Below are positions 1-64,000 of a stretch of DNA of 64,000 nt, in pieces; the first letter of the stretch is position 1; the number at the start of each line of letters is the position of its first letter. Origin of the DNA: Ignavibacteriae bacterium HGW-Ignavibacteriae-2 (GTDB lineage Bacteria > Bacteroidota > Ignavibacteria > Ignavibacteriales > Melioribacteraceae). The stretch covers positions 1 to 64,000 of the forward strand of contig PGYT01000006.1 of NCBI GenBank assembly GCA_002839805.1. Direction: 5' to 3'. Both the position numbers and the translations under genes were made by a program. The notes under the pieces were generated by a model that saw nothing but the letters and a program-made list of their open reading frames with translations, was not told where the DNA came from and searched no databases.

Positions 1-1706
1 TCATTATAATCGGAAACTGGAATAATGTTTGTCCCACCGTAAAACTCGCATATTTGTTTACTTAAGGGGTGAGAAGAGTTTTTAGTTACACTAACAATTA
101 TTTGTAAGTCCAACTCATCCAGTTTTTCCCCAATGTATTTAATTTCGGCATTGCCGGTTTCGGTAATAGTGCCTGTCTTATCAAAAACAATTGAGTTGAT
201 AGAAGACAGCTTTTCAACTACGTCTGTATTTTTTACATAAAATTTATTTCTGCCGAAAATACGTAATGTATTTCCCAATGTAAAAGGTGTTGAAAGTGCT
301 AAAGCACAAGGGCATGCAATAATTAACACAGCCGTAAAAGCGTTAAAAGCCAGTGAAGTATTAGTTCCAAACCAATATATAAACGCGGCAGAAGAAATTG
401 CCAGTATTATTGCAGTAAAATATTTACTCACTATGGTTACAAGAGAGTTGATATTACTATGATAATCTTTGTGAAAGGCATCTTGATTCCATAACTGGGT
501 TAAATAACTTTGTGAAACCTCTTTAATTGTTTCAACCATTATGGAAGCGCCAATCTGTTTACCGCCGGCATAAATAACTTTGCCGTTATTAACAACTACA
601 GGCGAGGATTCTCCGGTTACAAAACTATAGTCGATATTTGTTTTGTCGCTTATTAGAACGGAATCAGCCGGTATTATTTCGTTATTTTTTATTAATATTC
701 TTTCGCCAACCTTGAGCTTCTCCACCGGCTTGGTGGTCTCAATTCCATTTTTAATTATTGTAACCGCAATAGGAAAATAAGATTTAAAATTCCTCTCGAA
801 GTTTAGTGCATCGTAAGTTTTATGTTGAAACAGTTTGCCGATAAGAAGAAAAAAGATGAGGGCTGTCATAGAATCCAGATAACCGGCACCGGTTTGTGAA
901 AGCAACTCATAATAACTTCGGAAAAATAAAACCATTATGCCAAGTGTGATAGGAACATCAATATTAATAATACTTTTTTTCAACCCCTTCCATGCTGAAA
1001 TGTAATATTCGCTGCCACTGTAAAATAGAACCGGTAATGCCAATATCATATTTATTGTCCCGAATATCACTTTTATATTGTCGGTAACAATATCTTGTAT
1101 TGATAAATATTCTGGAAAACTTAACAGCATGATATTCCCGAACGCGAATCCTGCAATTCCAATTTTGTAATATAATTTTTTTAGGACATTCTCGGATTTA
1201 ACTTTCGTTTTTTCATCGAAGTTTAATGAAGGCAGATACCCCAATGAATCTAATAACTCAACCAGCTCTTTTAAGCTGATTTCTTTTTCGGCATATTTTA
1301 TAGATAATGATTTTTTTAAAAAATTTACGCTGGATTGTTTAATTCCGGAGTTTAGTTTGTAAAGATTTTCCAATATCCATATACAAGAACTGCAATGCAT
1401 CTGAGGTATAAAAAAAGTAATAGTTGTTACCTTTCCGTCCGTAAAATCTATCAGTTTGTTTTGTAGATCCAAATCCTCCAAAAAATCAAAATTTCGTATT
1501 AAATCATTTTTTTTGCTTATCCCGGGTTTATCATCGATACTATAATAAGTGCACATATCATTTGAATACAGCATTTCATAAACTGTTCTGCAGCCGTTAC
1601 AACAAAAATATTTTTCATTAATATGTATCGATTTATCCCTGCACTCGTCACCGCAGTGGAAACAATGAACTTTTAGATCCGGTTTTTTTACTAACAACTC
1701 TTCCAT
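1..1706 (-). CDS. Copper-type heavy-metal P-type ATPase (CcoI/FixI-like), 3' end beyond window
   Basis: P1B-type ATPase that moves a soft metal ion, most likely Cu(I), across the inner membrane. Reading on the minus strand from ATG at 1706, the N-terminus has a Cys-rich segment (CFHCGDEC, then CCNGC) followed by a heavy-metal-binding motif MHCSSC. Further on come several membrane segments, the P1B transmembrane motif CPC (codons near 306-314) and the phosphorylation motif DKTGT (near 172-186). The Cys-rich segment before the HMA domain is typical of CcoI/FixI pumps that supply copper to cbb3 oxidases. The ATP-binding region and C-terminus lie past position 1, so about 568 codons are seen of an expected 780-800. 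Downstream genes, where cco genes might sit, are not visible. ATPase class is certain; the CcoI role is inferred. Confidence 0.9.
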   Translation of the reverse strand, partial: MEELLVKKPDLKVHCFHCGDECRDKSIHINEKYFCCNGCRTVYEMLYSNDMCTYYSIDDKPGISKKNDLIRNFDFLEDLDLQNKLIDFTDGKVTTITFFIPQMHCSSCIWILENLYKLNSGIKQSSVNFLKKSLSIKYAEKEISLKELVELLDSLGYLPSLNFDEKTKVKSENVLKKLYYKIGIAGFAFGNIMLLSFPEYLSIQDIVTDNIKVIFGTINMILALPVLFYSGSEYYISAWKGLKKSIINIDVPITLGIMVLFFRSYYELLSQTGAGYLDSMTALIFFLLIGKLFQHKTYDALNFERNFKSYFPIAVTIIKNGIETTKPVEKLKVGERILIKNNEIIPADSVLISDKTNIDYSFVTGESSPVVVNNGKVIYAGGKQIGASIMVETIKEVSQSYLTQLWNQDAFHKDYHSNINSLVTIVSKYFTAIILAISSAAFIYWFGTNTSLAFNAFTAVLIIACPCALALSTPFTLGNTLRIFGRNKFYVKNTDVVEKLSSINSIVFDKTGTITETGNAEIKYIGEKLDELDLQIIVSVTKNSSHPLSKQICEFYGGTNIIPVSDYN

Positions 1707-1824
1707 AATTCTCAAAAATAAGACACTAAGGCTTATAAGAAAAATTCTCTTTTGCAACTTATGCATTTTGGAAAATAAATGTTGAATTATTGGATGCTAA
1801 AAGGGGATATAGAATAATTAAAAC

Positions 1825-1877
1825 AATAAACCCACGATTTTGGATTGTATCCCTTTCCGGAAAATCGTGGGTTTATT
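1825..1877 (-). terminator. Rho-independent terminator after the phosphate permease gene
   Basis: Perfect 17-bp inverted repeat (arms 1825-1841 and 1861-1877) around a 19-nt loop. It starts 12 bases past the stop codon of the minus-strand permease gene. On that strand the stem is followed by a T-rich run (GTTTTAATTATTCT), so it should end the permease transcript before the ATPase gene, which then needs its own promoter between 1707 and 1824. Confidence 0.8.
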
Positions 1878-1888
1878 AGAAATAAAAC

Positions 1889-4219
1889 TTAAACTGTTTT
1901 ATCTGGTTTACCTGTTTTTGTACCTTTTGAAGCCGACGCTTCATTCACTTGCGGTATTGGCGCAGATTCATTTATAGGCTGAACAATTTTTTGGTAATTT
2001 TTTTTGCAGACCATAATTAATTCGTTAATATGAGACGAAATATTTTCCATGTCAGAAAGTAAATTTAAATACAAAATGGAATTACGAGATGATGATTTGC
2101 CCTTTTTAATTCTTGAAAGCTGATTTTCATCTAATTTTAATACGGAGTTTTTCGTCAGTTCGTACCTGCTAGTAAATTCCGTGGTGTCCGTAAAAGTTTT
2201 TTCATTTAATATTGTTACCGCGGACGCAACCATTGCTGTAATATTCTCATTTAAAGTTAGCAGGTCTTTCATTTCTTCATCGGCAAGTCTGCTGTGGTTG
2301 TTTTCTATATGATCGAAACTCAACTGGTTCATTTCGCGAAGGTAGGCGTGAATTTCCTGAATAGAAGCAATTATTTTGCCGTATCTGCGACCTTGTTTCA
2401 CTTCGCTATCTTTAAGCAGTTTTACTGAGTTAATAATTTGGGACATGATAACATTTGAATATTTTTTAATCTTTTTTACTTCACTTTTGCTTTCTTTTAG
2501 TTTGGATCGATCCTCTTTATTTAAACCAGTTAAACTGGTTTTAAGATTTGTTGAAACGGAATCTAAAAATAGATTGATATCTTGAAAAATTGCGTCCATA
2601 ACTTCGGTGCCGTCTGTAGCCGAAGCTACCTGAGATTTTTCAAATTCTTCTTCATCCTTAACACGATTTTTATGAAGAATATGAGTGCTGAACATTATAT
2701 ACCCCGAAAGTAACACAAGAACTGTTATCGCAATCCAACCACCGTAATAAATCGCAATGGCGAATACAGCAGCGACAGTAAAAGCCATAAAAGCGGTAAA
2801 GAACCACCCGGCTACTACAGTGATTACACCGTTAACTCTGTAAACCGCGCTTTCGCGTCCCCAGGCCCTATCTGATAGAGAAGTTCCCATGGCAACCATA
2901 AAAGTTACATATGTAGTCGAAAGGGGTAATTTAAGTGATGTGGCAAATGAAATCAGAATGGAAGCAACCATAAGGTTTACCGAAGCTCTCAATAAATCGA
3001 ATGTTGGCGCATCACCGTCTTTTAGTTTATCCAATTGAGTTTTAGAGGTTTCAAATCTTTTATTAATAAAATTTATAATAACATTAGGTGTGACCGCTTT
3101 TACTATATCCATAAATGAAATGCTCATACGGACAATAATCCGGGATAAAGTTGAGGATTCAAATCTTTCGAATCCTTCGTCCTGTCTGCCCAAGTTTAAT
3201 TCGGTTTTAGTTACGGTTTGAGCTTTTTTTGAGAACCAAAGAGCCGCAACCATTACAGCGCCGGCTAATAATAATAAAGAAGTAGGCGTTGTTACAGCGC
3301 CTTTTAATTCTACCATAAGATGATTAACAGGATCAGGCAAATTGTGAGCTACATTATAAGATGTTAAACCGGCAAGAGGAACACCAATAAAATTAACAAG
3401 ATCGTTAGCGGCAAATGCAAGTGCCAATGCAAATGTTCCTAAAAGCACAATCGGTTTCAATATGTTAAATTTTGTGAACCATATAATAAACTGAAATATT
3501 ACAGCCCACAAGATAACGCTATAAACCATAAGCATAGCTATATTGGACTCAATCCAAGCCGACATTTCCGACGTTATAAACGAAGCCCCTTTGGTTCCTT
3601 TCAGCAGAATAAAAAATGAAATAGCGGTTAAAGAAATTGATCCGAAAATAGCTCCATATCTTTTTACTCTTTTCTCGTACTCAAAAGTAAATACGAGTCT
3701 TGTAATAAATTGAACAGCCGCTCCAACGGTAAATGCAACTACGACTGATATAAGAATACCCGATATTATAGCTAAAGCTTTACTAGTATTAATGTAATTT
3801 ATGATTTCAGTAATATTGGCCCCTGCATTTGCGACCTTTAGAATTGAGATTGCTACAGCAGCGCCTAATAAATCGAAAACAATTGAAACGGTTGTTGAGG
3901 TTGGCAATCCAAATGTGTTATACAGATCAAGAAGAAGAACATCGGCAAACATTACAGCTAAAAAAATCGTCATGATATCAGAAAAATAAAACATCTCGGG
4001 ATTAAAAATACCTTTTCGGGCAACCTCCATCAATCCGCTGGAAAATGTAGTCCCAATTAAAATACCCAAACTTGCTACAATTAAAATTATATATCTGGGC
4101 GCGACTTTTGCACCAATTGCCGAATTAAGAAAATTTACCGCATCGTTACTAACACCCACCATCAAATCTGAAATGGCAAGTACGAACAATATTCCCAAGA
4201 TGATTACAAATAGATCCAT
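1889..4219 (-). CDS. PiT-family inorganic phosphate transporter with PhoU-like C-terminal domain
   Basis: Inner-membrane phosphate (metal-phosphate or sodium-phosphate) symporter of 776 residues. The PiT signature occurs near the N-terminus as SNDAVNFLNSAIG (about 24-36) and again in the second half (FAANDLVNFIGVPLAG, about 268-283). Two blocks of membrane helices cover roughly residues 1-330 and 400-510. Residues about 540-740 are soluble and helical, with heptad-like spacing (DSVSTNLKTSLTGLNKEDR and onward), resembling a PhoU domain. E. coli PitA is about 500 residues, so this is the long form; the longer PiT proteins of Bacteroidota have a similar tail. Start is ATG at 4219. It is transcribed away from the hexosaminidase gene. 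No separate phoU or pst gene is nearby. Confidence 0.88.
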   Translation of the reverse strand: MDLFVIILGILFVLAISDLMVGVSNDAVNFLNSAIGAKVAPRYIILIVASLGILIGTTFSSGLMEVARKGIFNPEMFYFSDIMTIFLAVMFADVLLLDLYNTFGLPTSTTVSIVFDLLGAAVAISILKVANAGANITEIINYINTSKALAIISGILISVVVAFTVGAAVQFITRLVFTFEYEKRVKRYGAIFGSISLTAISFFILLKGTKGASFITSEMSAWIESNIAMLMVYSVILWAVIFQFIIWFTKFNILKPIVLLGTFALALAFAANDLVNFIGVPLAGLTSYNVAHNLPDPVNHLMVELKGAVTTPTSLLLLAGAVMVAALWFSKKAQTVTKTELNLGRQDEGFERFESSTLSRIIVRMSISFMDIVKAVTPNVIINFINKRFETSKTQLDKLKDGDAPTFDLLRASVNLMVASILISFATSLKLPLSTTYVTFMVAMGTSLSDRAWGRESAVYRVNGVITVVAGWFFTAFMAFTVAAVFAIAIYYGGWIAITVLVLLSGYIMFSTHILHKNRVKDEEEFEKSQVASATDGTEVMDAIFQDINLFLDSVSTNLKTSLTGLNKEDRSKLKESKSEVKKIKKYSNVIMSQIINSVKLLKDSEVKQGRRYGKIIASIQEIHAYLREMNQLSFDHIENNHSRLADEEMKDLLTLNENITAMVASAVTILNEKTFTDTTEFTSRYELTKNSVLKLDENQLSRIKKGKSSSRNSILYLNLLSDMENISSHINELIMVCKKNYQKIVQPINESAPIPQVNEASASKGTKTGKPDKTV

Positions 4220-4547
4220 ACTATTTTTCTCTCCTGCTTAATCAGTTCTGCTAACTTTTATTTTTATAAATTATATATAATAAGGAGAATTAGAGTTAGA
4301 AAACGTTAAATTTAAGTTAAGTTTATAGAAAAAATTAAGTATTGACAACTTAACTAACCAAAGTTTAATTCTCTTAGATAGTTAAAACAACGTCAATTTA
4401 TTTTATGGACGCAAAATTTTGAACTGTAATTTATCCTTTGTTTTTTAATTGCGCAAAAAGTAATTATTTTTCCTTTTCCCCGGTGGGCGATATTAACAGA
4501 ATTATTATCTTTATAAAACAAAATCAGAAAATTATAAAAGAAAAATT
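4220..4547. other. Divergent intergenic region between permease and hexosaminidase genes
   Basis: 328 bases, very AT-rich, between divergent start codons, so promoters for both directions must lie here. I see a 9-bp inverted repeat (4315-4323 with 4347-4355, AGTTAAGTT arms, 23-nt spacer) that could be a regulator site for the phosphate permease, and TATCTTTA at 4506-4513, close to the Bacteroidota -7 consensus, before the hexosaminidase. No gene or RNA structure is evident. Both assignments are tentative. Confidence 0.35.
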
Positions 4548-6986
4548 ATGAACAGAATTATCATCTTCTTATTATTTTTAATTGTGTTTAATACAACAAC
4601 AAAAGTTGCCGCTATGTCAAGTTCTGAATTGAATGTTATTCCAACACCACAATCAATTTCTATAAATGAGGGTGAATTCCCGATAAGAAATGATTTAAAA
4701 ATGTATTTGCCTGAAAACCCAAAATTGGAAATCGTTTCAAAAGAATTGAGTGCTTCGCTTAAAGAGTTTTTAGGTTTTAAAATCTCCTTTACTAAAGAGA
4801 AAGATTCCGCGGATATTAAATTTATTATTCGAGATCTGGATTCGCCAAACAAAATTCCTATAAGTAAAAAAGAAGAAGCTTACCGTATCCTAATCACCTC
4901 TGAAAAAATAGAAGTTACCGCCAGTACGGACAAGGGTTTATTTTACGGTGCTATGACTTTAATTCAATTGGCTGAACATTCGTTAAACAATAATATAACA
5001 AATTGCGAAATTATCGATTGGTCGGATCTTGATATACGCGGTGTGTCCGATGATATAAGCAGAGGACAAGTATCTACTCCGGAAAACTTTAAAAGAATTA
5101 TTCGTTTTATCGCCCGCTACAAAATGAACACATATATGCCATATCTTGAAGATATGCTGCAATTTGATTCTTACCCCAGTATTGGTGAAAAACGCGGCGC
5201 ACTTTCAAAAACTGAAGTGAAGGAACTTATAACATTTGCTGATAAATATTTTGTTGAAATTATACCAATATTTCAGACACTCGGTCATTATGAAAATTTA
5301 TTGGCGATGGATGAGTTTAAAGATTTTGCAGAATTTCCGGGCGCAGCATCATTATGTGTTTCCGACGAAAATGTATATAACTTTCTTGAAATATTACTTA
5401 AAGAAGTCTTCGATTTATTTCCATCCGAATATTTTCATATGGGCGCGGACGAAAGTTTTGATGTTGGGCTTGGAAAAAGTAAACACCTCGTTGAACAATT
5501 CGGTCTTGCAGGTGTTCATGCTCAACACTATAAAAGGGTTTACGACATTTGTAAAAATTATAACAAAAAAGTTATGATGTACGGGGATATTATTTTACGG
5601 CACCCCGAAATATTAGAGAACATTCCCAAAGACATTACAATAGTAGATTGGCACTATGGAGTTGATTTTAAGTATCCATCGGCGGAAAAATTTAAAGATG
5701 CAGGATTCAATTTTATCGTCTCTCCCTCGGTATGGAATTTTGTTTCCACTTATCCCGTTTATATGAATTCGGTGCCTAATATAAAATATATAACCGATTC
5801 CGGAATTAAGAATAATACTCTTGGTATGATCAATTCCAATTGGGGCGATTACGGAGCGGAAACAATTAAAGAACTAATATTCCCCGGTTATGCATGGTCT
5901 GCACAATGTGCCTGGAATTTAAGTGAAAGTGAAATCGGAGATTTTAACAGATTATTTTTTGAGGATTTCTTCTTAACAGGTAACAATTCTGCCGAGTTGC
6001 TCCATGAATCATTCAGCAATCAATTCAATCAAATTACATGGAACGATGCGTTTAGACATCCATTATTACCCTTCCGGGAACCAGTCTGGTGGGAACCTCG
6101 CTTAAAACCGGCCGCACGTTACGAACTGATAAGTTCCTCATTACAAATCCAAAATAAATTATTGCAGGATTTAAAATTAAAAGCACGACGAAACCTTGAA
6201 TATATCAATATTCTGGATTTTCTTACCCAGTTCAATAAATGGTATTTATTAAAGATTGATACACAAGTTAAATTGACAGAAGTATTGAATGGAAATGAAA
6301 TTAGCGCTGATCTTGCTTCGTTTATAGATGGCAATATCTCTGAATTATCAGGGTTAAAAGAAAAATACAAAAATATTTGGATTACATATTATAAACCAGA
6401 TAACCTTAGCATGATAATGGATAAATTCGACAGGCTTATAACCTACTTTACAGAAATTAAAGCCGATCTATCTGCGGGAAAGTTAACTTCGCCTGAGATA
6501 ACCAGTAGTTGGATTTATTGTCCTCTTGACACTTCATCATTTGTCCGAAAAGCTGAATTCAAAAAATCATTTAAAATTAATGGGAAAATAAATTCAGCAG
6601 CTCTGCAATTAATAGGCGATTCTTTTGTTAAACTTTATATTAATGATAATTACGTGGATCAGGTTTTCGTAAGACGCTCTCTTTCCCTTTTAACAGAATA
6701 TAAACGTATCAAATATTTGGACATTACTAATTATTTAAATGCAGGTGAGAACCATATAAAAGTAGTTGCTGAGAATTTTGGCTCCGCCTCTTCTGCTGGA
6801 TTTAATTTAATTTCTAAAATAAAAACTGATAATGAAGACATTTTTATAAAGTCCGATGAAACGTGGCTTACAAAACAATTGGAAAATAAGGATGCGGCTT
6901 GGATTGGAGCAAAATTAAAACCATACAGATTTGATGTTATCGCTCCCAATTTTAACACAAAAAGAGCAAGTTGGATTGAACGCTGA
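4548..6986 (+). CDS. Secreted family GH20 beta-N-acetylhexosaminidase
   Basis: Exported glycoside hydrolase that removes terminal N-acetylglucosamine or N-acetylgalactosamine by substrate-assisted catalysis. A signal peptide covers residues 1-22 (hydrophobic core IIIFLLFLIVF). An N-terminal GH20b-type alpha/beta domain follows (VIPTPQSISINEG, about 29-41), then the catalytic barrel at about 160-470. The catalytic Asp-Glu pair is D301-E302 in FHMGADES. Residues 490-812 form an extra C-terminal part ending in a beta-rich region that may be a carbohydrate-binding module. At 812 residues it is longer than simple GH20 enzymes. Starts at ATG 4548; the next gene overlaps its end. Likely used for chitin-, glycan- or peptidoglycan-derived sugars; the natural substrate cannot be told from sequence. 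Confidence 0.88.
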   Translation: MNRIIIFLLFLIVFNTTTKVAAMSSSELNVIPTPQSISINEGEFPIRNDLKMYLPENPKLEIVSKELSASLKEFLGFKISFTKEKDSADIKFIIRDLDSPNKIPISKKEEAYRILITSEKIEVTASTDKGLFYGAMTLIQLAEHSLNNNITNCEIIDWSDLDIRGVSDDISRGQVSTPENFKRIIRFIARYKMNTYMPYLEDMLQFDSYPSIGEKRGALSKTEVKELITFADKYFVEIIPIFQTLGHYENLLAMDEFKDFAEFPGAASLCVSDENVYNFLEILLKEVFDLFPSEYFHMGADESFDVGLGKSKHLVEQFGLAGVHAQHYKRVYDICKNYNKKVMMYGDIILRHPEILENIPKDITIVDWHYGVDFKYPSAEKFKDAGFNFIVSPSVWNFVSTYPVYMNSVPNIKYITDSGIKNNTLGMINSNWGDYGAETIKELIFPGYAWSAQCAWNLSESEIGDFNRLFFEDFFLTGNNSAELLHESFSNQFNQITWNDAFRHPLLPFREPVWWEPRLKPAARYELISSSLQIQNKLLQDLKLKARRNLEYINILDFLTQFNKWYLLKIDTQVKLTEVLNGNEISADLASFIDGNISELSGLKEKYKNIWITYYKPDNLSMIMDKFDRLITYFTEIKADLSAGKLTSPEITSSWIYCPLDTSSFVRKAEFKKSFKINGKINSAALQLIGDSFVKLYINDNYVDQVFVRRSLSLLTEYKRIKYLDITNYLNAGENHIKVVAENFGSASSAGFNLISKIKTDNEDIFIKSDETWLTKQLENKDAAWIGAKLKPYRFDVIAPNFNTKRASWIER

Positions 6987-7509
6987 AAAAAATAAAATAG
7001 CGAAAAATAAAAGTGCTGTTATTACGGCAATTATTGCGGGCTTTATTACATTATTTTTTTGCATCGAGTCATTTCAGGCTTTATTGGCAAATCTATTTGG
7101 AGCTGAAAATGTAGCGCTGAAATATAATTTGATTTTATTACTCGCCGAATATAATCTGACAGGATTAACATTATCATCATCAATTATAATTACTTTATCC
7201 CCCATCATGTTTTTGATAATCATTACAGAAATAGTTGCCATTTTGCAGCAAAAAGTCTCCGCTGGCCGATTAAGCAATTCCCTAATGCTTTACCGGCTCA
7301 TTTTAATCGGTTATTTGTTACTGTTTGTTTTCTACGAAACGGTAACTGTAATTCTTAGGGAGTTTATGAGCAGCGATTTTGTAATTTTTATTAATCACAT
7401 TAATTTGAAAACACCGGTATTATATTTTCTTCTATTCGCTTTAATTGTGTTAACGGCCGGATATATCAATCTGCATACTAAAAGAATAAGCAGTTATATA
7501 AATAGATAA
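6976..7509 (+). CDS. Small polytopic membrane protein of unknown function
   Basis: About 177 residues with four hydrophobic stretches that look like membrane helices (for example AVITAIIAGFITLFFCIE near the start and PVLYFLLFALIVLTAGYI near the end) and Lys/Arg-rich ends. No catalytic motif is recognisable. The open frame extends upstream to an ATG at 6931, but that would overlap the hexosaminidase coding end by 56 bases and add a non-hydrophobic leader; TTG at 6976 overlaps by only 11 bases and leaves a short basic N-terminus before the first helix, so I prefer it. Co-transcription with the hexosaminidase is likely, so a role linked to envelope or sugar uptake is possible but unproven. Confidence 0.6.
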   Translation: MNAEKNKIAKNKSAVITAIIAGFITLFFCIESFQALLANLFGAENVALKYNLILLLAEYNLTGLTLSSSIIITLSPIMFLIIITEIVAILQQKVSAGRLSNSLMLYRLILIGYLLLFVFYETVTVILREFMSSDFVIFINHINLKTPVLYFLLFALIVLTAGYINLHTKRISSYINR

Positions 7510-7525
7510 CACTCACGGAGATTTT

Positions 7526-8296
7526 ATGGCAAAATTAGAAAATAAAATTGTTTTTATAACGGGAGCTTCGGAAGGAATTGGAAAAGCTTGCGCTTATGCT
7601 TTTGCAGCGGAAGGAGCTAACTTAATATTATCGGCAAGAAGAAAAAATTTGTTGGATGATATTGGGGAAAATATAGAAGAAAAATTCGGTGTTAAAGTAC
7701 TGACTTTAAAGCTGGATGTAAGAAACGGTGATGAAGTGAAAGCATCGATTTCTAATTTGCCGGAGCAATGGGCAGCTGTTGATATATTAATTAATAATGC
7801 GGGACTCGCCAAAGGATTTGAAAAAATGTTTAAAGATGATCCTGAAAACTGGGACGCGATGATAGATACCAATTTAAAAGGTTTGCTATATGTTACAAGA
7901 CAAATAGTACCGGGAATGGTTAAGCGCAATAGTGGACATGTAATAAGTCTTGGTTCTACCGCCGGACATATGGCTTATGGGAATGGTAGTGTTTACTGTG
8001 CAACTAAATTTGGGGTAAGAGCTATTTCCGATTCATTGCGCATCGATTTAATTGATACAGATATTCGGGTAAGCACTGTGGATCCTGGAATGGTGGAAAC
8101 GGATTTTAGTAACATTAGATTTTTTGGAGATAAGGAGAGAGCCAGCAAAGTTTACGAAGGGATAACACCTTTATCCGCAGAAGATATTGCCGACACTATT
8201 TTATACTGCGCAACTCGTCCGCCTCATGTGAGTATTAATGAAGTGATTATGACTCCTGTAGCACAGGCAAATTCATTTGTTGCTTTTCGTAAATAA
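7526..8296 (+). CDS. SDR-family NAD(P)-dependent oxidoreductase, YdfG-like
   Basis: Cytoplasmic classical short-chain dehydrogenase, 256 residues. It has the nucleotide-binding motif TGASEGIG (about 11-18), the NNAG motif near 89-92, and the catalytic Ser and YxxxK pair (Y157, K161, in YCATK) after SLGSTAG. The overall look (SARR after beta-2, VDPGMVETDFS after the active site) matches the YdfG group of NADP-dependent 3-hydroxy acid (serine/allo-threonine) dehydrogenases. It follows the membrane-protein gene by 16 bases with a weak ribosome-binding site (CGGAG). Substrate is not predictable in detail. Confidence 0.82.
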   Translation: MAKLENKIVFITGASEGIGKACAYAFAAEGANLILSARRKNLLDDIGENIEEKFGVKVLTLKLDVRNGDEVKASISNLPEQWAAVDILINNAGLAKGFEKMFKDDPENWDAMIDTNLKGLLYVTRQIVPGMVKRNSGHVISLGSTAGHMAYGNGSVYCATKFGVRAISDSLRIDLIDTDIRVSTVDPGMVETDFSNIRFFGDKERASKVYEGITPLSAEDIADTILYCATRPPHVSINEVIMTPVAQANSFVAFRK

Positions 8297-8310
8297 AGGT
8301 TGATAAATAA

Positions 8311-8350
8311 GCCCGGACCAAAGTGATATTCAGTATAATATAATCCGGGC
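8311..8350. terminator. Inverted repeat between convergent genes, possible terminator
   Basis: Seven-base GC-rich arms GCCCGGA (8311-8317) and TCCGGGC (8344-8350) with a 26-nt AT-rich loop, located just after the SDR stop codon and before the converging yciO-type gene. There is no clean T run on either strand, so terminator function is only likely from position. Confidence 0.4.
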
Positions 8351-8399
8351 GGTAATTAAATCAGTATTAAATAATGTTTGATATAGAAAGCCTGAAAAA

Positions 8400-9011
8400 T
8401 TAGAAAAACATGCTTATATCGCCAGCACCTTCTCTAATTATTTCTGGTGTGTCTCCGCTTAAATCAACAATGCTGGAGGGTTGCCCGTTAAGTGGTCCCG
8501 CTGCGAGCATAAGATCCACTTGGGCGTTAAATATTGCCTGAATTTCTAATGGTTCGTAAATAAGTTGGCCTTTTCGAGTAGTTACGCTCGTACTTATAAT
8601 GGGATGTCCCAATTCTTTAGCTAAAGTTATAGCAATTTGATGATCGGGAATTCTAATTCCAACGGTATTTCTTTTTGTCAATAATTTTTTGGGGACTTCC
8701 CGCGCGGCCGGTAAAACGAATGTATAAGGTCCGGGTAAAAGTTTTTTCATATTCTTATACGCATAATCCGAAACCTTTGCATATTTAGAAATATCTTTAA
8801 GATCGGAACAAATAAAACTAAACAACTTAGATTCAGCTTCGTTTTTAATCGAATATATTCTTTGAAGCGCCTCATGGTTAAAAATATCACAACCCAGCCC
8901 ATAGACAGTATCGGTTGGATAAATAATTACTCCGCCTTCTTTTAGCACTTCAATGGCCTTATTAATATATCGTAATTGCGGATTTACCGGGTGTAGTTCA
9001 TAGTATTCCAT
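8400..9011 (-). CDS. YciO-type protein of the TsaC/YrdC/Sua5 family
   Basis: About 203 residues covering the whole YrdC-like domain. The N-terminus YYELHPVNPQ, the motif YPTDTVYGLGCDI and the end (VDLSGDTPEIIREGAGDI) match the YciO subgroup along its length. TsaC makes threonylcarbamoyl-AMP for tRNA t6A; YciO relatives share the fold, but whether they do this physiologically is less clear. The frame is open to a GTG at 9020, but ATG at 9011 is preferred: it lies five bases after TTAGGTGA, and YciO proteins begin with this same short leader. Single gene, converging with the SDR gene. Confidence 0.82.
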   Translation of the reverse strand: MEYYELHPVNPQLRYINKAIEVLKEGGVIIYPTDTVYGLGCDIFNHEALQRIYSIKNEAESKLFSFICSDLKDISKYAKVSDYAYKNMKKLLPGPYTFVLPAAREVPKKLLTKRNTVGIRIPDHQIAITLAKELGHPIISTSVTTRKGQLIYEPLEIQAIFNAQVDLMLAAGPLNGQPSSIVDLSGDTPEIIREGAGDISMFF

Positions 9012-9194
9012 AATAGTCACCTAATAATTTTTCAATGGATCCGGCACAATATCTTCCGGCGAGTAGAGACTAATATACAATTTGATATTTAATTTTCAAT
9101 AAAATTATAAATAAATCGAACTATTATTTGTTGTTTTTTATACAAAATCAGTAAAAAATAAAAGGCTTTCTATCTGAAAGTCAACAATAATTAT

Positions 9195-9202
9195 TATCTT
9201 TG
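9195..9202 (+). promoter_or_regulatory. Candidate Bacteroidota-type -7 element before queC
   Basis: TATCTTTG fits the Bacteroidota housekeeping -7 consensus TAnnTTTG and lies 37 bases before the queC start codon. No convincing -33 TTG element is visible at the expected distance, so this rests on the -7 match and position only. I saw no preQ1 riboswitch in 9021-9239. Confidence 0.45.
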
Positions 9203-9239
9203 ATTTTTAATTCTAATTGAGGGAGTTTAATTTTAGTTT

Positions 9240-9932
9240 ATGATTCAGAAAACTAAATTGGCAGTAGTTGCGGTTAGCGGAGGTATGGACAGTTGCGTTA
9301 CGGCTGCAATTGCCAACAAAGATTTTCGCCTTGCTCTTGTTCATATCAATTACGGGCAAAGAACTGAAAAAAGAGAATTAAAGGCTTTTAATGATATTGC
9401 TGATTTTTTTGATGTCGAAAAAAGAATTATTGTGGATTTTAATCATTTGTCAAGAATCGGTGGATCATCTTTAACTGATAAAGGAATTGAAGTTTCTAAA
9501 GCCGATCTCAATAACAAAAATATACCTTCTTCTTATGTACCTTTCAGAAATGCAAATATAATTACATCTTGCGTTAGTTATGCCGAGGTGATAGGGGCTG
9601 AATCAATTTATATAGGCGCGGTGTACGAGGATTCCTCGGGTTACCCCGATTGTAGACCGGAATTTTTTGAAGCATTCGAAAAAGTAATTGAAACTGGCAC
9701 AAAACCGGAAACACATATATCGATTGTAACACCAATTATTCATAAAAGTAAGCCTGAAATTATTAAATTGGGAATAGACTTAGGCGCACCACTTCACCTT
9801 ACATGGTCTTGTTATCAAAATGAGGATGAAGCATGCGGCATATGCGACAGCTGCGCTCTTCGTTTAAGAGGTTTTCAAAAAGTTGGGATTGAAGATCCGA
9901 TTAAATATAAATTAAGACCAGGATATTTATAA
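9240..9932 (+). CDS. queC: 7-cyano-7-deazaguanine (preQ0) synthase
   Basis: Cytoplasmic ATP-dependent enzyme that turns 7-carboxy-7-deazaguanine plus ammonia into preQ0 in queuosine synthesis. The PP-loop SGGMDS is at about 13-18. The C-terminal zinc site has the expected four cysteines, CYQNEDEACGICDSC (about 197-211). Length of 230 residues is normal. It is the first gene of a cluster with a 71-residue gene and queF, with gaps of 19 and 1 bases. The other preQ0 genes (queD, queE, folE) are not in this window. Identification is firm. Confidence 0.95.
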   Translation: MIQKTKLAVVAVSGGMDSCVTAAIANKDFRLALVHINYGQRTEKRELKAFNDIADFFDVEKRIIVDFNHLSRIGGSSLTDKGIEVSKADLNNKNIPSSYVPFRNANIITSCVSYAEVIGAESIYIGAVYEDSSGYPDCRPEFFEAFEKVIETGTKPETHISIVTPIIHKSKPEIIKLGIDLGAPLHLTWSCYQNEDEACGICDSCALRLRGFQKVGIEDPIKYKLRPGYL

Positions 9933-9951
9933 ACAACTAAGCGAGGTTAGT

Positions 9952-10167
9952 ATGGAATCATATGAACCTTCGGGAATTAATTTCGAGAGGATTATTTATT
10001 CAATATCCGAAGAAGATGTACAGACTGTAGCTTGCGAGCAGCTGGGGCGTAAATTAAACGCCGAGGAATTGGATGCAATTGAAAACAGAATCGGGGAACA
10101 TATTGGCTGGTATAGTACAATTTTAAATACTATAAATGAATTGAACTTAAAACCAAAAGAGGAATAA
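9952..10167 (+). CDS. Small unknown protein encoded between queC and queF
   Basis: 71 residues, acidic and probably helical, with no cysteine cluster, signal peptide or membrane segment (MESYEPSGINFERIIYSI at the start). It is preceded by GCGAGG as a weak ribosome-binding site and its stop codon lies one base before the queF start, so it is very likely translated as part of the queC-queF operon. I do not recognise the family. A role in the queuosine pathway is only suggested by position. Confidence 0.6.
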   Translation: MESYEPSGINFERIIYSISEEDVQTVACEQLGRKLNAEELDAIENRIGEHIGWYSTILNTINELNLKPKEE

Positions 10168-10168
10168 A

Positions 10169-10549
10169 ATGGAAGATAAAAGACAAATACTGGAAACATT
10201 TGAAAACCAGTATTCAGACAGAGATTATGTTATAGAACATATTGCTCCGGAGTTTACTTCGGTATGTCCAAAAACCGGGCAGCCGGATTTTGCGACGATT
10301 ACTCTCGAGTATATACCTGATCAATTATGTGTTGAATTAAAATCCTATAAACTGTACTTGAATTCTTTTAGAAACGATGGAATTTATTTTGAAAGCGTAA
10401 CCAATAGAATATTGGATGATCTTGTTGGTGTTACTGAACCAAGGTATATGAAAATTACAGCGGATTTTAACGTACGTGGAGGAATTTCATCAGTTGTGGA
10501 AGTTGAATATGTAAGTGACGATTATACGGAAGATTTTGAAGTGGAATAG
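10169..10549 (+). CDS. queF: NADPH-dependent 7-cyano-7-deazaguanine reductase, short type
   Basis: Reduces the nitrile of preQ0 to the amine of preQ1, the step after QueC. This is the one-domain (type I) form of 126 residues. The active-site segment EFTSVCPKTGQPDF holds the cysteine that forms the thioimide with substrate. The QueF signature ELKSYKLYLNSFRNDG and FESVTNRI follow. Cytoplasmic; works on preQ0 made by the neighbouring queC. Ribosome-binding sequence GAGGAATAAA sits in the end of the small gene before it. Confidence 0.95.
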   Translation: MEDKRQILETFENQYSDRDYVIEHIAPEFTSVCPKTGQPDFATITLEYIPDQLCVELKSYKLYLNSFRNDGIYFESVTNRILDDLVGVTEPRYMKITADFNVRGGISSVVEVEYVSDDYTEDFEVE

Positions 10550-10592
10550 TTAGCAACAACTCAATAAACTCACTTGATAAAATATCGGAGAA

Positions 10593-11984
10593 ATGATGGC
10601 TAAAAAAATCATCAAGAAAAGCTGGGCCGAACCTTTCAAAATAAAGGTGGTTGAGCCGATTAAACTAACAACCCGCGAACATCGGGAAAAGGCAGCTAAA
10701 GAAGCAGGTTACAATACATTCCTGTTAAAATCCGAGGACGTTTATATTGATCTTTTAACAGACAGCGGCACAAACGCAATGAGTGATTACCAATGGGCAG
10801 GAATGATGCTCGGTGACGAAGCTTATGCAGGAAGTAAAAACTTTTATTCATTGTGGAACAATGTAAAAAAATATTATGGAATGCCTTATTTTGTGCCTAC
10901 ACATCAGGGTCGCGCCGCCGAACATATGATTTCAAAAATACTGATTAAACCCGGTCAATATGTTGCCGGCAATATGTATTTTACAACAACAAGGCTTCAC
11001 CAGGAGCTCGCAGGAGCAACATTTGTTGATGTAATTATTGACGAAGCGCACGAAGCGACTAACGAACACCCTTTCAAGGGTAATATTGATCTTAAAAAAC
11101 TTGATAAACTAGTTCAAGAAGTAGGAGCAAAAAAAATAGCTTACATTTCTATGGCAGGTCCTGTAAATATGGCCGGCGGTCAGCCGTTCTCTATGAAAAA
11201 CCTGCAGGAAGTATACGATTATTGTAAAACTCATAAAATTAAATTATGGTTCGATGCCACTCGTGCGACGGAAAACGCATATTTTATTAAAGAAAAAGAA
11301 AAAGGTTATAAAGACAAAACAATAGCCGAAATTCTTAAAGAAATGTGTTCGTATTTTGAAGGACTTTGGGTAAGCGCCAAAAAAGATTTGATGGTAAATA
11401 TCGGCGGATTCCTGACTACACGAAATAAAAAAGTGTTTGAAGAAGCTCGTAACATGGTTGTTGTTTACGAAGGTCTTCATACGTATGGAGGTTTAGCCGG
11501 AAGGGATATGGAAGCGATGGCGCGCGGTATTGAAGAAATGGTTGAATACGACAACGTTAGAATGAGAATAAAACAAGTAGAATACTGTGGTAACGAACTG
11601 GCAAAATTCGGAATCCCGTTTGTAAAACCGATTGGCGGGCACGCGATATTTCTTGACGCTAAAAGATTTCTAAACCACATTCCACAGAATCAATTTCCCG
11701 CTCAAACTTTAGCGACTGAAATATATGTTGATTCAGGAGTTAGGGGAATGGAGCGTGGTGTTGTATCAGCAGGGCGCGATCCTAAAACGGGCGATCATCG
11801 TTACCCCAAACTCGAACTTGTTCGTTTAACTTTTCCTCGACGCGTTTATACTCAGGCCCATATCGATGTAGCAGTAGAATCAATAGCTTCAGTTTATGAC
11901 GAAAGAAAAAAGATTAAAGGACTAAATATGATATACGAACCGAAATATTTGAGATTTTTCCAGGGTAGGTTCGAAAAAAAATAA
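10593..11984 (+). CDS. Tyrosine phenol-lyase-like enzyme (tryptophanase/TPL family)
   Basis: PLP-dependent beta-eliminating lyase, 463 residues. The PLP lysine is K264 in SAKKDLMVNIGG. The family is often labelled tryptophanase, but from memory of the Citrobacter freundii tyrosine phenol-lyase sequence, the three residues that mark phenol-lyases align at a constant offset of 7: Thr124 with T131 (YFTTTR), Arg381 with R388 (GMERG), and Phe448 with F455 (LRFF). In E. coli tryptophanase the corresponding positions are Asp, a non-arginine and His. The expected reaction is therefore L-tyrosine to phenol, pyruvate and ammonia. Start could be the first or second ATG; the ribosome-binding site is CGGAGAA. 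It stands 43 bases after queF and may have its own promoter. Family is certain; tyrosine preference is inferred. Confidence 0.85.
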   Translation: MMAKKIIKKSWAEPFKIKVVEPIKLTTREHREKAAKEAGYNTFLLKSEDVYIDLLTDSGTNAMSDYQWAGMMLGDEAYAGSKNFYSLWNNVKKYYGMPYFVPTHQGRAAEHMISKILIKPGQYVAGNMYFTTTRLHQELAGATFVDVIIDEAHEATNEHPFKGNIDLKKLDKLVQEVGAKKIAYISMAGPVNMAGGQPFSMKNLQEVYDYCKTHKIKLWFDATRATENAYFIKEKEKGYKDKTIAEILKEMCSYFEGLWVSAKKDLMVNIGGFLTTRNKKVFEEARNMVVVYEGLHTYGGLAGRDMEAMARGIEEMVEYDNVRMRIKQVEYCGNELAKFGIPFVKPIGGHAIFLDAKRFLNHIPQNQFPAQTLATEIYVDSGVRGMERGVVSAGRDPKTGDHRYPKLELVRLTFPRRVYTQAHIDVAVESIASVYDERKKIKGLNMIYEPKYLRFFQGRFEKK

Positions 11985-11988
11985 TTTT

Positions 11989-11996
11989 TATATTTG
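11989..11996 (+). promoter_or_regulatory. Candidate Bacteroidota-type -7 element before glnD
   Basis: TATATTTG matches TAnnTTTG and lies 48 bases before the ATG of glnD. Transcription would begin near 12003, just ahead of the hairpin at 12008-12031, which would then be in the leader of the mRNA. Confidence 0.4.
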
Positions 11997-12002
11997 CGCA
12001 CT

Positions 12003-12037
12003 AAGGAGGGGATCTACAATTGTTGATCCCCATTTTT
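12003..12037 (+). terminator. Hairpin with T run that also contains a strong Shine-Dalgarno sequence
   Basis: Arms GGGGATC (12008-12014) and GATCCCC (12025-12031), 10-nt loop, followed by ATTTTTATAA: a good terminator shape for the phenol-lyase gene. The sequence AAGGAGG (12003-12009) runs into the left arm and lies 10 bases before a TTG codon (12020) in frame with glnD. So the element may end the upstream transcript, hide a ribosome-binding site, or both. Confidence 0.5.
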
Positions 12038-12043
12038 ATAATT

Positions 12044-14602
12044 ATGGTAAATAGCGAAGATATTAGAAAACAGTTTTCGGAAGCCAGGGAGAAACTTCTC
12101 GCCGATAGTGAACTGGCCAAAGACGCTTTTCGGTTTAGCATTCAAATGAGTCTTCTTGTAGAGGAATTTATTCATCGTGCTCTTACCGGAACAAAAAAAA
12201 ATTACGTGATTGCTTCAACAGGCAGTTTTAGCCGAAGAGAATTATCCCCGTATTCGGATATAGACGTTATGTTTATTTTTGAAAAAATTGACGGGAATGA
12301 AGAAACAATAAAAGAAGCTGTTACGCAATTATGGAATTCTGGCATAGAAGCCTCTCACACCGTTCGTGAGTTTTCTGATATTACAAGATTTTTAACCGAA
12401 AATCTGCATTCATTCACTCAGTTTTTTGAAACAAGATTTATTCTAGGTGACGAAAAAATTTATAAAGAGTGGAATGCGTTGGTTTTCAGCAGTCTAAATG
12501 AAAAAAACAAACGCCGTCTTATTTACGAATTTTTTGAGGATAACAAAGCACGCCATAAAAAATATGGGAAATCACCCAAAGTTTTGGAGCCCAATGTTAA
12601 ATTTTCCGCGGGCGGACTTAGGGATTTGCACAGCGTTGAATGGATATATTCTTTAAAAAATAATTTAATGCTTACAGATCAGAATGAAATTACACAAACT
12701 GAAAGTTTTGTGAGAAGATTAAGAAAAGAGGGAAACCTGAACTCAATTGCGGCGACAAAATTATTACAGAGCTACAAATTGATTCTGCTTGTGCGAAATC
12801 AACTTCACATAAAACATCAACGCAAAATAGATAGGTTCGAATTCTCAGATCAGGAAGCTCTCGCTAAAATAATCTTTAACAATGAAACAGCCTGGGTTGA
12901 TTTGATGAAATCTTATTTTGAGGCTACCAATATTATTCATCGTTTTTTTAAAACAATGGCCAAATTATTCGATGAGGAAATATCAAACCCAATTTCAGAA
13001 TTTCTTACTATTCAGTTAGATGACGATTTTATTCAAAGAGGAAATGTAATATCTATAAGTCATGCGAGGGAACTTTCGCTTTCCGATATTTTACGAGCAT
13101 TTTACTACAGAGGAAAAAGTGAGGCGCGTTTCGACCAGCAGCTCAGAAGTGCAATTACAGATAAAGTGTTTGATTATGAAGAAGAGCAACTCGATGAAAA
13201 CACATCGTCCGTATTTTTTAGAGAGATTTTGAAACTGCCTAAAAATGTCGGTAAAACTCTTTCTGTTATGAATGAACTTGGTGTCCTGGGGGCTTATCTG
13301 CCGGAGTTTAAGGAAATGGTCGGATTTTTTCAGCCGGGCGTTTATCACTGTTATACAGCCGATGAACATACACTAATAGCTATTAGGAATCTTGAAGATT
13401 TGGCTGAAGAAGATTCACCTCTGGGCAGAATTTATAATTCAATACACGACAAAGATATTTTATTTCTTGCAATACTTTTTCACGATATTGCAAAACCTAT
13501 AAGTGTTTCGGGTCATGAAATTATAGGCGGTGAGGTGGCGAGTACAGTAATGGCCAGGCTTGGTTATGAGGACGAAGAAATTGAACTCGTTAAATTTCTT
13601 GTTCATCATCATTTAACTATGGAACAGATTGCTTTTCGCCGTAATATTAATGACGCGGCTACTCTTAATAACTTCAGCTCCATTTTCCCGTCTATTCTTT
13701 CTCTTGAACTTTTATACCTTGTAACTTATGCAGACTTGTCCGCAGTTAGCCCTGTAATATGGACAAACTGGAAAAGCGATTTGCTTAATCAGTTATATTT
13801 TAAAACTCACGCTATGTTAAAAGAAAAAGTGAGCGGAGAGGAATTGTTGTATTCTGATGTAATTAAAGCCATTGAAGGTGATGTTTTTGGAGAAGACTCG
13901 GCTGTAAAAAATCATGTTGAATCAATAAGTGATTTAAGTTATCTGCATCATTTTTCGCATGAAGAAATTAATGAACATGTAAAAGAAATTGAAAGCAGTT
14001 CTACTGTAGGCGTTTTCTTTAAAGAAGAAATGGGATTCACAAACATAACTGTAATTACTAAAGATTCACCTTCGTTACTTTCCAAACTTTGCGGTGCTTT
14101 AGCAATTAACGACCTTAATATTCATGATGCGAAAATTTTTACACGCAAAGACGGGATTGTAATTGATAGTTTTAATATATCCGATTTCAGAACTCATACA
14201 ATTGTAGATCAAGCAAGATATCCGAAAATCGAGAATGATATTATTCTAACGGTTAAAAACGAATTGGCGATCAACAAAGAATTTAAACGTGTGCAAAGCA
14301 AATGGTGGAGGCTTGAAAATAAAATATTCAAAAGAAAAGGCAAAGTTAAAATTGAATTTGAAGATCACGAAAAATATACGATCATTGATGTTTACGCGGC
14401 AGATACAGTTGGTCTGTTGTATCAAATAACAAAAAAAATGAACGAACTCGGTCTTTCTATTTTCTTCGCAAAAATCGCTACAAAATCTGATGATGCTGTT
14501 GATGCTTTTTATGTATTAAACAGGAAAGGTAAAAAAATATCGGAAAATGAGTATCCGCTGGTAACCCACGAATTAACAGAAACTATTGAAGAAATGTTAT
14601 AA
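12044..14602 (+). CDS. glnD: PII uridylyltransferase / uridylyl-removing enzyme (GlnD family)
   Basis: Bifunctional nitrogen sensor that uridylylates PII proteins when glutamine is low and removes UMP when it is high. Domain order fits: nucleotidyltransferase with GSFSRRELSPYSDIDV (about 56-71, two Asp for metal), a GlnD-linked helical domain, an HD hydrolase domain with FHDIAKP (about 482-488) and later HHH, then two ACT domains (about 670-750 and 780-850). Length of about 852 residues is typical. Start is uncertain: a TTG at 12020 has a strong AAGGAGG ten bases before it, while ATG at 12044 has no good site but gives the usual N-terminus (MVNSEDIRKQF). No glnB, glnK or amtB is visible nearby. 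murI follows after 9 bases. Confidence 0.88.
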   Translation: MVNSEDIRKQFSEAREKLLADSELAKDAFRFSIQMSLLVEEFIHRALTGTKKNYVIASTGSFSRRELSPYSDIDVMFIFEKIDGNEETIKEAVTQLWNSGIEASHTVREFSDITRFLTENLHSFTQFFETRFILGDEKIYKEWNALVFSSLNEKNKRRLIYEFFEDNKARHKKYGKSPKVLEPNVKFSAGGLRDLHSVEWIYSLKNNLMLTDQNEITQTESFVRRLRKEGNLNSIAATKLLQSYKLILLVRNQLHIKHQRKIDRFEFSDQEALAKIIFNNETAWVDLMKSYFEATNIIHRFFKTMAKLFDEEISNPISEFLTIQLDDDFIQRGNVISISHARELSLSDILRAFYYRGKSEARFDQQLRSAITDKVFDYEEEQLDENTSSVFFREILKLPKNVGKTLSVMNELGVLGAYLPEFKEMVGFFQPGVYHCYTADEHTLIAIRNLEDLAEEDSPLGRIYNSIHDKDILFLAILFHDIAKPISVSGHEIIGGEVASTVMARLGYEDEEIELVKFLVHHHLTMEQIAFRRNINDAATLNNFSSIFPSILSLELLYLVTYADLSAVSPVIWTNWKSDLLNQLYFKTHAMLKEKVSGEELLYSDVIKAIEGDVFGEDSAVKNHVESISDLSYLHHFSHEEINEHVKEIESSSTVGVFFKEEMGFTNITVITKDSPSLLSKLCGALAINDLNIHDAKIFTRKDGIVIDSFNISDFRTHTIVDQARYPKIENDIILTVKNELAINKEFKRVQSKWWRLENKIFKRKGKVKIEFEDHEKYTIIDVYAADTVGLLYQITKKMNELGLSIFFAKIATKSDDAVDAFYVLNRKGKKISENEYPLVTHELTETIEEML

Positions 14603-14611
14603 GGTGATATT

Positions 14612-15433
14612 TTGAATTTTATGAACAGAACCAACCCAATTGGTATATTCGACTCCGGTATTGGCGGGTTGACGGTAGTTAAAAGAATCAGTTCTTTTTT
14701 CCCAAACGAAAATATTATTTATTTCGGTGATACCGCGCGAGTGCCTTATGGAAATAAATCGAATGATACCGTAATTGAATATGCCCTGCAGGACGCAAAT
14801 TTTTTATTTAAAAAAAATGTTAAGCTTATAATTGTTGCATGTAATACAGCGTCTTCGGTTGCTATTGACGTTTTAAAGGAAAAATTTCAAGTTCCTGTAA
14901 TCGGTATGATTGAACCCGGCGCTCAATTGGCAATTGACACCACAAATAACAAACGTATTGGTGTGATAGGCACATACGCAACCATAGGAAATCATGCATA
15001 CTCTTCGGAAATAAAAAAGCACAATCCTAAAATAGAAGTGTTTGAAAAACCATGTCCGCTATTTGTACCTTTAGCGGAAGAAGGATGGATGGATCATCCA
15101 TCTACAAAACTTATTGCAGAAGAATACCTGAATGATTTTATAAATTGGGATATAGATACTCTTATTCTCGGCTGTACTCATTATCCATTGCTTTCCGCGG
15201 TTATTGAGGAAGTTATGGGAGATAAAGTTACATTAATTGATTCAGGAACGGCTGCTGCTTCAGTAGTTGAAGACCACTTAAACGGCAGAGGATTAAGAAA
15301 TACCTCGGTGCAACAAGGTCAATATGAATATTACTTAAGTGATTTATCCGGTAAATTTAAAGATGTTGCGGAAAGATTCCTGGGCAGAACAGTCGGAAAT
15401 ATTAATAAAGTGGACCTGGAACAATTAATCTGA
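14612..15433 (+). CDS. murI: Glutamate racemase
   Basis: Cofactor-independent racemase that makes D-glutamate for peptidoglycan. The signature GIFDSGIGGLTV is at about 11-22. The two catalytic cysteines lie in CNTASS (middle) and GCTHYP (about 188-193). 273 residues, normal length. Two starts are possible: TTG at 14612, seven bases after the AGG of AAGGTGA, and ATG at 14621, sixteen bases after it; spacing favours TTG. Cytoplasmic. It follows glnD by 9 bases and is probably in the same transcript. Confidence 0.93.
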   Translation: MNFMNRTNPIGIFDSGIGGLTVVKRISSFFPNENIIYFGDTARVPYGNKSNDTVIEYALQDANFLFKKNVKLIIVACNTASSVAIDVLKEKFQVPVIGMIEPGAQLAIDTTNNKRIGVIGTYATIGNHAYSSEIKKHNPKIEVFEKPCPLFVPLAEEGWMDHPSTKLIAEEYLNDFINWDIDTLILGCTHYPLLSAVIEEVMGDKVTLIDSGTAAASVVEDHLNGRGLRNTSVQQGQYEYYLSDLSGKFKDVAERFLGRTVGNINKVDLEQLI

Positions 15434-15448
15434 AATTACCTGCAGAGA

Positions 15449-15473
15449 TGGGATAATTATAAAAATTATCCCA
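15449..15473. terminator. Inverted repeat between murI and the NUDIX gene
   Basis: Perfect 10-bp arms TGGGATAATT and AATTATCCCA around a 5-nt loop, placed between two convergent genes. It could serve both directions, although the T runs that follow are weak. Confidence 0.5.
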
Positions 15474-15497
15474 GGCGTATTCAATTTTTACATTATT

Positions 15498-16028
15498 TTA
15501 TTTTAACAAATTTTTATAATAATTTATTCCGCAAATAGTTTTAGCGTCCTTTATTTGTCCGCTGCTTATCATTTCATCAAGTTCTTCAATTGTAAATTCA
15601 TGAATTTCCATACCTAGTTCACCCTCTTCACGTTCGTGTTCTCCTTCCACTAAACCTTCCGCAAGATAAATATATAGTTCTTCCGTACAAAATCCCGGTG
15701 AAGTATAAATACTGCCCAGTTTGGTTAGTAATTCCGATGAATAGCCGGTCTCTTCCTTAAGTTCGCGGGTGGCACATATATAGGGGTCTTCGTTTTTATC
15801 CAATTTACCAGCGGGTAATTCAAATAAATATTTTTGGAATGGGTGCCGGAATTGTTTGACTAGCAGAATTTTCCCGTCTTTTTTAACGGGAACAACTACA
15901 GCTCCTCCGTTATGAATTACGGTTTCACGTCTGCCGCCATTGCCGCTAACGTAAGTTAAATTATCTATTTGTACGTCGAAAACTTTTCCGCGAAATATTA
16001 CTTCGCTTTCATTCACTTTATAGTTCAT
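15498..16028 (-). CDS. NUDIX hydrolase, probable ADP-ribose pyrophosphatase
   Basis: 176 residues with a NUDIX box starting at GKLDKNEDP and ending in RELKEETGY, which supplies the metal-binding glutamates (REXXEE core). Upstream of the box, FRHPFQKYLFELPAG is characteristic of the ADP-ribose pyrophosphatase (NudF) group, which splits ADP-ribose to AMP and ribose 5-phosphate. Cytoplasmic. Its start ATG overlaps the stop of the lipocalin gene by 4 bases (16025-16028), so the two are translationally coupled. Group assignment is good; exact substrate is inferred. Confidence 0.85.
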   Translation of the reverse strand: MNYKVNESEVIFRGKVFDVQIDNLTYVSGNGGRRETVIHNGGAVVVPVKKDGKILLVKQFRHPFQKYLFELPAGKLDKNEDPYICATRELKEETGYSSELLTKLGSIYTSPGFCTEELYIYLAEGLVEGEHEREEGELGMEIHEFTIEELDEMISSGQIKDAKTICGINYYKNLLK

Positions 16029-16564
16029 TTATTGCCATTACAGGATTCATCGGTAAAAATTAAATTTTCTACGGCGAATCCTTTATTTTTTGCGTTATCG
16101 ATTAGTTTATTTAATTGTTCGGATTTCAACATTGGGTCACGGGCAAGAATCCACATATATTTTCGACTCGGACTTCCAACGGTAACATATTGGTACTCAT
16201 CCTGATCTAAATCTATTATCCAATAATCACCTTTGAATGGCCAGAAAAATTGGACTTTTAATTTGGCATTATTACTTCCGTCTACAACAAAAGCTTTACC
16301 GTTAACATAATCCAGCTCCCCATTAATACTGTCCTCGCGGCATTCGTTTTTCACACTTATCGTTACGCTGTCAATTATTTTATATTCTGCGGTTGAGCAA
16401 TAACAATCATCCTGAAAGGAATTAGGCAGGCGTGCTATTTCGTGCCATTTCCCCTGATAACGTTCAATATCAACATAATCTACTACACTTAACGGAGGAT
16501 AATTAGCAGTTTTGCAGGACGAGAGAGTCATTAACAATACCAATACCACTATTATTTTATTCAT
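16025..16564 (-). CDS. Bacterial lipocalin lipoprotein (Blc-like)
   Basis: 179 residues. A lipoprotein signal ends in LSSC with Cys17 as the lipidated residue. The lipocalin motif G-x-W follows as YQGKWHEIARLPNSFQ (about 38-53), and the later segment YWIIDLDQDEYQYVTVGSPSRKY, seen here around residues 118-138, matches the Blc group closely. Blc proteins bind lysophospholipids or fatty acids at the outer membrane. Anchoring to the outer membrane is expected because no Asp follows the cysteine (Cys-Lys-Thr). First gene of a two-gene unit with the NUDIX hydrolase. Confidence 0.87.
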   Translation of the reverse strand: MNKIIVVLVLLMTLSSCKTANYPPLSVVDYVDIERYQGKWHEIARLPNSFQDDCYCSTAEYKIIDSVTISVKNECREDSINGELDYVNGKAFVVDGSNNAKLKVQFFWPFKGDYWIIDLDQDEYQYVTVGSPSRKYMWILARDPMLKSEQLNKLIDNAKNKGFAVENLIFTDESCNGNK

Positions 16565-16595
16565 AAAAACTTACTTATAATTATTAAAAAATATT

Positions 16596-16757
16596 CACCA
16601 CTGAGAACTATAAGAAAATATTTAAATAACTTTACGCTCTTTGCGAGAAATAAAATCAATTTACTTAAGCCGAAAAATAATTAACTCACAATAGAGAAAC
16701 AGGAGAAAGACTATAAACTAAAAACTCTTTACTCTTTGTGGAAAATAAAATTAATCT
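16596..16757. repeat. Two degenerate copies of an intergenic repeat
   Basis: Two similar units lie side by side: about 16596-16663 and about 16684-16757. Each opens with a GAGAA-rich stretch (CCACTGAGAAC; ATAGAGAAACAGGAG) and closes with a shared stretch (CTCTTTGCGAGAAATAAAAT against CTCTTTGTGGAAAATAAAAT, followed by CAATTT and TAATCT). The second copy runs into the stop codon of the DUF1232 gene. The pattern recalls decayed members of the common GAGAAC...CTCTTTGCG intergenic repeat class, but that link is from memory. Confidence 0.5.
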
Positions 16758-17110
16758 CTTTCGTAATAAGGGATCAACTCACTGCCAAGAAATTTAAGCA
16801 CTGCAGTAATAACTCCAAGATCATCCAAATAACCAACCAGTGGCGCTAAGTCGGGTATCGCATCAATTGGAGATACAAAATAAATAAGCGCTCCGACAAC
16901 AATTGATTTACGATGCCAGCTTACATCCCTATCAATAAGATATTGGTAAAGAGCAACAACATCCCTGGCGAATGATAATTTTTTCCCAAATTTTTCCAGT
17001 TTAACCCAAAGCTTACTTTCAAGGTATTCTTCGGCTTCTTCAATATCTTCTTCTGAGTCATATTGATGATCAAATTTGTCTAGTTCACGTGGATCTTCAA
17101 CATATTTCAT
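16751..17110 (-). CDS. DUF1232 (YkvA-like) membrane protein
   Basis: 119 residues. The conserved DUF1232 core is present: GALIYFVSPIDAIPDLAP followed by GYLDDLGVITAVLKF, with the hydrophobic stretch likely inserted in the membrane. The N-terminal third is acidic and soluble. The open frame reaches back to 17173, but ATG at 17110 is preferred because GAGGTGATAAA stands directly before it and the longer version would run into the peptidase gene. Stop of the peptidase gene is 4 bases upstream, so the two are co-transcribed. Function of the family is not known. Confidence 0.8.
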   Translation of the reverse strand: MKYVEDPRELDKFDHQYDSEEDIEEAEEYLESKLWVKLEKFGKKLSFARDVVALYQYLIDRDVSWHRKSIVVGALIYFVSPIDAIPDLAPLVGYLDDLGVITAVLKFLGSELIPYYERD

Positions 17111-17114
17111 TTTA

Positions 17115-19148
17115 TCACCTCGTAATATATTTATTGAACCATTCGAACATTGTATTCCACCAGAAACGGGCATTTTGTGGTTTAGTTACAAAATGTGTTT
17201 CTTCAGGGAAATATACAAATTTACTTTCTACGCCTCTTTTTTGCAACGCAGTAAATAATTCAAATGCTTGTCCTTCCGGTACGCGGAAATCTTTTCCTCC
17301 ATGTACAACTAACATTGGTGTCTTAAAATTCTGAACAAAATTACTCGGGGACCACTTTTCATAAATATCTTTGCTTTCCCATGGTGTTCCGTTGTATTCC
17401 CACTCGGGGAACCAGAGTTCTTCCGTTGTTCCATACATGCTAATAAGATTATAAACGCCGTCGTGGCATAATAAAGCGTTAAATCTATCGGTGTGCCCTT
17501 CAATCCAATTGATCATATAACCGCCATAAGAGGCGCCGGCGGCAAATGTATTTTCCTTATCAATAAATTTATAATTTTCTATAGCGTAATCGTAAGCGTT
17601 CATTAAATCTATATATACTTTACCGCCCCAGTCTTTTGAAATTTCATCAGTAAATTTTTGTCCATATCCAGTACTGCCTCGCGGATTAGGGGCAACAACC
17701 ACGTAACCTTTGGAGGCGAACATTTGAGTGTTCCAGCGATAATGGAAGTTATCATCCCAATGTCCCTGTGGTCCGCCATGTATTAGAAATATTAATGGAT
17801 ACTTTTTCGAAGGATCGAAAAATGGAGGTTTTACGAGTATCGATTGAACTTTAGCACCCTCGGCGCCGTCGCTCCAAAAAGTTTCAATGTCATTCATTTC
17901 AAGTTTGGAGAGTAGCTCTTTATTCATAAATGTAAGCTGTTTTAATTCTTTACTTTCCAGATTAAATGAAAATGCTTCCGATGGAAGGTTGTTTCTTTGC
18001 TGATCGAAGTACAATGTTTTACCGTCGGGAGAAATATTAAGTGAGGAATTCACCCTTTCTTTTAATACTATTTCATTTGATCCCGATTCGACATCAATTT
18101 TATATATCGAATTATAAATTTCATACGCTGCGGTATAATAAATACTTTTTGAATCGGGCGACCAAATAAATTCACCAACGGAAATATCGTACATCCCGGA
18201 TAGTTCGTTCAACTCTCCTGTATTTCTTTCGTAAAGCATTAAAGCTTGTTTATCTGCTTCAAATCCTGCCCTCGCCATTGAGACAAATGCTATGTATTTA
18301 CCGTCGGGAGAATATACCGGCTGATTGTCGTTTCCCTCACTCTTTGAAATTTTTTTGAATGAAGTGGCTTTATTTTCTTGTAAGTCATTTAGATTCAATA
18401 TAAAAATATCGTTATTAGTTGAGGTAGCGAGCATCTCCGATTGATTCATTGTAAACACCACTTCATTCCCATCCGGAGAAATATTAAAATCGTTTGAACT
18501 GCCCAAAGCGATTGGGGGGACATCATAATTACTATTCAAAGTGAGATCAGAATATTTTTTCGATTTCAAATCATAAGAAAACAGATGGCTTCTTTTTGGT
18601 CCGCGCCAATCATCCCAATGGCGGTACATCAATTCTTCAAACACCATTACATTAACTTTGCTGGCGGCAATTTCATCGTCTTTGTTCTTGTTACATTCTT
18701 GCGTTAAACACTCGGGATATACGCTTGAGATGAATAAAATCTTTGTTCCGTCAGCCGACCATCTTACATCTGAACAGCCTGTATATAAATCGGTTACTTG
18801 TATATCGTTTTTCCCGTTTAGATCGCAGATTCTTATTTGACCTTTCATTTGATATGACAATTTTCCGTCAGGTGTAAATGCGGGAGAAGTTTCATTATCC
18901 TTAGAATTTTTTATTGGGCGCAGATTAGTGCCGTCGCTATTTATTATGTAAATATCGCTTTGTCCGCTATTCTGTTCCATATCATAAATTTTAACGGCGA
19001 ACGCAACTGTTTTTCCATCGGGAGAAAGCGTAACGTTCGACACACGTTTCATCGCCCACATGTCCTCAACTGTAATTGCTTTTTTTTGCTGGGCTTGAAT
19101 TGAAAATACAAACAATAGTGAGATTATAATTATTTTTATGGATCTCAT
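17115..19148 (-). CDS. Exported S9 prolyl-oligopeptidase-type serine peptidase
   Basis: 677 residues. Signal peptide 1-19 (MRSIKIIIISLLFVFSIQAQ). Residues about 30-400 are TolB/WD-like beta-propeller repeats with recurring SPDGK motifs (at least six). The C-terminal alpha/beta-hydrolase domain has the catalytic triad S540 (GASYGGYM), D620 (HGGKDFRVP) and H652 (ETHFV). This matches dipeptidyl- or acylaminoacyl-peptidases of subfamily S9C. Expected to act in the periplasm on small peptides. Downstream the DUF1232 gene follows after 4 bases. Class is certain; peptide preference is not known. Confidence 0.92.
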   Translation of the reverse strand: MRSIKIIIISLLFVFSIQAQQKKAITVEDMWAMKRVSNVTLSPDGKTVAFAVKIYDMEQNSGQSDIYIINSDGTNLRPIKNSKDNETSPAFTPDGKLSYQMKGQIRICDLNGKNDIQVTDLYTGCSDVRWSADGTKILFISSVYPECLTQECNKNKDDEIAASKVNVMVFEELMYRHWDDWRGPKRSHLFSYDLKSKKYSDLTLNSNYDVPPIALGSSNDFNISPDGNEVVFTMNQSEMLATSTNNDIFILNLNDLQENKATSFKKISKSEGNDNQPVYSPDGKYIAFVSMARAGFEADKQALMLYERNTGELNELSGMYDISVGEFIWSPDSKSIYYTAAYEIYNSIYKIDVESGSNEIVLKERVNSSLNISPDGKTLYFDQQRNNLPSEAFSFNLESKELKQLTFMNKELLSKLEMNDIETFWSDGAEGAKVQSILVKPPFFDPSKKYPLIFLIHGGPQGHWDDNFHYRWNTQMFASKGYVVVAPNPRGSTGYGQKFTDEISKDWGGKVYIDLMNAYDYAIENYKFIDKENTFAAGASYGGYMINWIEGHTDRFNALLCHDGVYNLISMYGTTEELWFPEWEYNGTPWESKDIYEKWSPSNFVQNFKTPMLVVHGGKDFRVPEGQAFELFTALQKRGVESKFVYFPEETHFVTKPQNARFWWNTMFEWFNKYITR

Positions 19149-19265
19149 TTAAAAAACTCCACAATATGTTTAATGGTACGTCCAAATTAGTAATAAGTAC
19201 ATCAATATTAAACCACAATAGGCAAATAATTAGTTTAATTGATTTTTAGAAGAGTGGAGATAAAT

Positions 19266-19445
19266 TTGAAAAAATTATTAATTGCAGTGATAGGGTTTTT
19301 ATTAATATTTATTGGAATCCTCTTACTTGTACTGCCCGGACCGGGAATTTTATTAATTATACTGGGATTATTGGTTTTGGCGACTGAATTCACCTGGGCT
19401 AAAACAATTTATGATAAATTTAAAAAATGGTTGAAGAAAAAATAA
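19266..19445 (+). CDS. Tiny PGPG-motif membrane protein (PGPGW-like)
   Basis: 59 residues with a hydrophobic hairpin: IAVIGFLLIFIGILLLVL, then LPGPG, then ILLIILGLLVLATEFTW, and a basic tail KKWLKKK. The motif and layout match the PGPGW family of putative transmembrane proteins; here the residue after PGPG is Ile instead of Trp. The start chosen is TTG at 19266, six bases after GGAG; the frame also opens at TTG 19239 without a ribosome-binding site. Single gene with an overlapping terminator. Function unknown. Confidence 0.7.
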   Translation: MKKLLIAVIGFLLIFIGILLLVLPGPGILLIILGLLVLATEFTWAKTIYDKFKKWLKKK

Positions 19446-19458
19446 ATTTTCTTCAACC
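19429..19458. terminator. Bidirectional terminator shared by the PGPG gene and lysA
   Basis: Perfect 12-bp arms GGTTGAAGAAAA (19429-19440) and TTTTCTTCAACC (19447-19458) with a 6-nt loop. On the plus strand it is followed by TATAATTTTTTT, on the minus strand by ATTTTTTAAATTT. The left arm lies inside the last codons of the small membrane protein, so its Lys-rich tail is partly shaped by the stem. Confidence 0.75.
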
Positions 19459-19468
19459 TATAATTTTT

Positions 19469-20743
19469 TTACGCGTGCAGTTCGTCAATTATTTTTTCAT
19501 CGTACAGCAGATGCTCAAATGTTTCACGGCTTCTCGCTAAAAATATTTTATCTTTATCAACAATCACTTCCGGTGGTCGTCTTCTCGCGTTATAATTAGA
19601 AGCCATTACCATCCCGTAAGCTCCTGCCGACATAACCGCAAGAAGATCATTCGCTTTGCAGCCCGTTATAGTTCTGTCTTTTCCAAGGAAATCGCCGCTT
19701 TCACATACCGGTCCAACTACGTCAGCAACTATTTCTTCCTCCATGTTTTTCTCAACAGGCTGAATATGGTGATAAGCTTTATAAATGCTGGGACGCAGTA
19801 AATCAGTCATTGCCGCGTCTACAACAATAAAATTTTTCGCGTTATTTGATTTCGTGTACAAAACTTCGGTAATTAGCGCGCCGCCATTTGCAGTTAGGAA
19901 TCTGCCAGGCTCAAAAAATATTTCACAGTCGAGCTGCTTAAAAATTGGGATAAGCGCATCAGCTAATTCAGCAGGTGTAAATGGAACCTCATTCAGATAC
20001 TTGATTCCGAATCCGCCGCCAATATCGAAATGTTCTATTTTAATACCTCGTGAAATTATTTTTTTTGTCAATTCGGTCATTTTAATTACAGCTTCCACAT
20101 ATGGATCCAGTGAAGTTATTTGGGACCCGATGTGCATATCAATTCCACAGAGATTTACATTGCTTAAAGACGAGCACTCCAAAAACATCTCCAAAGCTTT
20201 GGACGAGTCAATACCGAATTTATTTTCCGCCAGCCCCGTTGATATATAAGGATGAGTTTGAGGGTCTACATCGGGATTAACTCTTATTGCAACGGGCGCT
20301 ACTTTTCCCATTTCGCCGGCAATTTTATTTATCTGGTAAACTTCTTCGAGGGACTCGGCTTTAATCATAAGCACATCGTGCTCTAAACCCAGTTTAATTT
20401 CATCCTTAGTTTTGCCCACGCCAGTTAATAACATTCTTTTAGGATCGGCTCCAATTTTAAGAGCGCGGTATAATTCACCAACGGAGTTAACGTCAATTCC
20501 GCTGCCCAAATCGTAAAAAAGTTTCATTACGTTTAGATTAAAATTTGATTTGGCGGCGAAAAATATTTTGTGGTTAACGGATTCGAAAGCAGATGTAAAT
20601 TCCGAATATCGATCGCGCATAAAATTTTTACTGTAAACATATAACGGAGTTCCGTATAGTTTAGATAGTTCTTTTAAAGGGATGTTTTCACAATAGAGCT
20701 CATTGTTTTTATAGCTGAAGTATTCGGAATCCATATAATCCAT
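19469..20743 (-). CDS. lysA: Diaminopimelate decarboxylase
   Basis: PLP enzyme that makes L-lysine from meso-diaminopimelate. 424 residues with the fold-type III PLP lysine in FFAAKSNFN (about 64-72), the HIGSQI motif, GGGFGI, the PLP-phosphate segment and the C-terminal CESGDFLGKDR that contributes across the dimer. Length is normal. Cytoplasmic. Starts at ATG 20743; it diverges from the regulator gene with 187 bases between the starts and ends at a terminator shared with the small membrane protein. Confidence 0.94.
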   Translation of the reverse strand: MDYMDSEYFSYKNNELYCENIPLKELSKLYGTPLYVYSKNFMRDRYSEFTSAFESVNHKIFFAAKSNFNLNVMKLFYDLGSGIDVNSVGELYRALKIGADPKRMLLTGVGKTKDEIKLGLEHDVLMIKAESLEEVYQINKIAGEMGKVAPVAIRVNPDVDPQTHPYISTGLAENKFGIDSSKALEMFLECSSLSNVNLCGIDMHIGSQITSLDPYVEAVIKMTELTKKIISRGIKIEHFDIGGGFGIKYLNEVPFTPAELADALIPIFKQLDCEIFFEPGRFLTANGGALITEVLYTKSNNAKNFIVVDAAMTDLLRPSIYKAYHHIQPVEKNMEEEIVADVVGPVCESGDFLGKDRTITGCKANDLLAVMSAGAYGMVMASNYNARRRPPEVIVDKDKIFLARSRETFEHLLYDEKIIDELHA

Positions 20744-20863
20744 TTTTGTCCGTCCATTAATTTCAAAAAATAATTCAACAAATATAAAAAATTATGCTTG
20801 TTAAATTGTTCTTTTGATGAAGAACTTTCTAAAAGTTTGTTTTATAGAGTGAAACAAAAATGC

Positions 20864-20892
20864 TTGACAAAAAGATCTGATATTCATATGTT
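20864..20892 (+). promoter_or_regulatory. Candidate sigma-70-like promoter of the regulator gene
   Basis: TTGACA (20864-20869), 17-bp spacer, TATGTT (20887-20892). The palindromic site begins four bases downstream, so a protein bound there would block this promoter. Confidence 0.5.
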
Positions 20893-20895
20893 TTA

Positions 20896-20915
20896 AACGT
20901 TTGAAAAATTTCAAA
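20896..20915 (+). promoter_or_regulatory. Palindromic operator copy 1 (before the GbsR-type regulator)
   Basis: Core of two inverted 7-base halves TTTGAAA and TTTCAAA with a 2-base centre (20900-20915). The left half is extended to AACGTTTGAAA as in copy 2, while the right half decays after TTTCAAA. It lies between the promoter and the start codon at 20931, which suggests autoregulation. Confidence 0.65.
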
Positions 20916-20930
20916 TATAAAAAACAGAAT

Positions 20931-21416
20931 ATGGATAAAGCAGAAAAGTTAAAAGAAGATTTTATAATGAACTTTGGCTGGGCCTACAAAGCATTTGGTC
21001 TGAGCAAATTGATGGGCCACGTTGTGGCGCTGCTGCTTTTTTCACCCAAACCTCTTTCGCTCGATGAAATAACAGAATCCCTTAAAAGAAGCAAAGGTCC
21101 CGTAAGCCAAATAACCCGCAGACTTAGGGATAAAAATTTAATAAGAAGAGTTTGGCAACCGACTAGTCGAAAAGACTATTACGAAATTCAACCCGATATT
21201 TTTGAAAACGCTTTCAGAAATAATCTCGAAATGGTTAGAAATAACTACAAATTAGCGCAGAAATTTAGAACTCAAATTAAAGACCAAAATGTGCAGGAAG
21301 CTGAAATTCTGTCCGCCCGTTTGGAAGAAATGCAAAGTTTCTACGAATTGATGGACAAAAAGTACAGGGAATTTCTGGACGAATGGGATGACGAACGCGC
21401 TAAGTTACTAGGTTAA
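20931..21416 (+). CDS. GbsR/MarR-type winged-helix transcriptional regulator
   Basis: 161 residues. The DNA-binding winged helix covers about 25-95: LLFSPKPLSLDEITESLKRS, KGPVSQITRRLRDKNLIRRV and a wing with RKDYYEI. The C-terminal part is a long helical region (RNNLEMVRNNYKLAQKF onward) that should form the dimer. The pattern of starting with GWAYKAFGLSKLMGHVVALL fits the GbsR group. Start is ATG at 20931; the open frame goes back to TTG 20901 but that lies inside the operator. The same palindrome is found before this gene and before the downstream operon, so it very likely controls both. The ligand is unknown. Confidence 0.83.
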   Translation: MDKAEKLKEDFIMNFGWAYKAFGLSKLMGHVVALLLFSPKPLSLDEITESLKRSKGPVSQITRRLRDKNLIRRVWQPTSRKDYYEIQPDIFENAFRNNLEMVRNNYKLAQKFRTQIKDQNVQEAEILSARLEEMQSFYELMDKKYREFLDEWDDERAKLLG

Positions 21417-21453
21417 TTAAAAGATTTAACGAACTATATATTCCTATAGACTG

Positions 21454-21477
21454 AACGTTTGAAAAATTTCAAACGTT
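21454..21477 (+). promoter_or_regulatory. Palindromic operator copy 2 (before the catabolic operon)
   Basis: Perfect inverted repeat with 11-base arms (AACGTTTGAAA and its complement) and a 2-base centre, 23 bases before the SDR start codon. It contains the entire core of copy 1, so both are read as sites for the regulator encoded between them. Confidence 0.75.
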
Positions 21478-21500
21478 GCAAAACAACAAAAGAGGACTAC

Positions 21501-22244
21501 ATGGAAAGACTTAAAAACAAAATCGCGGTAATTACAGGCGGATCGCAGGGAATTGGCAGAGCCACAGTTGAAAAATTTGTGAATGAAGGCTGCAAAGTGG
21601 CTATATGGGATATCGATGAAGTAAGTGGAGAAACATTATCCAATGATTTGAACGCCAAAGGATTCGATACCTTCTTTCAAAAAGTAAATGTCGCGGATAT
21701 GGATAACGTGCAAGCTGCGGTAAAGTCCACATTGGCAAAATACGGCACAATAGATATCCTTGTGAATAATGCGGGAATTACAAAAGACGCCACTCTTAAA
21801 AAAATGACGCCCGAACAATGGCAGAAAGTAATTGACGTAAACTTAACAGGCGTGTTCAATTGTACAAGTTCAATTTCAACTGTTATGCTTGAAAAAGGAA
21901 CTGGGCGAATATTAAACGCGTCATCGGTAGTTGGGCTTTATGGAAATTTCGGACAAACAAATTATGTGGCCACAAAAGCTGGTGTTATTGGGATGACTAA
22001 AGTTTGGGCCAGAGAACTCGGCAGAAAAGGAATTACCGTTAATGCCGTAGCTCCGGGATTTATTGCTACCGAAATGGTTAAAGCTATGCCCGAAAATGTT
22101 ATAAAAATGATGGAAGATAAAACTCCGGTTGGACGATTAGGTAAACCTGAAGATATCGCCAACGCCTATTTGTTTTTATCGAGCGACGAAGCATCATTTA
22201 TAAACGGTGCCGTATTAAGTGTAGATGGTGGAATTGTAATTTAA
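21501..22244 (+). CDS. FabG/PhaB-like 3-oxoacyl reductase (SDR family)
   Basis: 247 residues, classical SDR: TGGSQGIGR (about 12-20), NNAGIT (about 88-93), catalytic serine S141/S142 in NASSVVG, Y155 and K159 in YVATK, then VAPGFIATEM. It looks like a 3-oxoacyl-ACP or acetoacetyl-CoA reductase, and could act as a 3-hydroxyacyl(-CoA) dehydrogenase. Start ATG 21501 is preceded by AGAGGAC; the frame is open to TTG 21459 inside the operator and that start is rejected. First gene of the operon under operator 2; the next start is 10 bases on. In this setting I think it interconverts hydroxy and keto groups on the imported acid, not housekeeping fatty-acid synthesis, but that is inferred. Confidence 0.83.
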   Translation: MERLKNKIAVITGGSQGIGRATVEKFVNEGCKVAIWDIDEVSGETLSNDLNAKGFDTFFQKVNVADMDNVQAAVKSTLAKYGTIDILVNNAGITKDATLKKMTPEQWQKVIDVNLTGVFNCTSSISTVMLEKGTGRILNASSVVGLYGNFGQTNYVATKAGVIGMTKVWARELGRKGITVNAVAPGFIATEMVKAMPENVIKMMEDKTPVGRLGKPEDIANAYLFLSSDEASFINGAVLSVDGGIVI

Positions 22245-22254
22245 CAGGAAAATT

Positions 22255-23244
22255 ATGAGAAATGCGGTAATACACTCCAGCGGATTTTACGTCCCTGAAA
22301 AAATAATAAGCAATAAATATTTTGACGATTTACTCGGCGAAGAAGTAAGTCCATGGTTGGAGAAACATGTTCAAATATACGAAAGACGATGGTGCGCCGA
22401 TAACGAATCGACGGCGGATCTAGCGAAGGAAGCAATTAAAAACGCCATGCAAAACGGTGGGGTTAAACCCGAAGAAATCGATCTGCTTATTATAGCAACG
22501 GACACACCGGAGTTTATCTCTCCTTCAACATCCTCAAAAGTACAATTTGAGCTGGGACTTATAAACGCAGGCACATTCGATGTAAATACTGCTTGCGCGG
22601 GTTTTGTTACGGCGCTGGATATGGCGTCCAAATATATACGTGATGACGAACAATATAAGACTGTAGCCGTAGTGGGCGCGTACGCGATGAGTAAATATTT
22701 AAATATGTTAGATAAAAAAACGGTTAACCTATTTGCCGACGGCGCCGGAGCTTTTATACTTAAAGCCGAAGAAAACAGCGGCAGAGGTTTTCTGGCGAGC
22801 AGACTTATTACCAAAGGTCAATATTATGATTATATGGGAATATTTGCCGGAGGAACTTTTAAACCTATTTCTGCTGAATTGGTTGATACGGTTGAACCAA
22901 AACTTCAGATACGTAAAAAATTCCCCCCTGAATTAAATCCCGAAATATGGTCGGACATAGCGAAAAATTTATCTGATAGGACTAATATACCTTTGAACGA
23001 AGTTGATATGTACTTCCTTACGCAGATAAATATTAATAGCATTTTTGAAACTATGGAAAAACTAAACCAGCCGAAAGAGAAAGCTCAAACAAGTATGCAT
23101 TATTACGGTTACACCGGTTCGGCATGTATACCAATCGCTTTTTGCGATGCTTTAGAAAAAGGAAAAATTAAAAGGGGCGACAACATATTTTTCATTGGAT
23201 CCGGCGGCGGTTTAGCTTTTGCCGGAACCGCATTCAAATATTAA
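22255..23244 (+). CDS. KAS III-like protein lacking the catalytic His and Asn
   Basis: 329 residues with the two-half thiolase-like fold of FabH. The nucleophile is kept: C114 in NTACAGF. Against E. coli FabH the catalytic His of PHQAN aligns with T256 (LTQIN), and the Asn of HGNTSAAS aligns with Y286 (YGYTGSAC). The C-terminal GSGGGLAFAG loop is kept. A Cys without His/Asn cannot work as a normal decarboxylating ketosynthase; it may be an acyl-transfer, hydrolase-like or partner subunit of the second KAS III-like protein in this operon. It lies 10 bases after the SDR and 9 before the transporter gene. Family certain, role unknown. Confidence 0.8.
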   Translation: MRNAVIHSSGFYVPEKIISNKYFDDLLGEEVSPWLEKHVQIYERRWCADNESTADLAKEAIKNAMQNGGVKPEEIDLLIIATDTPEFISPSTSSKVQFELGLINAGTFDVNTACAGFVTALDMASKYIRDDEQYKTVAVVGAYAMSKYLNMLDKKTVNLFADGAGAFILKAEENSGRGFLASRLITKGQYYDYMGIFAGGTFKPISAELVDTVEPKLQIRKKFPPELNPEIWSDIAKNLSDRTNIPLNEVDMYFLTQININSIFETMEKLNQPKEKAQTSMHYYGYTGSACIPIAFCDALEKGKIKRGDNIFFIGSGGGLAFAGTAFKY

Positions 23245-23253
23245 TGGCAAACT

Positions 23254-24804
23254 ATGGCAACAACTGAACAAGTTATTGGAACCTGGATTTTAATAACAAT
23301 TTACTCATCCATAATAATTTATTTTGTGGTTAGAGGAGCATTAAAGATTAAAAACATTTCCGATTACGCGGTAGGGAACATAAATTTTTCACCCTCCGCA
23401 GTAGGACTTTCTCTGGCCGCTACTATGACAAGCGCAGCAACGTTTGTAATAAATCCCGGACTTATAGCCAATTTCGGTCTTAGCGCTTTTATAGCTTATG
23501 GATTAGTATTTCCTCTGGGAGCGGTTTTGTCCTTAATTCTGCTCACTAAAAGTTTTAGGAAATACGGACAAACTGTAAAAGCACTCTCGTTGGCTCAATG
23601 GATTGGGAACAGATATAAAAATGAGAGATACGCCTTTTTTATGGCTGTACTGTCTCTGCTCCTAATTACATTCATAGTTTTGATAATTGTGGCCTTGACT
23701 AAAGTGCTCTCAAAAGCGCTTAACTTGGACGAGTTATACATATTATTCGGAATTGTAATATTTGTTTTCGGATATATGATGTTCGGCGGCGCTAATTCCA
23801 TGGTATACACAAATACCGTTCAGGGAATTGTAATGCTTATCGTAGCGTTTATTCTGCTTGGTTCTGGATATGAATATTTTCGTGATGGCATTTCGGGATT
23901 TTTTAACGAATTGGCAGCAATAGCTCCAAGTTTAACTGACACTACTGTCCCTTCAAGCCCATTATTCAGAGATTATTTCGAGATAATTATTTGTCAGTTT
24001 ATTGTTGGTGTGGCTGTTGTATGTCAGCCGCATATAATTACAAAATCGCTGCTGCTTAAAAAAGAAAGCGATGTTAACAGGTATTTACTTGTTGGTGTAA
24101 TAGTTGAAATAATATTTTTCTTAGTTGTTTTCGCCGGATTTTACGCGAGGTTAACTTTCCCCGATTTATCAATTGAAGGAGTAGCATTAAAAAACGACGG
24201 AATTATTCCCGCTTATGTTATAAAAATATTCTCCGATGGAATTGTCTCCGTTTTGGTAGGATTGCTAGTAATACTGGGACTTATTTCAGCGGGTATGTCG
24301 ACTCTGGAAGGATTGATTCAATCATTATCTACTACAATAACTTCAGATATAATTAAACCGTTATTAAAAAACAGAATTACATCCGATAAAACTTTAATAA
24401 CCATTAATAAGATAACTATAGCGCTGTTAGCAGTTGTTTCAATAATTATTTCTTACGATCAATTGATAAACCCGAAATTATCAGTTGCAATTCTGGCGCA
24501 GAACGGTGTGTACGCTTATTTCTCAGCGGCGTTTATTCCTATATTGTTCGGAATATTTTTTAAAGATGTGGATATAAAAGCGCCGTTGTTCGCTTCAATT
24601 ACGGCATTGGTAGTTCATTTCGGAATATACTACGGACTTCCAGCGCTCGTGGAAACTTTCGGAATATCTTTCGGATACTTTACTAAATATTTGGTTGGCG
24701 GAATCAGAAATCCAGCCATTTCTTCAGCTACGGCAATTATCGTTTCCACTTTAGTCGGAACAACTATACACTTTTTTACTAAAAAAAATAGTTTAACAAA
24801 ATGA
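23254..24804 (+). CDS. Sodium:solute symporter (SSS family)
   Basis: 516 residues with about 13 hydrophobic helices covering most of the length. SSS features are visible: SDYAVG after helix 1, SLAATMTSAATFVINPG in helix 2 region (a known unwound, sodium- and substrate-binding helix in this fold), and LISAGMSTLEGLIQSLSTT in the middle of the second repeat. Inner-membrane, sodium-driven uptake of a small organic solute, probably a carboxylate because a CoA ligase follows. Its stop overlaps the ligase start by 4 bases (ATGA at 24801-24804), so the two are coupled. Substrate is not predictable. Confidence 0.88.
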   Translation: MATTEQVIGTWILITIYSSIIIYFVVRGALKIKNISDYAVGNINFSPSAVGLSLAATMTSAATFVINPGLIANFGLSAFIAYGLVFPLGAVLSLILLTKSFRKYGQTVKALSLAQWIGNRYKNERYAFFMAVLSLLLITFIVLIIVALTKVLSKALNLDELYILFGIVIFVFGYMMFGGANSMVYTNTVQGIVMLIVAFILLGSGYEYFRDGISGFFNELAAIAPSLTDTTVPSSPLFRDYFEIIICQFIVGVAVVCQPHIITKSLLLKKESDVNRYLLVGVIVEIIFFLVVFAGFYARLTFPDLSIEGVALKNDGIIPAYVIKIFSDGIVSVLVGLLVILGLISAGMSTLEGLIQSLSTTITSDIIKPLLKNRITSDKTLITINKITIALLAVVSIIISYDQLINPKLSVAILAQNGVYAYFSAAFIPILFGIFFKDVDIKAPLFASITALVVHFGIYYGLPALVETFGISFGYFTKYLVGGIRNPAISSATAIIVSTLVGTTIHFFTKKNSLTK

Positions 24805-26315
24805 ATCAATTTGACTGGATCGCCAAATGGGCGCTGTATAATGAGGAAGCAAAAGCTGTTAAAGAATTTGAAACAGGAAAAGAACTTACATATGGGCAGC
24901 TCAATAGAATAGCTAATCGTGTATCCTCGGTTTTCTTAAATGAATATAAACTGAAGAAAGGTGACAGGGTAGCAGTTCTCGCGGAAAATTGTTCAGAGTA
25001 TATTATTCTTTTTAGCGTTATGCAAAAAACCGGACTTGTTCTTGTGCCTTTAAATTTTAGACTTACATCTCCGGAATTAAATTATATTCTGGAAAACGCG
25101 GAAGCTTCACTGGTTATAACAGAAACTAAATTTCTTGAAAAAATTACAGCGACAGATGCTTACAACAGTGTAAAAAATAAATTGATCTTGAAAGATTTTG
25201 AAATTATTTGTGCGCGCGGTAATGATAACCACGCACCCGATTTTAAATCAGCCCGGCTAAATGAAAACGATCCGCTTTTTATTTTATATACATCCGGCAC
25301 AACCGCTTTTCCTAAAGGAGCAATCTACACTCATAAAATGTTATTCTGGAACAGTATTAACACTGAAATCCGTTTGGACATTACCTCGAGCGATATTTCT
25401 CTTGATGTAGCGCCTCCATTTCATACAGGTTTCTGGAATGTTCTCTTAACTCCGTTTATTCATCACGGGGCATATACAATACTGATGAAAAATTTTGACG
25501 CGGAAAATGTATTAAACCTAATTGAAAAAGAGAAACTGACTATATGGTGGGCGGTTCCTACTATGCTTAAGATGATATCCGAAACTTCGCTTTTCAAACA
25601 AACTGATATATCGAATCTAAGATATATGGTTGTCGGCGGCGAAGCTATGCCTATTCCACTTATCAAAAAATGGCATTCTAAAAATGTGCCTATTAGACAG
25701 GGATACGGACTTACAGAGGTTGGACCTAATATTACATCACTGCCGGAAAAAGACGCCATAACCAAACAAGGTTCTATCGGTACTCCTAATTTTTATGTTG
25801 AAACAAAAATTGTTGACGATAAAGGGAATGAAATTACTGGAAGCGGTGGAGGAGAACTATTATTAAAAGGACCTAATGTTACCCCGGGCTATTGGAAAAA
25901 CGATGAAGCTACTGAAAATACAATTGTTGACGGATGGTTTCATACGGGTGATGTAGTAAGCAGGGATGATGACGGTTATTTCTATGTTATAGACAGAATA
26001 AAAAACATGTATATCTCCGGCGGCGAAAATGTTTATCCAGCAGAAGTGGAACACCTGATACGTAAACTGCCCGGAATTAACGATTTGATTATTATCGGTG
26101 TCCCTGATGAAAAATGGGGGGAAGCAGGTAAAGCGTTTATTGTTAAAGAAAAAGATATACAAATAAACGAAAAAGATATTCTCGATTATTGCAGGGCAAA
26201 TCTGGCAAAATATAAAATTCCTAAATACGTTGAATTTATAGATGAATTACCGAAAAATGATGCCGGTAAAGTTGACAGAAAAAAACTTAAACAACAAGAT
26301 TCGGATATTAGCTGA
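24801..26315 (+). CDS. AMP-forming acyl-CoA ligase
   Basis: 504 residues, ANL superfamily. AMP-binding motif YTSGTTAFPKGA (about 166-177), YGLTEVGPN (A5), WFHTGDV (A7), and the C-terminal catalytic lysine region PKNDAGKVDRKKL. Activates a carboxylic acid to its CoA thioester through an acyl-AMP. Translationally coupled to the transporter upstream and overlapping the next gene by 1 base, so it most likely activates the imported substrate. Overall it looks like medium-chain fatty acid or aromatic acid ligases; chain preference cannot be told. Confidence 0.9.
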   Translation: MNQFDWIAKWALYNEEAKAVKEFETGKELTYGQLNRIANRVSSVFLNEYKLKKGDRVAVLAENCSEYIILFSVMQKTGLVLVPLNFRLTSPELNYILENAEASLVITETKFLEKITATDAYNSVKNKLILKDFEIICARGNDNHAPDFKSARLNENDPLFILYTSGTTAFPKGAIYTHKMLFWNSINTEIRLDITSSDISLDVAPPFHTGFWNVLLTPFIHHGAYTILMKNFDAENVLNLIEKEKLTIWWAVPTMLKMISETSLFKQTDISNLRYMVVGGEAMPIPLIKKWHSKNVPIRQGYGLTEVGPNITSLPEKDAITKQGSIGTPNFYVETKIVDDKGNEITGSGGGELLLKGPNVTPGYWKNDEATENTIVDGWFHTGDVVSRDDDGYFYVIDRIKNMYISGGENVYPAEVEHLIRKLPGINDLIIIGVPDEKWGEAGKAFIVKEKDIQINEKDILDYCRANLAKYKIPKYVEFIDELPKNDAGKVDRKKLKQQDSDIS

Positions 26316-27337
26316 TGGCTTCAAACGTGAATGTGGGTATAGTGGGTACAGGAATTTATCTTCCCGATAGAAAGATTACGGCGGATGAAATAGCTGCTCA
26401 AACGAAAGGCGTGTGGGCGGCTGAAGCTGTTAAAGAAAAATTGGGGATAATTGAAAAAACTCTGCCCGGAGATAAAGACGGTACTCAGGAAATGGGCGTA
26501 TATGCCGCTAAAACCGCTCTTGATAAAACAGGAGTTGATGCTAAGGAGATAGATTTAATTTTATGCGTTGGAGAGGAATGGAAAGAATATCCGTTAACTA
26601 CCTCAGGCATATATATACAGGAAAAAATCGGCGCACGAAATGCCTGGGCAATAGATGTTCAACAAAGATGCTGTACAACAATTTCTGCCATGAAAATGGC
26701 GAAAGATATGATGATAGCCGACGATGACATTAATACAGTTCTAATTTGCGGAGGTTACCGTAACAGCGATTTTGTAGATTATGCTGATCCAAACATGTCC
26801 ATGATGTTTAATTTAGCTGCGGGCGGCGGCGCATTGATTCTGAAGAAAAACTATAACAAAAATTTACTTTTAGGTTCGCATATAATCAGCGATGGTTCCA
26901 TGGCACGCGACGCCGGTGTGATTTTCGGTGGAACGGAAAATCCGATTACTTGCGAAAATGCAGGGAAAGCTTATAAATCGCTCACACTTATGAATCCTGA
27001 TCATATGAAAAACCGCCTGAATGAAGTATCGATGGACAATTGGATGAGATGTATAGATAAGGCATTTGAAAAAAGCGGCGTTGATAAAAAAGAGCTTGGA
27101 TATTTGGCAGTGCTGCATTTTAAACAGTCCATGTATCAACATATGCTCGGTTTACTCGGGCTTAACGGGGATCAATCGATTTATCTTAATAATATTGGTC
27201 ACGTTGGACAAATAGATCAGATAATTTCACTTGAACTTGGACTGCGGCAGGAAAAAATTAAAGATGGAACAATAATAGCAATGATAGCCGCCGGGATAGG
27301 TTACGCCTGGGCTGCTAACGTAATTAGATGGGGATAA
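26315..27337 (+). CDS. Second KAS III-like protein, catalytic Cys and His present
   Basis: 340 residues. The thiolase-like fold motifs include GIVGTGIYLPDRKI at the N-terminus and AAGIGYAWAANVIRWG at the C-terminus. The nucleophile aligns with C119, followed directly by C120 (QQRCCTT). H268 in VLHFKQ takes the place of the FabH His. The Asn loop is replaced by NNIGHVGQID (292-301), with Asn and an extra His. It overlaps the ligase by 1 base. It is clearly not housekeeping FabH, and is also unlike its partner at 22255. It might carry out acyl-CoA condensation or, in a catabolic setting, thiolytic or hydrolytic carbon-carbon cleavage; this is inference. Confidence 0.8.
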   Translation: MASNVNVGIVGTGIYLPDRKITADEIAAQTKGVWAAEAVKEKLGIIEKTLPGDKDGTQEMGVYAAKTALDKTGVDAKEIDLILCVGEEWKEYPLTTSGIYIQEKIGARNAWAIDVQQRCCTTISAMKMAKDMMIADDDINTVLICGGYRNSDFVDYADPNMSMMFNLAAGGGALILKKNYNKNLLLGSHIISDGSMARDAGVIFGGTENPITCENAGKAYKSLTLMNPDHMKNRLNEVSMDNWMRCIDKAFEKSGVDKKELGYLAVLHFKQSMYQHMLGLLGLNGDQSIYLNNIGHVGQIDQIISLELGLRQEKIKDGTIIAMIAAGIGYAWAANVIRWG

Positions 27338-27371
27338 ATAAAATCACTAACAATAATCAAAGGAGCACCAA

Positions 27372-27869
27372 ATGAAAAAATTATTATCGCTTTTATTAAT
27401 TCTTTTACTCGCTGTTAGTTTTGCGGCTTGCAGTGATGACGACGACAACACAACCGAACCGGAAGTAAAAGTCGATGCATGGATCGGAACTTGGCTCAGC
27501 ACCGGCACGGATGTAGCACCTCTTTTATCTACATATTTCAATTATGATAGTGTGAGAGTAGAAATGAAAGAAGATAATACGATAACTCTTAATACTCATA
27601 TTAAAAATGCATCCTGGTCGACACTTCCCGGTGTTTATTCTGTGACAAAATCTACGAGTGGTGATGTTCATACAATAAAAATTAATTATACAGCTTTTGA
27701 GCAGGAAGGAATTGTACAAATAATATCCGGTACACCAGATCAAATGAAGTTGGAAGTTATACAAACTGTTCCGAGTACAAGTTTTGTAGCTAGAACACCC
27801 GCAACCGGATTCGGTTCAGACGCCCAATTAGGCACATCAAATATTCAGATTTATAAAAAAATTAAATAA
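27372..27869 (+). CDS. Small outer-membrane lipoprotein of unknown function
   Basis: 165 residues. Lipoprotein signal with lipobox SFAAC (Cys20) followed by an acidic stretch SDDDD, a pattern that in Bacteroidota can mark surface-exposed lipoproteins. The rest is beta-rich (IGTWLSTGTD, DNTITLNTHIKN, VHTIKINYTAF) and suggests a small lipocalin-like barrel, but I do not recognise a family with confidence. It has a strong ribosome-binding site (AAAGGAGCACCAA) and a terminator directly after it. Probably helps bind the substrate of this locus. Confidence 0.72.
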   Translation: MKKLLSLLLILLLAVSFAACSDDDDNTTEPEVKVDAWIGTWLSTGTDVAPLLSTYFNYDSVRVEMKEDNTITLNTHIKNASWSTLPGVYSVTKSTSGDVHTIKINYTAFEQEGIVQIISGTPDQMKLEVIQTVPSTSFVARTPATGFGSDAQLGTSNIQIYKKIK

Positions 27870-27877
27870 AAATTCTT

Positions 27878-27919
27878 GGGGTGCTGAGGATCTGATTTTA
27901 AGTCCCGGCACCTTTTTTT
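27878..27919 (+). terminator. Terminator inside the catabolic gene cluster
   Basis: Stem GGTGC (27880-27884) with GCACC (27908-27912), extended inward by GGA/TCC pairing, followed by seven T. It splits the cluster into a six-gene unit and a three-gene unit (outer-membrane protein, hydrolase, thiolase). Read-through or a second promoter is needed for the latter. Confidence 0.7.
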
Positions 27920-27942
27920 CTTTAAATGTAATGGGATAAGTT

Positions 27943-29478
27943 ATGAAAGACTTTTTAAAAATCTGCCTCATTTCAATTTTTATATCTCTTCAAATTAATG
28001 CCCAGATGACCGATAATTTCGAAGAAGATAGGGTTAAAGAAGAGAAAAAGGAATTTAAATTTATCGGCTATTATTTTATGAGATCCGAAGTCTCAAACAT
28101 GTACCCGACAAATGAGTTTCTTAAAGGTCAGGTTGTAGGGCGTCTGTTCGGGGGTAACTCTACAAGAACCGGTCAGGATTCCAGATTCACAGAACAAAGA
28201 TTTATACCTATAATAGCATACACACCGAGGCTATTCGACGGCTGGGCCACAATGAGAATGTCGTTCGAACTGGACTGGACCTGGGGCGACGCTAATTACG
28301 GAGCCGGTGGAAACTTCGGCGGAGCTTTCGGCGCGGACTTTGTAAATATGCAGACACAGAATTTGTTTATAGAATTCAGACCGCAAAAAAATCTTTTTGT
28401 AAACGCTGGTTTAACCCGATTGTTCGATAATATAAGTGTGCCGGCTTATACCCCTACGGAGGATTTGGTAAACACCGGATACAGACTAGCAATTTGGGGT
28501 TCGGACGCTACCGGTATCGCCGGACATTATTTTCTGAAAGATCAAAGATTTAAGCTGGGAGCTTACCAGCTTTATGAAAATAATGTTAATCAGAGTGACG
28601 ACGTTGTTCTTTTTGAAGCCGATTACGAATATGATTTCGATATTAAAAATTCGGCGGGATTAACGCTTTATTACTTAAAAGACAGGGGCAACGGGGAAGG
28701 GGGAGTCTCTATTCTTGGTCAGGGTCTTAATTCGGGTTTAAGCAATTACAGCGGCGTATTTAATTTTAATTTTGGGAATAATCCTTATACTGCGGATATA
28801 GTATGGCTTGGTTCTCACTTTCACGGTGATCCGCTTTTAAGGCAAGGCCGTTTCGGTTACAGCGGTTTTGTTATAAGTAACTTCGGACAAGCGAAAACTA
28901 AACTTCAGTCTGTTGATATTTTCGGTATGGCGGCTAATCTTAGGCTGGCATATAAATACGGCGCCAATAGGAATGATTTTGTGGCATTCGACGGAATTTT
29001 TACAACCGGCGATGACAATAACATAAGCGACGGAAAATACAGCGGAGTGCTTACGGGAAATAACTGGACCGCGCCCGGAGCCGTGTTTTTTAGTCACGGA
29101 TTATATTTGTTGTTGCCCCACGGAAATGTAGTTAACCGTTTTGTAGCCGCTGTTATAGACATTCAAAATGTCGGGTACGGTCTTGCCGCAGGCTCTTTGA
29201 CGGGATCCTACGATATTGTTCCAAATAAGTTTAAAATAAAATCCGCTTTGGGTCTTGGTTATTCTCCTGTTACTCCTACAGGCGGCGGAAATCAATTAGG
29301 CGCTGAAATTAATCTTAATCTGCTTTACAAGTTAAGAGTCTACATGGATTTGGAACTACACGCCGCGTATATGAAACTTGGCGATTTCTTTGATTCACGT
29401 GACGTTAACGGAGGAATTACAGGCAGACCCGAAGATCCGTGGGTTTTATTCGCTTCACTTAAATGGATAATGTTCTAG
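27943..29478 (+). CDS. Outer-membrane beta-barrel protein
   Basis: 511 residues. Signal peptide 1-20 (LISIFISLQINAQ). The mature part consists of alternating amphipathic strands (TPRLFDGWATMRMSFELDW, FDIKNSAGLTLYYLKD, YKLRVYMDLELHAAYMKL) and ends in a C-terminal Phe (LKWIMF), the usual barrel-assembly signal. Rich in Gly, Asn and aromatics. It resembles porin-like or alginate-export-like barrels without a precise match. Followed by the lipoprotein hydrolase after 9 bases. Likely the outer-membrane passage for the substrate of this locus. Barrel nature is well supported; specificity is unknown. Confidence 0.78.
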   Translation: MKDFLKICLISIFISLQINAQMTDNFEEDRVKEEKKEFKFIGYYFMRSEVSNMYPTNEFLKGQVVGRLFGGNSTRTGQDSRFTEQRFIPIIAYTPRLFDGWATMRMSFELDWTWGDANYGAGGNFGGAFGADFVNMQTQNLFIEFRPQKNLFVNAGLTRLFDNISVPAYTPTEDLVNTGYRLAIWGSDATGIAGHYFLKDQRFKLGAYQLYENNVNQSDDVVLFEADYEYDFDIKNSAGLTLYYLKDRGNGEGGVSILGQGLNSGLSNYSGVFNFNFGNNPYTADIVWLGSHFHGDPLLRQGRFGYSGFVISNFGQAKTKLQSVDIFGMAANLRLAYKYGANRNDFVAFDGIFTTGDDNNISDGKYSGVLTGNNWTAPGAVFFSHGLYLLLPHGNVVNRFVAAVIDIQNVGYGLAAGSLTGSYDIVPNKFKIKSALGLGYSPVTPTGGGNQLGAEINLNLLYKLRVYMDLELHAAYMKLGDFFDSRDVNGGITGRPEDPWVLFASLKWIMF

Positions 29479-29487
29479 GAGGATGAA

Positions 29488-30438
29488 ATGAAAAAAATAA
29501 ATTATTTAATTTTAGCAGTGGTTGTTATGGCTGTCGCTGGTTGCTCCACCTCGGAATATTATACTCTTCCTGCAAAGGAATTCAGTGAAGTGGATTATAA
29601 ATTTCCGGTAAAATTTGAACAAGTAAAAAATATTAATATAGCGTATATTGATGAAGGCAAAGGTGAAAATGTATTGCTGTTGATACACGGACTCGGTACA
29701 AACGCTAAAAGCTGGCTGAAAAATATTCCCGCCTTATCCGAAAATTTCAGGGTTATTGCAGTGGATTTACCCGGGTATGGCAAATCTGATAAAAAAAATT
29801 ATAAATACTCGATGTCATTTTATGGCGATGTTCTTTCAGAATTTTTGACTAATTTGAAAATAAATAAAGCTACATTCGTCGGTCATTCTATGGGCGGTCA
29901 AATTTCTATGGTTACCGCTCTTAATCATCCCGACAAAGTAGATAAACTTGTTCTTATTTCGCCTGCTGGATTTGAGAGGTTTACTGAAGGTGAAGGCGAT
30001 TGGATGAAAGCCGCTTTTACAATTGAGTTGGTAAAAGAGACCAATACAAGAAACATAGACGTTAATTTGAGTAGTAACTTTTATGATACTCCAGAAGATG
30101 CTTCGTTTTTTGTTACGGATAGAATTCAAATAAAAGGCGCAAAAGATTTTGAAGATTATTGTTACGCTGTAACACGAAACGTTACAGGTATGATAGATGA
30201 ACCGGTTTGGTCAAGATTAACGGAAATTAAAAATAAAACATTAATACTGTTCGGTGAGAACGACGGATTGATACCTAATTCTTATCTGCACGGCGGATTT
30301 ACATGTGACATCGCAAAAATTGGTGAATCCCAAATACCGGATAATAAAAGTGTAATTATTCCAAAATGCGGGCACATGGCCCAATTTGAAAAAGCTGATA
30401 TTGTTAATAAAGAGATAATTGACTTTATAAATGAGTAA
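29488..30438 (+). CDS. Lipoprotein alpha/beta-hydrolase
   Basis: 316 residues. Lipobox VAGC with Cys19, so it is membrane anchored outside the cytoplasm. Alpha/beta-hydrolase fold with oxyanion motif LIHGLG, nucleophile elbow GHSMGG (S134), acid D259 (GENDG) and H296 (CGHMAQFE). Expected to cleave an ester, or possibly a carbon-carbon bond in a diketone as in MhpC-like enzymes. Ribosome-binding site AGGAGG is strong; the thiolase gene starts 9 bases later. Location outside the cytoplasm suggests it frees the acid that the symporter then imports. Confidence 0.87.
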   Translation: MKKINYLILAVVVMAVAGCSTSEYYTLPAKEFSEVDYKFPVKFEQVKNINIAYIDEGKGENVLLLIHGLGTNAKSWLKNIPALSENFRVIAVDLPGYGKSDKKNYKYSMSFYGDVLSEFLTNLKINKATFVGHSMGGQISMVTALNHPDKVDKLVLISPAGFERFTEGEGDWMKAAFTIELVKETNTRNIDVNLSSNFYDTPEDASFFVTDRIQIKGAKDFEDYCYAVTRNVTGMIDEPVWSRLTEIKNKTLILFGENDGLIPNSYLHGGFTCDIAKIGESQIPDNKSVIIPKCGHMAQFEKADIVNKEIIDFINE

Positions 30439-30447
30439 GGAGTATTT

Positions 30448-31635
30448 ATGGCTGAGTTAAAAGAAGTATATATAATAGATGCGGTGCGCACACCCATAGG
30501 ATCATTTATGGGGGCGTTAAGTTCGGTGCCGGCGCCTAAACTCGGCAGCATTGCTATAAAGGCACTTGTCGATAGAAATAATCTTAAACCCGATTCAGTT
30601 AGTGAAGTAATTATGGGTAACGTTATACAAGCGGGTGAAAAACAAGCGCCTGCTCGTCAAGCGGCTTTATATGCGGGTTTAGACCAAGCTACCGAATGTA
30701 TGACTGTTAACAAAGTTTGCGGTTCCGGATTAAAGACAGTTATGCTTGGCGCTCAGGCAATTATGACAGGCGATGCCGATGTCGTTATCGCCGGAGGAAT
30801 GGAGAACATGTCACAAATTCCTTTTTTAATTCATAACGCAAGAGCGGGATTTAAAATGGGCGATCAGAAAATTGCCGATGCGATGCTTGGCGACGGACTG
30901 ATTGACGCTTATGACAATGTACACATGGGCACTTTCGCCGAATTATGCGCCAGAGAAAACAACATTACGCGAGAAGACCAGGATAATTTTGCGGAAGAAA
31001 GTTACAGACGCGCATTAAAAGCTATCGCTGATAAAACATTCGATCCGGAAATTATTCCTGTTGAAATAGCCGGCAGAAAAGGTGAGGTAACACTTGTTGC
31101 TGAGGACGAAGAACCGGGTAAAGTTAATTTCGATAAAATGAAAACTTTAAAACCTGTATTCGAAAAAGATGGAACTGTAACCGCGGCTAACGCATCCAGT
31201 ATTAATGACGGTGCAGCAGCAGTGCTGCTTATGAGCAAAGAAAAAGCCGAGGAACTGGGACTTAAACCTATCGCAAAAATTGTAGCTCAGGCCGCCGCTT
31301 CAAAAGATCCCAAATGGTTTACAACTGCGCCTGTGGACGCGATAAACAAAGTGTTAAATAAAGCCGGTTTAACAAAAGATCAAATTGACCTTTTCGAAAT
31401 TAATGAGGCGTTCGCAGTGGTTTCGGTTACTGTTAATAGACACCTTGGTCTGGATCCGGCAAAAGTTAATATTCACGGTGGAGCGGTTGCCATTGGACAT
31501 CCTATCGGAGCAAGCGGCGCGCGAATACTTACGACTTTACTACACGCGATGAAAAGAAATGATGCCCGTTACGGACTGGCGTCATTATGCATAGGCGGCG
31601 GTGAAGCTGTTGCTCTTGTTGTTGAAAAAGTTTAA
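30448..31635 (+). CDS. Thiolase (acetyl-CoA C-acyltransferase)
   Basis: 395 residues, full thiolase with C91 (NKVCGSG), H351 (AIGHPIGASG) and C381 (LCIGGG). N-terminus IIDAVRTPIGSFMGAL is typical of acetoacetyl-CoA/3-ketoacyl-CoA thiolases. Cytoplasmic; cleaves 3-ketoacyl-CoA with CoA, or runs in the reverse direction. As last gene of the cluster it would give acetyl-CoA from the keto-acyl-CoA made by ligase and SDR. Chain-length preference is not clear; length and residues fit the short-chain type. Confidence 0.92.
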   Translation: MAELKEVYIIDAVRTPIGSFMGALSSVPAPKLGSIAIKALVDRNNLKPDSVSEVIMGNVIQAGEKQAPARQAALYAGLDQATECMTVNKVCGSGLKTVMLGAQAIMTGDADVVIAGGMENMSQIPFLIHNARAGFKMGDQKIADAMLGDGLIDAYDNVHMGTFAELCARENNITREDQDNFAEESYRRALKAIADKTFDPEIIPVEIAGRKGEVTLVAEDEEPGKVNFDKMKTLKPVFEKDGTVTAANASSINDGAAAVLLMSKEKAEELGLKPIAKIVAQAAASKDPKWFTTAPVDAINKVLNKAGLTKDQIDLFEINEAFAVVSVTVNRHLGLDPAKVNIHGGAVAIGHPIGASGARILTTLLHAMKRNDARYGLASLCIGGGEAVALVVEKV

Positions 31636-31714
31636 TCATAGTTAGATTATAACGCAGCAGCAAATTTCAGCAAGTAGTTTGTTATGATTATTATGCCTTA
31701 TTAAATAAAATTAT

Positions 31715-31754
31715 GGAGTGGGGAAATCAGAGTGTTTGATTTCCCTGATACTCC
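31715..31754 (+). other. Two-step hairpin after the thiolase gene
   Basis: Inner perfect stem GGGAAATCA (31721-31729) with TGATTTCCC (31737-31745) and outer stem GGAGT (31715-31719) with ACTCC (31750-31754). No T run follows. It may end or stabilise the operon transcript, or be a structured leader for the next gene. Nothing else is seen in 31636-31848. Confidence 0.5.
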
Positions 31755-31848
31755 TACCACAACTGAATAATTGTAAAAAACTTTCACAGGCGCATTTTTT
31801 AAATGGATTAAACAAAAATCCGCACTTATCTTTTTCCCCTCAAAAGTT

Positions 31849-31856
31849 TATATTTG
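31849..31856 (+). promoter_or_regulatory. Candidate Bacteroidota-type -7 element before the serine hydrolase gene
   Basis: TATATTTG matches TAnnTTTG and lies 37 bases before the ATG at 31893. A T-rich stretch (TTTTT near 31831) could stand in for the upstream element. Confidence 0.45.
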
Positions 31857-31892
31857 TGAAACTTCTTTCCATTCTATTATACTGGGTCCAAA

Positions 31893-32831
31893 ATGAGAAA
31901 TACTTTTTCCGCATTGCTGTTTTTGTCCTTAAATGTTTTTGCTCAGGAAGTTATTATTCCGGATTATTATTCCACAGATAGTTTATTCTCATCCGAAATA
32001 AATAAAATTGTTCTTGATCTTGAATTGGATAAAGATTTTATTGTTGGAGAAGACGGCATCGAGCAAATATCATTTGCTGTAATTGATTTAACAGAGGAAA
32101 AACCAACGCTCGGTGGAGTTAATTACGATAATTTTATTTACCCCGCATCGGTTTATAAAATGTATGTGGCGGCTGAAATATTTAAACAGATATCCTCGGG
32201 CAAATTCGGTTTGTACGATTTATATGTAGTAAAATCCCCTAACGATGTCGATCACTCGAAAGAAATAAAATCAGATCCCCGCCCATTATTAAAGAACGGA
32301 GATTCGGTAACGGTAAATTATCTTCTTGATTTAATGATTACAAGAAGCGATAATTCCGCGGCAAACTGTCTTATTGATCTTGCTAAACGGGAAAACATAA
32401 ATAAACTAATTGAAGAATATAACTGGGCGGGAAGCGAAGTTACACGAAAATTCCTCAAAAGAAAATTTGAAGATCCCGGATATGAAAAAATCCGCGGAAC
32501 CGAAACATGCGCTATGCACGCTGCCGATTTTATGTACCGGGTTTATTCGAATCAATTAGTAAATCCATGGGTTAGTATGCAGATGAAAGCCCTTTTAGGC
32601 CGTCAGTTAGACAAATCAAAATTGGCACAGGGGCTGCCGGACAGAACAATGTATTATCACAAAACCGGTTGGTTCTCTTATTGGACTAACGATGTTGGTA
32701 TCGTTGACGACGGGAAAGTTAAATATATTATTTCGTGCTTTATTCCGCTTAGGGAAGAATTAGCCAAACCTAAAATGAAGGAACTGTCGGATAGAATATA
32801 TAAACTGATAACAGTGCGAAACTTCAGATAA
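31893..32831 (+). CDS. Class A beta-lactamase-fold serine hydrolase, exported
   Basis: 312 residues with a signal peptide (1-17, cleaved near FAQE). The three serine penicillin-recognising motifs are in order: SxxK as S86-V-Y-K89, SDN as S152-D-N154, and KTG as K257-T-G259. The usual omega-loop motif ExxLN is not present; a candidate glutamate lies in KFEDPGYEK (about 190-198). It may therefore be a beta-lactamase with a divergent omega loop or a related peptidoglycan-directed or ester hydrolase. It acts in the periplasm. No regulator of the ampR/blaI type is nearby. Confidence 0.75.
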   Translation: MRNTFSALLFLSLNVFAQEVIIPDYYSTDSLFSSEINKIVLDLELDKDFIVGEDGIEQISFAVIDLTEEKPTLGGVNYDNFIYPASVYKMYVAAEIFKQISSGKFGLYDLYVVKSPNDVDHSKEIKSDPRPLLKNGDSVTVNYLLDLMITRSDNSAANCLIDLAKRENINKLIEEYNWAGSEVTRKFLKRKFEDPGYEKIRGTETCAMHAADFMYRVYSNQLVNPWVSMQMKALLGRQLDKSKLAQGLPDRTMYYHKTGWFSYWTNDVGIVDDGKVKYIISCFIPLREELAKPKMKELSDRIYKLITVRNFR

Positions 32832-32942
32832 AAATTAGTTTATTTGCTAATACTTTACCAAATGGTAATATGCCTTCCTTGCTAAACCTGCCATTATTTG
32901 ATATTTTTAAAATTCTTTTATTAATTAAAATGTAGCGAAACT

Positions 32943-35399
32943 ATGAGATATCCATTCGAAACCGCAGAAGCAAGGTGGCAGAAATACTGGGAAGAGAAAA
33001 AAGTATTCAAAACTGATCTTACCGATTTAGAAAAAGCTGTTTATTGCCTCGTTATGTTCATTTACCCTTCCGGATCAAAACTCCATTGTGGACACTGGTA
33101 TAATTACGGGCCGACAGATTCCTGGGCCAGATTTAAAAAACTTCAGGGATTTAATGTTTTCGAACCAATGGGTTACGACGCATTTGGTTTGCCGGCTGAA
33201 AATTACGCTGTAAAAACAGGTATTCATCCGCAGGACAGTACTTTTAAGAATATCGAAGACATCCGGGCACAGCTGAAACAAATGGGTTGTATGTACGACT
33301 GGGATGCGGAACTTATGACTTGTGTGCCCGAATATTATAAGTGGAATCAATGGTTGTTCTTACAATTATATAAAAAAGGTTTGGCTTACAGGAAAAATGC
33401 GCCGGTAAACTGGTGCCCTTCGTGTAATACTGTCCTGGCAAACGAACAAGTTCAGAACGATGGTTCGTGCGAACGCTGCGGAACAATGGTAATTCAGAAA
33501 AATTTAACTCAGTGGTTTTTTAAGATAACTGAATACGCCGAAGAACTGCTCGATGGATTAAATAAAATTGAATGGCCCGAAAAAACAAAACTGATGCAGG
33601 AAAACTGGATCGGTAAAAGTATAGGCGCGGAAGTTACTTTTAAAGTCGATGGTATTGAAGACGAAATTTTAATTTTTACTACTAGACCCGATACTCTCTT
33701 CGGCGCGACTTATATGGTGCTGGCACCTGAACATCCTCTGGTAACAAAACTTACAACTGAAGAAAATAAATCCAAAGTGGATGAATATAAAATTACCGTT
33801 CAGTCAATGACTGAAATCGATAGGACTTCCACTGTTAAAGAAAAAACCGGAGTCCCTACAGGCGCTTATGCAATAAATCCTGTGAATGGTGAAAAAATAC
33901 CTATATGGATTGCTGATTATGTTTTAATGACCTACGGCACGGGAGCTATTATGGCTGTGCCCGGACAGGACGAACGTGACTGGGAATTCGCTGAAAAATT
34001 TGATCTTCCAATAATCAGAACAGTACAAACTCCCGCTGACTTTGAAGGGAAAGCATTTACAGGCGAAGGTCCCGCTATAAACAGCGATTTTCTTGATGGA
34101 TTGTATGTAGCGGAAGCCAAAGCTAAAATGATTGAATGGCTCGAAGAAAAAAAAATCGGCAGAGGAAAAATAAATTATCGTTTGCGCGATTGGTTGATCT
34201 CCCGTCAGAGATATTGGGGAACTCCTATTCCTGTTGTTTACTGCGATAAATGCGGAGAAGTGCCGGTACCCGAAGATCAATTGCCGGTTAAGCTTCCTTA
34301 CGATGTTGATTTTAAACCGGACGGCGCTTCACCACTGGCCAGAAACAGCGAGTTTGTGAATACTCCTTGTCCAAAATGCGGCTCAGACGCGAAACGTGAC
34401 GTCGACACTATGGATACATTTGTTGATTCCTCGTGGTACTATTTACGTTATCTTAATCCAAATTTTACTGAGGGCGCATTCGACGCTGAACTTGGAAATA
34501 ATTGGACACCGGTTAACATGTATGTGGGCGGAGCTGAACACGCAACCATGCATTTGTTGTACGCGCGGTTCATCCATAAATTTATCCGGGACCTTGGTTT
34601 GGTTAAAAGCGACGAACCTTTTCATAAATTGATTCACCAGGGCACAATTACAAACAACGGCGCTAAAATGTCTAAATCTAAAGGCAACGTTGTTAATCCC
34701 GATTCGTTTATAGTCGATTACGGCTCCGACGTTTTCAGGATGTACTTAATGTTTATGGGGCCATACGAATTAGGGGGCGACTGGAGTGATAAAGGAATTG
34801 TAGGTGTGGACAGATTCGTTCAGAGAATTTTTACCCTTGTAAATAATTTTAACGGAATCGCCAAATCTGCCCCGGCAAAAGAAAATTACGATATTGCCGC
34901 TCTTAATGAAGCTGAGAAAAATATTTATCGCAAAGTAAATCAGACATTAAGCAAGTTTGAGTCCGAAGTCGAGAATTTTAGATTTAATACAGCAGTAGCC
35001 GCTTTGATGGAACTTGTAAATGAACTAAACAAAGAATTGGTAAACTGTTCGGCCGATCTGCAGAAATATTCTTTGGAAAGATTGATAACAATGCTCGCGC
35101 CTCTTGCTCCGCATATGGGCGAAGAATGCTGGAATATGCTGGGTAATGATAAATCCTTGTACGAATCGCCTGTATGGTTTAAAGTCGATGAAAAAGCTCT
35201 TATCGCAGAAGCAGTTACAGTGGTCGTTCAGGTAAACGGCAAAGTTCGCGCCAAGCAGGATTTCCCTCTGGATACAGACGAACAGGTTGTTAAACGGACT
35301 GTCTGGGAAAATGAGAATGTTAAAGCCCATACGGATGGTAAAACAGTTGTTAAAGAAATTTACGTTAAAAATAAAATTTATAATATAGTTGTTAGATAA
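32943..35399 (+). CDS. leuS: Leucyl-tRNA synthetase
   Basis: 818 residues, class I synthetase charging tRNA-Leu. The HIGH motif reads LHCGH (about 42-46), the zinc-ribbon insert shows CPSC and CERC, the CP1 editing domain has TTRPDTLFGATYMV, and KMSKS is intact (GAKMSKSKGN). The C-terminal VQVNGKVRAK domain is present. Length is normal. Start ATG 32943 has no good Shine-Dalgarno sequence, as for several genes here. serS follows after 77 bases. Confidence 0.95.
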   Translation: MRYPFETAEARWQKYWEEKKVFKTDLTDLEKAVYCLVMFIYPSGSKLHCGHWYNYGPTDSWARFKKLQGFNVFEPMGYDAFGLPAENYAVKTGIHPQDSTFKNIEDIRAQLKQMGCMYDWDAELMTCVPEYYKWNQWLFLQLYKKGLAYRKNAPVNWCPSCNTVLANEQVQNDGSCERCGTMVIQKNLTQWFFKITEYAEELLDGLNKIEWPEKTKLMQENWIGKSIGAEVTFKVDGIEDEILIFTTRPDTLFGATYMVLAPEHPLVTKLTTEENKSKVDEYKITVQSMTEIDRTSTVKEKTGVPTGAYAINPVNGEKIPIWIADYVLMTYGTGAIMAVPGQDERDWEFAEKFDLPIIRTVQTPADFEGKAFTGEGPAINSDFLDGLYVAEAKAKMIEWLEEKKIGRGKINYRLRDWLISRQRYWGTPIPVVYCDKCGEVPVPEDQLPVKLPYDVDFKPDGASPLARNSEFVNTPCPKCGSDAKRDVDTMDTFVDSSWYYLRYLNPNFTEGAFDAELGNNWTPVNMYVGGAEHATMHLLYARFIHKFIRDLGLVKSDEPFHKLIHQGTITNNGAKMSKSKGNVVNPDSFIVDYGSDVFRMYLMFMGPYELGGDWSDKGIVGVDRFVQRIFTLVNNFNGIAKSAPAKENYDIAALNEAEKNIYRKVNQTLSKFESEVENFRFNTAVAALMELVNELNKELVNCSADLQKYSLERLITMLAPLAPHMGEECWNMLGNDKSLYESPVWFKVDEKALIAEAVTVVVQVNGKVRAKQDFPLDTDEQVVKRTVWENENVKAHTDGKTVVKEIYVKNKIYNIVVR

Positions 35400-35476
35400 G
35401 AATAGTCCGCTGATTTAATCATGATAAATAGTAAATATCATGATAATCTGTAGGTTGATTTTATTCAGGAGATAGA

Positions 35477-36754
35477 ATGTTAGACTTAAAATTTATTCGT
35501 GAGAATCCCGAAATAGTTAAACAGGGATTATTAAACAAAAACGAAAAAGTTACAATTGACGAATTGCTTGCTTTGGATCTTGAAAGAAGAAACAAACTTC
35601 AAACCGTTGAAGAACTTAAAGCCAAACGTAACAAAGTTTCGCAGGAAGTGGCTCAGCTTAAAAAAACAGGGCAGAATGCCGACCATATAATAGCTGAGAT
35701 GAAAACAGTTTCCGATGAAATAAAAAATCTTGATGATTCAGTTCGGATAGTTGAAGAAAAAATGAACGAACTGCTCGCCTGGACGTGTAATCTTCCCCAC
35801 GATTCAGTGCCGGTTGGTAAATCGGCCGCCGAAAACGTTGAATACCGTAATTGGCTTCCCGAAGGATTTACATTCGAAAATAAATTTGATCAAATAGATC
35901 ACGTTGAACTCGGTAAAAAACATAACATTTTGGATTTTGAACGGGGCGCGAAAATAAGCGGTTCGGGATTCCCCGTTTATGTTGGAAAAGGCGCAACATT
36001 GGAAAGAGCTCTTATTAATTTTATGCTCGACTTTCATATTAATAAACATAATTACAAAGAAATTATGCCTCCGTTTTTAGTTAATCGCGAGTCAATGAAA
36101 GGCACAGGTCAAATTCCAAAAATGGAAGAAGATATGTATCATTGCGAAAAAGACGACCTTTTTCCGATACCGACGGCAGAAGTCCCAATCACTAATCTGC
36201 ACCGCGGCGAAATACTTAATGATGAGGAATTACCTATTAACTACGTAGGATATTCGGCTTGTTTCAGAAGAGAAGCGGGTAGTTACGGCAAAGATTCCAA
36301 AGGTTTTTTACGTGTGCACCAGTTTAACAAAGTAGAAATGGTAAAATTTGTTAAACCCGAAACTTCATACGCCGAGTTGGAAAACCTGGTTACAGACGCT
36401 GAGGATATATTAAAAGCGTTGAATGTTCCATACAGGATTTTAACACTGTGCACGGGCGATTTAAGCTTTTCAGCGGCTAAATGTTATGATATTGAAACAT
36501 GGTCGCCCGCTGAGAACAAATGGCTGGAAGCGTCATCCTGCAGTAACTTCGAAGCTTTCCAGGCAAGAAGAGCGAATATTCGTTACAGGAAATCGGAAGA
36601 TAAAAAAGTTGAATTCATTCACACACTTAACGGTTCCGGTTTGGCAACAAGCCGATTGATGGTTTCGATTCTTGAAAATAACCAGACAGAAGACGGCAGA
36701 ATTATTGTCCCGGAAGTATTAAGAAAATATACCGGATTTGATATTATTGGTTAA
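35477..36754 (+). CDS. serS: Seryl-tRNA synthetase
   Basis: 425 residues, class II synthetase. N-terminal antiparallel coiled-coil arm (about 28-100, [22 protein letters not shown]) binds the long arm of tRNA-Ser. Motif 2 is [24 protein letters not shown], shown here from about residue 258; motif 3 is GSGLATSRL near 388. Ribosome-binding site CAGGAGATAG is strong. Followed by a clear terminator. Cytoplasmic, normal length. Confidence 0.95.
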
Positions 36755-36779
36755 TTAAGATAAAAAGTATAATTTTGTT

Positions 36780-36808
36780 AAAAGGCTTAGTTTATTTCTA
36801 AGCCTTTT
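36780..36808 (+). terminator. Rho-independent terminator after serS
   Basis: Perfect 11-bp arms AAAAGGCTTAG and CTAAGCCTTTT with a 7-nt loop, followed by GTATTTTTG. A TAnnTTTG element (36810-36817) for the next gene starts directly after it. Confidence 0.8.
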
Positions 36809-36809
36809 G

Positions 36810-36817
36810 TATTTTTG
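36810..36817 (+). promoter_or_regulatory. Candidate Bacteroidota-type -7 element before the ABC exporter
   Basis: TATTTTTG matches TAnnTTTG, 55 bases before the first ABC gene start. It overlaps the T run of the serS terminator, so the match could be by chance. Confidence 0.35.
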
Positions 36818-36871
36818 TGAACTAATCCTCCGCCAAATACGTATTAATAATTTTGAACTGATGTGAACTGT

Positions 36872-38620
36872 ATGGGTAGTCTATTTTATCTGAACAAATA
36901 TTTTAAACGTTATAAATCACTTATATTCTTGGGTATAATTTTTATACTGATTTCCAACATCGCTCAGGTTTATATTCCTCTTCTTCTTAAAGATACAATC
37001 GACGCTCTTCAGAATAATTTGAGCAAAGATCTTATTACAGAATACGCCGTTTTAATTGTATTAGCTGCAATTATAAGCGGAATTTTCAGATTCCTTATAA
37101 GACAAACGATTATAGTAGTCTCCTGGAAAATTGAGTACGATATTCGACAGGATTTCTGGTCGCATATTCAAAGATTGCCGCTAAGATTTTTTCAGAATAA
37201 TTCCACCGGAAATATTATGGCGCACGCTACAAATGACATAAGCGCGGTGCGAATGTATGTCGGTCCCGCGGTAATGTATTCTATAGACACTATAACAAAG
37301 TTTATAATAGTTCTTGCTATAATGATTTCTTTGAGCGCGTCACTTACTTTTTATTCTTTAATTCCTTTACCTATCCTATCTTACTTCGTATATAAACTGA
37401 GCAAGAAAATTCATAAAAAATTCACTTTGATTCAGGAGAAATTTTCTGAATTAACGACCAAAGCTCAGGAGAATTTTTCAGGAATAAGAGTAATTAAATC
37501 TTATGTAAGAGAACAAAACGAAGTTGATGATTTCAGCCGGCTCAGTTCCGATTATCTTAAAAGAACAATGGAGAAAGTTAAAATCCAAGCTTTATTTATG
37601 CCGCTGCTTTATCTAATAACCGGTGTCTCCATTATAGTTGTGATTCTGGTTGGCGGAAATATGGTAATAAACGGTACTTTTACACTCGGAGGATTGGCGG
37701 CATTTATAAGTTATCTCGGTCTGCTGATATGGCCTACAATCGCTTTTGGATGGGTTGCAAATATTATTCAACAGGCAGACGCCAGTATGAAAAGGCTTCA
37801 CAATATTTTGAACGAACAATACGAAATTGAGGATACTTCCGAAACCAATAATTCGATTGAATCTATAAAAGGTGATATAGAATTTGAAAATGTTACTTTC
37901 CAGTATCGTGATAATCTGCCGAAAGTATTGGACAATATAACACTTAAAATTCCTCGTGGATCCTCCATGGCCGTAATTGGACATACTGGCGAGGGCAAAA
38001 CTACTTTGGTAAACCTCATTTCCCGTTTGTACGATGTTACCGGCGGGAGTATTAAAATTGACGGAAACCCCATTAAAACCATTCCATTAAAAGTGTTGCG
38101 CAAGGAGATAGGGTCTGTTCCTCAGGAAACATTTTTATTCTCAGATACGCTCGCTAATAATATTCTCTATGGCGTCAAAGAAAAAGATATGGATCTTGTT
38201 CGTAAGGTGTCCTCTATCGCTAAGCTTGATAAAGATGTTGAAAGTTTTCCAAATTCTTATGAAACAATATTGGGAGAAAGGGGCATTACTCTTTCCGGCG
38301 GACAAAAACAAAGGGCATGTTTAGCTCGTGCTTTAGCGATTGATCCTAATATCCTTATACTCGATGATTCGTTTTCTGCGGTGGATACAAATACCGAGGA
38401 AGAAATATTAAATGATCTGCGAGTATTTATGCGGGGGAGAACGAGCATAATAATAAGTCATAGAATATCGACTGTTAAAAACGCCGATAATATTATTGTC
38501 CTAAACGAAGGAAAGATTGCCGAACAGGGCACACATGAAGAGTTAGTAAATCTAGGTGGAATTTATGCCGATCTTCATTTCAAACAGTTATTGGAAGAAG
38601 AATTAAAAGAATTAGGTTGA
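36872..38620 (+). CDS. ABC exporter half-transporter, subunit with degenerate Walker B
   Basis: About 582 residues: six membrane helices (about 20-320) fused to a nucleotide-binding domain. Walker A GHTGEGKTT, signature LSGGQKQR (canonical), Walker B ILILDDSFSAVD. The residue after the Walker B Asp is Asp and not the catalytic Glu, which marks the degenerate-site subunit of heterodimeric exporters such as TM287/TM288. ATG at 36872 is chosen over GTG at 36863; neither has a good ribosome-binding site. The partner starts 9 bases after the stop. Likely exports lipids, drugs or peptides; cargo unknown. Confidence 0.88.
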   Translation: MGSLFYLNKYFKRYKSLIFLGIIFILISNIAQVYIPLLLKDTIDALQNNLSKDLITEYAVLIVLAAIISGIFRFLIRQTIIVVSWKIEYDIRQDFWSHIQRLPLRFFQNNSTGNIMAHATNDISAVRMYVGPAVMYSIDTITKFIIVLAIMISLSASLTFYSLIPLPILSYFVYKLSKKIHKKFTLIQEKFSELTTKAQENFSGIRVIKSYVREQNEVDDFSRLSSDYLKRTMEKVKIQALFMPLLYLITGVSIIVVILVGGNMVINGTFTLGGLAAFISYLGLLIWPTIAFGWVANIIQQADASMKRLHNILNEQYEIEDTSETNNSIESIKGDIEFENVTFQYRDNLPKVLDNITLKIPRGSSMAVIGHTGEGKTTLVNLISRLYDVTGGSIKIDGNPIKTIPLKVLRKEIGSVPQETFLFSDTLANNILYGVKEKDMDLVRKVSSIAKLDKDVESFPNSYETILGERGITLSGGQKQRACLARALAIDPNILILDDSFSAVDTNTEEEILNDLRVFMRGRTSIIISHRISTVKNADNIIVLNEGKIAEQGTHEELVNLGGIYADLHFKQLLEEELKELG

Positions 38621-38629
38621 TTATAATAT

Positions 38630-40417
38630 ATGGCAGCAGATAAAGAAGACGAAATATTAGGTAAAGCTTACGACTCCCATTTAATGAAACGTTTGATGGG
38701 TTATGTTAAACCTTACAACAAGTATATAGTGGCGGCGATTTTGTTGAATATTTTGGTCGCGGCGCTGGGACCAATAAGACCTTATTTAACAAAAATTGCG
38801 ATAGATGATTATATAGTAACTAAAAATTACGATGGTCTGCTGTTTATCTCCGCTCTTCTGGCAGGCTCATTATTTCTACAGGCGATTATTCAATTTTTTC
38901 TAACCTACTACACTCAGTTGATGGGTCAGAAAATAATTTACGATCTGCGTATTAAACTTTTTGCTCATGTTCAGAAACTCGCATTAAGATTTTTTGATAA
39001 AACTCCAATCGGAAGAACTGTAACACGCGTAACCAATGATGTGGAATCTCTTAACGAATTGTTCTCATCGGGTATAGTAATGGTGTTCAGCGACTTGTTT
39101 ATAATTTTCTGGATATTTTTATTCATGTTCCTTATGGCCTGGGATCTTTCTCTTGTTACTCTTTCGGTTCTGCCAGTGCTCATTTATGGTACGTTTTTAT
39201 TCAGAAGAAAAGTACGCGAAGCTTATCGCGATGAACGAAAACATCTGGCCAGATTAAACTCCTACATGCAGGAACATGTAAGCGGTATGAGTATTGTACA
39301 GCTGTTTACAAATGAAAAAATTGAAAATGAAAAATATGCAGGTATAAGCGGGGACTACAGAAAAGCAAAAATAAACGCAGTGTTTTATTACGCAATATTT
39401 TATCCCGTTGTGGAATTGCTCAGTTCAATTGCAATCGCCCTAATTATATGGTACGGCGGGGGCAATATTCTTCAGGGAACAATTACAATTGGTGTTCTGG
39501 TAGCTTTCTTGCAGTATACAGAAATGTTTTTTCGTCCAATTCGTGACCTTTCGGAAAAATATAATATTATGCAAACGGCAATGGCTTCCTCAGAGAGAAT
39601 ATTCAAACTTCTTGATGATAATACTTTTATTAAAAATCCCGAAACTCCTGAAAAGATTGATGTTGTGGAGGGAAGTATTGAATTTAAAAATGTATGGTTC
39701 GCTTATAACCCCGGTGAGTTTGTTCTTAAAGATGTTTCATTTAAAATTAATTCAGGTGAAACGGTCGCAATAGTAGGTGCAACAGGAGCCGGTAAAACAA
39801 GCCTTATAAATATACTTACCAGATTCTACGATATAGAAAAAGGAAGTATTTGTGTTGATGGAGTTGACATACGTACAATAGATAAAAGGGAACTGAGACA
39901 TTTTATTTCAATAGTCCTTCAGGATGTGTTCCTTTTTTCGGGTACTATAAAATCCAACATTGATTTGGGTTCGCCGCATATTACAGAGGAACAAGTTATA
40001 GAAGCCGCCAAAACTGTTGGGGCGCACGAATTTATTTCGAAACTGCCTAACCTTTATAATGAGGAAGTAAAAGAAAAAGGAGCGACTTTAAGTGTCGGAC
40101 AGAAGCAGCTTATTTCTTTTGCCCGCGCGCTCGCTTATAATCCTCAAATTCTTGTTCTGGACGAAGCCACTTCAAGCATCGATACTGAAACCGAAGCATT
40201 GATTCAAAAAGCAATTGAGAAACTGCTTACAGGCAGAACCTCTATTGTAATCGCTCACAGATTATCCACAATTCAGAACGCCGATAAAATTTTGGTGATG
40301 CACAAAGGTGAACTTCGTGAAATAGGCACTCACCAGGAACTGCTCGCGAAACGAGGCATTTACTACAAATTATATCAGCTTCAGTATAAAGATCAGGAAA
40401 TTATTAAATCCGCTTAA
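38630..40417 (+). CDS. ABC exporter half-transporter, subunit with catalytic Walker B
   Basis: 595 residues, membrane domain (about 25-330) plus nucleotide-binding domain. Walker A GATGAGKTS, Walker B ILVLDEATSSID with the catalytic Glu, and switch His in IVIAHRLST. Its signature reads LSVGQKQL instead of LSGGQ. With the partner encoded upstream this gives one full and one defective ATP site: the canonical signature of the first subunit faces the catalytic site of this one. Inner membrane. fbp follows after 16 bases. Confidence 0.9.
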   Translation: MAADKEDEILGKAYDSHLMKRLMGYVKPYNKYIVAAILLNILVAALGPIRPYLTKIAIDDYIVTKNYDGLLFISALLAGSLFLQAIIQFFLTYYTQLMGQKIIYDLRIKLFAHVQKLALRFFDKTPIGRTVTRVTNDVESLNELFSSGIVMVFSDLFIIFWIFLFMFLMAWDLSLVTLSVLPVLIYGTFLFRRKVREAYRDERKHLARLNSYMQEHVSGMSIVQLFTNEKIENEKYAGISGDYRKAKINAVFYYAIFYPVVELLSSIAIALIIWYGGGNILQGTITIGVLVAFLQYTEMFFRPIRDLSEKYNIMQTAMASSERIFKLLDDNTFIKNPETPEKIDVVEGSIEFKNVWFAYNPGEFVLKDVSFKINSGETVAIVGATGAGKTSLINILTRFYDIEKGSICVDGVDIRTIDKRELRHFISIVLQDVFLFSGTIKSNIDLGSPHITEEQVIEAAKTVGAHEFISKLPNLYNEEVKEKGATLSVGQKQLISFARALAYNPQILVLDEATSSIDTETEALIQKAIEKLLTGRTSIVIAHRLSTIQNADKILVMHKGELREIGTHQELLAKRGIYYKLYQLQYKDQEIIKSA

Positions 40418-40433
40418 TTAAATCGGAGGAATA

Positions 40434-41465
40434 ATGCCAGCAACACGCTTCATGACGCTCCAACGCCACATATTAGAAGGTGAAAAACGTCACCCCGAGG
40501 CAACCGGTGAACTATCCGCTTTGTTGTCGGATCTGTCATTAGCAGCCAAAATAATATCCCTGGAAGTTAATAAAGCCGGTTTAGTTGATATTCTCGGTTT
40601 TACAGGAGAGAACAATATTCACGGTGAAAATGTAAAAAAACTCGATATGTTTGCACATGATATGTTAACGCGCGCCATGGATCACGGCGGACACCTTTGC
40701 GTAATGGCGTCTGAAGAAGAGGAAGAAATTATTCATATTCCAAAGAAACATCAGATTGGCAAATACGTTCTAATTTTCGATCCCCTCGACGGTTCTTCCA
40801 ACATTGACGTTAACATAAGCATAGGTACTATTTTTTCAATTTATCATAGAGTTACGGCACAAGGCACGCCCGGTACTTTGCGGGACTGCCTGCAAAAGGG
40901 ATTAAAACAAGTTGCCGCGGGTTATATAGTTTATGGCTCGTCGACAATTTTGGTCTATACAGCCGGTGAAGGCGTTCATGGTTTTACTCTGGATCCGGCG
41001 TTTGGAGAATTTTTGCTTTCTTACGAAGATATGAAAATCCCTGAAAAAGCAAAAATATACAGCCTAAATGAAGGTAATTATAAGTATTGGCATCCCGGTC
41101 TTAAAAAATATATTAAATACGTTCAGGATGCCGATAATAGAGGGCGGGAGCCATACTCGGCCCGTTACGTCGGTTCAATGGTAGCCGATATTCACAGGAA
41201 TTTAATTTACGGCGGTATTTTTATCTACCCGGCAGATAAAAGAAATCCTAAAGGAAAACTGAGACTGATGTACGAATGTAATCCGATGGCTTTTATTATT
41301 GAACAGGCCGGCGGCAGAGCTATCGACGGGAATAAAAGGATACTTGAAATAAATCCCGAAAGTTTACACCAGCGTGTTCCTATCTATATCGGCAGTAAGG
41401 ACGCTGTGGATAAAGTGGAGGAATTTTTAAGAGCCGAAGAGGTAATTCCTGAAATGCGAATATAA
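40434..41465 (+). CDS. fbp: Fructose-1,6-bisphosphatase, class I
   Basis: 343 residues. Dephosphorylates fructose 1,6-bisphosphate in gluconeogenesis, needing magnesium. Metal-binding glutamates in ASEEEEE, the motif IFDPLDGSSNID (about 112-123), and the sugar-phosphate site PYSARYVGSMVADIHR and LMYECNPMAFI-EQAGG. Ribosome-binding site CGGAGGAATA. Together with PEP carboxykinase 3 kb downstream it shows gluconeogenic capacity. Normal length. Confidence 0.95.
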   Translation: MPATRFMTLQRHILEGEKRHPEATGELSALLSDLSLAAKIISLEVNKAGLVDILGFTGENNIHGENVKKLDMFAHDMLTRAMDHGGHLCVMASEEEEEIIHIPKKHQIGKYVLIFDPLDGSSNIDVNISIGTIFSIYHRVTAQGTPGTLRDCLQKGLKQVAAGYIVYGSSTILVYTAGEGVHGFTLDPAFGEFLLSYEDMKIPEKAKIYSLNEGNYKYWHPGLKKYIKYVQDADNRGREPYSARYVGSMVADIHRNLIYGGIFIYPADKRNPKGKLRLMYECNPMAFIIEQAGGRAIDGNKRILEINPESLHQRVPIYIGSKDAVDKVEEFLRAEEVIPEMRI

Positions 41466-41490
41466 AAAACCATTGAGAATAAATGGTTTT
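41466..41490 (+). terminator. Probable terminator after fbp
   Basis: Arms AAAACCATT and AATGGTTTT with a 7-nt loop starting at the fbp stop codon; the right arm ends in four T. A weak, AT-rich stem. Confidence 0.5.
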
Positions 41491-41634
41491 AATCTCAAGT
41501 TTAATAAATATTTTAGATTGAATTTATACTCTAATCCGAAAATTAAACAATATATTTTTAGTCGGCTTATACTGATGTTATTGTTATGCATATATTAAAT
41601 ATGTATTAACAATCGGATGGAATTAGGCTAATTA

Positions 41635-41901
41635 TCAGTTGGTAATCTTACCAAGTTCTTCATTTAGCAGAGCCGCGAGTTCGCCTTTTGCAATTCCAAC
41701 TATTTCAATTTTTGTGGATTTAATAAGAATTTCCGGCGGATCGCCCTGACCGAGCATATATTGATAAAGTCCATAACCCAGACGGATTCTGTCGTTCGGA
41801 AGCGGTATATTAATATTTAATTTTTCAACAATATTGTGTACTTGTTTTTCTATTGAATTTTCAGGAGCTTTATTTACTCCGGGAGCCGGTAAAGTTGCCA
41901 T
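41635..41901 (-). CDS. Small unknown cytoplasmic protein
   Basis: 88 residues, no signal peptide or membrane helix. The N-terminus is Pro-rich (MATLPAPGVNKAPENS), then probably helical parts (IEKQVHNIVEKL, AALLNEELGK) and the segment RLGYGLYQYMLGQGDPPEIL. I do not recognise it. It is the only minus-strand gene in a long plus-strand stretch and is isolated by about 140-170 bases on each side. The open frame, ATG start and gene-like composition support a real gene, but evidence is moderate. Confidence 0.55.
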   Translation of the reverse strand: MATLPAPGVNKAPENSIEKQVHNIVEKLNINIPLPNDRIRLGYGLYQYMLGQGDPPEILIKSTKIEIVGIAKGELAALLNEELGKITN

Positions 41902-42038
41902 AATTTTCTATGATTTTATTTTTGATTGTACGCAACTTATAAAAGAATGCTCTTTTCTACAAACATAATTCATTGTAATGGTGAGCGATAATCAATAAAT
42001 TTGTGTTGATTATTCAATAAAAATCGGAAACGCTAAAA

Positions 42039-43031
42039 ATTAATAAAATACTTATAGTCCGTCTTAGTTCATTAGGGGATATTTTACTTACTACACCCCT
42101 ATTGAGATCAATCAAAAAAAAATTCCCTGCAGCGGAAATCGATTTTCTATTGAGTCGTGAATACACAGACGTAATTCGGTTCAATCCTTATATCACCTCA
42201 ATTTTAGAATTGGATAAAAAAAAATCACCAACTGGTTTAATAAAGGAATTATCATATAAAAAATATGATGTTGTAATTGATCTTCAGAATAATATAAGAT
42301 CGCGCAGATTAACAAAATCTTTCAATTCACGAGTGGTCCGTTTTAATAAACCCTCTATCAAAAAACTATTGCTGGTTAAATTAAAAATTAATTTATTGCG
42401 CGCGAATAAATCAATTCCCGAATTATACGCTGAAACTTTCCCTGAAGTTCAATTGGATTCCGAAGGCTTAGACTTTTATTTTCAGGAAAATTCTGAAACC
42501 GATAAAAAAGGGAAAAAGATAGTCGGTTTATGCCCGGGCGCCAGGCATTATACAAAAATGTGGCCTGCTCAGTTTTATATAGATTTGGGCAATAAATTGG
42601 TTAAAAACGGCTATCAAGTCCATTTACTAGGCGGCGGGGCCGACATAAAAGTATGTGAGTCAATCAGTGCGGAAATTAAAAATTCAATTAATAAGTGTAC
42701 AGACAACAATTTGTTTGATACCGCCGGGACTATAAAGGAATGCGATGTTATAGTATGTAATGATTCCGGATTAATGCATTTGAGCGCGGCTCTAAAAATT
42801 CCGCTTATAACCATATTCGGATCTACTGTAAAGGAGTTCGGCTTTTCGCCATACAAAACTGTAAGTTTAGTTTTGGAAAATAATTCTTTATCTTGCAGGC
42901 CTTGCACCCACATCGGGCGAAACAATTGTCCTAAAAAACACTTTAACTGTATGAACTCAATTACGCCCGATTTTGTCTTTAATCAACTACAGAAATTTTT
43001 AAGAGGAACATCAAACAGTGTTATTATATAA
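42039..43031 (+). CDS. Family GT9 glycosyltransferase (heptosyltransferase-like), apparent ATT start
   Basis: About 330 residues. GT9 enzymes add heptose or similar sugars to LPS core. The N-terminus of the family (ILIVRLSSLGDILLTTPLLRS) is fully present here from about residue 4, but in frame there is no ATG, GTG or TTG between the upstream stop codon (42018-42020) and TTG 42104, which lies past this motif. The best start is ATT at 42039 (giving MNKILIVRL), nine bases after GGAAA. The sugar-nucleotide region shows GLCPGARHYTKMWP and CNDSGLMHLSAAL. The C-terminus has a Cys cluster (CRPC, then C, then CM) common in this family. waaA overlaps the end by 14 bases. Lacks a signal peptide; inner face of the membrane. 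Confidence 0.8.
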   Translation: MNKILIVRLSSLGDILLTTPLLRSIKKKFPAAEIDFLLSREYTDVIRFNPYITSILELDKKKSPTGLIKELSYKKYDVVIDLQNNIRSRRLTKSFNSRVVRFNKPSIKKLLLVKLKINLLRANKSIPELYAETFPEVQLDSEGLDFYFQENSETDKKGKKIVGLCPGARHYTKMWPAQFYIDLGNKLVKNGYQVHLLGGGADIKVCESISAEIKNSINKCTDNNLFDTAGTIKECDVIVCNDSGLMHLSAALKIPLITIFGSTVKEFGFSPYKTVSLVLENNSLSCRPCTHIGRNNCPKKHFNCMNSITPDFVFNQLQKFLRGTSNSVII

Positions 43032-44286
43032 TTATCTGTTCATTCCGGTTTTATTCGTTTTCTTTAAAATAGCAGGCCTATTTAATTCAAAAATTAAACA
43101 GGGTGTTGCCGACAGAAAAAATCTTTTCGAACAGTTGGCTGAAAAATCAGATTCGATTGACAGAAACAAAAAACTTGTTTGGGTTCATTCGGCTTCTCTT
43201 GGTGAGTTTGAGCAGGCAAAACCGATTATAGAAAAATTGAAAAAAGAATATGGCGTTAACATTCTTGTCTCTTTTTTCTCGCCTTCGGGATACAGGAATT
43301 CTATAAAATATCCACACGCCGATGTAATAACATATCTTCCTCTGGATAGCCTTAAAAACATGAAAAAATTTGTAGACATAACAAAGCCCGATATTTTGAT
43401 ATTGATGCGATATGATATATGGCCGAATCTTGTTAAATATGTAAATGAAAAAAACATACCGAGTTTTATAGTTGACGCAACTATGCGGGATAAATCTAAA
43501 CGCAAGTTGCCTCTTGTTAAACAATTGCACAAAAATATTTATAAAAACTTTACTAAAATATTAACAGTTTCCGAAACCGATTTGAAAAGTTTCAAAGATT
43601 TTGATTTACCCGACGATAAACTTCGTGCTGTTGGAGATACAAGGTTCGACAGGGTTTATCAGAAAAGTCTGCTGGCAAAAGGGAAAAAATTGTTTGTAGA
43701 TGGATTTTTTGAAAACAAAAAAGTATTTGTTTTCGGCAGTTCCTGGGAATCAGACGAGGATGTTGTTATTCCGGCGTTTTTGAAAATATTGAAATATGAT
43801 AAAAACGCGGTTATGATTATAGCCCCGCACGAACCCACTGTTTTAAATTTAGAAAAAATAGAGCATACATTAACAGGTAAAGCAAAATTTATCAGATTTT
43901 CGTCACTTAATAATTACAAAGACGAAAATGTGATAATTATCGATTCGATTGGAATTTTATTGACATTATATTATTATGCCGATATCGCATATGTCGGCGG
44001 AAGTTTTAAGCAGGGAATTCATAATGTTCTTGAGCCTGCCGTTTACGGACCTCCGGTAATGTTTGGGCCTAAAATAGAAAACAGCCAGGAAGCAATTTAT
44101 TTAAGCAAAACCAACGGCGGAATTTTAATACGAAATAAAAAAGAAATGTACAGAAATTTACGATATCTTTTGAGTAAAGATGGAAAAAGAAAAGAAATAG
44201 GCGATTCGGCGAAACAATATGTATTAAATAATATTGGCGCCACTGAACGTATACTCGAAGAAATCGTTAAATATTTAATTAAGTAA
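43018..44286 (+). CDS. waaA: 3-deoxy-D-manno-octulosonic acid (Kdo) transferase
   Basis: 422 residues, GT30 family; attaches Kdo to the lipid A precursor. N-terminal membrane anchor (about 3-22), then the conserved WVHSASLGEFE (55-65) with the catalytic Glu, ILMRYDIWPN, SETDL, and the Kdo-transferase segment YVGGSFKQGIHNVLEPAVYG. GTG start at 43018 overlaps the glycosyltransferase gene by 14 bases. Its presence shows an LPS-type outer membrane. Function well supported. Confidence 0.92.
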   Translation: MLLYNYLFIPVLFVFFKIAGLFNSKIKQGVADRKNLFEQLAEKSDSIDRNKKLVWVHSASLGEFEQAKPIIEKLKKEYGVNILVSFFSPSGYRNSIKYPHADVITYLPLDSLKNMKKFVDITKPDILILMRYDIWPNLVKYVNEKNIPSFIVDATMRDKSKRKLPLVKQLHKNIYKNFTKILTVSETDLKSFKDFDLPDDKLRAVGDTRFDRVYQKSLLAKGKKLFVDGFFENKKVFVFGSSWESDEDVVIPAFLKILKYDKNAVMIIAPHEPTVLNLEKIEHTLTGKAKFIRFSSLNNYKDENVIIIDSIGILLTLYYYADIAYVGGSFKQGIHNVLEPAVYGPPVMFGPKIENSQEAIYLSKTNGGILIRNKKEMYRNLRYLLSKDGKRKEIGDSAKQYVLNNIGATERILEEIVKYLIK

Positions 44287-44334
44287 AACCATTTTCTTTT
44301 AATAGATCTTATAAAATTAAAAAATGGAGTTAAA

Positions 44335-45936
44335 ATGAAAAGCAGAGAGGAAATATACCGTTCCCTAAATGAGCAGGGAATCAAAAACATAAACAACATT
44401 TATTACAATTTAAGTACTCCCGCCTTATACGAGCAAGCAATTCGCCGCAGAGAAGCTTCAGTGGCCGATAACGGACCTTTGGTTGTAAGAACCGGTCAAC
44501 ATACCGGGCGCAGTCCGAACGACAAATTTATTGTTGAAGAAAGCTCGAGTGCGGATTTGATATGGTGGGGAAAAGTTAATAAAAAAATTGACGACAAAAG
44601 TTTTTATAGAATTTACGCTAAGATGCTAGCCTATATTCAGAATAAAGATTTATACATACAGGATTTGTATGCTGGCAAAGATGAGAAATATAAACTTCCC
44701 GTCCGAGTAATTACTGAGACTGCTTGGCATAATCTTTTTGCGAGAAATCTTCTTGTGGTTCCTGAAACAGAAGCTGAAATGGATGCGCACAATCCTGAAT
44801 TCACCATAATTCATATGCCTTCACTTCAGGCGGATCCAGATACAGACAATACAAATTCGCCTGTGTTTGTAGTTGTTAACTTTGGAAGAAAATTAGTACT
44901 TATCGGTGGCAGCAGTTACGCGGGGGAAATTAAAAAATCGGTTTTTACTATAATGAATTATTTACTTCCGCAAAAAGGTGTTATGTCCATGCATTGTTCG
45001 GCGAATATAGGTGAACAGGGAGATGTAGCGGTGTTATTCGGTCTTTCGGGTACCGGTAAAACCACACTTTCGGCTGATCCTACACGAAGATTGATAGGTG
45101 ACGATGAACACGGCTGGAGTGATGATGGCGTTTTTAATATTGAAGGCGGATGTTACGCTAAAGTAATAAAACTTTCCGCTGAAGCGGAGCCAGATATTTA
45201 TAATTGCACTCGTTTATTCGGAACAATACTTGAAAATGTTACAATGGACACAGATTTACGCACTTTGGATTTAAACGACGGCTCGCTCACTGAAAATACA
45301 CGCGCTGCTTATCCGATTACCCATATAAAAAATATTGAACTTAAAGGAAAAGCTGGTCATCCCAAAAATATAATAATGTTAACCGCCGACGCATTTGGTG
45401 TTCTGCCTCCAATTGCAAAACTGTCTCCGGAACAGGCAATGTATCATTTTCTGTCAGGGTATACCGCAAAGGTAGCCGGAACAGAAAAAGGCGTTACTGA
45501 GCCAAAAGCTACGTTTAGCACCTGTTTTGGCGCTCCTTTTATGTCATTAAAACCTTCCGTTTACGCTGAATTACTTGGCAAAAAAATTGATGAACATAAA
45601 TCAAATTGTTGGCTTATTAACACAGGCTGGTCAGGCGGACCATACGGAGTTGGCAGCCGAATGAAAATATCTTATACACGTGCTATGCTAAATGCAGCAC
45701 TTAGCGGGGAACTGGATAACGTGGAAACTTTTGAGGATCCGATTTTTGGCATACAAATCCCAAAATCTGTTAATAATGTTCCAGAAGAAGTGCTAAATCC
45801 AAGAAATACGTGGAAAGATAAGGAGAAGTATGATATTGCCGCCAAAAAATTGGCGACTATGTTTCATGAAAATTTTAAAGATTTTGAGGCGGATACCTCA
45901 GAGGTTATTAAAAAAGCAGGACCAAAATATAAATGA
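44335..45936 (+). CDS. pckA: Phosphoenolpyruvate carboxykinase (ATP)
   Basis: 533 residues. Interconverts oxaloacetate plus ATP and PEP plus CO2 plus ADP. Kinase-1a P-loop GLSGTGKTTLSADP (about 239-252), RTGQHTGRSPNDKF substrate motif (about 52-65), GDDEHGWSDDGVFN metal site, and the adenine-binding region TRAAYPITHIKN. ATP type, by the family sequence and P-loop. Ribosome-binding site TGGAG. Key gluconeogenic or anaplerotic step, in line with fbp and the methylmalonyl-CoA decarboxylase of this window. Confidence 0.95.
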   Translation: MKSREEIYRSLNEQGIKNINNIYYNLSTPALYEQAIRRREASVADNGPLVVRTGQHTGRSPNDKFIVEESSSADLIWWGKVNKKIDDKSFYRIYAKMLAYIQNKDLYIQDLYAGKDEKYKLPVRVITETAWHNLFARNLLVVPETEAEMDAHNPEFTIIHMPSLQADPDTDNTNSPVFVVVNFGRKLVLIGGSSYAGEIKKSVFTIMNYLLPQKGVMSMHCSANIGEQGDVAVLFGLSGTGKTTLSADPTRRLIGDDEHGWSDDGVFNIEGGCYAKVIKLSAEAEPDIYNCTRLFGTILENVTMDTDLRTLDLNDGSLTENTRAAYPITHIKNIELKGKAGHPKNIIMLTADAFGVLPPIAKLSPEQAMYHFLSGYTAKVAGTEKGVTEPKATFSTCFGAPFMSLKPSVYAELLGKKIDEHKSNCWLINTGWSGGPYGVGSRMKISYTRAMLNAALSGELDNVETFEDPIFGIQIPKSVNNVPEEVLNPRNTWKDKEKYDIAAKKLATMFHENFKDFEADTSEVIKKAGPKYK

Positions 45937-45966
45937 TTTTGTTGTCTGAAACTTTAATGAATAAAT

Positions 45967-48900
45967 ATGACTGATTTGATCGATAATAAGTTAAACTTTA
46001 TATCGGATTCATTCGAAAGCTTTTTTGAAAGCCTGCCAATAGGTATAATTGTTTTTGACGAAAATGGCATTATTAAGCTTGTAAATAATAATTTTTTCTC
46101 CTTTGGAATTGAAAATGCGGAGGATAATAACTTAATAGATAAAAATATTGAAGAGACACGATTCTGTTCGATATTTAATTTAAGTAATGAAATTAAATCA
46201 ATTAAAAACGAAGAACATTTTGAAAAAGAGATAAAGTCCTCAAAGACGCTTTCAGGGGGAGATATTAACCTTATTATCAAAGGCGCTCCCCAGCTTGAAA
46301 ACGGAATTTATAAAGGAGGAATTCTTCTCATCGAAGATTTAAGTCTTGGAATTGATCTTCAACAAGAAAAAGTATTCTCTTCCTCTTATTTTAATAAACT
46401 CATCAAATCATTATACGATTGTTTTCTGCTTCTGGATATAAACAAAAAAATGGTGCTATCTTCCGCAAAACCTGTACTAAATCAATTCTCTTATATAAGT
46501 AATATAATTACTGGAGCAGAGCCGACGTATAATTTTAAAGATATGGCGCAACTGGACGAAGCATTTCAGACTCTTTACGGCGAAAAAAAAATTGTTTCTC
46601 AGATATTTAAAACAAAGGGGAAAACGGTAGAATCTAGTGTAAATATCACGTTTGTTCCATTTACTGGAACTTCCGATGAAATTGTTTACGCGCTTTTGCT
46701 TTTTAAAGATGTTTCAGATGAAGTTATAGCCAAACAAAAAATAGAAGCGGAAATTCAGGAATTACAAAAGTATGCTCATATAGCCAATGCGATTACGGAC
46801 GCAATAATAAACATTGATATGCAGGGCAGAATAATTTTTTGGAATGATTCGGCTTCCCAACTTTTTGGCGTCGATAAAAATGAAGTTTTTGGTAAATATT
46901 TTGGGAAAATTCTTCCTGCTATCGATGAAAATTATTTGCAAATTTTAATTGATGAACTAAAAACCAATAAAACATGGCAAGGCGAGTTTTGGTCATCAGA
47001 AAGCACCAAAGAATCTGAACTTCTCTCAATTAGAATGGCGCTTGTTGAAAAGGAAAATTTCGTAACAATCCTCTGCACCAGTATAACAGAAAGGGCGAAT
47101 ATTGAAAGGGAACTAAGAGTATCTGAAGAAAGATTCAGAAACATAGTAACCAATACGCGCGAGTACATCTGCACTTTCAATATAGAAGGAAATCTTACTT
47201 ATATAAATCCGTTTTTTTCGAAAGAGTTCGGATATTCGGAAGAGGAATTTTTTCAGCTGAATTTAAAAGATTTACTCGATACAGATGCATACGAAAAAGA
47301 CAATTTTGAACTTGAGAAATTTTATAACGACAAATCGGATTCAGTTGAATTAACACTTTTGAAAAAAGACGGCACAAAAGTTTATGTAATAGGAAATTTT
47401 AACGCCGCAAAAGATATTTCAGGAAAAATAATTTATTATAACGCTGTTTTTACTGATATATCTGTAAAAAAACGCGCGGAAAAAGATCTTCTTATGATTC
47501 GTACTGTTTTTGAAGCTTCGCAGGACGGTATAACTATTCAGCAGAATCGAAATTATATTTTAGCTAATGATAGTTTTGTTAATATGTTCGGTTATAGTTC
47601 AGCAAATGAGATAATTGGGCGGGACTTATTGGACTTTGTATTCGATGAGGATATTGATCTTGTTGATAATTATTTAACGAAATTTATTGACGGGCAGGAT
47701 GTTCCTAATAGATTTTTATATCGTGGAAAAAGGAAAGGCGGGTCGGATTTTCACGTTGAAAAAACTTCATCATCTTATGAAACAGCTGACGGACAATTTA
47801 TAGTATCAACTTACCGTGATATTACAAATGAAAAAAAAGCGTTGGACGCACTTGAAATTTCGGAAGAAAGATACAGAAGCATTACAGAAAATATTAACGA
47901 TTGCGTTTGGTCGGCCGAAAGACTGGACGGAAAATTAAAAATGGTTTTTTACAGCGAAGTAATAATTAAAATTACCGGATATACAAATCAAAATTTTTTA
48001 ACCGACCAAAAATTATGGCTGCGAATTCTACATCCGAGTGACGCGGCTAATTTCGTTAGCAAGTTGAAAGCATTTTATCATGATATTACGCGCGTTTCCA
48101 GTCAGTTTGAATATCGTATAATTAATAACCTCGGAAGCGTAGTATGGATAAAAAATAAAATTAATGTACTTAGAGGCGATGACGGGAAAATTCAAAAAGT
48201 GTTCGGACTTACAAGCGATATTACGCTTAGTAAACGAGCGGAAGAAGAATTAAAAAAATCCGCGGATGATCTGAAAATATTAAATGAAACTAAAGACAGG
48301 TTTATTTCTATAATTTCTCACGATCTGAGAACACCATTCAGTTCAATTCTCGGGTTCACCGATATGCTTTTAAGCGATAGAAATTTGTCCGAGGATAAAC
48401 AAATTCAATATATAAGTTACATACAGGAATCTTCGCGCAACATGCTATCGCTTGTTAACGGATTATTGGATTGGACTAGACTGCAGACTGGAAGAATACA
48501 ATTTGAGCCGCAGAGGCTAAACGCTAAATATATTATTACAAAATCGATACAAATGCTTTCCGGTGTTGCACTGCAGAAAAACATTAATCTTGTAAGCGAT
48601 CTGGTAAATGATGTTTATGTGCATGCTGACGAGAATTTATTGCTCCAGGTAATTAACAATCTTGTATCTAATGCTATAAAGTTTACGGGACAGGGGGGCA
48701 TTATTTCCATTTCCTCCGCTCCGCTCGTGCGTCAAAGACAGGTTCAGTTCAAAATTAAAGATACAGGCACGGGAATAAAAGAAGAAGATATTCCAAAATT
48801 ATTTAAGGTGGATACAAAATTTACAACCAGCGGCACCGAAGGAGAAAAAGGAAGCGGACTTGGTTTATCTTTATGTTACGATATAGTTAAAAAACACGGG

Positions 48901-49353
48901 GGTGAAATTGCCGTCAATAGTGAATTTGGCAAAGGCACCGAAATGATTTTTACAATACCCGTTTCTTCAACTAAAATTCTACTTGTTGATGATAGCAGAA
49001 ACGACAGAATACTATATTCCAAGTTACTTAAGAATTTTATTTCTTCGAATTATTCTGTTGACGAGGCGAGCAATGGTAAAGAAGCGTACGATAAAATTAA
49101 AAACACCTATCCGGCATTAATAATCACGGATCACAATATGCCAGTTATGAACGGGTATTCTTTAGTTCAACAATTAAATCTTTCCGAAATAAAATACAAA
49201 CCGCCAATAATAGTTTTGAGCAGTGATTTAACCGATAATATTATAAAAGATTATAAAGCGTTGGGAATTGATTTTGTATTTAAAAAGCCCGTTAATCTAA
49301 CCGCTTTAAAATTTGCTGTGGATAAATCCCTGAAGAAACCTATTGTCAGTTAA
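45967..49353 (+). CDS. Multi-PAS hybrid sensor histidine kinase with receiver domain
   Basis: 1128 residues, no clear membrane helix, so probably cytoplasmic. Order: PAS-like regions at about 15-120, 265-380, 388-505, 515-625 and 637-760, HisKA with H785 (IISHDLRTPFSS), HATPase with N-box NNLVSNAIKF and G-boxes DTGTGIKEED and GSGLGLSL, then a receiver domain (about 1003-1120) with D1055 (ITDHNMP) and KKP. No output domain and no neighbouring response-regulator gene, so the receiver probably passes phosphate to an unlinked partner. Ligands of the PAS domains are not known. The dipeptidase gene converges and overlaps its end by 8 bases. Confidence 0.92.
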   Translation: MTDLIDNKLNFISDSFESFFESLPIGIIVFDENGIIKLVNNNFFSFGIENAEDNNLIDKNIEETRFCSIFNLSNEIKSIKNEEHFEKEIKSSKTLSGGDINLIIKGAPQLENGIYKGGILLIEDLSLGIDLQQEKVFSSSYFNKLIKSLYDCFLLLDINKKMVLSSAKPVLNQFSYISNIITGAEPTYNFKDMAQLDEAFQTLYGEKKIVSQIFKTKGKTVESSVNITFVPFTGTSDEIVYALLLFKDVSDEVIAKQKIEAEIQELQKYAHIANAITDAIINIDMQGRIIFWNDSASQLFGVDKNEVFGKYFGKILPAIDENYLQILIDELKTNKTWQGEFWSSESTKESELLSIRMALVEKENFVTILCTSITERANIERELRVSEERFRNIVTNTREYICTFNIEGNLTYINPFFSKEFGYSEEEFFQLNLKDLLDTDAYEKDNFELEKFYNDKSDSVELTLLKKDGTKVYVIGNFNAAKDISGKIIYYNAVFTDISVKKRAEKDLLMIRTVFEASQDGITIQQNRNYILANDSFVNMFGYSSANEIIGRDLLDFVFDEDIDLVDNYLTKFIDGQDVPNRFLYRGKRKGGSDFHVEKTSSSYETADGQFIVSTYRDITNEKKALDALEISEERYRSITENINDCVWSAERLDGKLKMVFYSEVIIKITGYTNQNFLTDQKLWLRILHPSDAANFVSKLKAFYHDITRVSSQFEYRIINNLGSVVWIKNKINVLRGDDGKIQKVFGLTSDITLSKRAEEELKKSADDLKILNETKDRFISIISHDLRTPFSSILGFTDMLLSDRNLSEDKQIQYISYIQESSRNMLSLVNGLLDWTRLQTGRIQFEPQRLNAKYIITKSIQMLSGVALQKNINLVSDLVNDVYVHADENLLLQVINNLVSNAIKFTGQGGIISISSAPLVRQRQVQFKIKDTGTGIKEEDIPKLFKVDTKFTTSGTEGEKGSGLGLSLCYDIVKKHGGEIAVNSEFGKGTEMIFTIPVSSTKILLVDDSRNDRILYSKLLKNFISSNYSVDEASNGKEAYDKIKNTYPALIITDHNMPVMNGYSLVQQLNLSEIKYKPPIIVLSSDLTDNIIKDYKALGIDFVFKKPVNLTALKFAVDKSLKKPIVS

Positions 49354-49948
49354 TCTCTATATCTAAAATGGAAAATTTATTCCATCCGTTATAATCGAAA
49401 TGCCACCACTCCGACTCAATAGGTTCAAAACCGAATTTTATCATCGTGTCGCGCAAAATTTTTCTGTCGTTTTTTATTTTTTCCGGCAGGTTTGGATAAT
49501 CGCTATGAGCCTTTTCGGTAAAATTATCGTACTCAGTGCCCATATCAATTTCATTTCCATTGGAATCTATAAGTGTAACATCCACTGCTGCGCCCCTGTT
49601 ATGGCGCGAACCTTTTGATGGATCGGCAACATAATTTGGGTTGGGGAAAATTTCCCACATTTTCTTTTGTACAGATAGAGGTCTGTAAGCATCAAATACT
49701 TTTATACTCAGATTATAATTTTTAATTAGATAACTTTGAGCGGATTTTAAAGACTCGCCTACAATTTTACGTATATATACTTTATCCGTGGGATATAATA
49801 TTTGTCCTGTAAAATTATTTTTTGTGGCGTAACGAACGTCAGTGGCAATAGTAGAATCGATGTCGCCAAGAAATACAATTGAAGTATCGATTTGGGCGAA
49901 AACCGCCGCGCTAAAAAACATATAAAAAAATATGAGAAAACGTTTCAC
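49346..49948 (-). CDS. VanX/DdpX-type D-alanyl-D-alanine dipeptidase, exported
   Basis: 200 residues, M15D family zinc peptidase. Signal peptide 1-18 (FFYMFFSAAVFAQ). Zinc ligands are H116 and D123 in SRHNRGAAVD and H183 in EWWHFDY, with catalytic E180. R89 in DAYRP is also a family mark. Splits D-Ala-D-Ala. The signal peptide points to the periplasm and so to peptidoglycan turnover or D-Ala-D-Ala use; no vanH, vanA or vanRS is near, so vancomycin resistance is not implied. It precedes nothing on its strand and is 12 bases downstream of the pullulanase gene. Confidence 0.9.
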   Translation of the reverse strand: MKRFLIFFYMFFSAAVFAQIDTSIVFLGDIDSTIATDVRYATKNNFTGQILYPTDKVYIRKIVGESLKSAQSYLIKNYNLSIKVFDAYRPLSVQKKMWEIFPNPNYVADPSKGSRHNRGAAVDVTLIDSNGNEIDMGTEYDNFTEKAHSDYPNLPEKIKNDRKILRDTMIKFGFEPIESEWWHFDYNGWNKFSILDIEIN

Positions 49949-49960
49949 AATTTTTTGCCG

Positions 49961-52084
49961 TTATTGTTTTTTTAAGACCATACCGCATTTAGAGTTTATA
50001 ACAATCTCACCCGATAACGATTTTATTACGCTCACTCCCGCGGTATTTTCGTCTACTAATACATTCCATTTACCTTCGGGACAAATAAATTTTTGATTGA
50101 TATTGTTACTTGCGTTTAATAAAACGAGGAAAGTATCTTTCCCAAAATTTATTTGATAGGAAAGAGCGAATGGATTACCCGCTGTTTCAAAGAATATAAT
50201 ATTTTCAGGATCAGCTTCTCTGAATGCGGCAAACGATTTTCTTAGTTCTATTAAACCTTTGTAATAATTAAATAAGTCTTTATTAATTTCGGCGTGTTTA
50301 AAATTTATATAATTGGTGGTGTTATCTTTCTCGTAGCTGTTATGATCAATTTGTCCTTTATGAATATCGTTTACATTGCCATCAAAGGGAATTACTTTAC
50401 TCCGTGCAAATTCCTGCCCGGCATGTATCATAGTAATGCCTTGCGAAGTAAATAGAAAAAGCGCACCTAGTTTATTAAGACGTAATTGATTATCCGATAA
50501 TACAGCGTTTTTGTATGTATCTTTAATAACAGATTGGGAATTAACTTCACCGCTTCCTATTCTTATAAAATCTCCTAAAGTATAACCGTCGTGCGATTCA
50601 AGGTAATTTACCGAATGTTCTTTTTTCTGAAACAGTCCGTGTTCGTAATTTACAAGTGTTCCGTTAACATAACTTTTAATACGGTTTATATTATTGTTAC
50701 CATACCATTTACCAAATATCCAGCCCAAACCGTCTTTAGGATTTTCACCTTTAATTCCATTTCTTATCTGGTCGTTCCAGCTGCCCCATTCGCGTAATGA
50801 AAAACCTTCAGGGTCATAACCCCCGCCCCAGGGTTCACAGACAAAAACAACATTAGGATTAAGTTTACGGGCTTCACGAATCACTTCCTCAATTGTTTCC
50901 CAATCCAAAAGTTTGCCGAGATCAAATCTAAAACCGTCGACATGGTATTCTTTCATCCAATATAAAATGCTTTCTGTAATTAATCTGCGCAGCATTGGCC
51001 TTTCGGTTTTAAGATCATTACCGCAGCCGCTTTCAGCTATAAAATTGGATTTGTCATCCAGTCTGAAATAATACTCACGATCAATCTGTTTCAGATTGCC
51101 GATTTCGTATTCCGATAGATGATTATATACAACATCCATTATAACGGCTATACCTTTTTTGTGGAAAGCTTTAACCATATCTTTAAAGTCGGTTACCTGT
51201 TTGCCTTCAGTGCCCATCCATTGGTTCCATTTAAACTCGTTCCAATTCATGGAATAATAAGATGAAGGGGCAAAAAAGGAAGATGTCATATAACCCCAAT
51301 GATTACGTTCGTAATAATTCCAGGTGTTATATTTTCCGTTTAACGAATCCAAATATGGTATTTCGCAGTTTGCAAATTCCATAGCCGGCATCAATTCAAC
51401 TGTATTGACGCCCAATTTTTCTATGTAATTAATTCCGCCAGTGATCCCGTCCTCAATTAATCCGCCGTATGTGCCTGGTTGGCTTGCCCCTGATGTTGGA
51501 TCGGCGCTCATATCCCTAATATGCATTTCATAAATTATAAGATCGCGCCAGTCACGTTGAATCCATGTATCACCCTGCCAGTCATAATTATCGCTATATA
51601 CAATAGATTTGCGAGGGTTGTTGTATGTTGTATACGAAGCTACAGCTTTAGCGTAAGGATCAACACACAAGGGCAAATCTTCCAATTTTTCTTCAACTTT
51701 ACTTTTAATTTTAAAGCCGTAATATTTGCCGGTGTAATCATTCGGCAGTTGAATCTCCCACACACCCAGCTTGTCGTTAGTTAAAGTATAATGTACACCA
51801 GTTTCATCGGTCACTTTATCGAAAATGAAAAGTGTAACATTGGCGGCATTGGGCGCAAATATTCTGAATGTTGTTGAATCGTTCTTTACAAATGATCCGA
51901 GCTTTTTATCAGAAATTATTTCATCTATATTTTCCCGGTTAATTCTTGATAGTATTTCCTGATCAACAATTATATCCGGATGATTGTCGTATATGAACAA
52001 ATTTTCACCTTTAATGTTATTTATTACCAAAAGTGCAGCGCTGAATATAATAATCGAAAATAATTTTAATTGTTTCATTTGCAC
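49961..52084 (-). CDS. Exported type I pullulanase / GH13 debranching enzyme
   Basis: 707 residues. Signal peptide about 1-26. CBM48-like domain (about 55-150, STTFRIFAPNAANVTLFIF), then GH13 barrel with the pullulanase mark YEMHIRDMS, nucleophile D388 (DGFRFDLGK), acid/base E417 (CEPWGG) and transition-state Asp in ESHDGYTLGD. C-terminal beta domain follows. Cuts alpha-1,6 links in pullulan, glycogen or starch dextrins in the periplasm or outside. Followed by the dipeptidase gene after 12 bases. Confidence 0.9.
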   Translation of the reverse strand: MQMKQLKLFSIIIFSAALLVINNIKGENLFIYDNHPDIIVDQEILSRINRENIDEIISDKKLGSFVKNDSTTFRIFAPNAANVTLFIFDKVTDETGVHYTLTNDKLGVWEIQLPNDYTGKYYGFKIKSKVEEKLEDLPLCVDPYAKAVASYTTYNNPRKSIVYSDNYDWQGDTWIQRDWRDLIIYEMHIRDMSADPTSGASQPGTYGGLIEDGITGGINYIEKLGVNTVELMPAMEFANCEIPYLDSLNGKYNTWNYYERNHWGYMTSSFFAPSSYYSMNWNEFKWNQWMGTEGKQVTDFKDMVKAFHKKGIAVIMDVVYNHLSEYEIGNLKQIDREYYFRLDDKSNFIAESGCGNDLKTERPMLRRLITESILYWMKEYHVDGFRFDLGKLLDWETIEEVIREARKLNPNVVFVCEPWGGGYDPEGFSLREWGSWNDQIRNGIKGENPKDGLGWIFGKWYGNNNINRIKSYVNGTLVNYEHGLFQKKEHSVNYLESHDGYTLGDFIRIGSGEVNSQSVIKDTYKNAVLSDNQLRLNKLGALFLFTSQGITMIHAGQEFARSKVIPFDGNVNDIHKGQIDHNSYEKDNTTNYINFKHAEINKDLFNYYKGLIELRKSFAAFREADPENIIFFETAGNPFALSYQINFGKDTFLVLLNASNNINQKFICPEGKWNVLVDENTAGVSVIKSLSGEIVINSKCGMVLKKQ

Positions 52085-52403
52085 TCCCTAAGAGAAGTAA
52101 TAAACATGTTTCAAAATTCCAAGGAATTATACCCGCACTTTATATAACACGGGAAATCATAAAATAATTGCGAATCTAACCAATTAAGTAGATTATATCT
52201 ACCTTCGGGAAATAAAACTAAGATAATTTCTTTATTTATATTAGAATCGATTGAAATAAACAAATTCTAATTTTTCTAAATGATACGATTTATTTAAGTT
52301 ATAATTAAAATTAATAAAGCCACGAACCTTAGTCCGTAGCTCAAACAGGAAACTTATATTCCGGCATTAACCTCTTAAAAGTTGTCTTTCTTTATCATTC
52401 CAT
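52085..52403. other. Intergenic region upstream of the pullulanase gene
   Basis: 319 bases of AT-rich sequence between two minus-strand genes. It must hold the pullulanase promoter and the end of the peptidase transcript. I see no tRNA, no strong terminator hairpin and no convincing gene. Confidence 0.4.
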
Positions 52404-54383
52404 TTATTTAAGATAAATCATTTTTTTTGTTTCGTTGAAATAATCCGTTTTTATTGTGTAAAAATAAATGCCTGATACTAAATTGGTCTGTGTTTCATTT
52501 GGATTGAAATTTAGCTGATAATAACCAGCCTCCTGAAAATCGTCGACTAATGTGGCAACCAATTTGCCCAATGCGTCATAAATATTCACAGAAACGTTTG
52601 ATTGAACAGGCAAAGTATAAGAAATTCTTGTAGTTGGATTAAAAGGATTTGGATAATTCTGATCGAGAGAAAAAACTGCCGGAACGGTGTGATCTTCCAT
52701 ATCAGTTGTTATTGAAATATCTTTCATTATCCAGTTGTTAGGGTCAAAAATAAGATTGGTCGGTTCCCCTTTAACAAACGCTTCGAAAGTTTGATCTTTT
52801 TGATCATTAAAGACTGTGATCGTTGTATCACCGGAAGATGTGGAAATTTTAATTTCCACCGGCATTGTAAAAAACAGCGGATTTTTACCCCCGTTTTGTC
52901 CGATGTTTATTTCAACCTTATAATTATTATTATCCAAAGAATGTTTGCTCCAATTCACAGAATATACGGGATACTTTTCCCCATAAATCCATTCCTTAAA
53001 AAAATATTCCAAATCTTTTCCGGAAACGCGTTCGGCAACGGCTTTAAAATCTTCCGTTGTGGCTACATTATAAGCGAGTTTTTCATCATTCGCGTATTGA
53101 TACATTACATCCCAGAAAATTTCATCGCCTAAAACACCCCGCAGCATATGTAAAACCACACTACCTTTCGCGTAACTTCGGTTGCCGTCAAAAATTTCAC
53201 TTACAGAGTTTATATTCTGCACGTAAATTGTTCCGTTAGCTCTTTTCGCACTTGACATTTCAGCGAGAATATAATTTATATATGCCTGCCTGCCATTTAC
53301 CGCTTCGGTATAAACCGATTCAAGATAGGTAGCAAATCCCTCGTTGAGCCATATGTGACGCCAATCCTTACAAGTTATTTTATCTCCAAACCACTGATGC
53401 CCAAGCTCGTGTGCAATGATACCGGTATGAAAAGCGCCCATGGAACTTATGGTTTGGTGCTCCATTCCGCCGCTCCATCCAAATTCCGCATGTCCATATT
53501 TCTCTTTTATAAAAGGGTATAATCCAAATTTTTCTGAAAATACTTCCAGCATTGGTACTGTTTCGTCGAGTGCTTTTTTACGAGTGGAATTTAAGTTTTC
53601 AGGGTAGTTATAATGCACTACACTCATTGTATCCATTCCATTATTATATACAAACTTATTTTCATAGATGCTGTAGTTTGTAATGGCCAAAGAAATTAAG
53701 TACTGCGCAATTGGGTAACTCGATTTCCACTTATAAGTATGCGTTCCATTGCCATTGTCAACTATGCCTTCTAATGAGCCGTTTGAAACAGGAATGAGGT
53801 TAGTTACACAGGTTACCCAGATATCCGCGGAATCAGCTTTATCAGCCGGGGTATCTTTGCAGGGCCACCAGTCACTTGCTCCGTATGGCTCGCTGAGTGT
53901 CCAAATTGCCTGACTGCCTCCATGACTCGAAAAAGCAAAACTTCCGAAACCGCTGCTTGTTGGATTACCTGAATATTCTATAACAGTGGAAAACTCCTGT
54001 CCGGAAATTAGTGTGTCTGTAATTGGTATAGCAATTAAATCATTGCTATGTGTAAATTGAACTTTCTTTGAGTTAACAATCACATTCATTACTTGCATAT
54101 TATTTTTAAGGTCGTAAGAAACGCTCGATAAATTATCCACAAGACTTTTGGCTTTAATAGTAATTTCGCCGCCAATAAGTTTTTTACCGTAGTTTAGATT
54201 TACGTCCAATTTATAATATGTTACATCTATATTAGAATCGCCAGGATAATTGATTTTTGTGGTTTTGTTAAGCTGATTGGACTCAAAAATTTTTGCGGCA
54301 TTACATAATTTATTTTTGTCTTGCGCTAATGATGACTGAGTAAGAATAAGGAGAAAGAATAAAAAAATATTTAATGACTTCAT
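52404..54383 (-). CDS. Secreted M1-family aminopeptidase with type A C-terminal sorting domain
   Basis: 659 residues. Signal peptide 1-20. M1 zinc site HELGHQWFGD (H325, E326, H329) with the third ligand E348 (LNEGFATY). The exopeptidase motif usually read as GAMEN is GGMEH here, just before. Last about 80 residues form a Por/T9SS sorting domain: NYPNPFNPTTRISYTLP, VNIYDALGKLV, SGIYFYTIKTD, ending in KKMIYLK. It is therefore expected to cross the outer membrane by the type IX system, then be anchored or released. T9SS genes are not in this window. Single gene; ribosome-binding site AAAGGGAACAA. Confidence 0.92.
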   Translation of the reverse strand: MKSLNIFLFFLLILTQSSLAQDKNKLCNAAKIFESNQLNKTTKINYPGDSNIDVTYYKLDVNLNYGKKLIGGEITIKAKSLVDNLSSVSYDLKNNMQVMNVIVNSKKVQFTHSNDLIAIPITDTLISGQEFSTVIEYSGNPTSSGFGSFAFSSHGGSQAIWTLSEPYGASDWWPCKDTPADKADSADIWVTCVTNLIPVSNGSLEGIVDNGNGTHTYKWKSSYPIAQYLISLAITNYSIYENKFVYNNGMDTMSVVHYNYPENLNSTRKKALDETVPMLEVFSEKFGLYPFIKEKYGHAEFGWSGGMEHQTISSMGAFHTGIIAHELGHQWFGDKITCKDWRHIWLNEGFATYLESVYTEAVNGRQAYINYILAEMSSAKRANGTIYVQNINSVSEIFDGNRSYAKGSVVLHMLRGVLGDEIFWDVMYQYANDEKLAYNVATTEDFKAVAERVSGKDLEYFFKEWIYGEKYPVYSVNWSKHSLDNNNYKVEINIGQNGGKNPLFFTMPVEIKISTSSGDTTITVFNDQKDQTFEAFVKGEPTNLIFDPNNWIMKDISITTDMEDHTVPAVFSLDQNYPNPFNPTTRISYTLPVQSNVSVNIYDALGKLVATLVDDFQEAGYYQLNFNPNETQTNLVSGIYFYTIKTDYFNETKKMIYLK

Positions 54384-54482
54384 AAGTTGTTCCCTTTGTT
54401 TTAAAAATTAACTAATTATAGAAACACCCTAAAGCTAAAAAAAATATTACAAATTTTAGCATAGAGGGAAAAATTGGGTGTA

Positions 54483-54498
54483 AAATATTCGAATATTT
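54483..54498. promoter_or_regulatory. 16-bp palindrome between divergent peptidase and TonB receptor genes
   Basis: Perfect palindrome AAATATTCGAATATTT, 47 bases before the TonB receptor start and about 100 bases upstream of the peptidase start. A candidate binding site for a dimeric regulator; it is AT-rich, so chance is possible. Confidence 0.4.
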
Positions 54499-54544
54499 AT
54501 TATAAATTGTTCTTTTAAAATTCCAAAATATTCTAGAAACTATT

Positions 54545-56776
54545 TTGAACAACTTCCGATTCATCATTGTTGGTTTTTTTATACTCATTCTTTCCTTAAA
54601 GACAACTGGGCAGGGATTCGGCACTTTAAGAGGCGTTGTAGTGGATTCCACAAGTGGAGAGGCTCTCGCGTTTTGTAATGTATTTTTGGCGGAATTAAAT
54701 ACAGGCGCCAGCACGGATAACCGAGGCTATTTTCTTATAGGCAGTTTACCGGCCAGGCGTGGATACAGTTTACAAGTTTCATATATGGGCTACACGTCCC
54801 GCACAATAAAAGTAAACATATCAGACAATAAAATAACCCATCTGCAAATTAAGCTGAATCCATCCACTATACAATTACAAACAGTGGAAAAAATTGGCGA
54901 ACGAAAAATCGAACAGAATGCTACAGATATAAGCATTGAACGCATAACGATTAAAGAATTGGAAACTTTACCCAAAGGAGTTGAAGTTGATATATTCCGA
55001 TCTCTGCAATACCTGCCGGGTGTAAGGTCTACAGGTGATGTTTCGGCCCGTTATTACGTAAGAGGAGGATCGAGTAACCAGAATCTTGTTTTGTTAAACG
55101 GAGTTACAGTTTATAATCCTTTCCACGCTCTGGGAATGTTTAGCGTTATTGATCCCGAAATAATAAATAGCTTCGAGTTTTATAAAGGCGGTTTCCCTGC
55201 GGAATTCGGGGACAGGCTTTCTTCTGTTCTAAATCTGGTTTCCAAAAACGGAAACAAATATAACTATTCGGCCAAAGCCAGTACAAGTTTGCTTACAGGC
55301 AAATTGCTTGTTGAAGGACCTATTCCATCGGGCAGTTTTATAGTTTCCGGGAGAAAAAGTTATTCCACCGAAATTCTCAAAAAGTTTTTAAATGACAAAA
55401 ATGCGCCTTTCGATTTCTACGATCTGTCTTTTAAAGTAAATTTACAGACCGCCGATTTTGGAGAAGGGGCTACATTAACATTGCACGGCTTTTTGAGTAA
55501 CGATAAACTTGTTAACGATAATCCCCAAAAAGAAGATTTCCGATGGACTAATAATTTATTTGGTTTACAGTGGTTTCAGGTTTACGACGGACCTTTCTTT
55601 TCCGAATTGAATTTAGCTATCAGTAATTTTGAAGGGGAAGTGATTCCGAATTTCAGTAATTCCAGACCAAGGGAAAACACGGTGCAGGATGTATCTCTTG
55701 ATTTCGATTTTAATTACATGCTAGATACTAAAGATGAAATTAAAGTCGGACTTTTTGCCAATGGAATTAATAGCTCATTAAAACAAACCTCAGGCGGCGG
55801 CGCAAGTTCCGATATTTCAGATTTTGGAACTAAAATGGGTATGTACGCAAAATATAGATTCTTGCGATACGATAATTTCGGATTGGATATTGGGTCTCGT
55901 TTAAATGTTGTTGGAATAACAAAAGCCGGAAATTTTACTTTTGAGCCAAGAATTACTTTTACTTATAATATTCTTCCTTTTGTAACTCTTAAAGGAGCTT
56001 GGGGTTTATTCAACCAGGAGGTTACTACTTTAACAAACGAAAATGAAGTTATTTCATTATATGAACCGTGGGTAATTAATCCTGAATATATGAAACTAAG
56101 CAGAGCAACACATTATACCGCGGGAATAGATATTGATTTTGCTGATGGTCTGGTGTTAAAGTTTGAAACTTATTACAACATAATGCACAACATAGCCACA
56201 TACAACGATAGTAAAAAATATCCCGAAGATCCCGATCTAATACCCGCTACCGGCGAGTCTTATGGGGGTGAAACTATGATCCGTTATAAATCGGGACCTG
56301 TTAATATTACTGCCTCCTATGCGCTGGCGTACGCTTACAAAGAAACAGAAGACTGGCTTTATTACCCAAAATACGATTCCCGTAATACGCTTAATTTATC
56401 TTTGGAATATGATTTTGGAAACGAATGGCGAGCAAGCGCTGTTTGGTTCTACAGCACAGGCCTGCCTTTTACTCCATTGATAGGATATTACGATAAAATG
56501 CAGATTGGCAGTTATTACGAGCAGTGGTACATATACGATTCTTATTCACCTTACTCTATATTGGGGGATAAAAACATTTCCCGTTTGCCGGATTACCATC
56601 GTTTGGATATTAATTTAAGCAAAAAATTCAATATCGGCCCATTATCTCTCAGTTTTGATTTGAGTATTGTAAACGTATACGACAGAAAAAACATTTTTTA
56701 TTATAAACGCGATACCGGTGAACGCGTTAATATGCTTCCATTTTTACCAACAGGTACTATAAAAGTTGAAATATGA
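54545..56776 (+). CDS. TonB-dependent receptor with carboxypeptidase-like regulatory domain
   Basis: 743 residues. Signal peptide (about 1-23), then a CarboxypepD-regulatory-like beta-sandwich (about 25-105, GTLRGVVVDSTSGEALAFCNV), a plug domain (about 120-225, VRSTGDVSARYYVRGGSSNQNLVLLNG) and a short barrel to the end. At 743 residues it is shorter than SusC-type receptors. Start is TTG at 54545; no ATG gives an intact signal peptide. It overlaps the DUF4249 gene by 4 bases (ATGA). The neighbours point to a three-gene surface complex. Ligand unknown. Confidence 0.88.
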   Translation: MNNFRFIIVGFFILILSLKTTGQGFGTLRGVVVDSTSGEALAFCNVFLAELNTGASTDNRGYFLIGSLPARRGYSLQVSYMGYTSRTIKVNISDNKITHLQIKLNPSTIQLQTVEKIGERKIEQNATDISIERITIKELETLPKGVEVDIFRSLQYLPGVRSTGDVSARYYVRGGSSNQNLVLLNGVTVYNPFHALGMFSVIDPEIINSFEFYKGGFPAEFGDRLSSVLNLVSKNGNKYNYSAKASTSLLTGKLLVEGPIPSGSFIVSGRKSYSTEILKKFLNDKNAPFDFYDLSFKVNLQTADFGEGATLTLHGFLSNDKLVNDNPQKEDFRWTNNLFGLQWFQVYDGPFFSELNLAISNFEGEVIPNFSNSRPRENTVQDVSLDFDFNYMLDTKDEIKVGLFANGINSSLKQTSGGGASSDISDFGTKMGMYAKYRFLRYDNFGLDIGSRLNVVGITKAGNFTFEPRITFTYNILPFVTLKGAWGLFNQEVTTLTNENEVISLYEPWVINPEYMKLSRATHYTAGIDIDFADGLVLKFETYYNIMHNIATYNDSKKYPEDPDLIPATGESYGGETMIRYKSGPVNITASYALAYAYKETEDWLYYPKYDSRNTLNLSLEYDFGNEWRASAVWFYSTGLPFTPLIGYYDKMQIGSYYEQWYIYDSYSPYSILGDKNISRLPDYHRLDINLSKKFNIGPLSLSFDLSIVNVYDRKNIFYYKRDTGERVNMLPFLPTGTIKVEI

Positions 56777-57732
56777 AAAATACATTTATATCGGCGGCCA
56801 TTTTAAGTTTATTGTTTATTTCCTGTAAGGAAGATTTTAATCCGCTAGGCGAGTATTCCGAAAGGTATTCGCTTAATTGTGTAATTAAAGTTGATACAAG
56901 TTTTCAGGTGGCAACAGTAACACAAAGTTATCTGGGACAAACAACCGATCCATTTGAAAACACACAAGACCCATTTGTTGATTTTGTATATATACGTATG
57001 TGGTACAAGGGCGAAGTTTATATTTTTAATGATAGCAGCATAACCAGAACCGACAAGTCCCGATACAATACAGATATAAAATTTTATTATATCAATAATC
57101 TAAATCCACAACCAGGAAATGATCTCGAAATTGAGGCGTTATTGCCAAACGGGCGAAGATTAAAATCTGTTACCCGTATTCCAGCGAGAGCAAGTAAAAA
57201 ATACGGCAGTTTCGAAAATAAAATTCCTCCCGAGATTGGTGATATAATGCATCTTCAATGGACGAGTGATGAAACAAATTTAGTATATCACCCCAGGTTA
57301 TATATAATTTATAATAAAACAGAGAATGGTGTACAGTATCGTAAAAGTGTACCGGTCCCACTGGAGTATTATAAAAAAGGGGGAGAGGAAATTCCTATTT
57401 ATCCTAATCCTTCAGCAACACCTTATGTAAACATTAAAATGGAAACGATTAATAAATTGATGAAAAGTATTTCTGATGGTGATGAGGAAAAGAGGCATTA
57501 TGAATTTATGTACTGTATTCTGGAAGTTATCACTTACGATAAAAATCTTTCACTGTATAATTCTTCTTCCAATACTGTGCTTGATGATTATTCTATAAAA
57601 CTGGATGAAACTGATTATACAAATATTACAGGTGGATTCGGAGTCTTTGGTTCACTTGTTAAATCCACATTTATTATAAAGTTCAATACTCCTTATCTCG
57701 AAAGTTTCGGCTATAGGAATGGGTTTGAGTGA
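56773..57732 (+). CDS. DUF4249 lipoprotein
   Basis: 319 residues. Lipobox LFISC with Cys18, then the DUF4249 pattern: NCVIKVDTSFQVATVTQSY, VDFVYIRMWYKGEVYIFND, beta-rich throughout. Proteins of this family usually sit beside TonB receptors in Bacteroidota, as here, and are thought to be outer-membrane partners of the receptor. Overlaps the receptor gene by 4 bases and the next gene by 1 base, so all three are translationally coupled. Function of the family is unknown. Confidence 0.8.
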   Translation: MKNTFISAAILSLLFISCKEDFNPLGEYSERYSLNCVIKVDTSFQVATVTQSYLGQTTDPFENTQDPFVDFVYIRMWYKGEVYIFNDSSITRTDKSRYNTDIKFYYINNLNPQPGNDLEIEALLPNGRRLKSVTRIPARASKKYGSFENKIPPEIGDIMHLQWTSDETNLVYHPRLYIIYNKTENGVQYRKSVPVPLEYYKKGGEEIPIYPNPSATPYVNIKMETINKLMKSISDGDEEKRHYEFMYCILEVITYDKNLSLYNSSSNTVLDDYSIKLDETDYTNITGGFGVFGSLVKSTFIIKFNTPYLESFGYRNGFE

Positions 57733-59213
57733 TGAAAATAGTTTATTTAAAAAAAATTACCGCTTTGTCTATAGTTGTTTTTCTTGCGCTTAATGTAGGT
57801 TGCGAAAAAGAAGTATCCACAAGCGCTCCAATTGAAGCGGTTCCTATTGGGTACCTCTTTGTAGATTCGAATCCCAAAGGCGCTGCAATTTATGAGGACG
57901 GTAAAAAATCAGGCAAGTATACACCCGATTCTTTATCATGGCTCGAAGAAAAGGAATATCAAATAACATTAAAAAAACAATATCTTAGGGATACTACACT
58001 TATTGTAAATGTTAAAGAGAACGAAAAAAACAAATTATTTATTGATTTCTATTCCAATCATAAAATGCTTAGCAGTATCAAATGTACTTCCGATCCAGCC
58101 GGATCAAAGATTAAAATTAATGATTCCTTAACTAATTTGGTTACACCATATACTTTTAAAAATCTTATTCCGGGTCAATATACTTTAACATATTTAAAAG
58201 ATAACTATCGGGACCAGATAAGAAGTGTTATTGCAGAAAGTAACAAAGAGACTTTGTTATATATGAAACTGCAGGATACATCTAAATGGCTGGATTATAA
58301 TACTAACAATTCGCCGATACCCGATAATTATCTCAACTGTATAGAAATTGACAATAACGGCACAGTCTGGATGGGAACCAGCGAAGCGGGTCTTGTTGGT
58401 TTTAAAAACGGAGAGTGGTACAGTATAAATTCTGATAACTCACCGCTTATGGAAAACTACATAACTTGTATGTCAAGAGATCAAATTAATGACATTGTTT
58501 GGATAGGCACAAATTATGGACTATATGGAAAAACCGGAGATAATTGGACTGTTTTTAACACTCGAAATTCTATTTTGGAATCTGAAGAAATTACCACCCT
58601 TACAACCGACCGCAATAATACATTGTGGGTAGGAACCAAAAACGGTTTATACAGTTATTCCGAGGGATCATGGACTCGCCATAAATCAGCACGTTATGGT
58701 GAGCCGTTCACATGGATTTCAGCTGTTGCATTCGATACAGAAAATAATATTTGGGTCGGTACTTATAAAAGAGGAATCGGCAGATCCATAAAAAATGCAT
58801 GGTGGATTTATACTAATAATTATGAAGAAGTTGTAAATCGTTCGGGCTTTATATACGCTAAATTACCAAGTAACTCAATTACCTCAGCAATTGTTGAGGT
58901 AGACGCCGGAAGAATCTGGTTTGGACATTTACCAACAACAAGTAGTTACGGCGGGGTTTCAGTTTATAATCAGGTGGTTGATAAATGGAGCTATAACGGA
59001 GTTTATATTCCTAGTCCAATGGTACAAGGTTTTTATTATGATCATTTGAAATATATTTGGATTTGTACTGACGCTGGTCTTGTTAGATGGAAAAACACTC
59101 ACAAAACATATTTCCCTGACTATAATATTAAAGCGGTCGCTGTCGATAAAAATACAAATATCGTCTGGATAGCTACTCTGGGGAATGGATTAATTAAACT
59201 AAAACAACAATAG
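57732..59213 (+). CDS. Lipoprotein with PEGA domains and a seven-bladed regulator-type propeller
   Basis: About 493 residues. Lipobox NVGC (Cys near 25). Two PEGA-like repeats follow (about 43-100, DSNPKGAAIYEDGK; about 113-180, SDPAGSKIKINDS). Then come seven repeats with the W-x-G/A-T pattern: TVWMGTSEAG, IVWIGTNYG, TLWVGTKNG, NIWVGTYKRG, RIWFGHLPT, YIWICTDAG and IVWIATLGNG, enough for a complete beta-propeller. This repeat is the one seen in sensor domains of hybrid two-component systems, but here there is no membrane helix or kinase. ATG 57732 is preferred to GTG 57729. Probably surface-exposed partner of the TonB receptor; ligand unknown. Confidence 0.8.
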   Translation: MKIVYLKKITALSIVVFLALNVGCEKEVSTSAPIEAVPIGYLFVDSNPKGAAIYEDGKKSGKYTPDSLSWLEEKEYQITLKKQYLRDTTLIVNVKENEKNKLFIDFYSNHKMLSSIKCTSDPAGSKIKINDSLTNLVTPYTFKNLIPGQYTLTYLKDNYRDQIRSVIAESNKETLLYMKLQDTSKWLDYNTNNSPIPDNYLNCIEIDNNGTVWMGTSEAGLVGFKNGEWYSINSDNSPLMENYITCMSRDQINDIVWIGTNYGLYGKTGDNWTVFNTRNSILESEEITTLTTDRNNTLWVGTKNGLYSYSEGSWTRHKSARYGEPFTWISAVAFDTENNIWVGTYKRGIGRSIKNAWWIYTNNYEEVVNRSGFIYAKLPSNSITSAIVEVDAGRIWFGHLPTTSSYGGVSVYNQVVDKWSYNGVYIPSPMVQGFYYDHLKYIWICTDAGLVRWKNTHKTYFPDYNIKAVAVDKNTNIVWIATLGNGLIKLKQQ

Positions 59214-59240
59214 GTGTTCCGGACCATAGACCAGAACACC
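59213..59240. terminator. Probable bidirectional terminator
   Basis: Arms GGTGTTC (59213-59219) and GAACACC (59234-59240) with further partial pairing in the loop (CGG/CCAG side). Between the convergent propeller-lipoprotein and decarboxylase genes. T runs are modest on both sides. Confidence 0.5.
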
Positions 59241-59250
59241 CATAAGATTA

Positions 59251-60396
59251 TTAGAACACTTTCAATAAAAAGCTCATCAAAATACCCGCTGCTACTGCCG
59301 ATCCAATTACTCCCGCTACGTTTGGTCCCATTGCGTGCATAAGAAGGTGATTTGTTTTATCGTATTGTTGACCGATTACGTGAGAAACGCGAGCGCTATC
59401 GGGCACCGCAGAAACTCCCGCATTTCCAATCAGAGGATTTATCTTATTCCCTTCGGATAGGAAAACATTCATCAATTTGGTAAACAGAACACCCCCCGCT
59501 GTAGCTATCATAAATGAAAAAGCGCCCAAACCGAATATTAAAATTGACTGAGGACGTAAAAAAGTAGTTGCCTGGGTAGAAGCTCCTACTGTTAATCCAA
59601 TTAGAATAGTTACTATATCAATTAAAGATCCCTTTGCCGTATCGGCCAATCTTTTAGTCACTCCGCTCTCTTTTAGCACGTTGCCGAAGAACAGCATACC
59701 TAATAAAGGAAGTGCACTAGGAGTTATAAATGTTGTTAAAAGAAGTCCGATTATCGGGAACATTATTTTTTCCAACTTGGAAACTGCTCTTGGGGGTTTC
59801 ATTTTAATAACTCTCTCCTCCGGAGTAGTAAGCAATCTCATTATCGGCGGCTGAATTACTGGAACCAAGGCCATATAAGAATAAGCCGAAATTGCTATGG
59901 CGCCTACAAGTTCGGGAGCCAATTTAGAGGATAAAAATATAGCTGTAGGGCCGTCAGCGCCGCCTATTATCCCTATGGAAGCCGCTTGTTCGGGAGTAAA
60001 ACCAAGTGCGAGAGCGCCGGTGAAAGTTATAAATATACCAATCTGAGCCGCCGCGCCTAAAAGAATTAGTTTCGGGTTGGAGAGCAAAGTGGAAAAGTCT
60101 GTCATCGCTCCAATTCCGAGAAATATCAGCGGCGGGTATATCCCTTTTAATACACCAAAGTAAAGATAATTCATTACGCTTCCTTCTTCGTAAATTCCCA
60201 GTTGAAGCCCCGCGTTTTGAACAAAAGGAATGTTTCCGATTAGAATACCGAATCCGATTGGAACTAACAATAGGGGTTCGTAATCTTTAGCGATTGCCAA
60301 ATAGATAAAAATCAATCCCACGGTAATCATCACAAGATGACCTATGGTAAAATTCGCGAATCCGGTAAATTGAAAAAACTTAAAGAGACCTTCCAT
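59251..60396 (-). CDS. Sodium-translocating decarboxylase beta subunit (OadB/MmdB family)
   Basis: 381 residues, nearly all membrane. Integral subunit that couples decarboxylation of carboxybiotin to sodium export. Family motifs: PPLIFLGIGAMTDF, SIGIIGGADGPTAIFLSSKLAPEL (quoted here from its middle part GGADGPTAIF), and NAGVSAVPDSARVSH near the end. Overlaps the biotin carrier gene by 1 base. With the carboxyltransferase upstream the complex should be methylmalonyl-CoA decarboxylase. Confidence 0.93.
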   Translation of the reverse strand: MEGLFKFFQFTGFANFTIGHLVMITVGLIFIYLAIAKDYEPLLLVPIGFGILIGNIPFVQNAGLQLGIYEEGSVMNYLYFGVLKGIYPPLIFLGIGAMTDFSTLLSNPKLILLGAAAQIGIFITFTGALALGFTPEQAASIGIIGGADGPTAIFLSSKLAPELVGAIAISAYSYMALVPVIQPPIMRLLTTPEERVIKMKPPRAVSKLEKIMFPIIGLLLTTFITPSALPLLGMLFFGNVLKESGVTKRLADTAKGSLIDIVTILIGLTVGASTQATTFLRPQSILIFGLGAFSFMIATAGGVLFTKLMNVFLSEGNKINPLIGNAGVSAVPDSARVSHVIGQQYDKTNHLLMHAMGPNVAGVIGSAVAAGILMSFLLKVF

Positions 60397-60842
60397 TAAT
60401 TACCCCCGATTTCTACTAGAGTATCGCCTTCTAGAACAGAATCACCTGTTTTAACGTGAATGGATTTAATAATTCCCTCCTTATCGGATTCGATATTATT
60501 TTCCATTTTCATAGCTTCTAGTATTAAGAGTTTGTCACCTGCTTTTACATGGTCGCCCTCTTTTGCGATAATGTTAAGAATTACGCCTGGTAAAGGAGAT
60601 TTAATAAAACCGGCACCTTTGGGGGCAGTGGGTTTACTTGTTTTTATGTTGGCTTTGTCGGTTTCGTAAGTTTGAACCGCGTTTGGACGCACAAAAACTG
60701 GGGTTTTTGTAGGTTTTAAGGTTTTATCAACTTCTACGCTGTATATCGTTCCGTTTACATCTATTTCAGCTATATTTTGTTCGACGTTTAATATCTCAAC
60801 GTCGTATTTATTACCAAGTATGGTTAATTTAAATTTTTTCAT
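60396..60842 (-). CDS. Biotin carrier subunit of the sodium-pumping decarboxylase
   Basis: 148 residues. C-terminal biotinyl domain with EAMKMEN; the biotinylated residue is K112. A flexible linker with Pro, Lys and Ala (about 52-80) joins it to an N-terminal part KKFKLTILGNKYDVEI. Carries CO2 from the carboxyltransferase to the beta subunit. Start ATG 60842 is 10 bases after the gamma-subunit stop; stop overlaps the beta-subunit start. Confidence 0.9.
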   Translation of the reverse strand: MKKFKLTILGNKYDVEILNVEQNIAEIDVNGTIYSVEVDKTLKPTKTPVFVRPNAVQTYETDKANIKTSKPTAPKGAGFIKSPLPGVILNIIAKEGDHVKAGDKLLILEAMKMENNIESDKEGIIKSIHVKTGDSVLEGDTLVEIGGN

Positions 60843-60852
60843 ATTTATTCCG

Positions 60853-62151
60853 TTATTTTTGTCGTGGGTATTGTCTTAATCCATAAATCTTAGAGCTCCA
60901 AGGCGAATATGTCCTGGAAACACGATTAATCGTGAGAACCGTATTTTCAAAATCATGAGCTTCTTGAAAATAAAAATATAACGCCGTAGCTATTGCGGCG
61001 TTAACCTCTCCTGTTAAATCATCTTTCTTTTTAACGTCATCCGACTTAACATTTTTTACTTTTTTAGCGCCTGAAAACAGATCAAGAACTTTTTGCGTAT
61101 TGGAGAATACTATAAACAAAAGAATGAGTGAAGAAAACACTACAACCATACCCGCGATAGTCATTCCTATTCCGTCACCTTTTACCACAGCTTCGGGAAC
61201 AAAAGCAATCTTCTTAAAAGAATCGCCGCTTACTGGATTGTACGAAATTTTGATTTCACTGGATAAAAGTTTAGTTGAACTGTTTTCTAATATTCTGGAT
61301 TTTGGGGTCGCATCGTGCAGTTCGTAATTAAAAGCCGCTTTCCTGATCCATCCACTAATCTCGTCTATTTGTAATTTACCGTTTTGTTTCCCTCTAAGGT
61401 ATTGGTCATTTTTTTTCCTTCTGCCGATAGTTGTGGTATCTGTTGAAATTTCTGAATTAACGGAAATTACCGCAACGCCATTATTTCTTTCGAGCAGACT
61501 GTAACTGTTTTTTACATTCAGAGGGGCATAATTACTTAACTTAACAGTTTTTTCCCAGGAATCATTAATATCAACCGGATTGGATGGATAAAAAGCGAAC
61601 ATTCTTTCAAATGTTTCAAGAAGTATTTCATCGTCAAATTCATCGTATAAAGATTCTTTTATTTTAGAAAATACTTCAGGTTGAAAAATTTCCATTTCCC
61701 GTAAAATCTTTTCCAAATTGCCGTTCATGCCTTCAACTTTTTTAACTGTGCCGTCCCTAAGAACCTGCATTTTAAAAGTATTGCCGATAAGCGCGGCATA
61801 AGGTTTGGATAATATCGGGATGTCTAATGTATCTTTATTGGAGTCATATTCAATTGATCCCAAATGACCCTGCTGTGTGATTTTCAAGGAAAATATTTTT
61901 CCGTTCAGTGACACAAGTCCGTCGTTCGAAATTGAAGTTGGTTCGAACGAATAACCAACAATAAGAAGCTGATTTATATCGGAAATTTCGCCGTTCACAT
62001 CTTCATAGTTTTTAATATCGCGGGTGATTTCAATTTGATATATTTCACCCACTTTTAACCCGAATTCCAGACTGGCCTTTTCGTCGGAAATACCACAGGA
62101 AGTTATCACCGCTGCAATAAGAACCGAAAAAAGTATTTTTATAATTTTCAT
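60853..62151 (-). CDS. Fusion: lipoprotein-like N-terminal domain joined to decarboxylase gamma subunit (OadG)
   Basis: 432 residues. Residues 1-19 are a lipoprotein-like signal (lipobox ITSC, Cys19). About 25-320 form a soluble domain outside the cytoplasm, similar to DUF6263-like proteins (LKVGEIYQIEITRDIK, WEKTVKLSNYAPLNV, GKLQIDEISGWIRKA). One membrane helix follows (about 326-349, GIGMTIAGMVVVFSSLILLF), then a charged stretch and the OadG-type end (about 383-432, VNAAIATALYFYFQ, RTYSPWSSKIYGLRQYPRQK). Normal gamma subunits are about 80-140 residues and contain just the last part. Start ATG 62151 follows GGAGATAAA; an upstream start at 62172 is rejected. In the frame there is no stop or break. 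Confidence 0.82.
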   Translation of the reverse strand: MKIIKILFSVLIAAVITSCGISDEKASLEFGLKVGEIYQIEITRDIKNYEDVNGEISDINQLLIVGYSFEPTSISNDGLVSLNGKIFSLKITQQGHLGSIEYDSNKDTLDIPILSKPYAALIGNTFKMQVLRDGTVKKVEGMNGNLEKILREMEIFQPEVFSKIKESLYDEFDDEILLETFERMFAFYPSNPVDINDSWEKTVKLSNYAPLNVKNSYSLLERNNGVAVISVNSEISTDTTTIGRRKKNDQYLRGKQNGKLQIDEISGWIRKAAFNYELHDATPKSRILENSSTKLLSSEIKISYNPVSGDSFKKIAFVPEAVVKGDGIGMTIAGMVVVFSSLILLFIVFSNTQKVLDLFSGAKKVKNVKSDDVKKKDDLTGEVNAAIATALYFYFQEAHDFENTVLTINRVSRTYSPWSSKIYGLRQYPRQK

Positions 62152-62183
62152 TTTATCTCCTATAAAAAGCATTTCAACATCGA

Positions 62184-63743
62184 CTACAAAGGTATATTCG
62201 AATGTTTTTTGGGCGGATTAGTATCTTTCTTTGTTGCCAGAGATTGAAGCGCTCTTATAATTCTGAATCGTGTATTTCTTGGTTCAATAACATCATCAAT
62301 ATATCCGTATTTGGCAGCAACGTAAGGTGTTGCAAATTTATTTCTATAATCGGTTTCTTTTTCATTTATAAAATTTGCTCTTTCCGTATCATCAGTAATA
62401 CTGCTAATTTCGCGATTGTGCAGAACCTCAATTGCTCCTCGTGGTCCCATAACAGCTATCTCTGCTGAAGGCCAAGCATAATTTAAATCCCCGCGTAAAT
62501 GTTTAGAACTCATTACGTCATAAGCTCCGCCATAAGCTTTACGCAGAATTACAGTTACTTTAGGAACTGTACATTCACCATAAGCGAATAATAATTTAGC
62601 ACCGTGAATTATTATTCCACCGTATTCCTGTGCGGTACCGGGCAAGAAACCAGGAACATCAACCAAGGTAACAATTGGAATATTAAATGCATCGCAAAAT
62701 CTTACGAATCTTGCGGCTTTTCTCGAAGCATTTATATCGAGTACACCTGCAAGGTACAGAGGTTGATTTGCAACAATGCCCACAGGCATACCGTTAAATT
62801 TTGCAAATCCTACAATTATATTTGCAGCGTAATTTCTCTGAACTTCAACAAATTCGCTGTAGTCAACAATTGAATGAATAACTTCTTTTACATCATATGG
62901 TTTGTTCGGATTATCAGGAACAATTTCATTTAATCTATCTTCAAGTCTGTCTATCGGGTCATCACAAGGAGAAAGCGGAGGATCTTCCAAATTATTCTGA
63001 GGCATATAGCTAAGTAATTTTCTTATCAACAGAATACCTTCTTTTTCATCTTCAACTGCAAAATGAGATACCCCGGATTTAGAAGCGTGAACATTTGCTC
63101 CTCCCAATTCTTCATCTGTTACAGTTTCGCCCGTAACTGTTTTAACCACTTTTGGTCCAGTAACAAACATGTAAGAAGTGTTTTTTGCCATAATAGTAAA
63201 ATCTGTTAATGCGGGAGAATAAACAGCGCCGCCGGCACATGGACCGAATATCGCTGAAATTTGAGGAACAACACCCGAAGCCATAATGTTTCGCTGGAAA
63301 ATATCGGCGTATCCGCCTAAACTTTTAACTCCTTCCTGAATTCTTGCACCGCCGCTATCGTTTATACCTATTACAGGTGCGCCTACTTTCATCGCTTTGT
63401 CCATAACTTTACATATTTTCTGAGCATACATTTCGGATAAAGAACCGCCGAACACTGTAAAATCCTGCGAGAATACATAAACCAATCTGCCGTCAATTGT
63501 ACCATAACCAGTAACTACGCCGTCGGATAAATAGGTTTGTTTATCCAACCCAAAATCTACTGTTCTATGGGATACAAACATGTCGAATTCTTCAAAACTT
63601 CCTTCGTCCAATAACAATTCGATCCTTTCGCGTGCTGTAAATTTCCCTCTTTGGTGTTGCGCGTCAATTCTTTTTTGACCGCCTCCCAAACGAGCCAGCT
63701 CGCGCATGTCCATTAATTTTTTAATTTTGTCTTCTATTGCCAT
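62184..63743 (-). CDS. mmdA: Methylmalonyl-CoA (or propionyl-CoA) carboxyltransferase subunit
   Basis: 519 residues, carboxyl transferase with two halves. Acyl-CoA and biotin pockets include [40 protein letters not shown] in the first half and [31 protein letters not shown] in the second. It shifts the carboxyl group from methylmalonyl-CoA to biotin; with the beta, gamma and biotin subunits downstream and an epimerase upstream, the decarboxylase direction is favoured, giving propionyl-CoA and a sodium gradient. The same fold serves propionyl-CoA carboxylase, so direction is inferred from context. Confidence 0.92.
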
Positions 63744-63791
63744 ATTCTCTCCTTAGCATTAAGCTATTACTAAAATTCTCTATTATAAAAT

Positions 63792-64000
63792 TTATTCTTC
63801 GCTGCATAATTCGGTTAACACTCCATTGGTGGATTTGGGATGGAGGAATGCTATGTTTAATCCTTCCGCCCCTTTTCTCGGCACAGCGTCTATAAGTCTA
63901 ATGCCTTTTTCTTCAACCTCTTTTAAGGATTCCGGCAGATTTTTCACGCTAAAAGCCAAGTGGTGCACACCCTCACCCTTTTTTTCTAAAAATTTACCAA
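63792..64000 (-). CDS. mce: Methylmalonyl-CoA epimerase, 5' end beyond window
   Basis: C-terminal 69 codons of a vicinal-oxygen-chelate protein. Visible motifs are GEGVHHLAFSV (metal ligand His), LPESLKEVEEKGIRLID, GAEGLNIAFLHPKS and the final VLTELCSEE (metal ligand Glu). This end is typical of methylmalonyl-CoA epimerase, which converts the R and S isomers. It is followed after 48 bases by mmdA, fitting a succinate/propionate pathway. Start lies past 64000. Confidence 0.9.
   Translation of the reverse strand, partial: GKFLEKKGEGVHHLAFSVKNLPESLKEVEEKGIRLIDAVPRKGAEGLNIAFLHPKSTNGVLTELCSEE

What the first reader, a model, noticed from the sequence alone, without database searches (positions are those of the whole stretch)
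20896..21477. Same palindrome flanks the GbsR-type regulator gene: probable operator pair
Copy 2 (21454-21477) is a perfect inverted repeat with 11-base arms AACGTTTGAAA and a 2-base centre. Copy 1 (20896-20915) keeps the complete left arm and the 7-base core of the right arm. One lies just after a TTGACA-N17-TATGTT promoter of the regulator, the other 23 bases before the SDR gene. I saw no third copy elsewhere in the window. This points to autoregulation plus control of the downstream operon.
Basis: seen in the sequence. Interest (0 to 1): 0.6.

Follow-up and report, generated by a model that had tools for sequence, protein, structure and literature searches.

The report
Repressor's two conserved DNA landing sites
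A small regulator gene in an uncultured Ignavibacteria-type bacterium is flanked by two copies of a mirror-image DNA sequence that related bacteria keep in the same places, so its protein very probably binds both to switch off itself and the degradation-type operon next door.

Summary
A perfect 24-bp palindrome (21454-21477) and a partial copy (20896-20919) flank a GbsR/MarR-type regulator gene; nowhere else in the 4.16-Mb genome matches the 22-base site within 3 mismatches. Among 49 related loci (regulators about 50-75% identical) a site lies just after the regulator, usually before the SDR gene, in 45 (at least one, L102, looks false) and directly before the regulator in 33. Where a thiolase gene precedes the regulator, the first site sits in front of the thiolase (10 of 10 readable cases). 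Within the family, sites track the regulator: 19 of 23 genomes with it, 2 of 52 without (p=6e-12). Corrections: site 1 is not just a decayed copy, since it carries outer half-sites and overlaps the -10; site 2 has no recognisable promoter and looks like a lineage-specific gain. Best reading: a dimeric repressor occludes promoter P1 (autoregulation) and blocks entry into the SDR operon at site 2, by roadblock or on a weak promoter. Binding, repression and ligand are untested. New regulon of a known kind; moderate interest.

The parts
20864..20892 (+). Promoter P1 of the regulator unit, TTGACA-N17-TATGTT
   Evidence: TTGAC upstream of site 1 in 24 of 33 loci, -10-like TAAGTT conserved at -9..-4
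20896..20919 (.). Operator 1 core (24-bp palindrome, 3 mismatches); with outer half-sites it spans 20890-20925
20931..21416 (+). GbsR/MarR-type regulator, 161 aa
21454..21477 (.). Operator 2, perfect 24-bp palindrome
   Evidence: site present in 45 of 49 loci
21501..22244 (+). SDR oxidoreductase (FabG-like), first gene behind operator 2
   Evidence: follows the regulator in 20 of 20 long loci
22255..23244 (+). KASIII-like enzyme 1
23254..24804 (+). Sodium:solute symporter (SSF)
24801..26315 (+). AMP-dependent acyl-CoA ligase
26315..27337 (+). KASIII-like enzyme 2 (PRK06840 type, over cut-off)
27372..27869 (+). Small lipoprotein-like gene
   Evidence: weak, lipoprotein signal only; conserved in the operon
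27943..29478 (+). Porin-like outer-membrane protein
   Evidence: Weak Pfam match to Alginate_exp below cut-off; conserved in the operon
29488..30438 (+). Alpha/beta hydrolase with lipoprotein-type signal (my reading of the N-terminus)
30448..31635 (+). Acetyl-CoA acetyltransferase-type thiolase, last gene of the putative operon

Best explanation
The palindromes are the operators of the GbsR/MarR-type protein encoded between them. A homodimer binds AACGTTT-N10-AAACGTT, with further contacts to outer GTTTT/AAAAC elements 9 bp further out. At operator 1 it covers the -10 and start of promoter P1 and so represses its own transcription unit (autoregulation). At operator 2 it stops expression of the SDR-KASIII-symporter-ligase-KASIII-lipoprotein-porin-hydrolase-thiolase operon, either as a roadblock to transcription from P1 or by covering a weak promoter next to the site. 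An effector, guessed to be the imported acid or its CoA ester, releases it. Shown here: the sites, their uniqueness, their conservation and position across lineages, their co-occurrence with the regulator. Inferred: binding, repression, roadblock, effector.
For: Only two sites in the genome. Site 2 in 45 of 49 loci, site 1 next to the regulator in 33 of 49. In 10 of 10 readable loci with a thiolase before the regulator, site 1 lies 16-39 nt before the thiolase, i.e. at the head of the unit. Sites in 19 of 23 family genomes with the regulator against 2 of 52 without. A -10 and TTGAC in fixed register to site 1. Regulator and KASIII-1 together in 25 of 27 genomes having either. GbsR-type fold. 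B. subtilis GbsR uses A/T-rich inverted repeats downstream of the start site, by inferred roadblock, and is autoregulated (PMC7396694, abstract and passages).
Against: No binding or expression data. Site 2 has no recognisable promoter, and terminator-like hairpins precede it in 9 of 45 loci, which does not sit well with a pure roadblock there. Four of 23 regulator genomes have no site at <=1 mismatch. Four of 49 loci lack site 2, and three of four loci of one family (f13) seem to lack it. Kapaibacteria-type loci with 50-55% identical regulators show no such site.
Confidence: 0.8

Rival explanations
1. The palindromes act as RNA: hairpins in the 5' leaders (attenuator, stability element or terminator), unrelated to the protein.
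For: A perfect 24-base dyad in the leader would fold; most stable predicted hairpin -11.8 kcal/mol. Both copies lie in probable leaders.
Against: The dyad is not kept as base pairs: positions 8/17 are complementary in only 22 of 45 (site 2) and 13 of 33 (site 1), 2/23 in 21 of 45 and 15 of 33, without compensating changes. Median folding energy is only -3.6 (site 2) and -1.4 kcal/mol (site 1). No Rfam match up to E 1. Sites vanish where the regulator is absent.
Confidence: 0.04
2. The sites belong to this regulator but it is an activator of the operon.
For: Operator 2 lacks a recognisable promoter, as might be expected if transcription depended on an activator.
Against: Site 1 lies on and just behind the -10 in fixed geometry, where bound protein normally blocks polymerase; in distant relatives the single site lies between TTGAC and a -10-like hexamer (my reading). 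Characterised GbsR, OpcR and OpuAR are repressors (PMC7396694, PMC6207618, passages).
Confidence: 0.07
3. The palindromes are sites of another DNA-binding protein, and the regulator is only a neighbour.
For: No binding data; sites at <=1 mismatch also occur in 2 of 52 genomes without the regulator.
Against: In all 19 regulator genomes with a site, every listed site lies at the regulator locus; a separate regulator with several targets would leave sites elsewhere. Site 1 moves with the head of the regulator's unit.
Confidence: 0.06

Closest known systems
GbsR of Bacillus subtilis (gbsAB, opuB; PMC7396694, abstract and passages read)
   Same: GbsR/MarR family; A/T-rich inverted-repeat operators downstream of the promoter's -10; autoregulation; roadblock inferred.
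   Different: There regulator and operon are divergent and the ligand is choline; half-sites are separated by 4 bp. Here regulator and operon run the same way, an operator lies between them, the target is an acyl/CoA-type operon, and the motif differs.
OpcR and OpuAR (PMC7396694, PMC6207618, passages read)
   Same: Same protein family, repressors; OpcR acts by covering the promoter, as proposed for operator 1.
   Different: They control osmoprotectant transporters; that group shares an aromatic ligand cage, which was not tested here.
CudC (NCBIfam NF047500) and MJ223 (PDB 1ku9)
   Same: Best profile and best fold match of the regulator.
   Different: CudC score 49.9 against a cut-off of 218, so not that equivalog; MJ223 has 27% identity in the fold alignment and no known operator.

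Membership tests
GbsR-type (MarR superfamily) regulators | Winged-helix domain plus long C-terminal dimerisation helices as in MJ223 | tested here: met
   AlphaFold2 model pLDDT 94.4; best PDB match 1ku9 by Foldseek E-value; sequence match E 3e-14
GbsR-type (MarR superfamily) regulators | Binds an inverted-repeat operator as a dimer | not testable with these tools
   Conserved dyad sites found; binding and oligomeric state not measured
GbsR-type (MarR superfamily) regulators | Score over a curated Pfam MarR cut-off | tested here: not met
   MarR 22.5 against 24.6 bits; MarR_2 20.4 against 27; membership rests on the CudC profile, MJ223 and the fold
Choline-responsive GbsR/CudC subgroup | NF047500 cut-off (218 bits) | tested here: not met
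   49.9 bits, 47 bits from the genome search
Choline-responsive GbsR/CudC subgroup | Next to betaine synthesis or uptake genes | tested here: not met
   Neighbours are SDR, KASIII, SSF symporter, acyl-CoA ligase, porin, hydrolase, thiolase; the symporter is not the ABC type of Opu systems, its substrate unknown
Choline-responsive GbsR/CudC subgroup | Cluster of aromatic residues (ligand cage) | not tested
   No alignment to GbsR itself was made
Autoregulated repressor with operon operator | Operators at the regulator's promoter and before the target operon, conserved in relatives | tested here: met
Autoregulated repressor with operon operator | Loss of regulator raises expression of both units | not testable with these tools
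   No expression data

The most novel reading that the evidence does not exclude
Operator 2 is a promoterless roadblock gained in one lineage. One promoter, P1, serves regulator and operon; the dimer at operator 2, in most species behind a T-tract at fixed distance, stops polymerase after the regulator gene, so that the cell keeps making repressor while the catabolic operon stays shut. Distant relatives keep the older state with one operator on the promoter.
Probability: 0.33. Interest if true: 0.5.

Novelty: new member of a known kind. Interest (0 to 1): 0.4.

Why it matters
A published survey found no consistent gene neighbourhood for the GbsR-type regulators of Bacteroidetes and archaea (PMC6207618, passages). 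Here one such group has a constant operon, a defined DNA site and two evolutionary states of operator layout, so that ligand, binding site and the roadblock question become directly testable. It also gives a concrete local regulon for a poorly cultured bacterial class.

Tried and rejected
Further regulon members in this genome: the looser pattern gave 12 forward hits against 13 for the control; the pattern with outer half-sites found only operator 1.

RNA-element reading: pairs not kept, no Rfam match.

Site 1 simply weaker than site 2 everywhere: over 31 pairs site 2 scored higher in 14, equal in 8, lower in 9 (p 0.049); true for the window, not convincing across lineages.

Own promoter for operator 2: no signal over shuffles. 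A TnnAAT-like element at -7..-2 and the window's TATAGA at 21445-21450 remain possible (columns; my reading).

Literature: searches on GbsR with repressor and operator, Melioribacter/Ignavibacteria regulators and regulons, Melioribacter roseus with fatty acid and beta-oxidation, MarR with roadblock, GbsR family with fatty acid, Ignavibacteria with polyhydroxyalkanoate, and RegPrecise with Ignavibacter listed nothing on this regulon as far as titles and abstract starts show; the library lacks most subscription journals. Only PMC7396694 and PMC6207618 were opened, as abstract and passages.

Rows dropped: in the first set 7 loci that duplicate others, plus L001 and L002 (same place as L003) and the weak paralogue L029; L033 as the same region as L090. 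Near-identical pairs such as L104/L106 were kept, so counts are not fully independent. Three regulator-bearing genomes (G021, G023, G026) were not in the draw. An earlier count said 8 of 11 distant loci; the right count is 9 of 11.

Full report
What is there. The window lies in a Melioribacteraceae/Ignavibacteria-type genome: named records found with the regulator as query include a Melioribacteraceae bacterium (L030, 74% identity) and Ignavibacteria MAGs. Copy 2 is a perfect 24-bp palindrome at 21454-21477; copy 1 at 20896-20919 keeps the left arm and part of the right. Shuffles of the window expect 0.01 matches at <=3 mismatches; 2 are seen. In the 4.16-Mb genome the 22-base form occurs nowhere else at <=3 mismatches.

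The protein. The gene between them (20931-21416) encodes 161 aa. It matches the GbsR-like CudC profile (E 3e-13, 49.9 bits, far below the equivalog cut-off of 218) and MJ223 (1ku9) in sequence and fold (model pLDDT 94.4). Pfam MarR models match below their cut-offs. It is the only match to the CudC profile in the genome. The segment SKGPxSQ, which I take as part of the recognition helix, is kept in all 31 aligned homologues.

Footprinting. I aligned 49 loci on the site: 31 from the family and genome contigs and 19 from the class-wide search, less one duplicate. Operator 2 scores >=18 of 24 in 45 of 49. The four without are L038, L039, L095 and L100; L102's hit of 18 falls in what reads as the SDR coding sequence and is probably false. 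Operator 1 lies within about 60 nt of the regulator start in 33 of 49. Of the other 16, eleven have a thiolase gene 12-24 nt before the regulator; in ten of these the DNA before the thiolase is available and in all ten the best site (20-22 of 24) lies 16-39 nt before the thiolase match; in L012 the contig ends inside the thiolase. Of the rest, L018 has a site 43 nt upstream, L028 is cut at the contig end, L013 shows only a partial site further up, and L038 and L039 show none. So operator 1 follows the head of the regulator's transcription unit and operator 2 stays behind the regulator.

Information content. In site 2 the core GTTT and AAAC columns hold 1.5-2.0 bits, in site 1 1.8-2.0 except the right-hand C (0.48); most flanking columns outside the promoter, T-tract and A-tract hold 0-0.7. 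Both sites are followed by an A-tract ending in C at +26..+30; behind site 2 it is in register with the palindrome (1.27-2.0 bits at +26..+29) and not with the start codon. Site 1 also has the mirror element GTTTT at -6..-2, overlapping the -10. The full pattern GTTTT-N4-GTTT-N10-AAAC-N4-AAAAC averages 15.2 of 18 in site 1 and 13.9 in site 2; site 1 is its only match within 2 mismatches in this genome. So copy 1 is not merely a worn copy of copy 2. I read the outer elements as wing contacts or a second dimer; that is inference.

Co-occurrence. Sites at <=1 mismatch are found in 19 of 23 family genomes with the regulator and in 2 of 52 without (p 5.6e-12). In those 19 all listed sites lie at the regulator locus (coordinates; some are the sites before the thiolase). 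The two others (G030, G065) were not followed. The four regulator genomes without such a match are G006, G046, G064 and G067; their sites are more divergent. KASIII-1 and regulator are found together in 25 of the 27 genomes that have either; the exceptions G053 and G019 have their one hit near a contig end.

Promoters. TTGAC lies upstream of site 1 in 24 of 33 loci and of site 2 in 1 of 45, and a TAAGTT-like -10 is conserved at -9..-4 of site 1. Site 2 has instead a T-tract (T5 in -17..-5 in 31 of 45, against 2 of 33 for site 1) and a promoter score no better than shuffles (7.51 against 7.70; site 1 8.64 against 7.83). A terminator-like hairpin with a T-run precedes site 2 in 9 of 45. The window itself lacks the T-tract. 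So site 2 acts either as a roadblock to P1 transcripts or on an unrecognised weak promoter; the terminators favour the second in some species.

Evolution. More distant regulators (35-43% identity; 11 loci, L130-L137 and L143-L145) sit before genes of the same kind (SDR, KASIII-1 or symporter). None of the 11 has an operator-2-like site (best 12-15 of 24 behind the regulator). The 36-bp pattern upstream of the regulator exceeds shuffles at p<=0.025 in 9 of 11 (not L132 and L143); L135 scores 18 of 18. By my reading of those sequences the site there lies between TTGAC and a -10-like hexamer, so the operator has moved relative to the promoter. Three Kapaibacteria-type loci (L138-L140) show no such site (p 0.86-0.98). 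Operator 2 therefore looks like a gain in the lineage of families f1 and f2; of four f13 loci only L096 has a convincing one.

Operon. In 20 of 20 long loci the SDR follows the regulator on the same strand. The order SDR-KASIII-symporter-ligase-lipoprotein-porin-hydrolase is kept in most; L121 and L128 depart clearly and L124 lacks the symporter and lipoprotein labels. The second KASIII is found only in L109-L113. With a thiolase in the same unit this suggests surface hydrolysis of an ester, uptake of a carboxylic acid, CoA activation, oxidation and thiolysis. Hydroxy-acid polymers or oligomers are one guess; the hydrolase's best PDB matches are meta-cleavage-type hydrolases, with PHB depolymerases much further down. 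No substrate is shown.

Known systems. B. subtilis GbsR binds A/T-rich inverted repeats downstream of the start sites of gbsAB and opuB, is inferred to act by roadblock and is autoregulated, while OpcR covers the -35 (PMC7396694, abstract and passages). The survey of GbsR proteins found no consistent neighbourhood in Bacteroidetes and archaea (PMC6207618, passages). The present locus works like a GbsR system and belongs to the GbsR/MarR family by profile relation and fold, but not to its choline subgroup by the tests made.

Verdict. Observation confirmed, interpretation supported, biochemistry untested. A new regulon of a known kind, with an interesting but unproven internal operator.

Noticed in passing
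22255-23244: KASIII-like enzyme 1 keeps the active-site Cys but has Thr in place of His and Tyr in place of Asn (by alignment to 1zow); the same in 20 of 20 homologues. It is unlikely to be an ordinary condensing enzyme.
   Followed up: partly
26315-27337: A second KASIII-like enzyme (PRK06840 type) occurs only in the close relatives (5 homologues, L109-L113) and has a Cys-Cys motif and His in place of the usual Asn (my reading).
   Followed up: partly
L138-L140: Kapaibacteria-type loci have a 51-52% identical regulator with a longer open frame upstream (235-281 aa) and no palindrome of this type: operator or regulation must differ there.
   Followed up: partly
G065:C19:81162-81184 (L079) and G030:C4:244234-244256 (L067): Site-like sequences at 1 mismatch in two genomes without the regulator; probably chance.
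   Followed up: no
20901 and 21459: The mechanical ORF list starts both regulator and SDR at TTG codons inside the two operators, giving the same MKNF start; an artefact of the repeated site, as homologues start at the later ATG (for the regulator).
   Followed up: yes
30448-31635: The thiolase gene closes the operon in close relatives but sits 12-24 nt before the regulator in 11 of 50 other loci, staying inside an operator-headed unit.
   Followed up: yes

Follow-up and report, generated by a model that had tools for sequence, protein, structure and literature searches.

A KAS III-like protein with Thr and Tyr at the FabH His and Asn positions, and its conserved operon in an Ignavibacteria genome and its relatives

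The window analysed here is the whole stretch of 64,000 nucleotides at the start of contig PGYT01000006.1 of Ignavibacteriae bacterium HGW-Ignavibacteriae-2. It encodes a KAS III-like protein, called K3x below, that keeps the nucleophile Cys of FabH and has Thr and Tyr at the positions of the catalytic His and Asn. The same operon encodes a second KAS III-like protein, K3y. The locus raises the question of what a KAS III protein altered in this way may do, and whether it acts by itself or as a partner of K3y. K3x probably catalyzes a different, as yet undescribed reaction.

Catalytic positions of K3x

The gene is a single open reading frame (Table 1), and its opposite strand has many stops in the one frame of the reverse complement that was read. 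Both KAS III domains, ACP_syn_III and ACP_syn_III_C, exceed their Pfam cut-offs. The closest solved relatives are FabHs, with 1zow the best by sequence (170.9 bits) and 2ebd the best by fold search. In alignments to solved FabHs (the best three chains by phmmer and the best five by a 34-row profile), C114 in the motif NTACAGF falls on the FabH nucleophile, T256 in FLTQININ on the His of xHQxN, and Y286 in YGYTGSAC on the Asn of GNT. An earlier note on this DNA had read the Cys as kept, with Thr in place of His and Tyr in place of Asn; the alignments and the 83 family members described below bear this out.

Table 1. The K3x operon and the K3x codons discussed, in window positions
Feature	Positions	Strand	Description	Evidence
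Regulator	20901..21416	+	GbsR/MarR-like; opens the conserved operon; start codon uncertain, scanned from 20943	
SDR	21459..22244	+	FabG/acetoacetyl-CoA reductase type; WDID ends the second strand; probable start 21501	
K3x	22255..23244	+	KAS III-like protein, C114/T256/Y286; 329 aa; ATG at 22255, stop ends at 23244	ORF, Pfam, alignment
Asp83 codon	22501..22503	+	Extra acidic residue	Column alignment
Cys114 codon	22594..22596	+	Nucleophile position	
Thr256 codon	23020..23022	+	FabH His position	
Tyr286 codon	23110..23112	+	FabH Asn position	
Symporter	23254..24804	+	Sodium:solute symporter family protein	Profile matches
Ligase	24801..26315	+	AMP-binding acyl-CoA ligase	Profile matches
K3y	26315..27337	+	Second KAS III-like protein, NF005308/PRK06840	450.3 bits, cut-off 315
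Lipoprotein	27372..27869	+	Small, lipoprotein-like, no Pfam match; also precedes the porin in the operon of relatives	
Porin	27943..29478	+	Outer-membrane porin-like protein	Weak Alginate_exp match below Pfam cut-off
Hydrolase	29488..30438	+	Alpha/beta hydrolase with lipobox-like VAGC and GHSMG; putatively exported	
Thiolase	30448..31635	+	Canonical thiolase with VCGSG, NEAF, GHPIG and CIGGG	TIGR01930

Decarboxylating condensation requires the His/Asn pair, as established for FabH. Since K3x has lost this pair while keeping the Cys, classical decarboxylating condensation is unlikely; the earlier note had stated that it should be impossible. An ordinary condensing enzyme that tolerates the Thr and Tyr, for example an acetoacetyl-CoA or acetoacetyl-ACP synthase, is highly improbable. 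FabH profiles do score K3x at 228.7 and 200.6 bits, but both scores miss the curated NCBIfam cut-offs (249 for NF006829 and 292.1 for TIGR00747), the His and Asn are lost family-wide, and the host genome already encodes a Cys-His-Asn FabH elsewhere (G000:C130:25688-26641, 34% identity to K3x).

A first AlphaFold model, with K3x, an orthologue from a Bacteroidales genome and K3y as inputs, has a mean pLDDT of 62.5, and residues 281-291 are below 50, so that this loop is undefined; a second model from a two-row alignment reaches a pLDDT of 39.3. A Foldseek search with the first model confirmed the FabH fold, at an rmsd of 7.5-10.4 Å among the 50 matches listed.

Conservation and distribution of the family

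K3x is known from 95 places, which are 93 genomes, the metagenome-assembled genome (MAG) of a Bacteroidales bacterium and a plasmid. We read the residues in 83 of these, one per genome and the window included, with 12 genomes left out; the lowest identity to the window protein in this set is 41%. For comparison we used 21 FabHs, 20 from FabH-range matches in related genomes and the host's own.

The Cys-His-Asn triad is absent from K3x, which has C-T-Y in 82 of the 83 sequences and C-S-Y in one. Cys114 and Tyr286 are invariant, and Thr256 is replaced once, by Ser; all 21 FabHs have Cys, Asn and His at these positions. Asp83 is also present in 83 of 83, at a position that is Val in 19 FabHs and Ile in two. 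Tyr143, Asn228, Trp232, Met281 and Gly288 are each found in all 83 K3x proteins, where each of the 21 FabHs has Asp, Ala, Met, Ile and Thr, respectively. Ser89 (82 of 83) and Ser316 (80 of 83, with two gaps) both take the place of a Phe present in every FabH. Asn111, near the Cys in sequence, occurs in 82 of 83 and is Ser in 19 of 21 FabHs, and Asn259, also in 82 of 83, corresponds to an Asn in all 21 FabHs. Five residues after Tyr286, position 291 is Cys in 67 and Ala in 15 of the 83. Column 261 is Arg in every FabH and another residue in 82 of 83 K3x proteins. In our reading this is the Arg through which E. coli FabH contacts ACP, and its loss would suit CoA rather than ACP as the carrier.

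By the earlier note, a structural alignment placing another His and Asn in the active site would refute its reading. At the sequence level we found no conserved His column across the 83 proteins (His is the residue of half or more of them in three columns, with counts of 63, 51 and 42). Of the Asn residues, N259, shared with FabH, and N111, new in K3x, are both kept, and N111 is close to the Cys in the sequence, so that an Asn may still stand in the pocket. The Cys-Thr-Tyr pattern is far beyond chance. Because the Cys and a second polar set are so strictly kept, there is a strong case that K3x is an active family and not one in decay.

Among related genomes, 53 of 146, host included, encode K3x, with a lowest score of 363 bits and the next match at 188. 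Across the phylum of the window, which we take to be Bacteroidota from the affiliation of the Bacteroidales MAG, it is present in at least 56 of 395 sampled genomes (lowest 390 bits, next 251), a lower bound, since scoring was limited to five candidates in each genome. Two further genomes (G010 and G367) were excluded from a tally of 58 because their sole matches are in the FabH score range; the copy in G367 (L115) is C-H-N and was removed from the K3x set. The K3x-bearing genomes are spread over 17 families. The orthologue in the Bacteroidales MAG (L001) is 69% identical and is the sole relative from 27 pattern matches in named genomes. On plasmids, where 377 records match, residues were read in the best one only, the Chloroflexota plasmid CP069395 (L072). 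At 40.7% identity, this is the only copy from another phylum, and the next best plasmid match listed is at 33.6%. None of the 41 pattern matches on viral contigs encodes a relative.

In a tree with FabH, L115 and K3y, the 83 K3x proteins, Chloroflexota member included, form one clade (local support 0.93, from bipartitions); without that member, a clade of the other 82 is unsupported (0.013). We found no description of the family in the accessible portions of the open-access literature. Ketoacyl-ACP synthase III is the annotation of the Chloroflexota copy, and other copies probably carry it too, although the canonical triad is gone in all 83 proteins read. Given the family's own fixed active site, its tie to an operon for uptake and activation, and its presence in no fewer than 56 of the 395 sampled genomes, a catabolic step that is fairly widespread probably goes under the wrong name.

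The operon and hints at its substrate

The ten genes in Table 1 lie on one strand in the order regulator, SDR, K3x, symporter, ligase, K3y, lipoprotein, porin, hydrolase and thiolase, and from the SDR onward they are separated by short gaps or overlap. A scan gave 33 promoter-like sites compared with 34.6 in shuffles, and 14 terminator-like sites compared with 8.9; our reading of the operon does not draw on these counts.

K3x is part of a conserved operon with a regulator, an SDR, a transporter, a ligase, a porin or TonB receptor, a hydrolase and sometimes a thiolase. In relatives the order is similar to that in the window, mostly without K3y and with the thiolase elsewhere or upstream. For 59 loci that reach 4 kb or more to either side, we counted neighbors by tblastn, accepting any match of at least 60 bits within the sequence fetched: hydrolase in 59, ligase in 58, SDR in 57, regulator in 51, symporter in 50, porin in 45, lipoprotein in 19 and thiolase in 13. 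The two loci without an SDR match (L102 and L105), a point against the pathway proposed below, belong to one genus. MFS transporters take the place of the symporter in L107 and L121, and the L036 operon has a TonB-dependent receptor and no porin match. The only locus without the ligase is the Chloroflexota plasmid, where a CoA-transferase-family protein adjoins K3x; that locus also contains an SCPx-type thiolase, with a ChsH2-type OB-fold protein beside it. An ORF for a protein of about 480 amino acids lies near K3x in L119 (3904-5334, without Pfam match) and L112 (1942-3384, without NCBIfam match), and L128:17046-18437 resembles it.

In many loci, including the window, the SDR directly precedes K3x. 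By eye, its second strand ends in WD in the window, L106, L116, L119, L121 and L128 and in AD in L101 and L107, which suggests an NAD-type enzyme acting in oxidation. A lipobox-like motif is near the start of 34 of 61 hydrolases, so many of these are probably exported.

The earlier note had considered K3x as a possible non-catalytic partner of K3y, and the PqsBC heterodimer gives a model in which K3x would be non-catalytic or half-catalytic. The two proteins do share one operon in eight K3x genomes. However, although K3y (family NF005308) always lies within the K3x operon in those 8 of 78 genomes, the NF005308 search did not find it in the remaining 70, so K3y is not an obligate partner. (Presence rests on this search, as the tblastn count for K3y, 43, includes matches to K3x itself.) K3x also keeps the Cys and its full invariant residue set, and its best solved relatives are FabHs, which are homodimers. 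A heterodimer of the PqsBC kind is therefore very unlikely, and the partnership in its obligate form falls away. K3y has its own signature. In the seven copies read from the window's family, the Cys is present, a His stands at the FabH His position, and the motif GHVGQID or GHIGQID puts a second His at the FabH Asn position and an Asp five residues on; the copy in G362 has GHIGEQD with the first His missing. This spacing is like that of His296 and Asp301 in ChlB3 (available text of PMC9573744) and would place K3y nearer to a known acyltransferase than K3x is. K3y looks like an optional addition to the pathway and not like a component that completes K3x. Distant K3y relatives are found on Halobaculum plasmids, with branched-chain-type ABC transporter genes adjoining in the one region viewed.

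A few loci contain genes that may indicate the substrate. In L036, malate synthase A and an isocitrate-lyase-family protein are encoded between symporter and ligase (L036:11847-16096), and in L128 a short-chain fatty-acid transporter is two ORFs downstream of the ligase; each is a single locus. In G399 and G451, which belong to one genus, a class III PhaC lies directly upstream of regulator, SDR and K3x (L116:302-8487 and L140:448-7550). In G399 it scores 449.8 bits (cut-off 365.3), a weak PhaE match (60.5 bits, cut-off 155) has a homologue in G451, and two extra ORFs stand between regulator and SDR. Three K3x genomes of another genus have a PhaE-PhaC-SDR-thiolase cluster apart from K3x. Class III PhaC occurs in 7 of the 395 genomes, five of which have K3x (p 0.0008, ignoring kinship, the five genomes being from two genera), and in three of these five the PhaC genes are apart from K3x. 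Esterase_PHB occurs in 1 of 395 and lends the PHB link no support. With PhaC and this esterase so rare, a general PHB diet of K3x genomes is disfavored. Taken together, the glyoxylate-shunt genes, the fatty-acid transporter and PhaC point to a substrate of the 3-hydroxyacid kind that ends as acetyl-CoA, and this side evidence from single relatives suggests that the operon degrades a short 3-hydroxyacid-like substrate to acetyl-CoA.

K3x might be a KAS III-fold analogue of thiolase that breaks or forms the C-C bond in a 3-oxoacyl-CoA without decarboxylation. The Thr256 and Tyr286 hydroxyls would then form the enolate oxyanion hole, with Asp83 as acid/base. The SDR directly before K3x would suit this role, as would the two loci where K3x and the SDR are beside PhaC, the place where PhaA and PhaB are expected. 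The invariant Asp83 is 31 residues before the Cys, near the spacing of the catalytic pair in HMG-CoA synthase given below. However, 77 of 78 K3x genomes contain a TIGR01930 thiolase, and in the remaining one the operon that holds K3x includes a thiolase of the SCPx type (78 of 93 K3x genomes were searched, the omitted 15 being mostly fragmentary). K3x thus seems not to replace the thiolase step. The window thiolase is the sole TIGR01930 match (E <= 1e-20) in the 4.16-Mb host genome and is already in the same operon, and K3x has no Cys at its CxG-type loop (G315/S316). As a thiolase replacement K3x is weakened by these counts, and we consider the analogue doubtful. Thiolase also occurs in 55 of 66 K3x-negative relatives (66 of 93, mostly complete genomes), and the difference from 77 of 78 is a weak one (Fisher p 0.0013, ignoring kinship).

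Proposed reaction and comparison with known systems

We give roughly an even chance to the reading that K3x is a functional acyl-cysteine enzyme that depends on CoA, in a distinct, non-decarboxylating KAS III subfamily that serves in short-hydroxyacid catabolism. The earlier note had suggested that the Cys could still hold an acyl group, in an acyltransferase or a hydrolase; the strict C114, D83, T256 and Y286 favor activity of a different sort from condensation, acyl transfer or cleavage, and CoA dependence is consistent with a ligase in 58 of 59 loci and a CoA-transferase-family protein in the other. More tentatively, K3x may be the first member of a catabolic KAS III-fold class that uses Cys-Asp with Thr and Tyr hydroxyls, and neither His nor Asn, to thiolyse ester-linked or 3-oxo hydroxyacyl-CoA. 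The specific guess that it thiolyses the ester bond of an oligo-hydroxyacyl-CoA is possible, and somewhat less probable again.

We infer substrate, direction and residue roles from the invariant residues and the operon. The hydrolase would release a short hydroxyacid, for example a 3-hydroxyalkanoate or ester-linked oligomers, which the porin or TonB receptor and the transporter would import and the ligase would activate. K3x would act in the cytoplasm on the acyl-CoA from the neighboring ligase, the SDR would oxidize, and the thiolase would carry out the final thiolysis. Cys114 would accept the acyl group from the substrate and pass it to CoA. Tyr286 may help to activate Cys114, as it presumably stands where a His activates the Cys in CerJ and ChlB3. 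The oxyanion may be held by the Cys114 backbone NH and the kept GSGGG loop, with Asp83 and Tyr286 as putative acid/base and Thr256 as a hydrogen-bond donor. With ester thiolysis, one ATP-dependent activation would serve several monomers, and the separate thiolase would keep its own step.

If K3x performs non-decarboxylative acyl transfer or C-C cleavage without a His on a KAS III scaffold, it would be a new catalytic solution in a well-studied superfamily and would supply a missing gene for the degradation of 3-hydroxyacids or polymers. Ester-linked or 3-oxo thiolysis, if true, would give the hosts an unrecognized way to convert polyester or hydroxyacid oligomers into acetyl-CoA.

K3x shares with FabH the fold, the length, the Cys in TACxGF and the glycine loop. 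It differs in Thr for His, Tyr for Asn, Ser for Phe at 89 and 316, the added Asp83, the loss of Arg261 (82 of 83), and an operon for acid uptake and CoA activation.

OleA, of the olefin/beta-lactone pathway, uses a Cys, a Glu from the other subunit, a His and an Asn, and has OleB, OleC and OleD as neighbors. OleA chains match K3x over residues 41-155 only, and the OleA His and Asn are absent from K3x. The neighbors of K3x include a hydrolase, a ligase and an SDR, and no Ole-named model is among their best NCBIfam matches listed.

The thiolase set CxS/NEAF/GHP/CxG (Cys-Asn-His-Cys) is replaced in K3x by C114, a Tyr in GYTG and a Cys-less GSGGG.

The KSIII-like acyltransferases ChlB3 and CerJ have a Cys-His-Asp triad, in which His296 activates Cys113 (available text of PMC9573744). 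They share the KAS III fold with K3x, and we count it in favor of an acyl-cysteine K3x that these altered thiolase-fold enzymes perform acyl transfer and not condensation. On the other side, the Cys-His-Asp of these acyltransferases is missing in K3x, which has Tyr286 and not His, and Cys or Ala291 and not Asp; here their Cys-activating residue is equated with the FabH Asn position on the basis of that text, rather than by an alignment of our own. As the same text describes them, they serve in biosynthetic tailoring, and the K3x operon looks catabolic.

A further alternative is an aldol reaction on a 3-hydroxyacyl-CoA, as a retro-aldolase or an HMG-CoA-synthase-like enzyme with Tyr286 as base. 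The thiolase-fold aldolases Ltp2 and Sal use a catalytic Tyr instead of thiolase residues (available text of PMC12329534). They have this Tyr re-tooling within the thiolase superfamily in common with K3x, and their reaction is catabolic, on a CoA thioester; they differ in their steroid substrates, a DUF35 partner (no DUF35 was found among the ten window genes scanned) and the loop that holds the Tyr. Theirs is in YDHF or YDCY, which we take to be the NEAF-type loop, and Tyr286 is in what is presumably the GHP-type loop; at the equivalent of YDHF/YDCY K3x has TQIN.

HMG-CoA synthase has Cys114 and Glu82, 32 apart, and the PhlC residues Tyr298 and His347 of the Friedel-Crafts acylase are considered as stabilizers of the thiolate (both in the available text of PMC6392133). 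The acidic residue and Cys of K3x (Asp83 and Cys114) are at a near-equal spacing of 31, a likeness of spacing only and not of direct alignment, which would suit the aldol alternative as well. K3x differs from HMG-CoA synthase in having no conserved His and an Asp rather than a Glu, and the profiles of that family score 49.2, 29.9 and 24.5 bits, far below their cut-offs. The invariant nucleophile Cys speaks against an aldol enzyme, as does the lack of any aldehyde dehydrogenase in the scan of ten window genes, and we consider it unlikely.

The last comparison is with PHB and 3-hydroxybutyrate metabolism (PhaA-PhaB-PhaC/E). To our knowledge, no pathway of this kind includes a KAS III-like protein, and we found none in the accessible portions of the open-access literature. 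The K3x operon shares with these systems the SDR, the thiolase, CoA activation and the transporter, and in G399 and G451, of one genus, K3x itself has PhaC and a PhaE-like gene as neighbors.

Follow-up and report, generated by a model that had tools for sequence, protein, structure and literature searches.

A DUF6263 lipoprotein domain fused to the predicted gamma subunit of a sodium-exporting decarboxylase in Ignavibacteriae bacterium HGW-Ignavibacteriae-2

The decarboxylase operon and the fused gene

The window analyzed here is a stretch of 64,000 nucleotides from Ignavibacteriae bacterium HGW-Ignavibacteriae-2 (contig PGYT01000006.1, positions 1 to 64,000). Near its end, a minus-strand operon contains, in this order, an epimerase-like gene, mmdA, the gene for a gamma subunit with an additional N-terminal domain, mmdC, and mmdB. 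The genes and the parts of the fused gene are as follows.

63792..63998, minus: 3' part of a methylmalonyl-CoA epimerase-like gene, running past the window; 71% identity to the gene upstream of mmdA in bacterium BRH_c32 (family name inferred)
62184..63743, minus: mmdA, carboxyltransferase (alpha), methylmalonyl-CoA decarboxylase type; PF01039 4.5e-202; TIGR01117 1e-243, under the cut-off of that model
60853..62151, minus: DUF6263-OadG fusion, 432 aa, MmdD/OadG-type gamma; PF19777 and PF04277 in one open frame; end-to-end ortholog with 48% identity
62095..62151, minus: predicted signal sequence, residues 1-19, lipobox ITSC (sequence and hydropathy); VSSC at the equivalent site of the ortholog
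61234..62094, minus: predicted extracytoplasmic domain, residues 20-306 (Pfam); 44% identity to the BRH_c32 copy; AF2 pLDDT 66.4; barrel Z 12-15
61345-61920, minus: DUF6263 Pfam core (PF19777 match)
61171..61233, minus: linker, residues 307-327, the joint of DUF6263 and gamma, without a frame break; 57% identity to the ortholog
61099..61170, minus: predicted gamma transmembrane helix, residues 328-351 (hydropathy; OAD_gamma match 60979-61176)
60856..61098, minus: predicted cytoplasmic gamma tail, residues 352-432, with the conserved SPWSSKIYGLRQ end; 70% identity to the ortholog over residues 379-432
60396..60842, minus: mmdC, biotin carrier with the EAMKM biotinylation motif; PF00364 4.8e-20
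59251..60396, minus: mmdB/OadB, membrane beta subunit; PF03977 9.6e-154; TIGR01109 3.8e-150; GGADGPT and NAGVSAVPDSAR

The initial annotation described an unbroken frame at 60853-62151 on the minus strand, in the expected operon slot, in which a lipobox signal and an outside domain precede a gamma part confined to the last quarter, with the topology outside-membrane-inside. Our analysis agreed with this description throughout. The fused gene is preceded by mmdA and followed by mmdC, for the biotin carrier, and then by the beta gene. Its frame starts with an ATG at 62151, preceded by a strong ribosome site, TATAGGAGATAAA-ATG (AGGAG), and ends with the stop at 60853; the 432 codons include zero internal stops and cross the linker without a break. 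The DUF6263 profile (PF19777) matched residues 78-269 (3.8e-38; 131.6 bits against a cut-off of 26.7) over positions 2-196 of 196, that is, as a full-length domain, and the OAD_gamma profile (PF04277) matched residues 326-391 (4e-10; 40.7 bits against a cut-off of 27); these positions leave only the last quarter of the protein to the gamma part. The fusion of BRH_c32 scored 52.4 bits with PF04277. With the stricter TIGR01195 model, the present fusion scored 20.5, under the cut-off of 36.05. The SPWSSKIYGLRQ motif of the tail was also found in standalone gamma subunits.

Only two hydrophobic stretches were detected by hydropathy, namely the signal (residues 1-19) and residues 328-351. The net charge is -9 for residues 20-327 (outside) and +5 for residues 352-432 (inside), a pattern that fits the predicted outside-membrane-inside topology with a single helix and the C-terminus inside. 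The lipobox I-T-S-C corresponds to residues 16-19, with the cysteine after the hydrophobic stretch, and Cys19 is expected to be the site of lipidation.

MmdA scored 809.7 bits with TIGR01117, the cut-off of which is 998.8; the epimerase-like gene upstream of mmdA supports a putative specificity of the alpha subunit for methylmalonyl-CoA. The beta subunit retains GGADGPT and NAGVSAVPDSAR, which we take to contain the equivalents of Asp203 and Ser382, respectively. Both residues have been implicated in sodium binding in OAD (PMC7274780). A search of the host genome with the OAD_gamma profile gave a single match, the fusion gene, and the same was true of BRH_c32; no second, ordinary gamma gene was thus found in the host genome. 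Judging from these sequence features, the fusion is predicted to be the real gamma subunit (MmdD/OadG) of a biotin-dependent, sodium-exporting methylmalonyl-CoA decarboxylase, encoded as a single polypeptide.

Beyond mmdB, the window has three plus-strand genes (54545-59213) between mmdB and an M1-peptidase-like gene, encoding a TonB-dependent-receptor-like protein (name inferred), a protein with a weak DUF4249 match, and a PEGA plus two-component-propeller protein. In BRH_c32 and in a congener of the host (G001), mmdB and the M1-peptidase-like gene adjoin, and the three-gene block is probably an insertion in the present genome.

Distribution and history of the fusion

By domain search, the same domain arrangement was found in 2 of 164 genomes of the host's order, those of the host and of bacterium BRH_c32 (G005; LOEU01000024.1). 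The BRH_c32 protein has an identical architecture and 48% end-to-end identity, and its gene occupies the identical operon slot. No further fusion was found in a 391-genome sample of the class or in a 395-genome sample of the phylum that did not include BRH_c32, and a scan of viral contigs found nothing. With the OadG/MmdD/GcdD gamma-delta subunits of biotin-dependent Na+-translocating decarboxylases (PF04277), the fusion shares the helix, the cytoplasmic tail, the operon slot and its place as sole gamma of the genome. The members from the host's order, however, are 119-204 aa long and have little outside the membrane, whereas the fusion has a lipoprotein domain of about 290 residues before the linker and helix. 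Apparent 670-aa frames at two loci (L007 and L029) proved to be standalone gammas of 149 and 128 aa, and long frames at two others (L082 and L083) were overlapping frames of other genes.

Between the two fusions, identity is 44% in the domain, 57% in the linker, 75% in the helix and 70% in the conserved tail. With 70-75% in the helix and tail, 44% in the N-terminal domain, and no stops, both halves appear to be under selection. The fusion is real, rare, and conserved in two distantly related species.

In a tree of MmdA, MmdC and MmdB, the two fusion operons grouped together (UFBoot 100) and stood beside operons from both families of the host's order, apart from a strongly supported set containing two congeners of the host. 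The host's congeners have an ordinary gamma. The operon of congener G001 lies in the equivalent place, by the same genes as in the host (for an M1 peptidase, a 706-aa protein, a 198-aa protein and a kinase), and its gamma has 119 aa. Positions 59251-63743 of the window and the G001 locus (L106) are equivalent, and their operons belong to different strongly supported clades. Since the locus is shared and the tree sets differ, the operon differs from that of the congeners at an orthologous locus; this could have come about through in-place replacement by transfer, or through old differential loss. Most simply, the fusion of DUF6263 and gamma arose once, in the common ancestor of the host and BRH_c32 operons.

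Free DUF6263 proteins and the predicted fold of the domain

Free DUF6263 proteins are common; they are lipoproteins or secreted proteins with a length of about 300-350 aa, and at the loci that we read they had no connection with decarboxylase operons. They share with the fused domain an extent of about 290 residues and, in many cases, a lipobox; they differ in that the chain stops shortly past the last strand, without a gamma part, and none of those read lies near a decarboxylase operon. The whole fused domain could be aligned to 18 free DUF6263-like proteins, and it corresponds to one complete free protein. No separate DUF6263 gene was seen beside the mmd operons in the loci read. In one genome (G058), matches to DUF6263 and OAD_gamma lie on one contig, about 139 kb apart. 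The host genome itself encodes a free DUF6263 lipoprotein (L070:6825-7853, on G000 contig C9) with about 19% identity to the fused domain; its neighbours are putative nucleoside-diphosphate-kinase-like and sucD-like genes, and the surroundings in G056 and G041 are similar. Our literature search found no paper on DUF6263 and hence no role for the domain.

Because the AF2 model of the full-length fusion was too poor (pLDDT 45.6), the domain was folded alone, which gave a model built from two sequences with pLDDT 66.4 and pTM 0.63. The best structural match of this model was the N-terminal barrel of lipovitellin (Z 14.7; 4.6 A over 226 residues), together with ApoB (Z 13.6), honey-bee vitellogenin (12.9) and MTP (12.3). 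Autotransporter barrels followed at Z about 10-12, and after them LolA-like and YmcC-like proteins at about 7-9. The predicted fold, an antiparallel barrel with helices in mid-chain, resembles the vitellogenin/ApoB/MTP N-barrel (Z 12-15 over about 220 residues, against about 7-9 for LolA/LmcA-type carriers). However, identity to these barrels and carriers is about 7-10% with no sequence-family match, and the likeness comes from a medium-confidence model. No Vitellogenin_N Pfam match was found in the fusion at E 1, and sequence and profile searches of the PDB gave nothing related. Since the autotransporter barrels reach Z 10-12, the match to vitellogenin may reflect only a common barrel arrangement. 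The resemblance of the modelled DUF6263 domain to the vitellogenin/ApoB/MTP barrel, and more weakly to LolA-like carriers, is a lead, not an assignment, and the fold likeness alone indicates no function.

Lamin tail domains fused to gamma in other Bacteroidota

In other Bacteroidota, a lamin tail domain (LTD, PF00932) is fused ahead of gamma (L078-L080 and L112-L123; coordinates include L078:885-1778, L079:1052-1987 and L080:1327-2274). In the order of G637, matches spanning LTD and OAD_gamma were present, by our count, in about 42 of the 149 genomes. Among 12 such genes examined, some have a lipobox (for example, LSSC in L112, FSSC in L113, FASC in L115) and others a plain signal sequence. 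The LTD-OadG proteins resemble the present fusion in the signal, the outside domain, the gamma helix and tail, the mmd operon slot and the fusion point, whereas their outside domain belongs to another Pfam family and their arrangement is common in its order rather than limited to two species. As the outside parts come from different Pfam families, outside domains were most likely gained more than once at one fusion point of gamma. We found no paper tying the lamin tail domain to oxaloacetate decarboxylase.

According to the initial annotation, ordinary gammas have almost nothing outside. This holds for the host's order, with its gammas of 119-204 aa, but not for Bacteroidota overall, since LTD-OadG fusions are a common feature of one of the orders sampled; their existence weakens the contrast of the DUF6263 fusion with all other gammas. 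Because the gene is intact and relatives carry a different outside domain at the equivalent point, the fusion represents a recurring design in a rare form, not an error.

Possible role of the outside domain

The core of OAD is a beta3gamma3 assembly with a periplasm-facing cavity, in which the helix of gamma packs on beta; the tail of gamma lies in the cytoplasm and binds alpha (PMC7274780). The binding of gamma to beta and alpha, and the need for gamma in assembly, are known for other family members (PMC7274780). In the present protein, a complete DUF6263 lipoprotein has been joined ahead of the gamma transmembrane helix, and the helix presumably still binds beta and the tail alpha. If these contacts are retained and the core is beta3gamma3, the outer mouth would be surrounded by three DUF6263 barrels. 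Each would be tethered to the inner membrane, on its outer face, at two points, the lipidated Cys19 in front and the gamma helix behind. The barrel would then most likely serve as an accessory periplasmic module for docking or stabilisation, through contact with protein or lipid and not catalysis.

We assign a probability of about 0.55 to this reading, in which the fusion is the gamma of a sodium-exporting decarboxylase and the barrel an accessory docking or stabilising module. The LTD-OadG proteins are in line with it, in that gammas elsewhere also bear N-terminal outside domains, and the modelled vitellogenin/LolA-like fold would be slightly more in keeping with docking or hydrophobic contact than with gating. 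Against it, the protein may be cleaved and the product sent elsewhere by its lipobox, and the fusion is limited to two species.

The main alternative, which we consider unlikely on balance, is that an independent DUF6263 envelope protein uses gamma as an anchor and for co-expression, with a job unconnected with the pump. The wide occurrence of free DUF6263 proteins away from decarboxylase operons at the loci read, and the equal extent of the fused domain and a whole free protein, are what such a passenger would lead one to expect. However, a lipoprotein has no need of a second anchor, and both genomes, on either side of a deep split, have kept the fusion in their sole gamma gene.

The initial annotation proposed that the domain might shield or gate the sodium exit, or tie the pump to envelope components. 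Shielding or gating, in which the barrels would cover beta at its outer mouth and affect sodium release or back-flow, is a rather improbable explanation. The predicted topology would place the domain at the exit side beside beta, in three copies per core if the core is beta3gamma3. Nevertheless, other pumps of the host's order have gammas of 119-204 aa without the domain, and the LTD fusions put an unrelated domain at the equivalent position, a hint that no specific fit to the channel is involved; nothing in the evidence is specific to gating.

Cleavage of the product, or an internal start, could yield an ordinary gamma together with a separate lipoprotein. The lipobox signal is present, and the ATG of residue 330, in frame and located at the start of the helix, is conserved in BRH_c32 and has an A/G-rich sequence upstream. 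However, a start at residue 330 would drop the residues preceding the helix, and the linker (residues 307-327) is 57% conserved, above the domain, so that we regard this possibility as very unlikely. The merging of two adjacent genes by misassembly or frameshift, conceivable where a fusion occurs in two genomes only and both assemblies are fragmented, has a negligible probability and in practice was already refuted by the independent BRH_c32 ortholog, which has the identical joint in the equivalent slot, between conserved neighbouring genes on a 291-kb contig; the initial annotation was right to hold that the gene is not an assembly artefact.

Implications

Gamma and delta subunits have been described as small scaffolds. 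The occurrence of two different outside domains at one fusion point, DUF6263 here and LTD widely elsewhere, suggests that, in Bacteroidota, decarboxylase sodium pumps have a periplasmic face that acts as a functional surface. It is a doubtful but conceivable extension that Bacteroidota have repeatedly made gamma a periplasmic docking platform, and that here a bacterial counterpart of the vitellogenin/ApoB/MTP barrel ties the pump to lipid or envelope traffic. The fusion also offers a first handle on DUF6263, and if the barrel fold holds family-wide, this DUF family would gain a fold.
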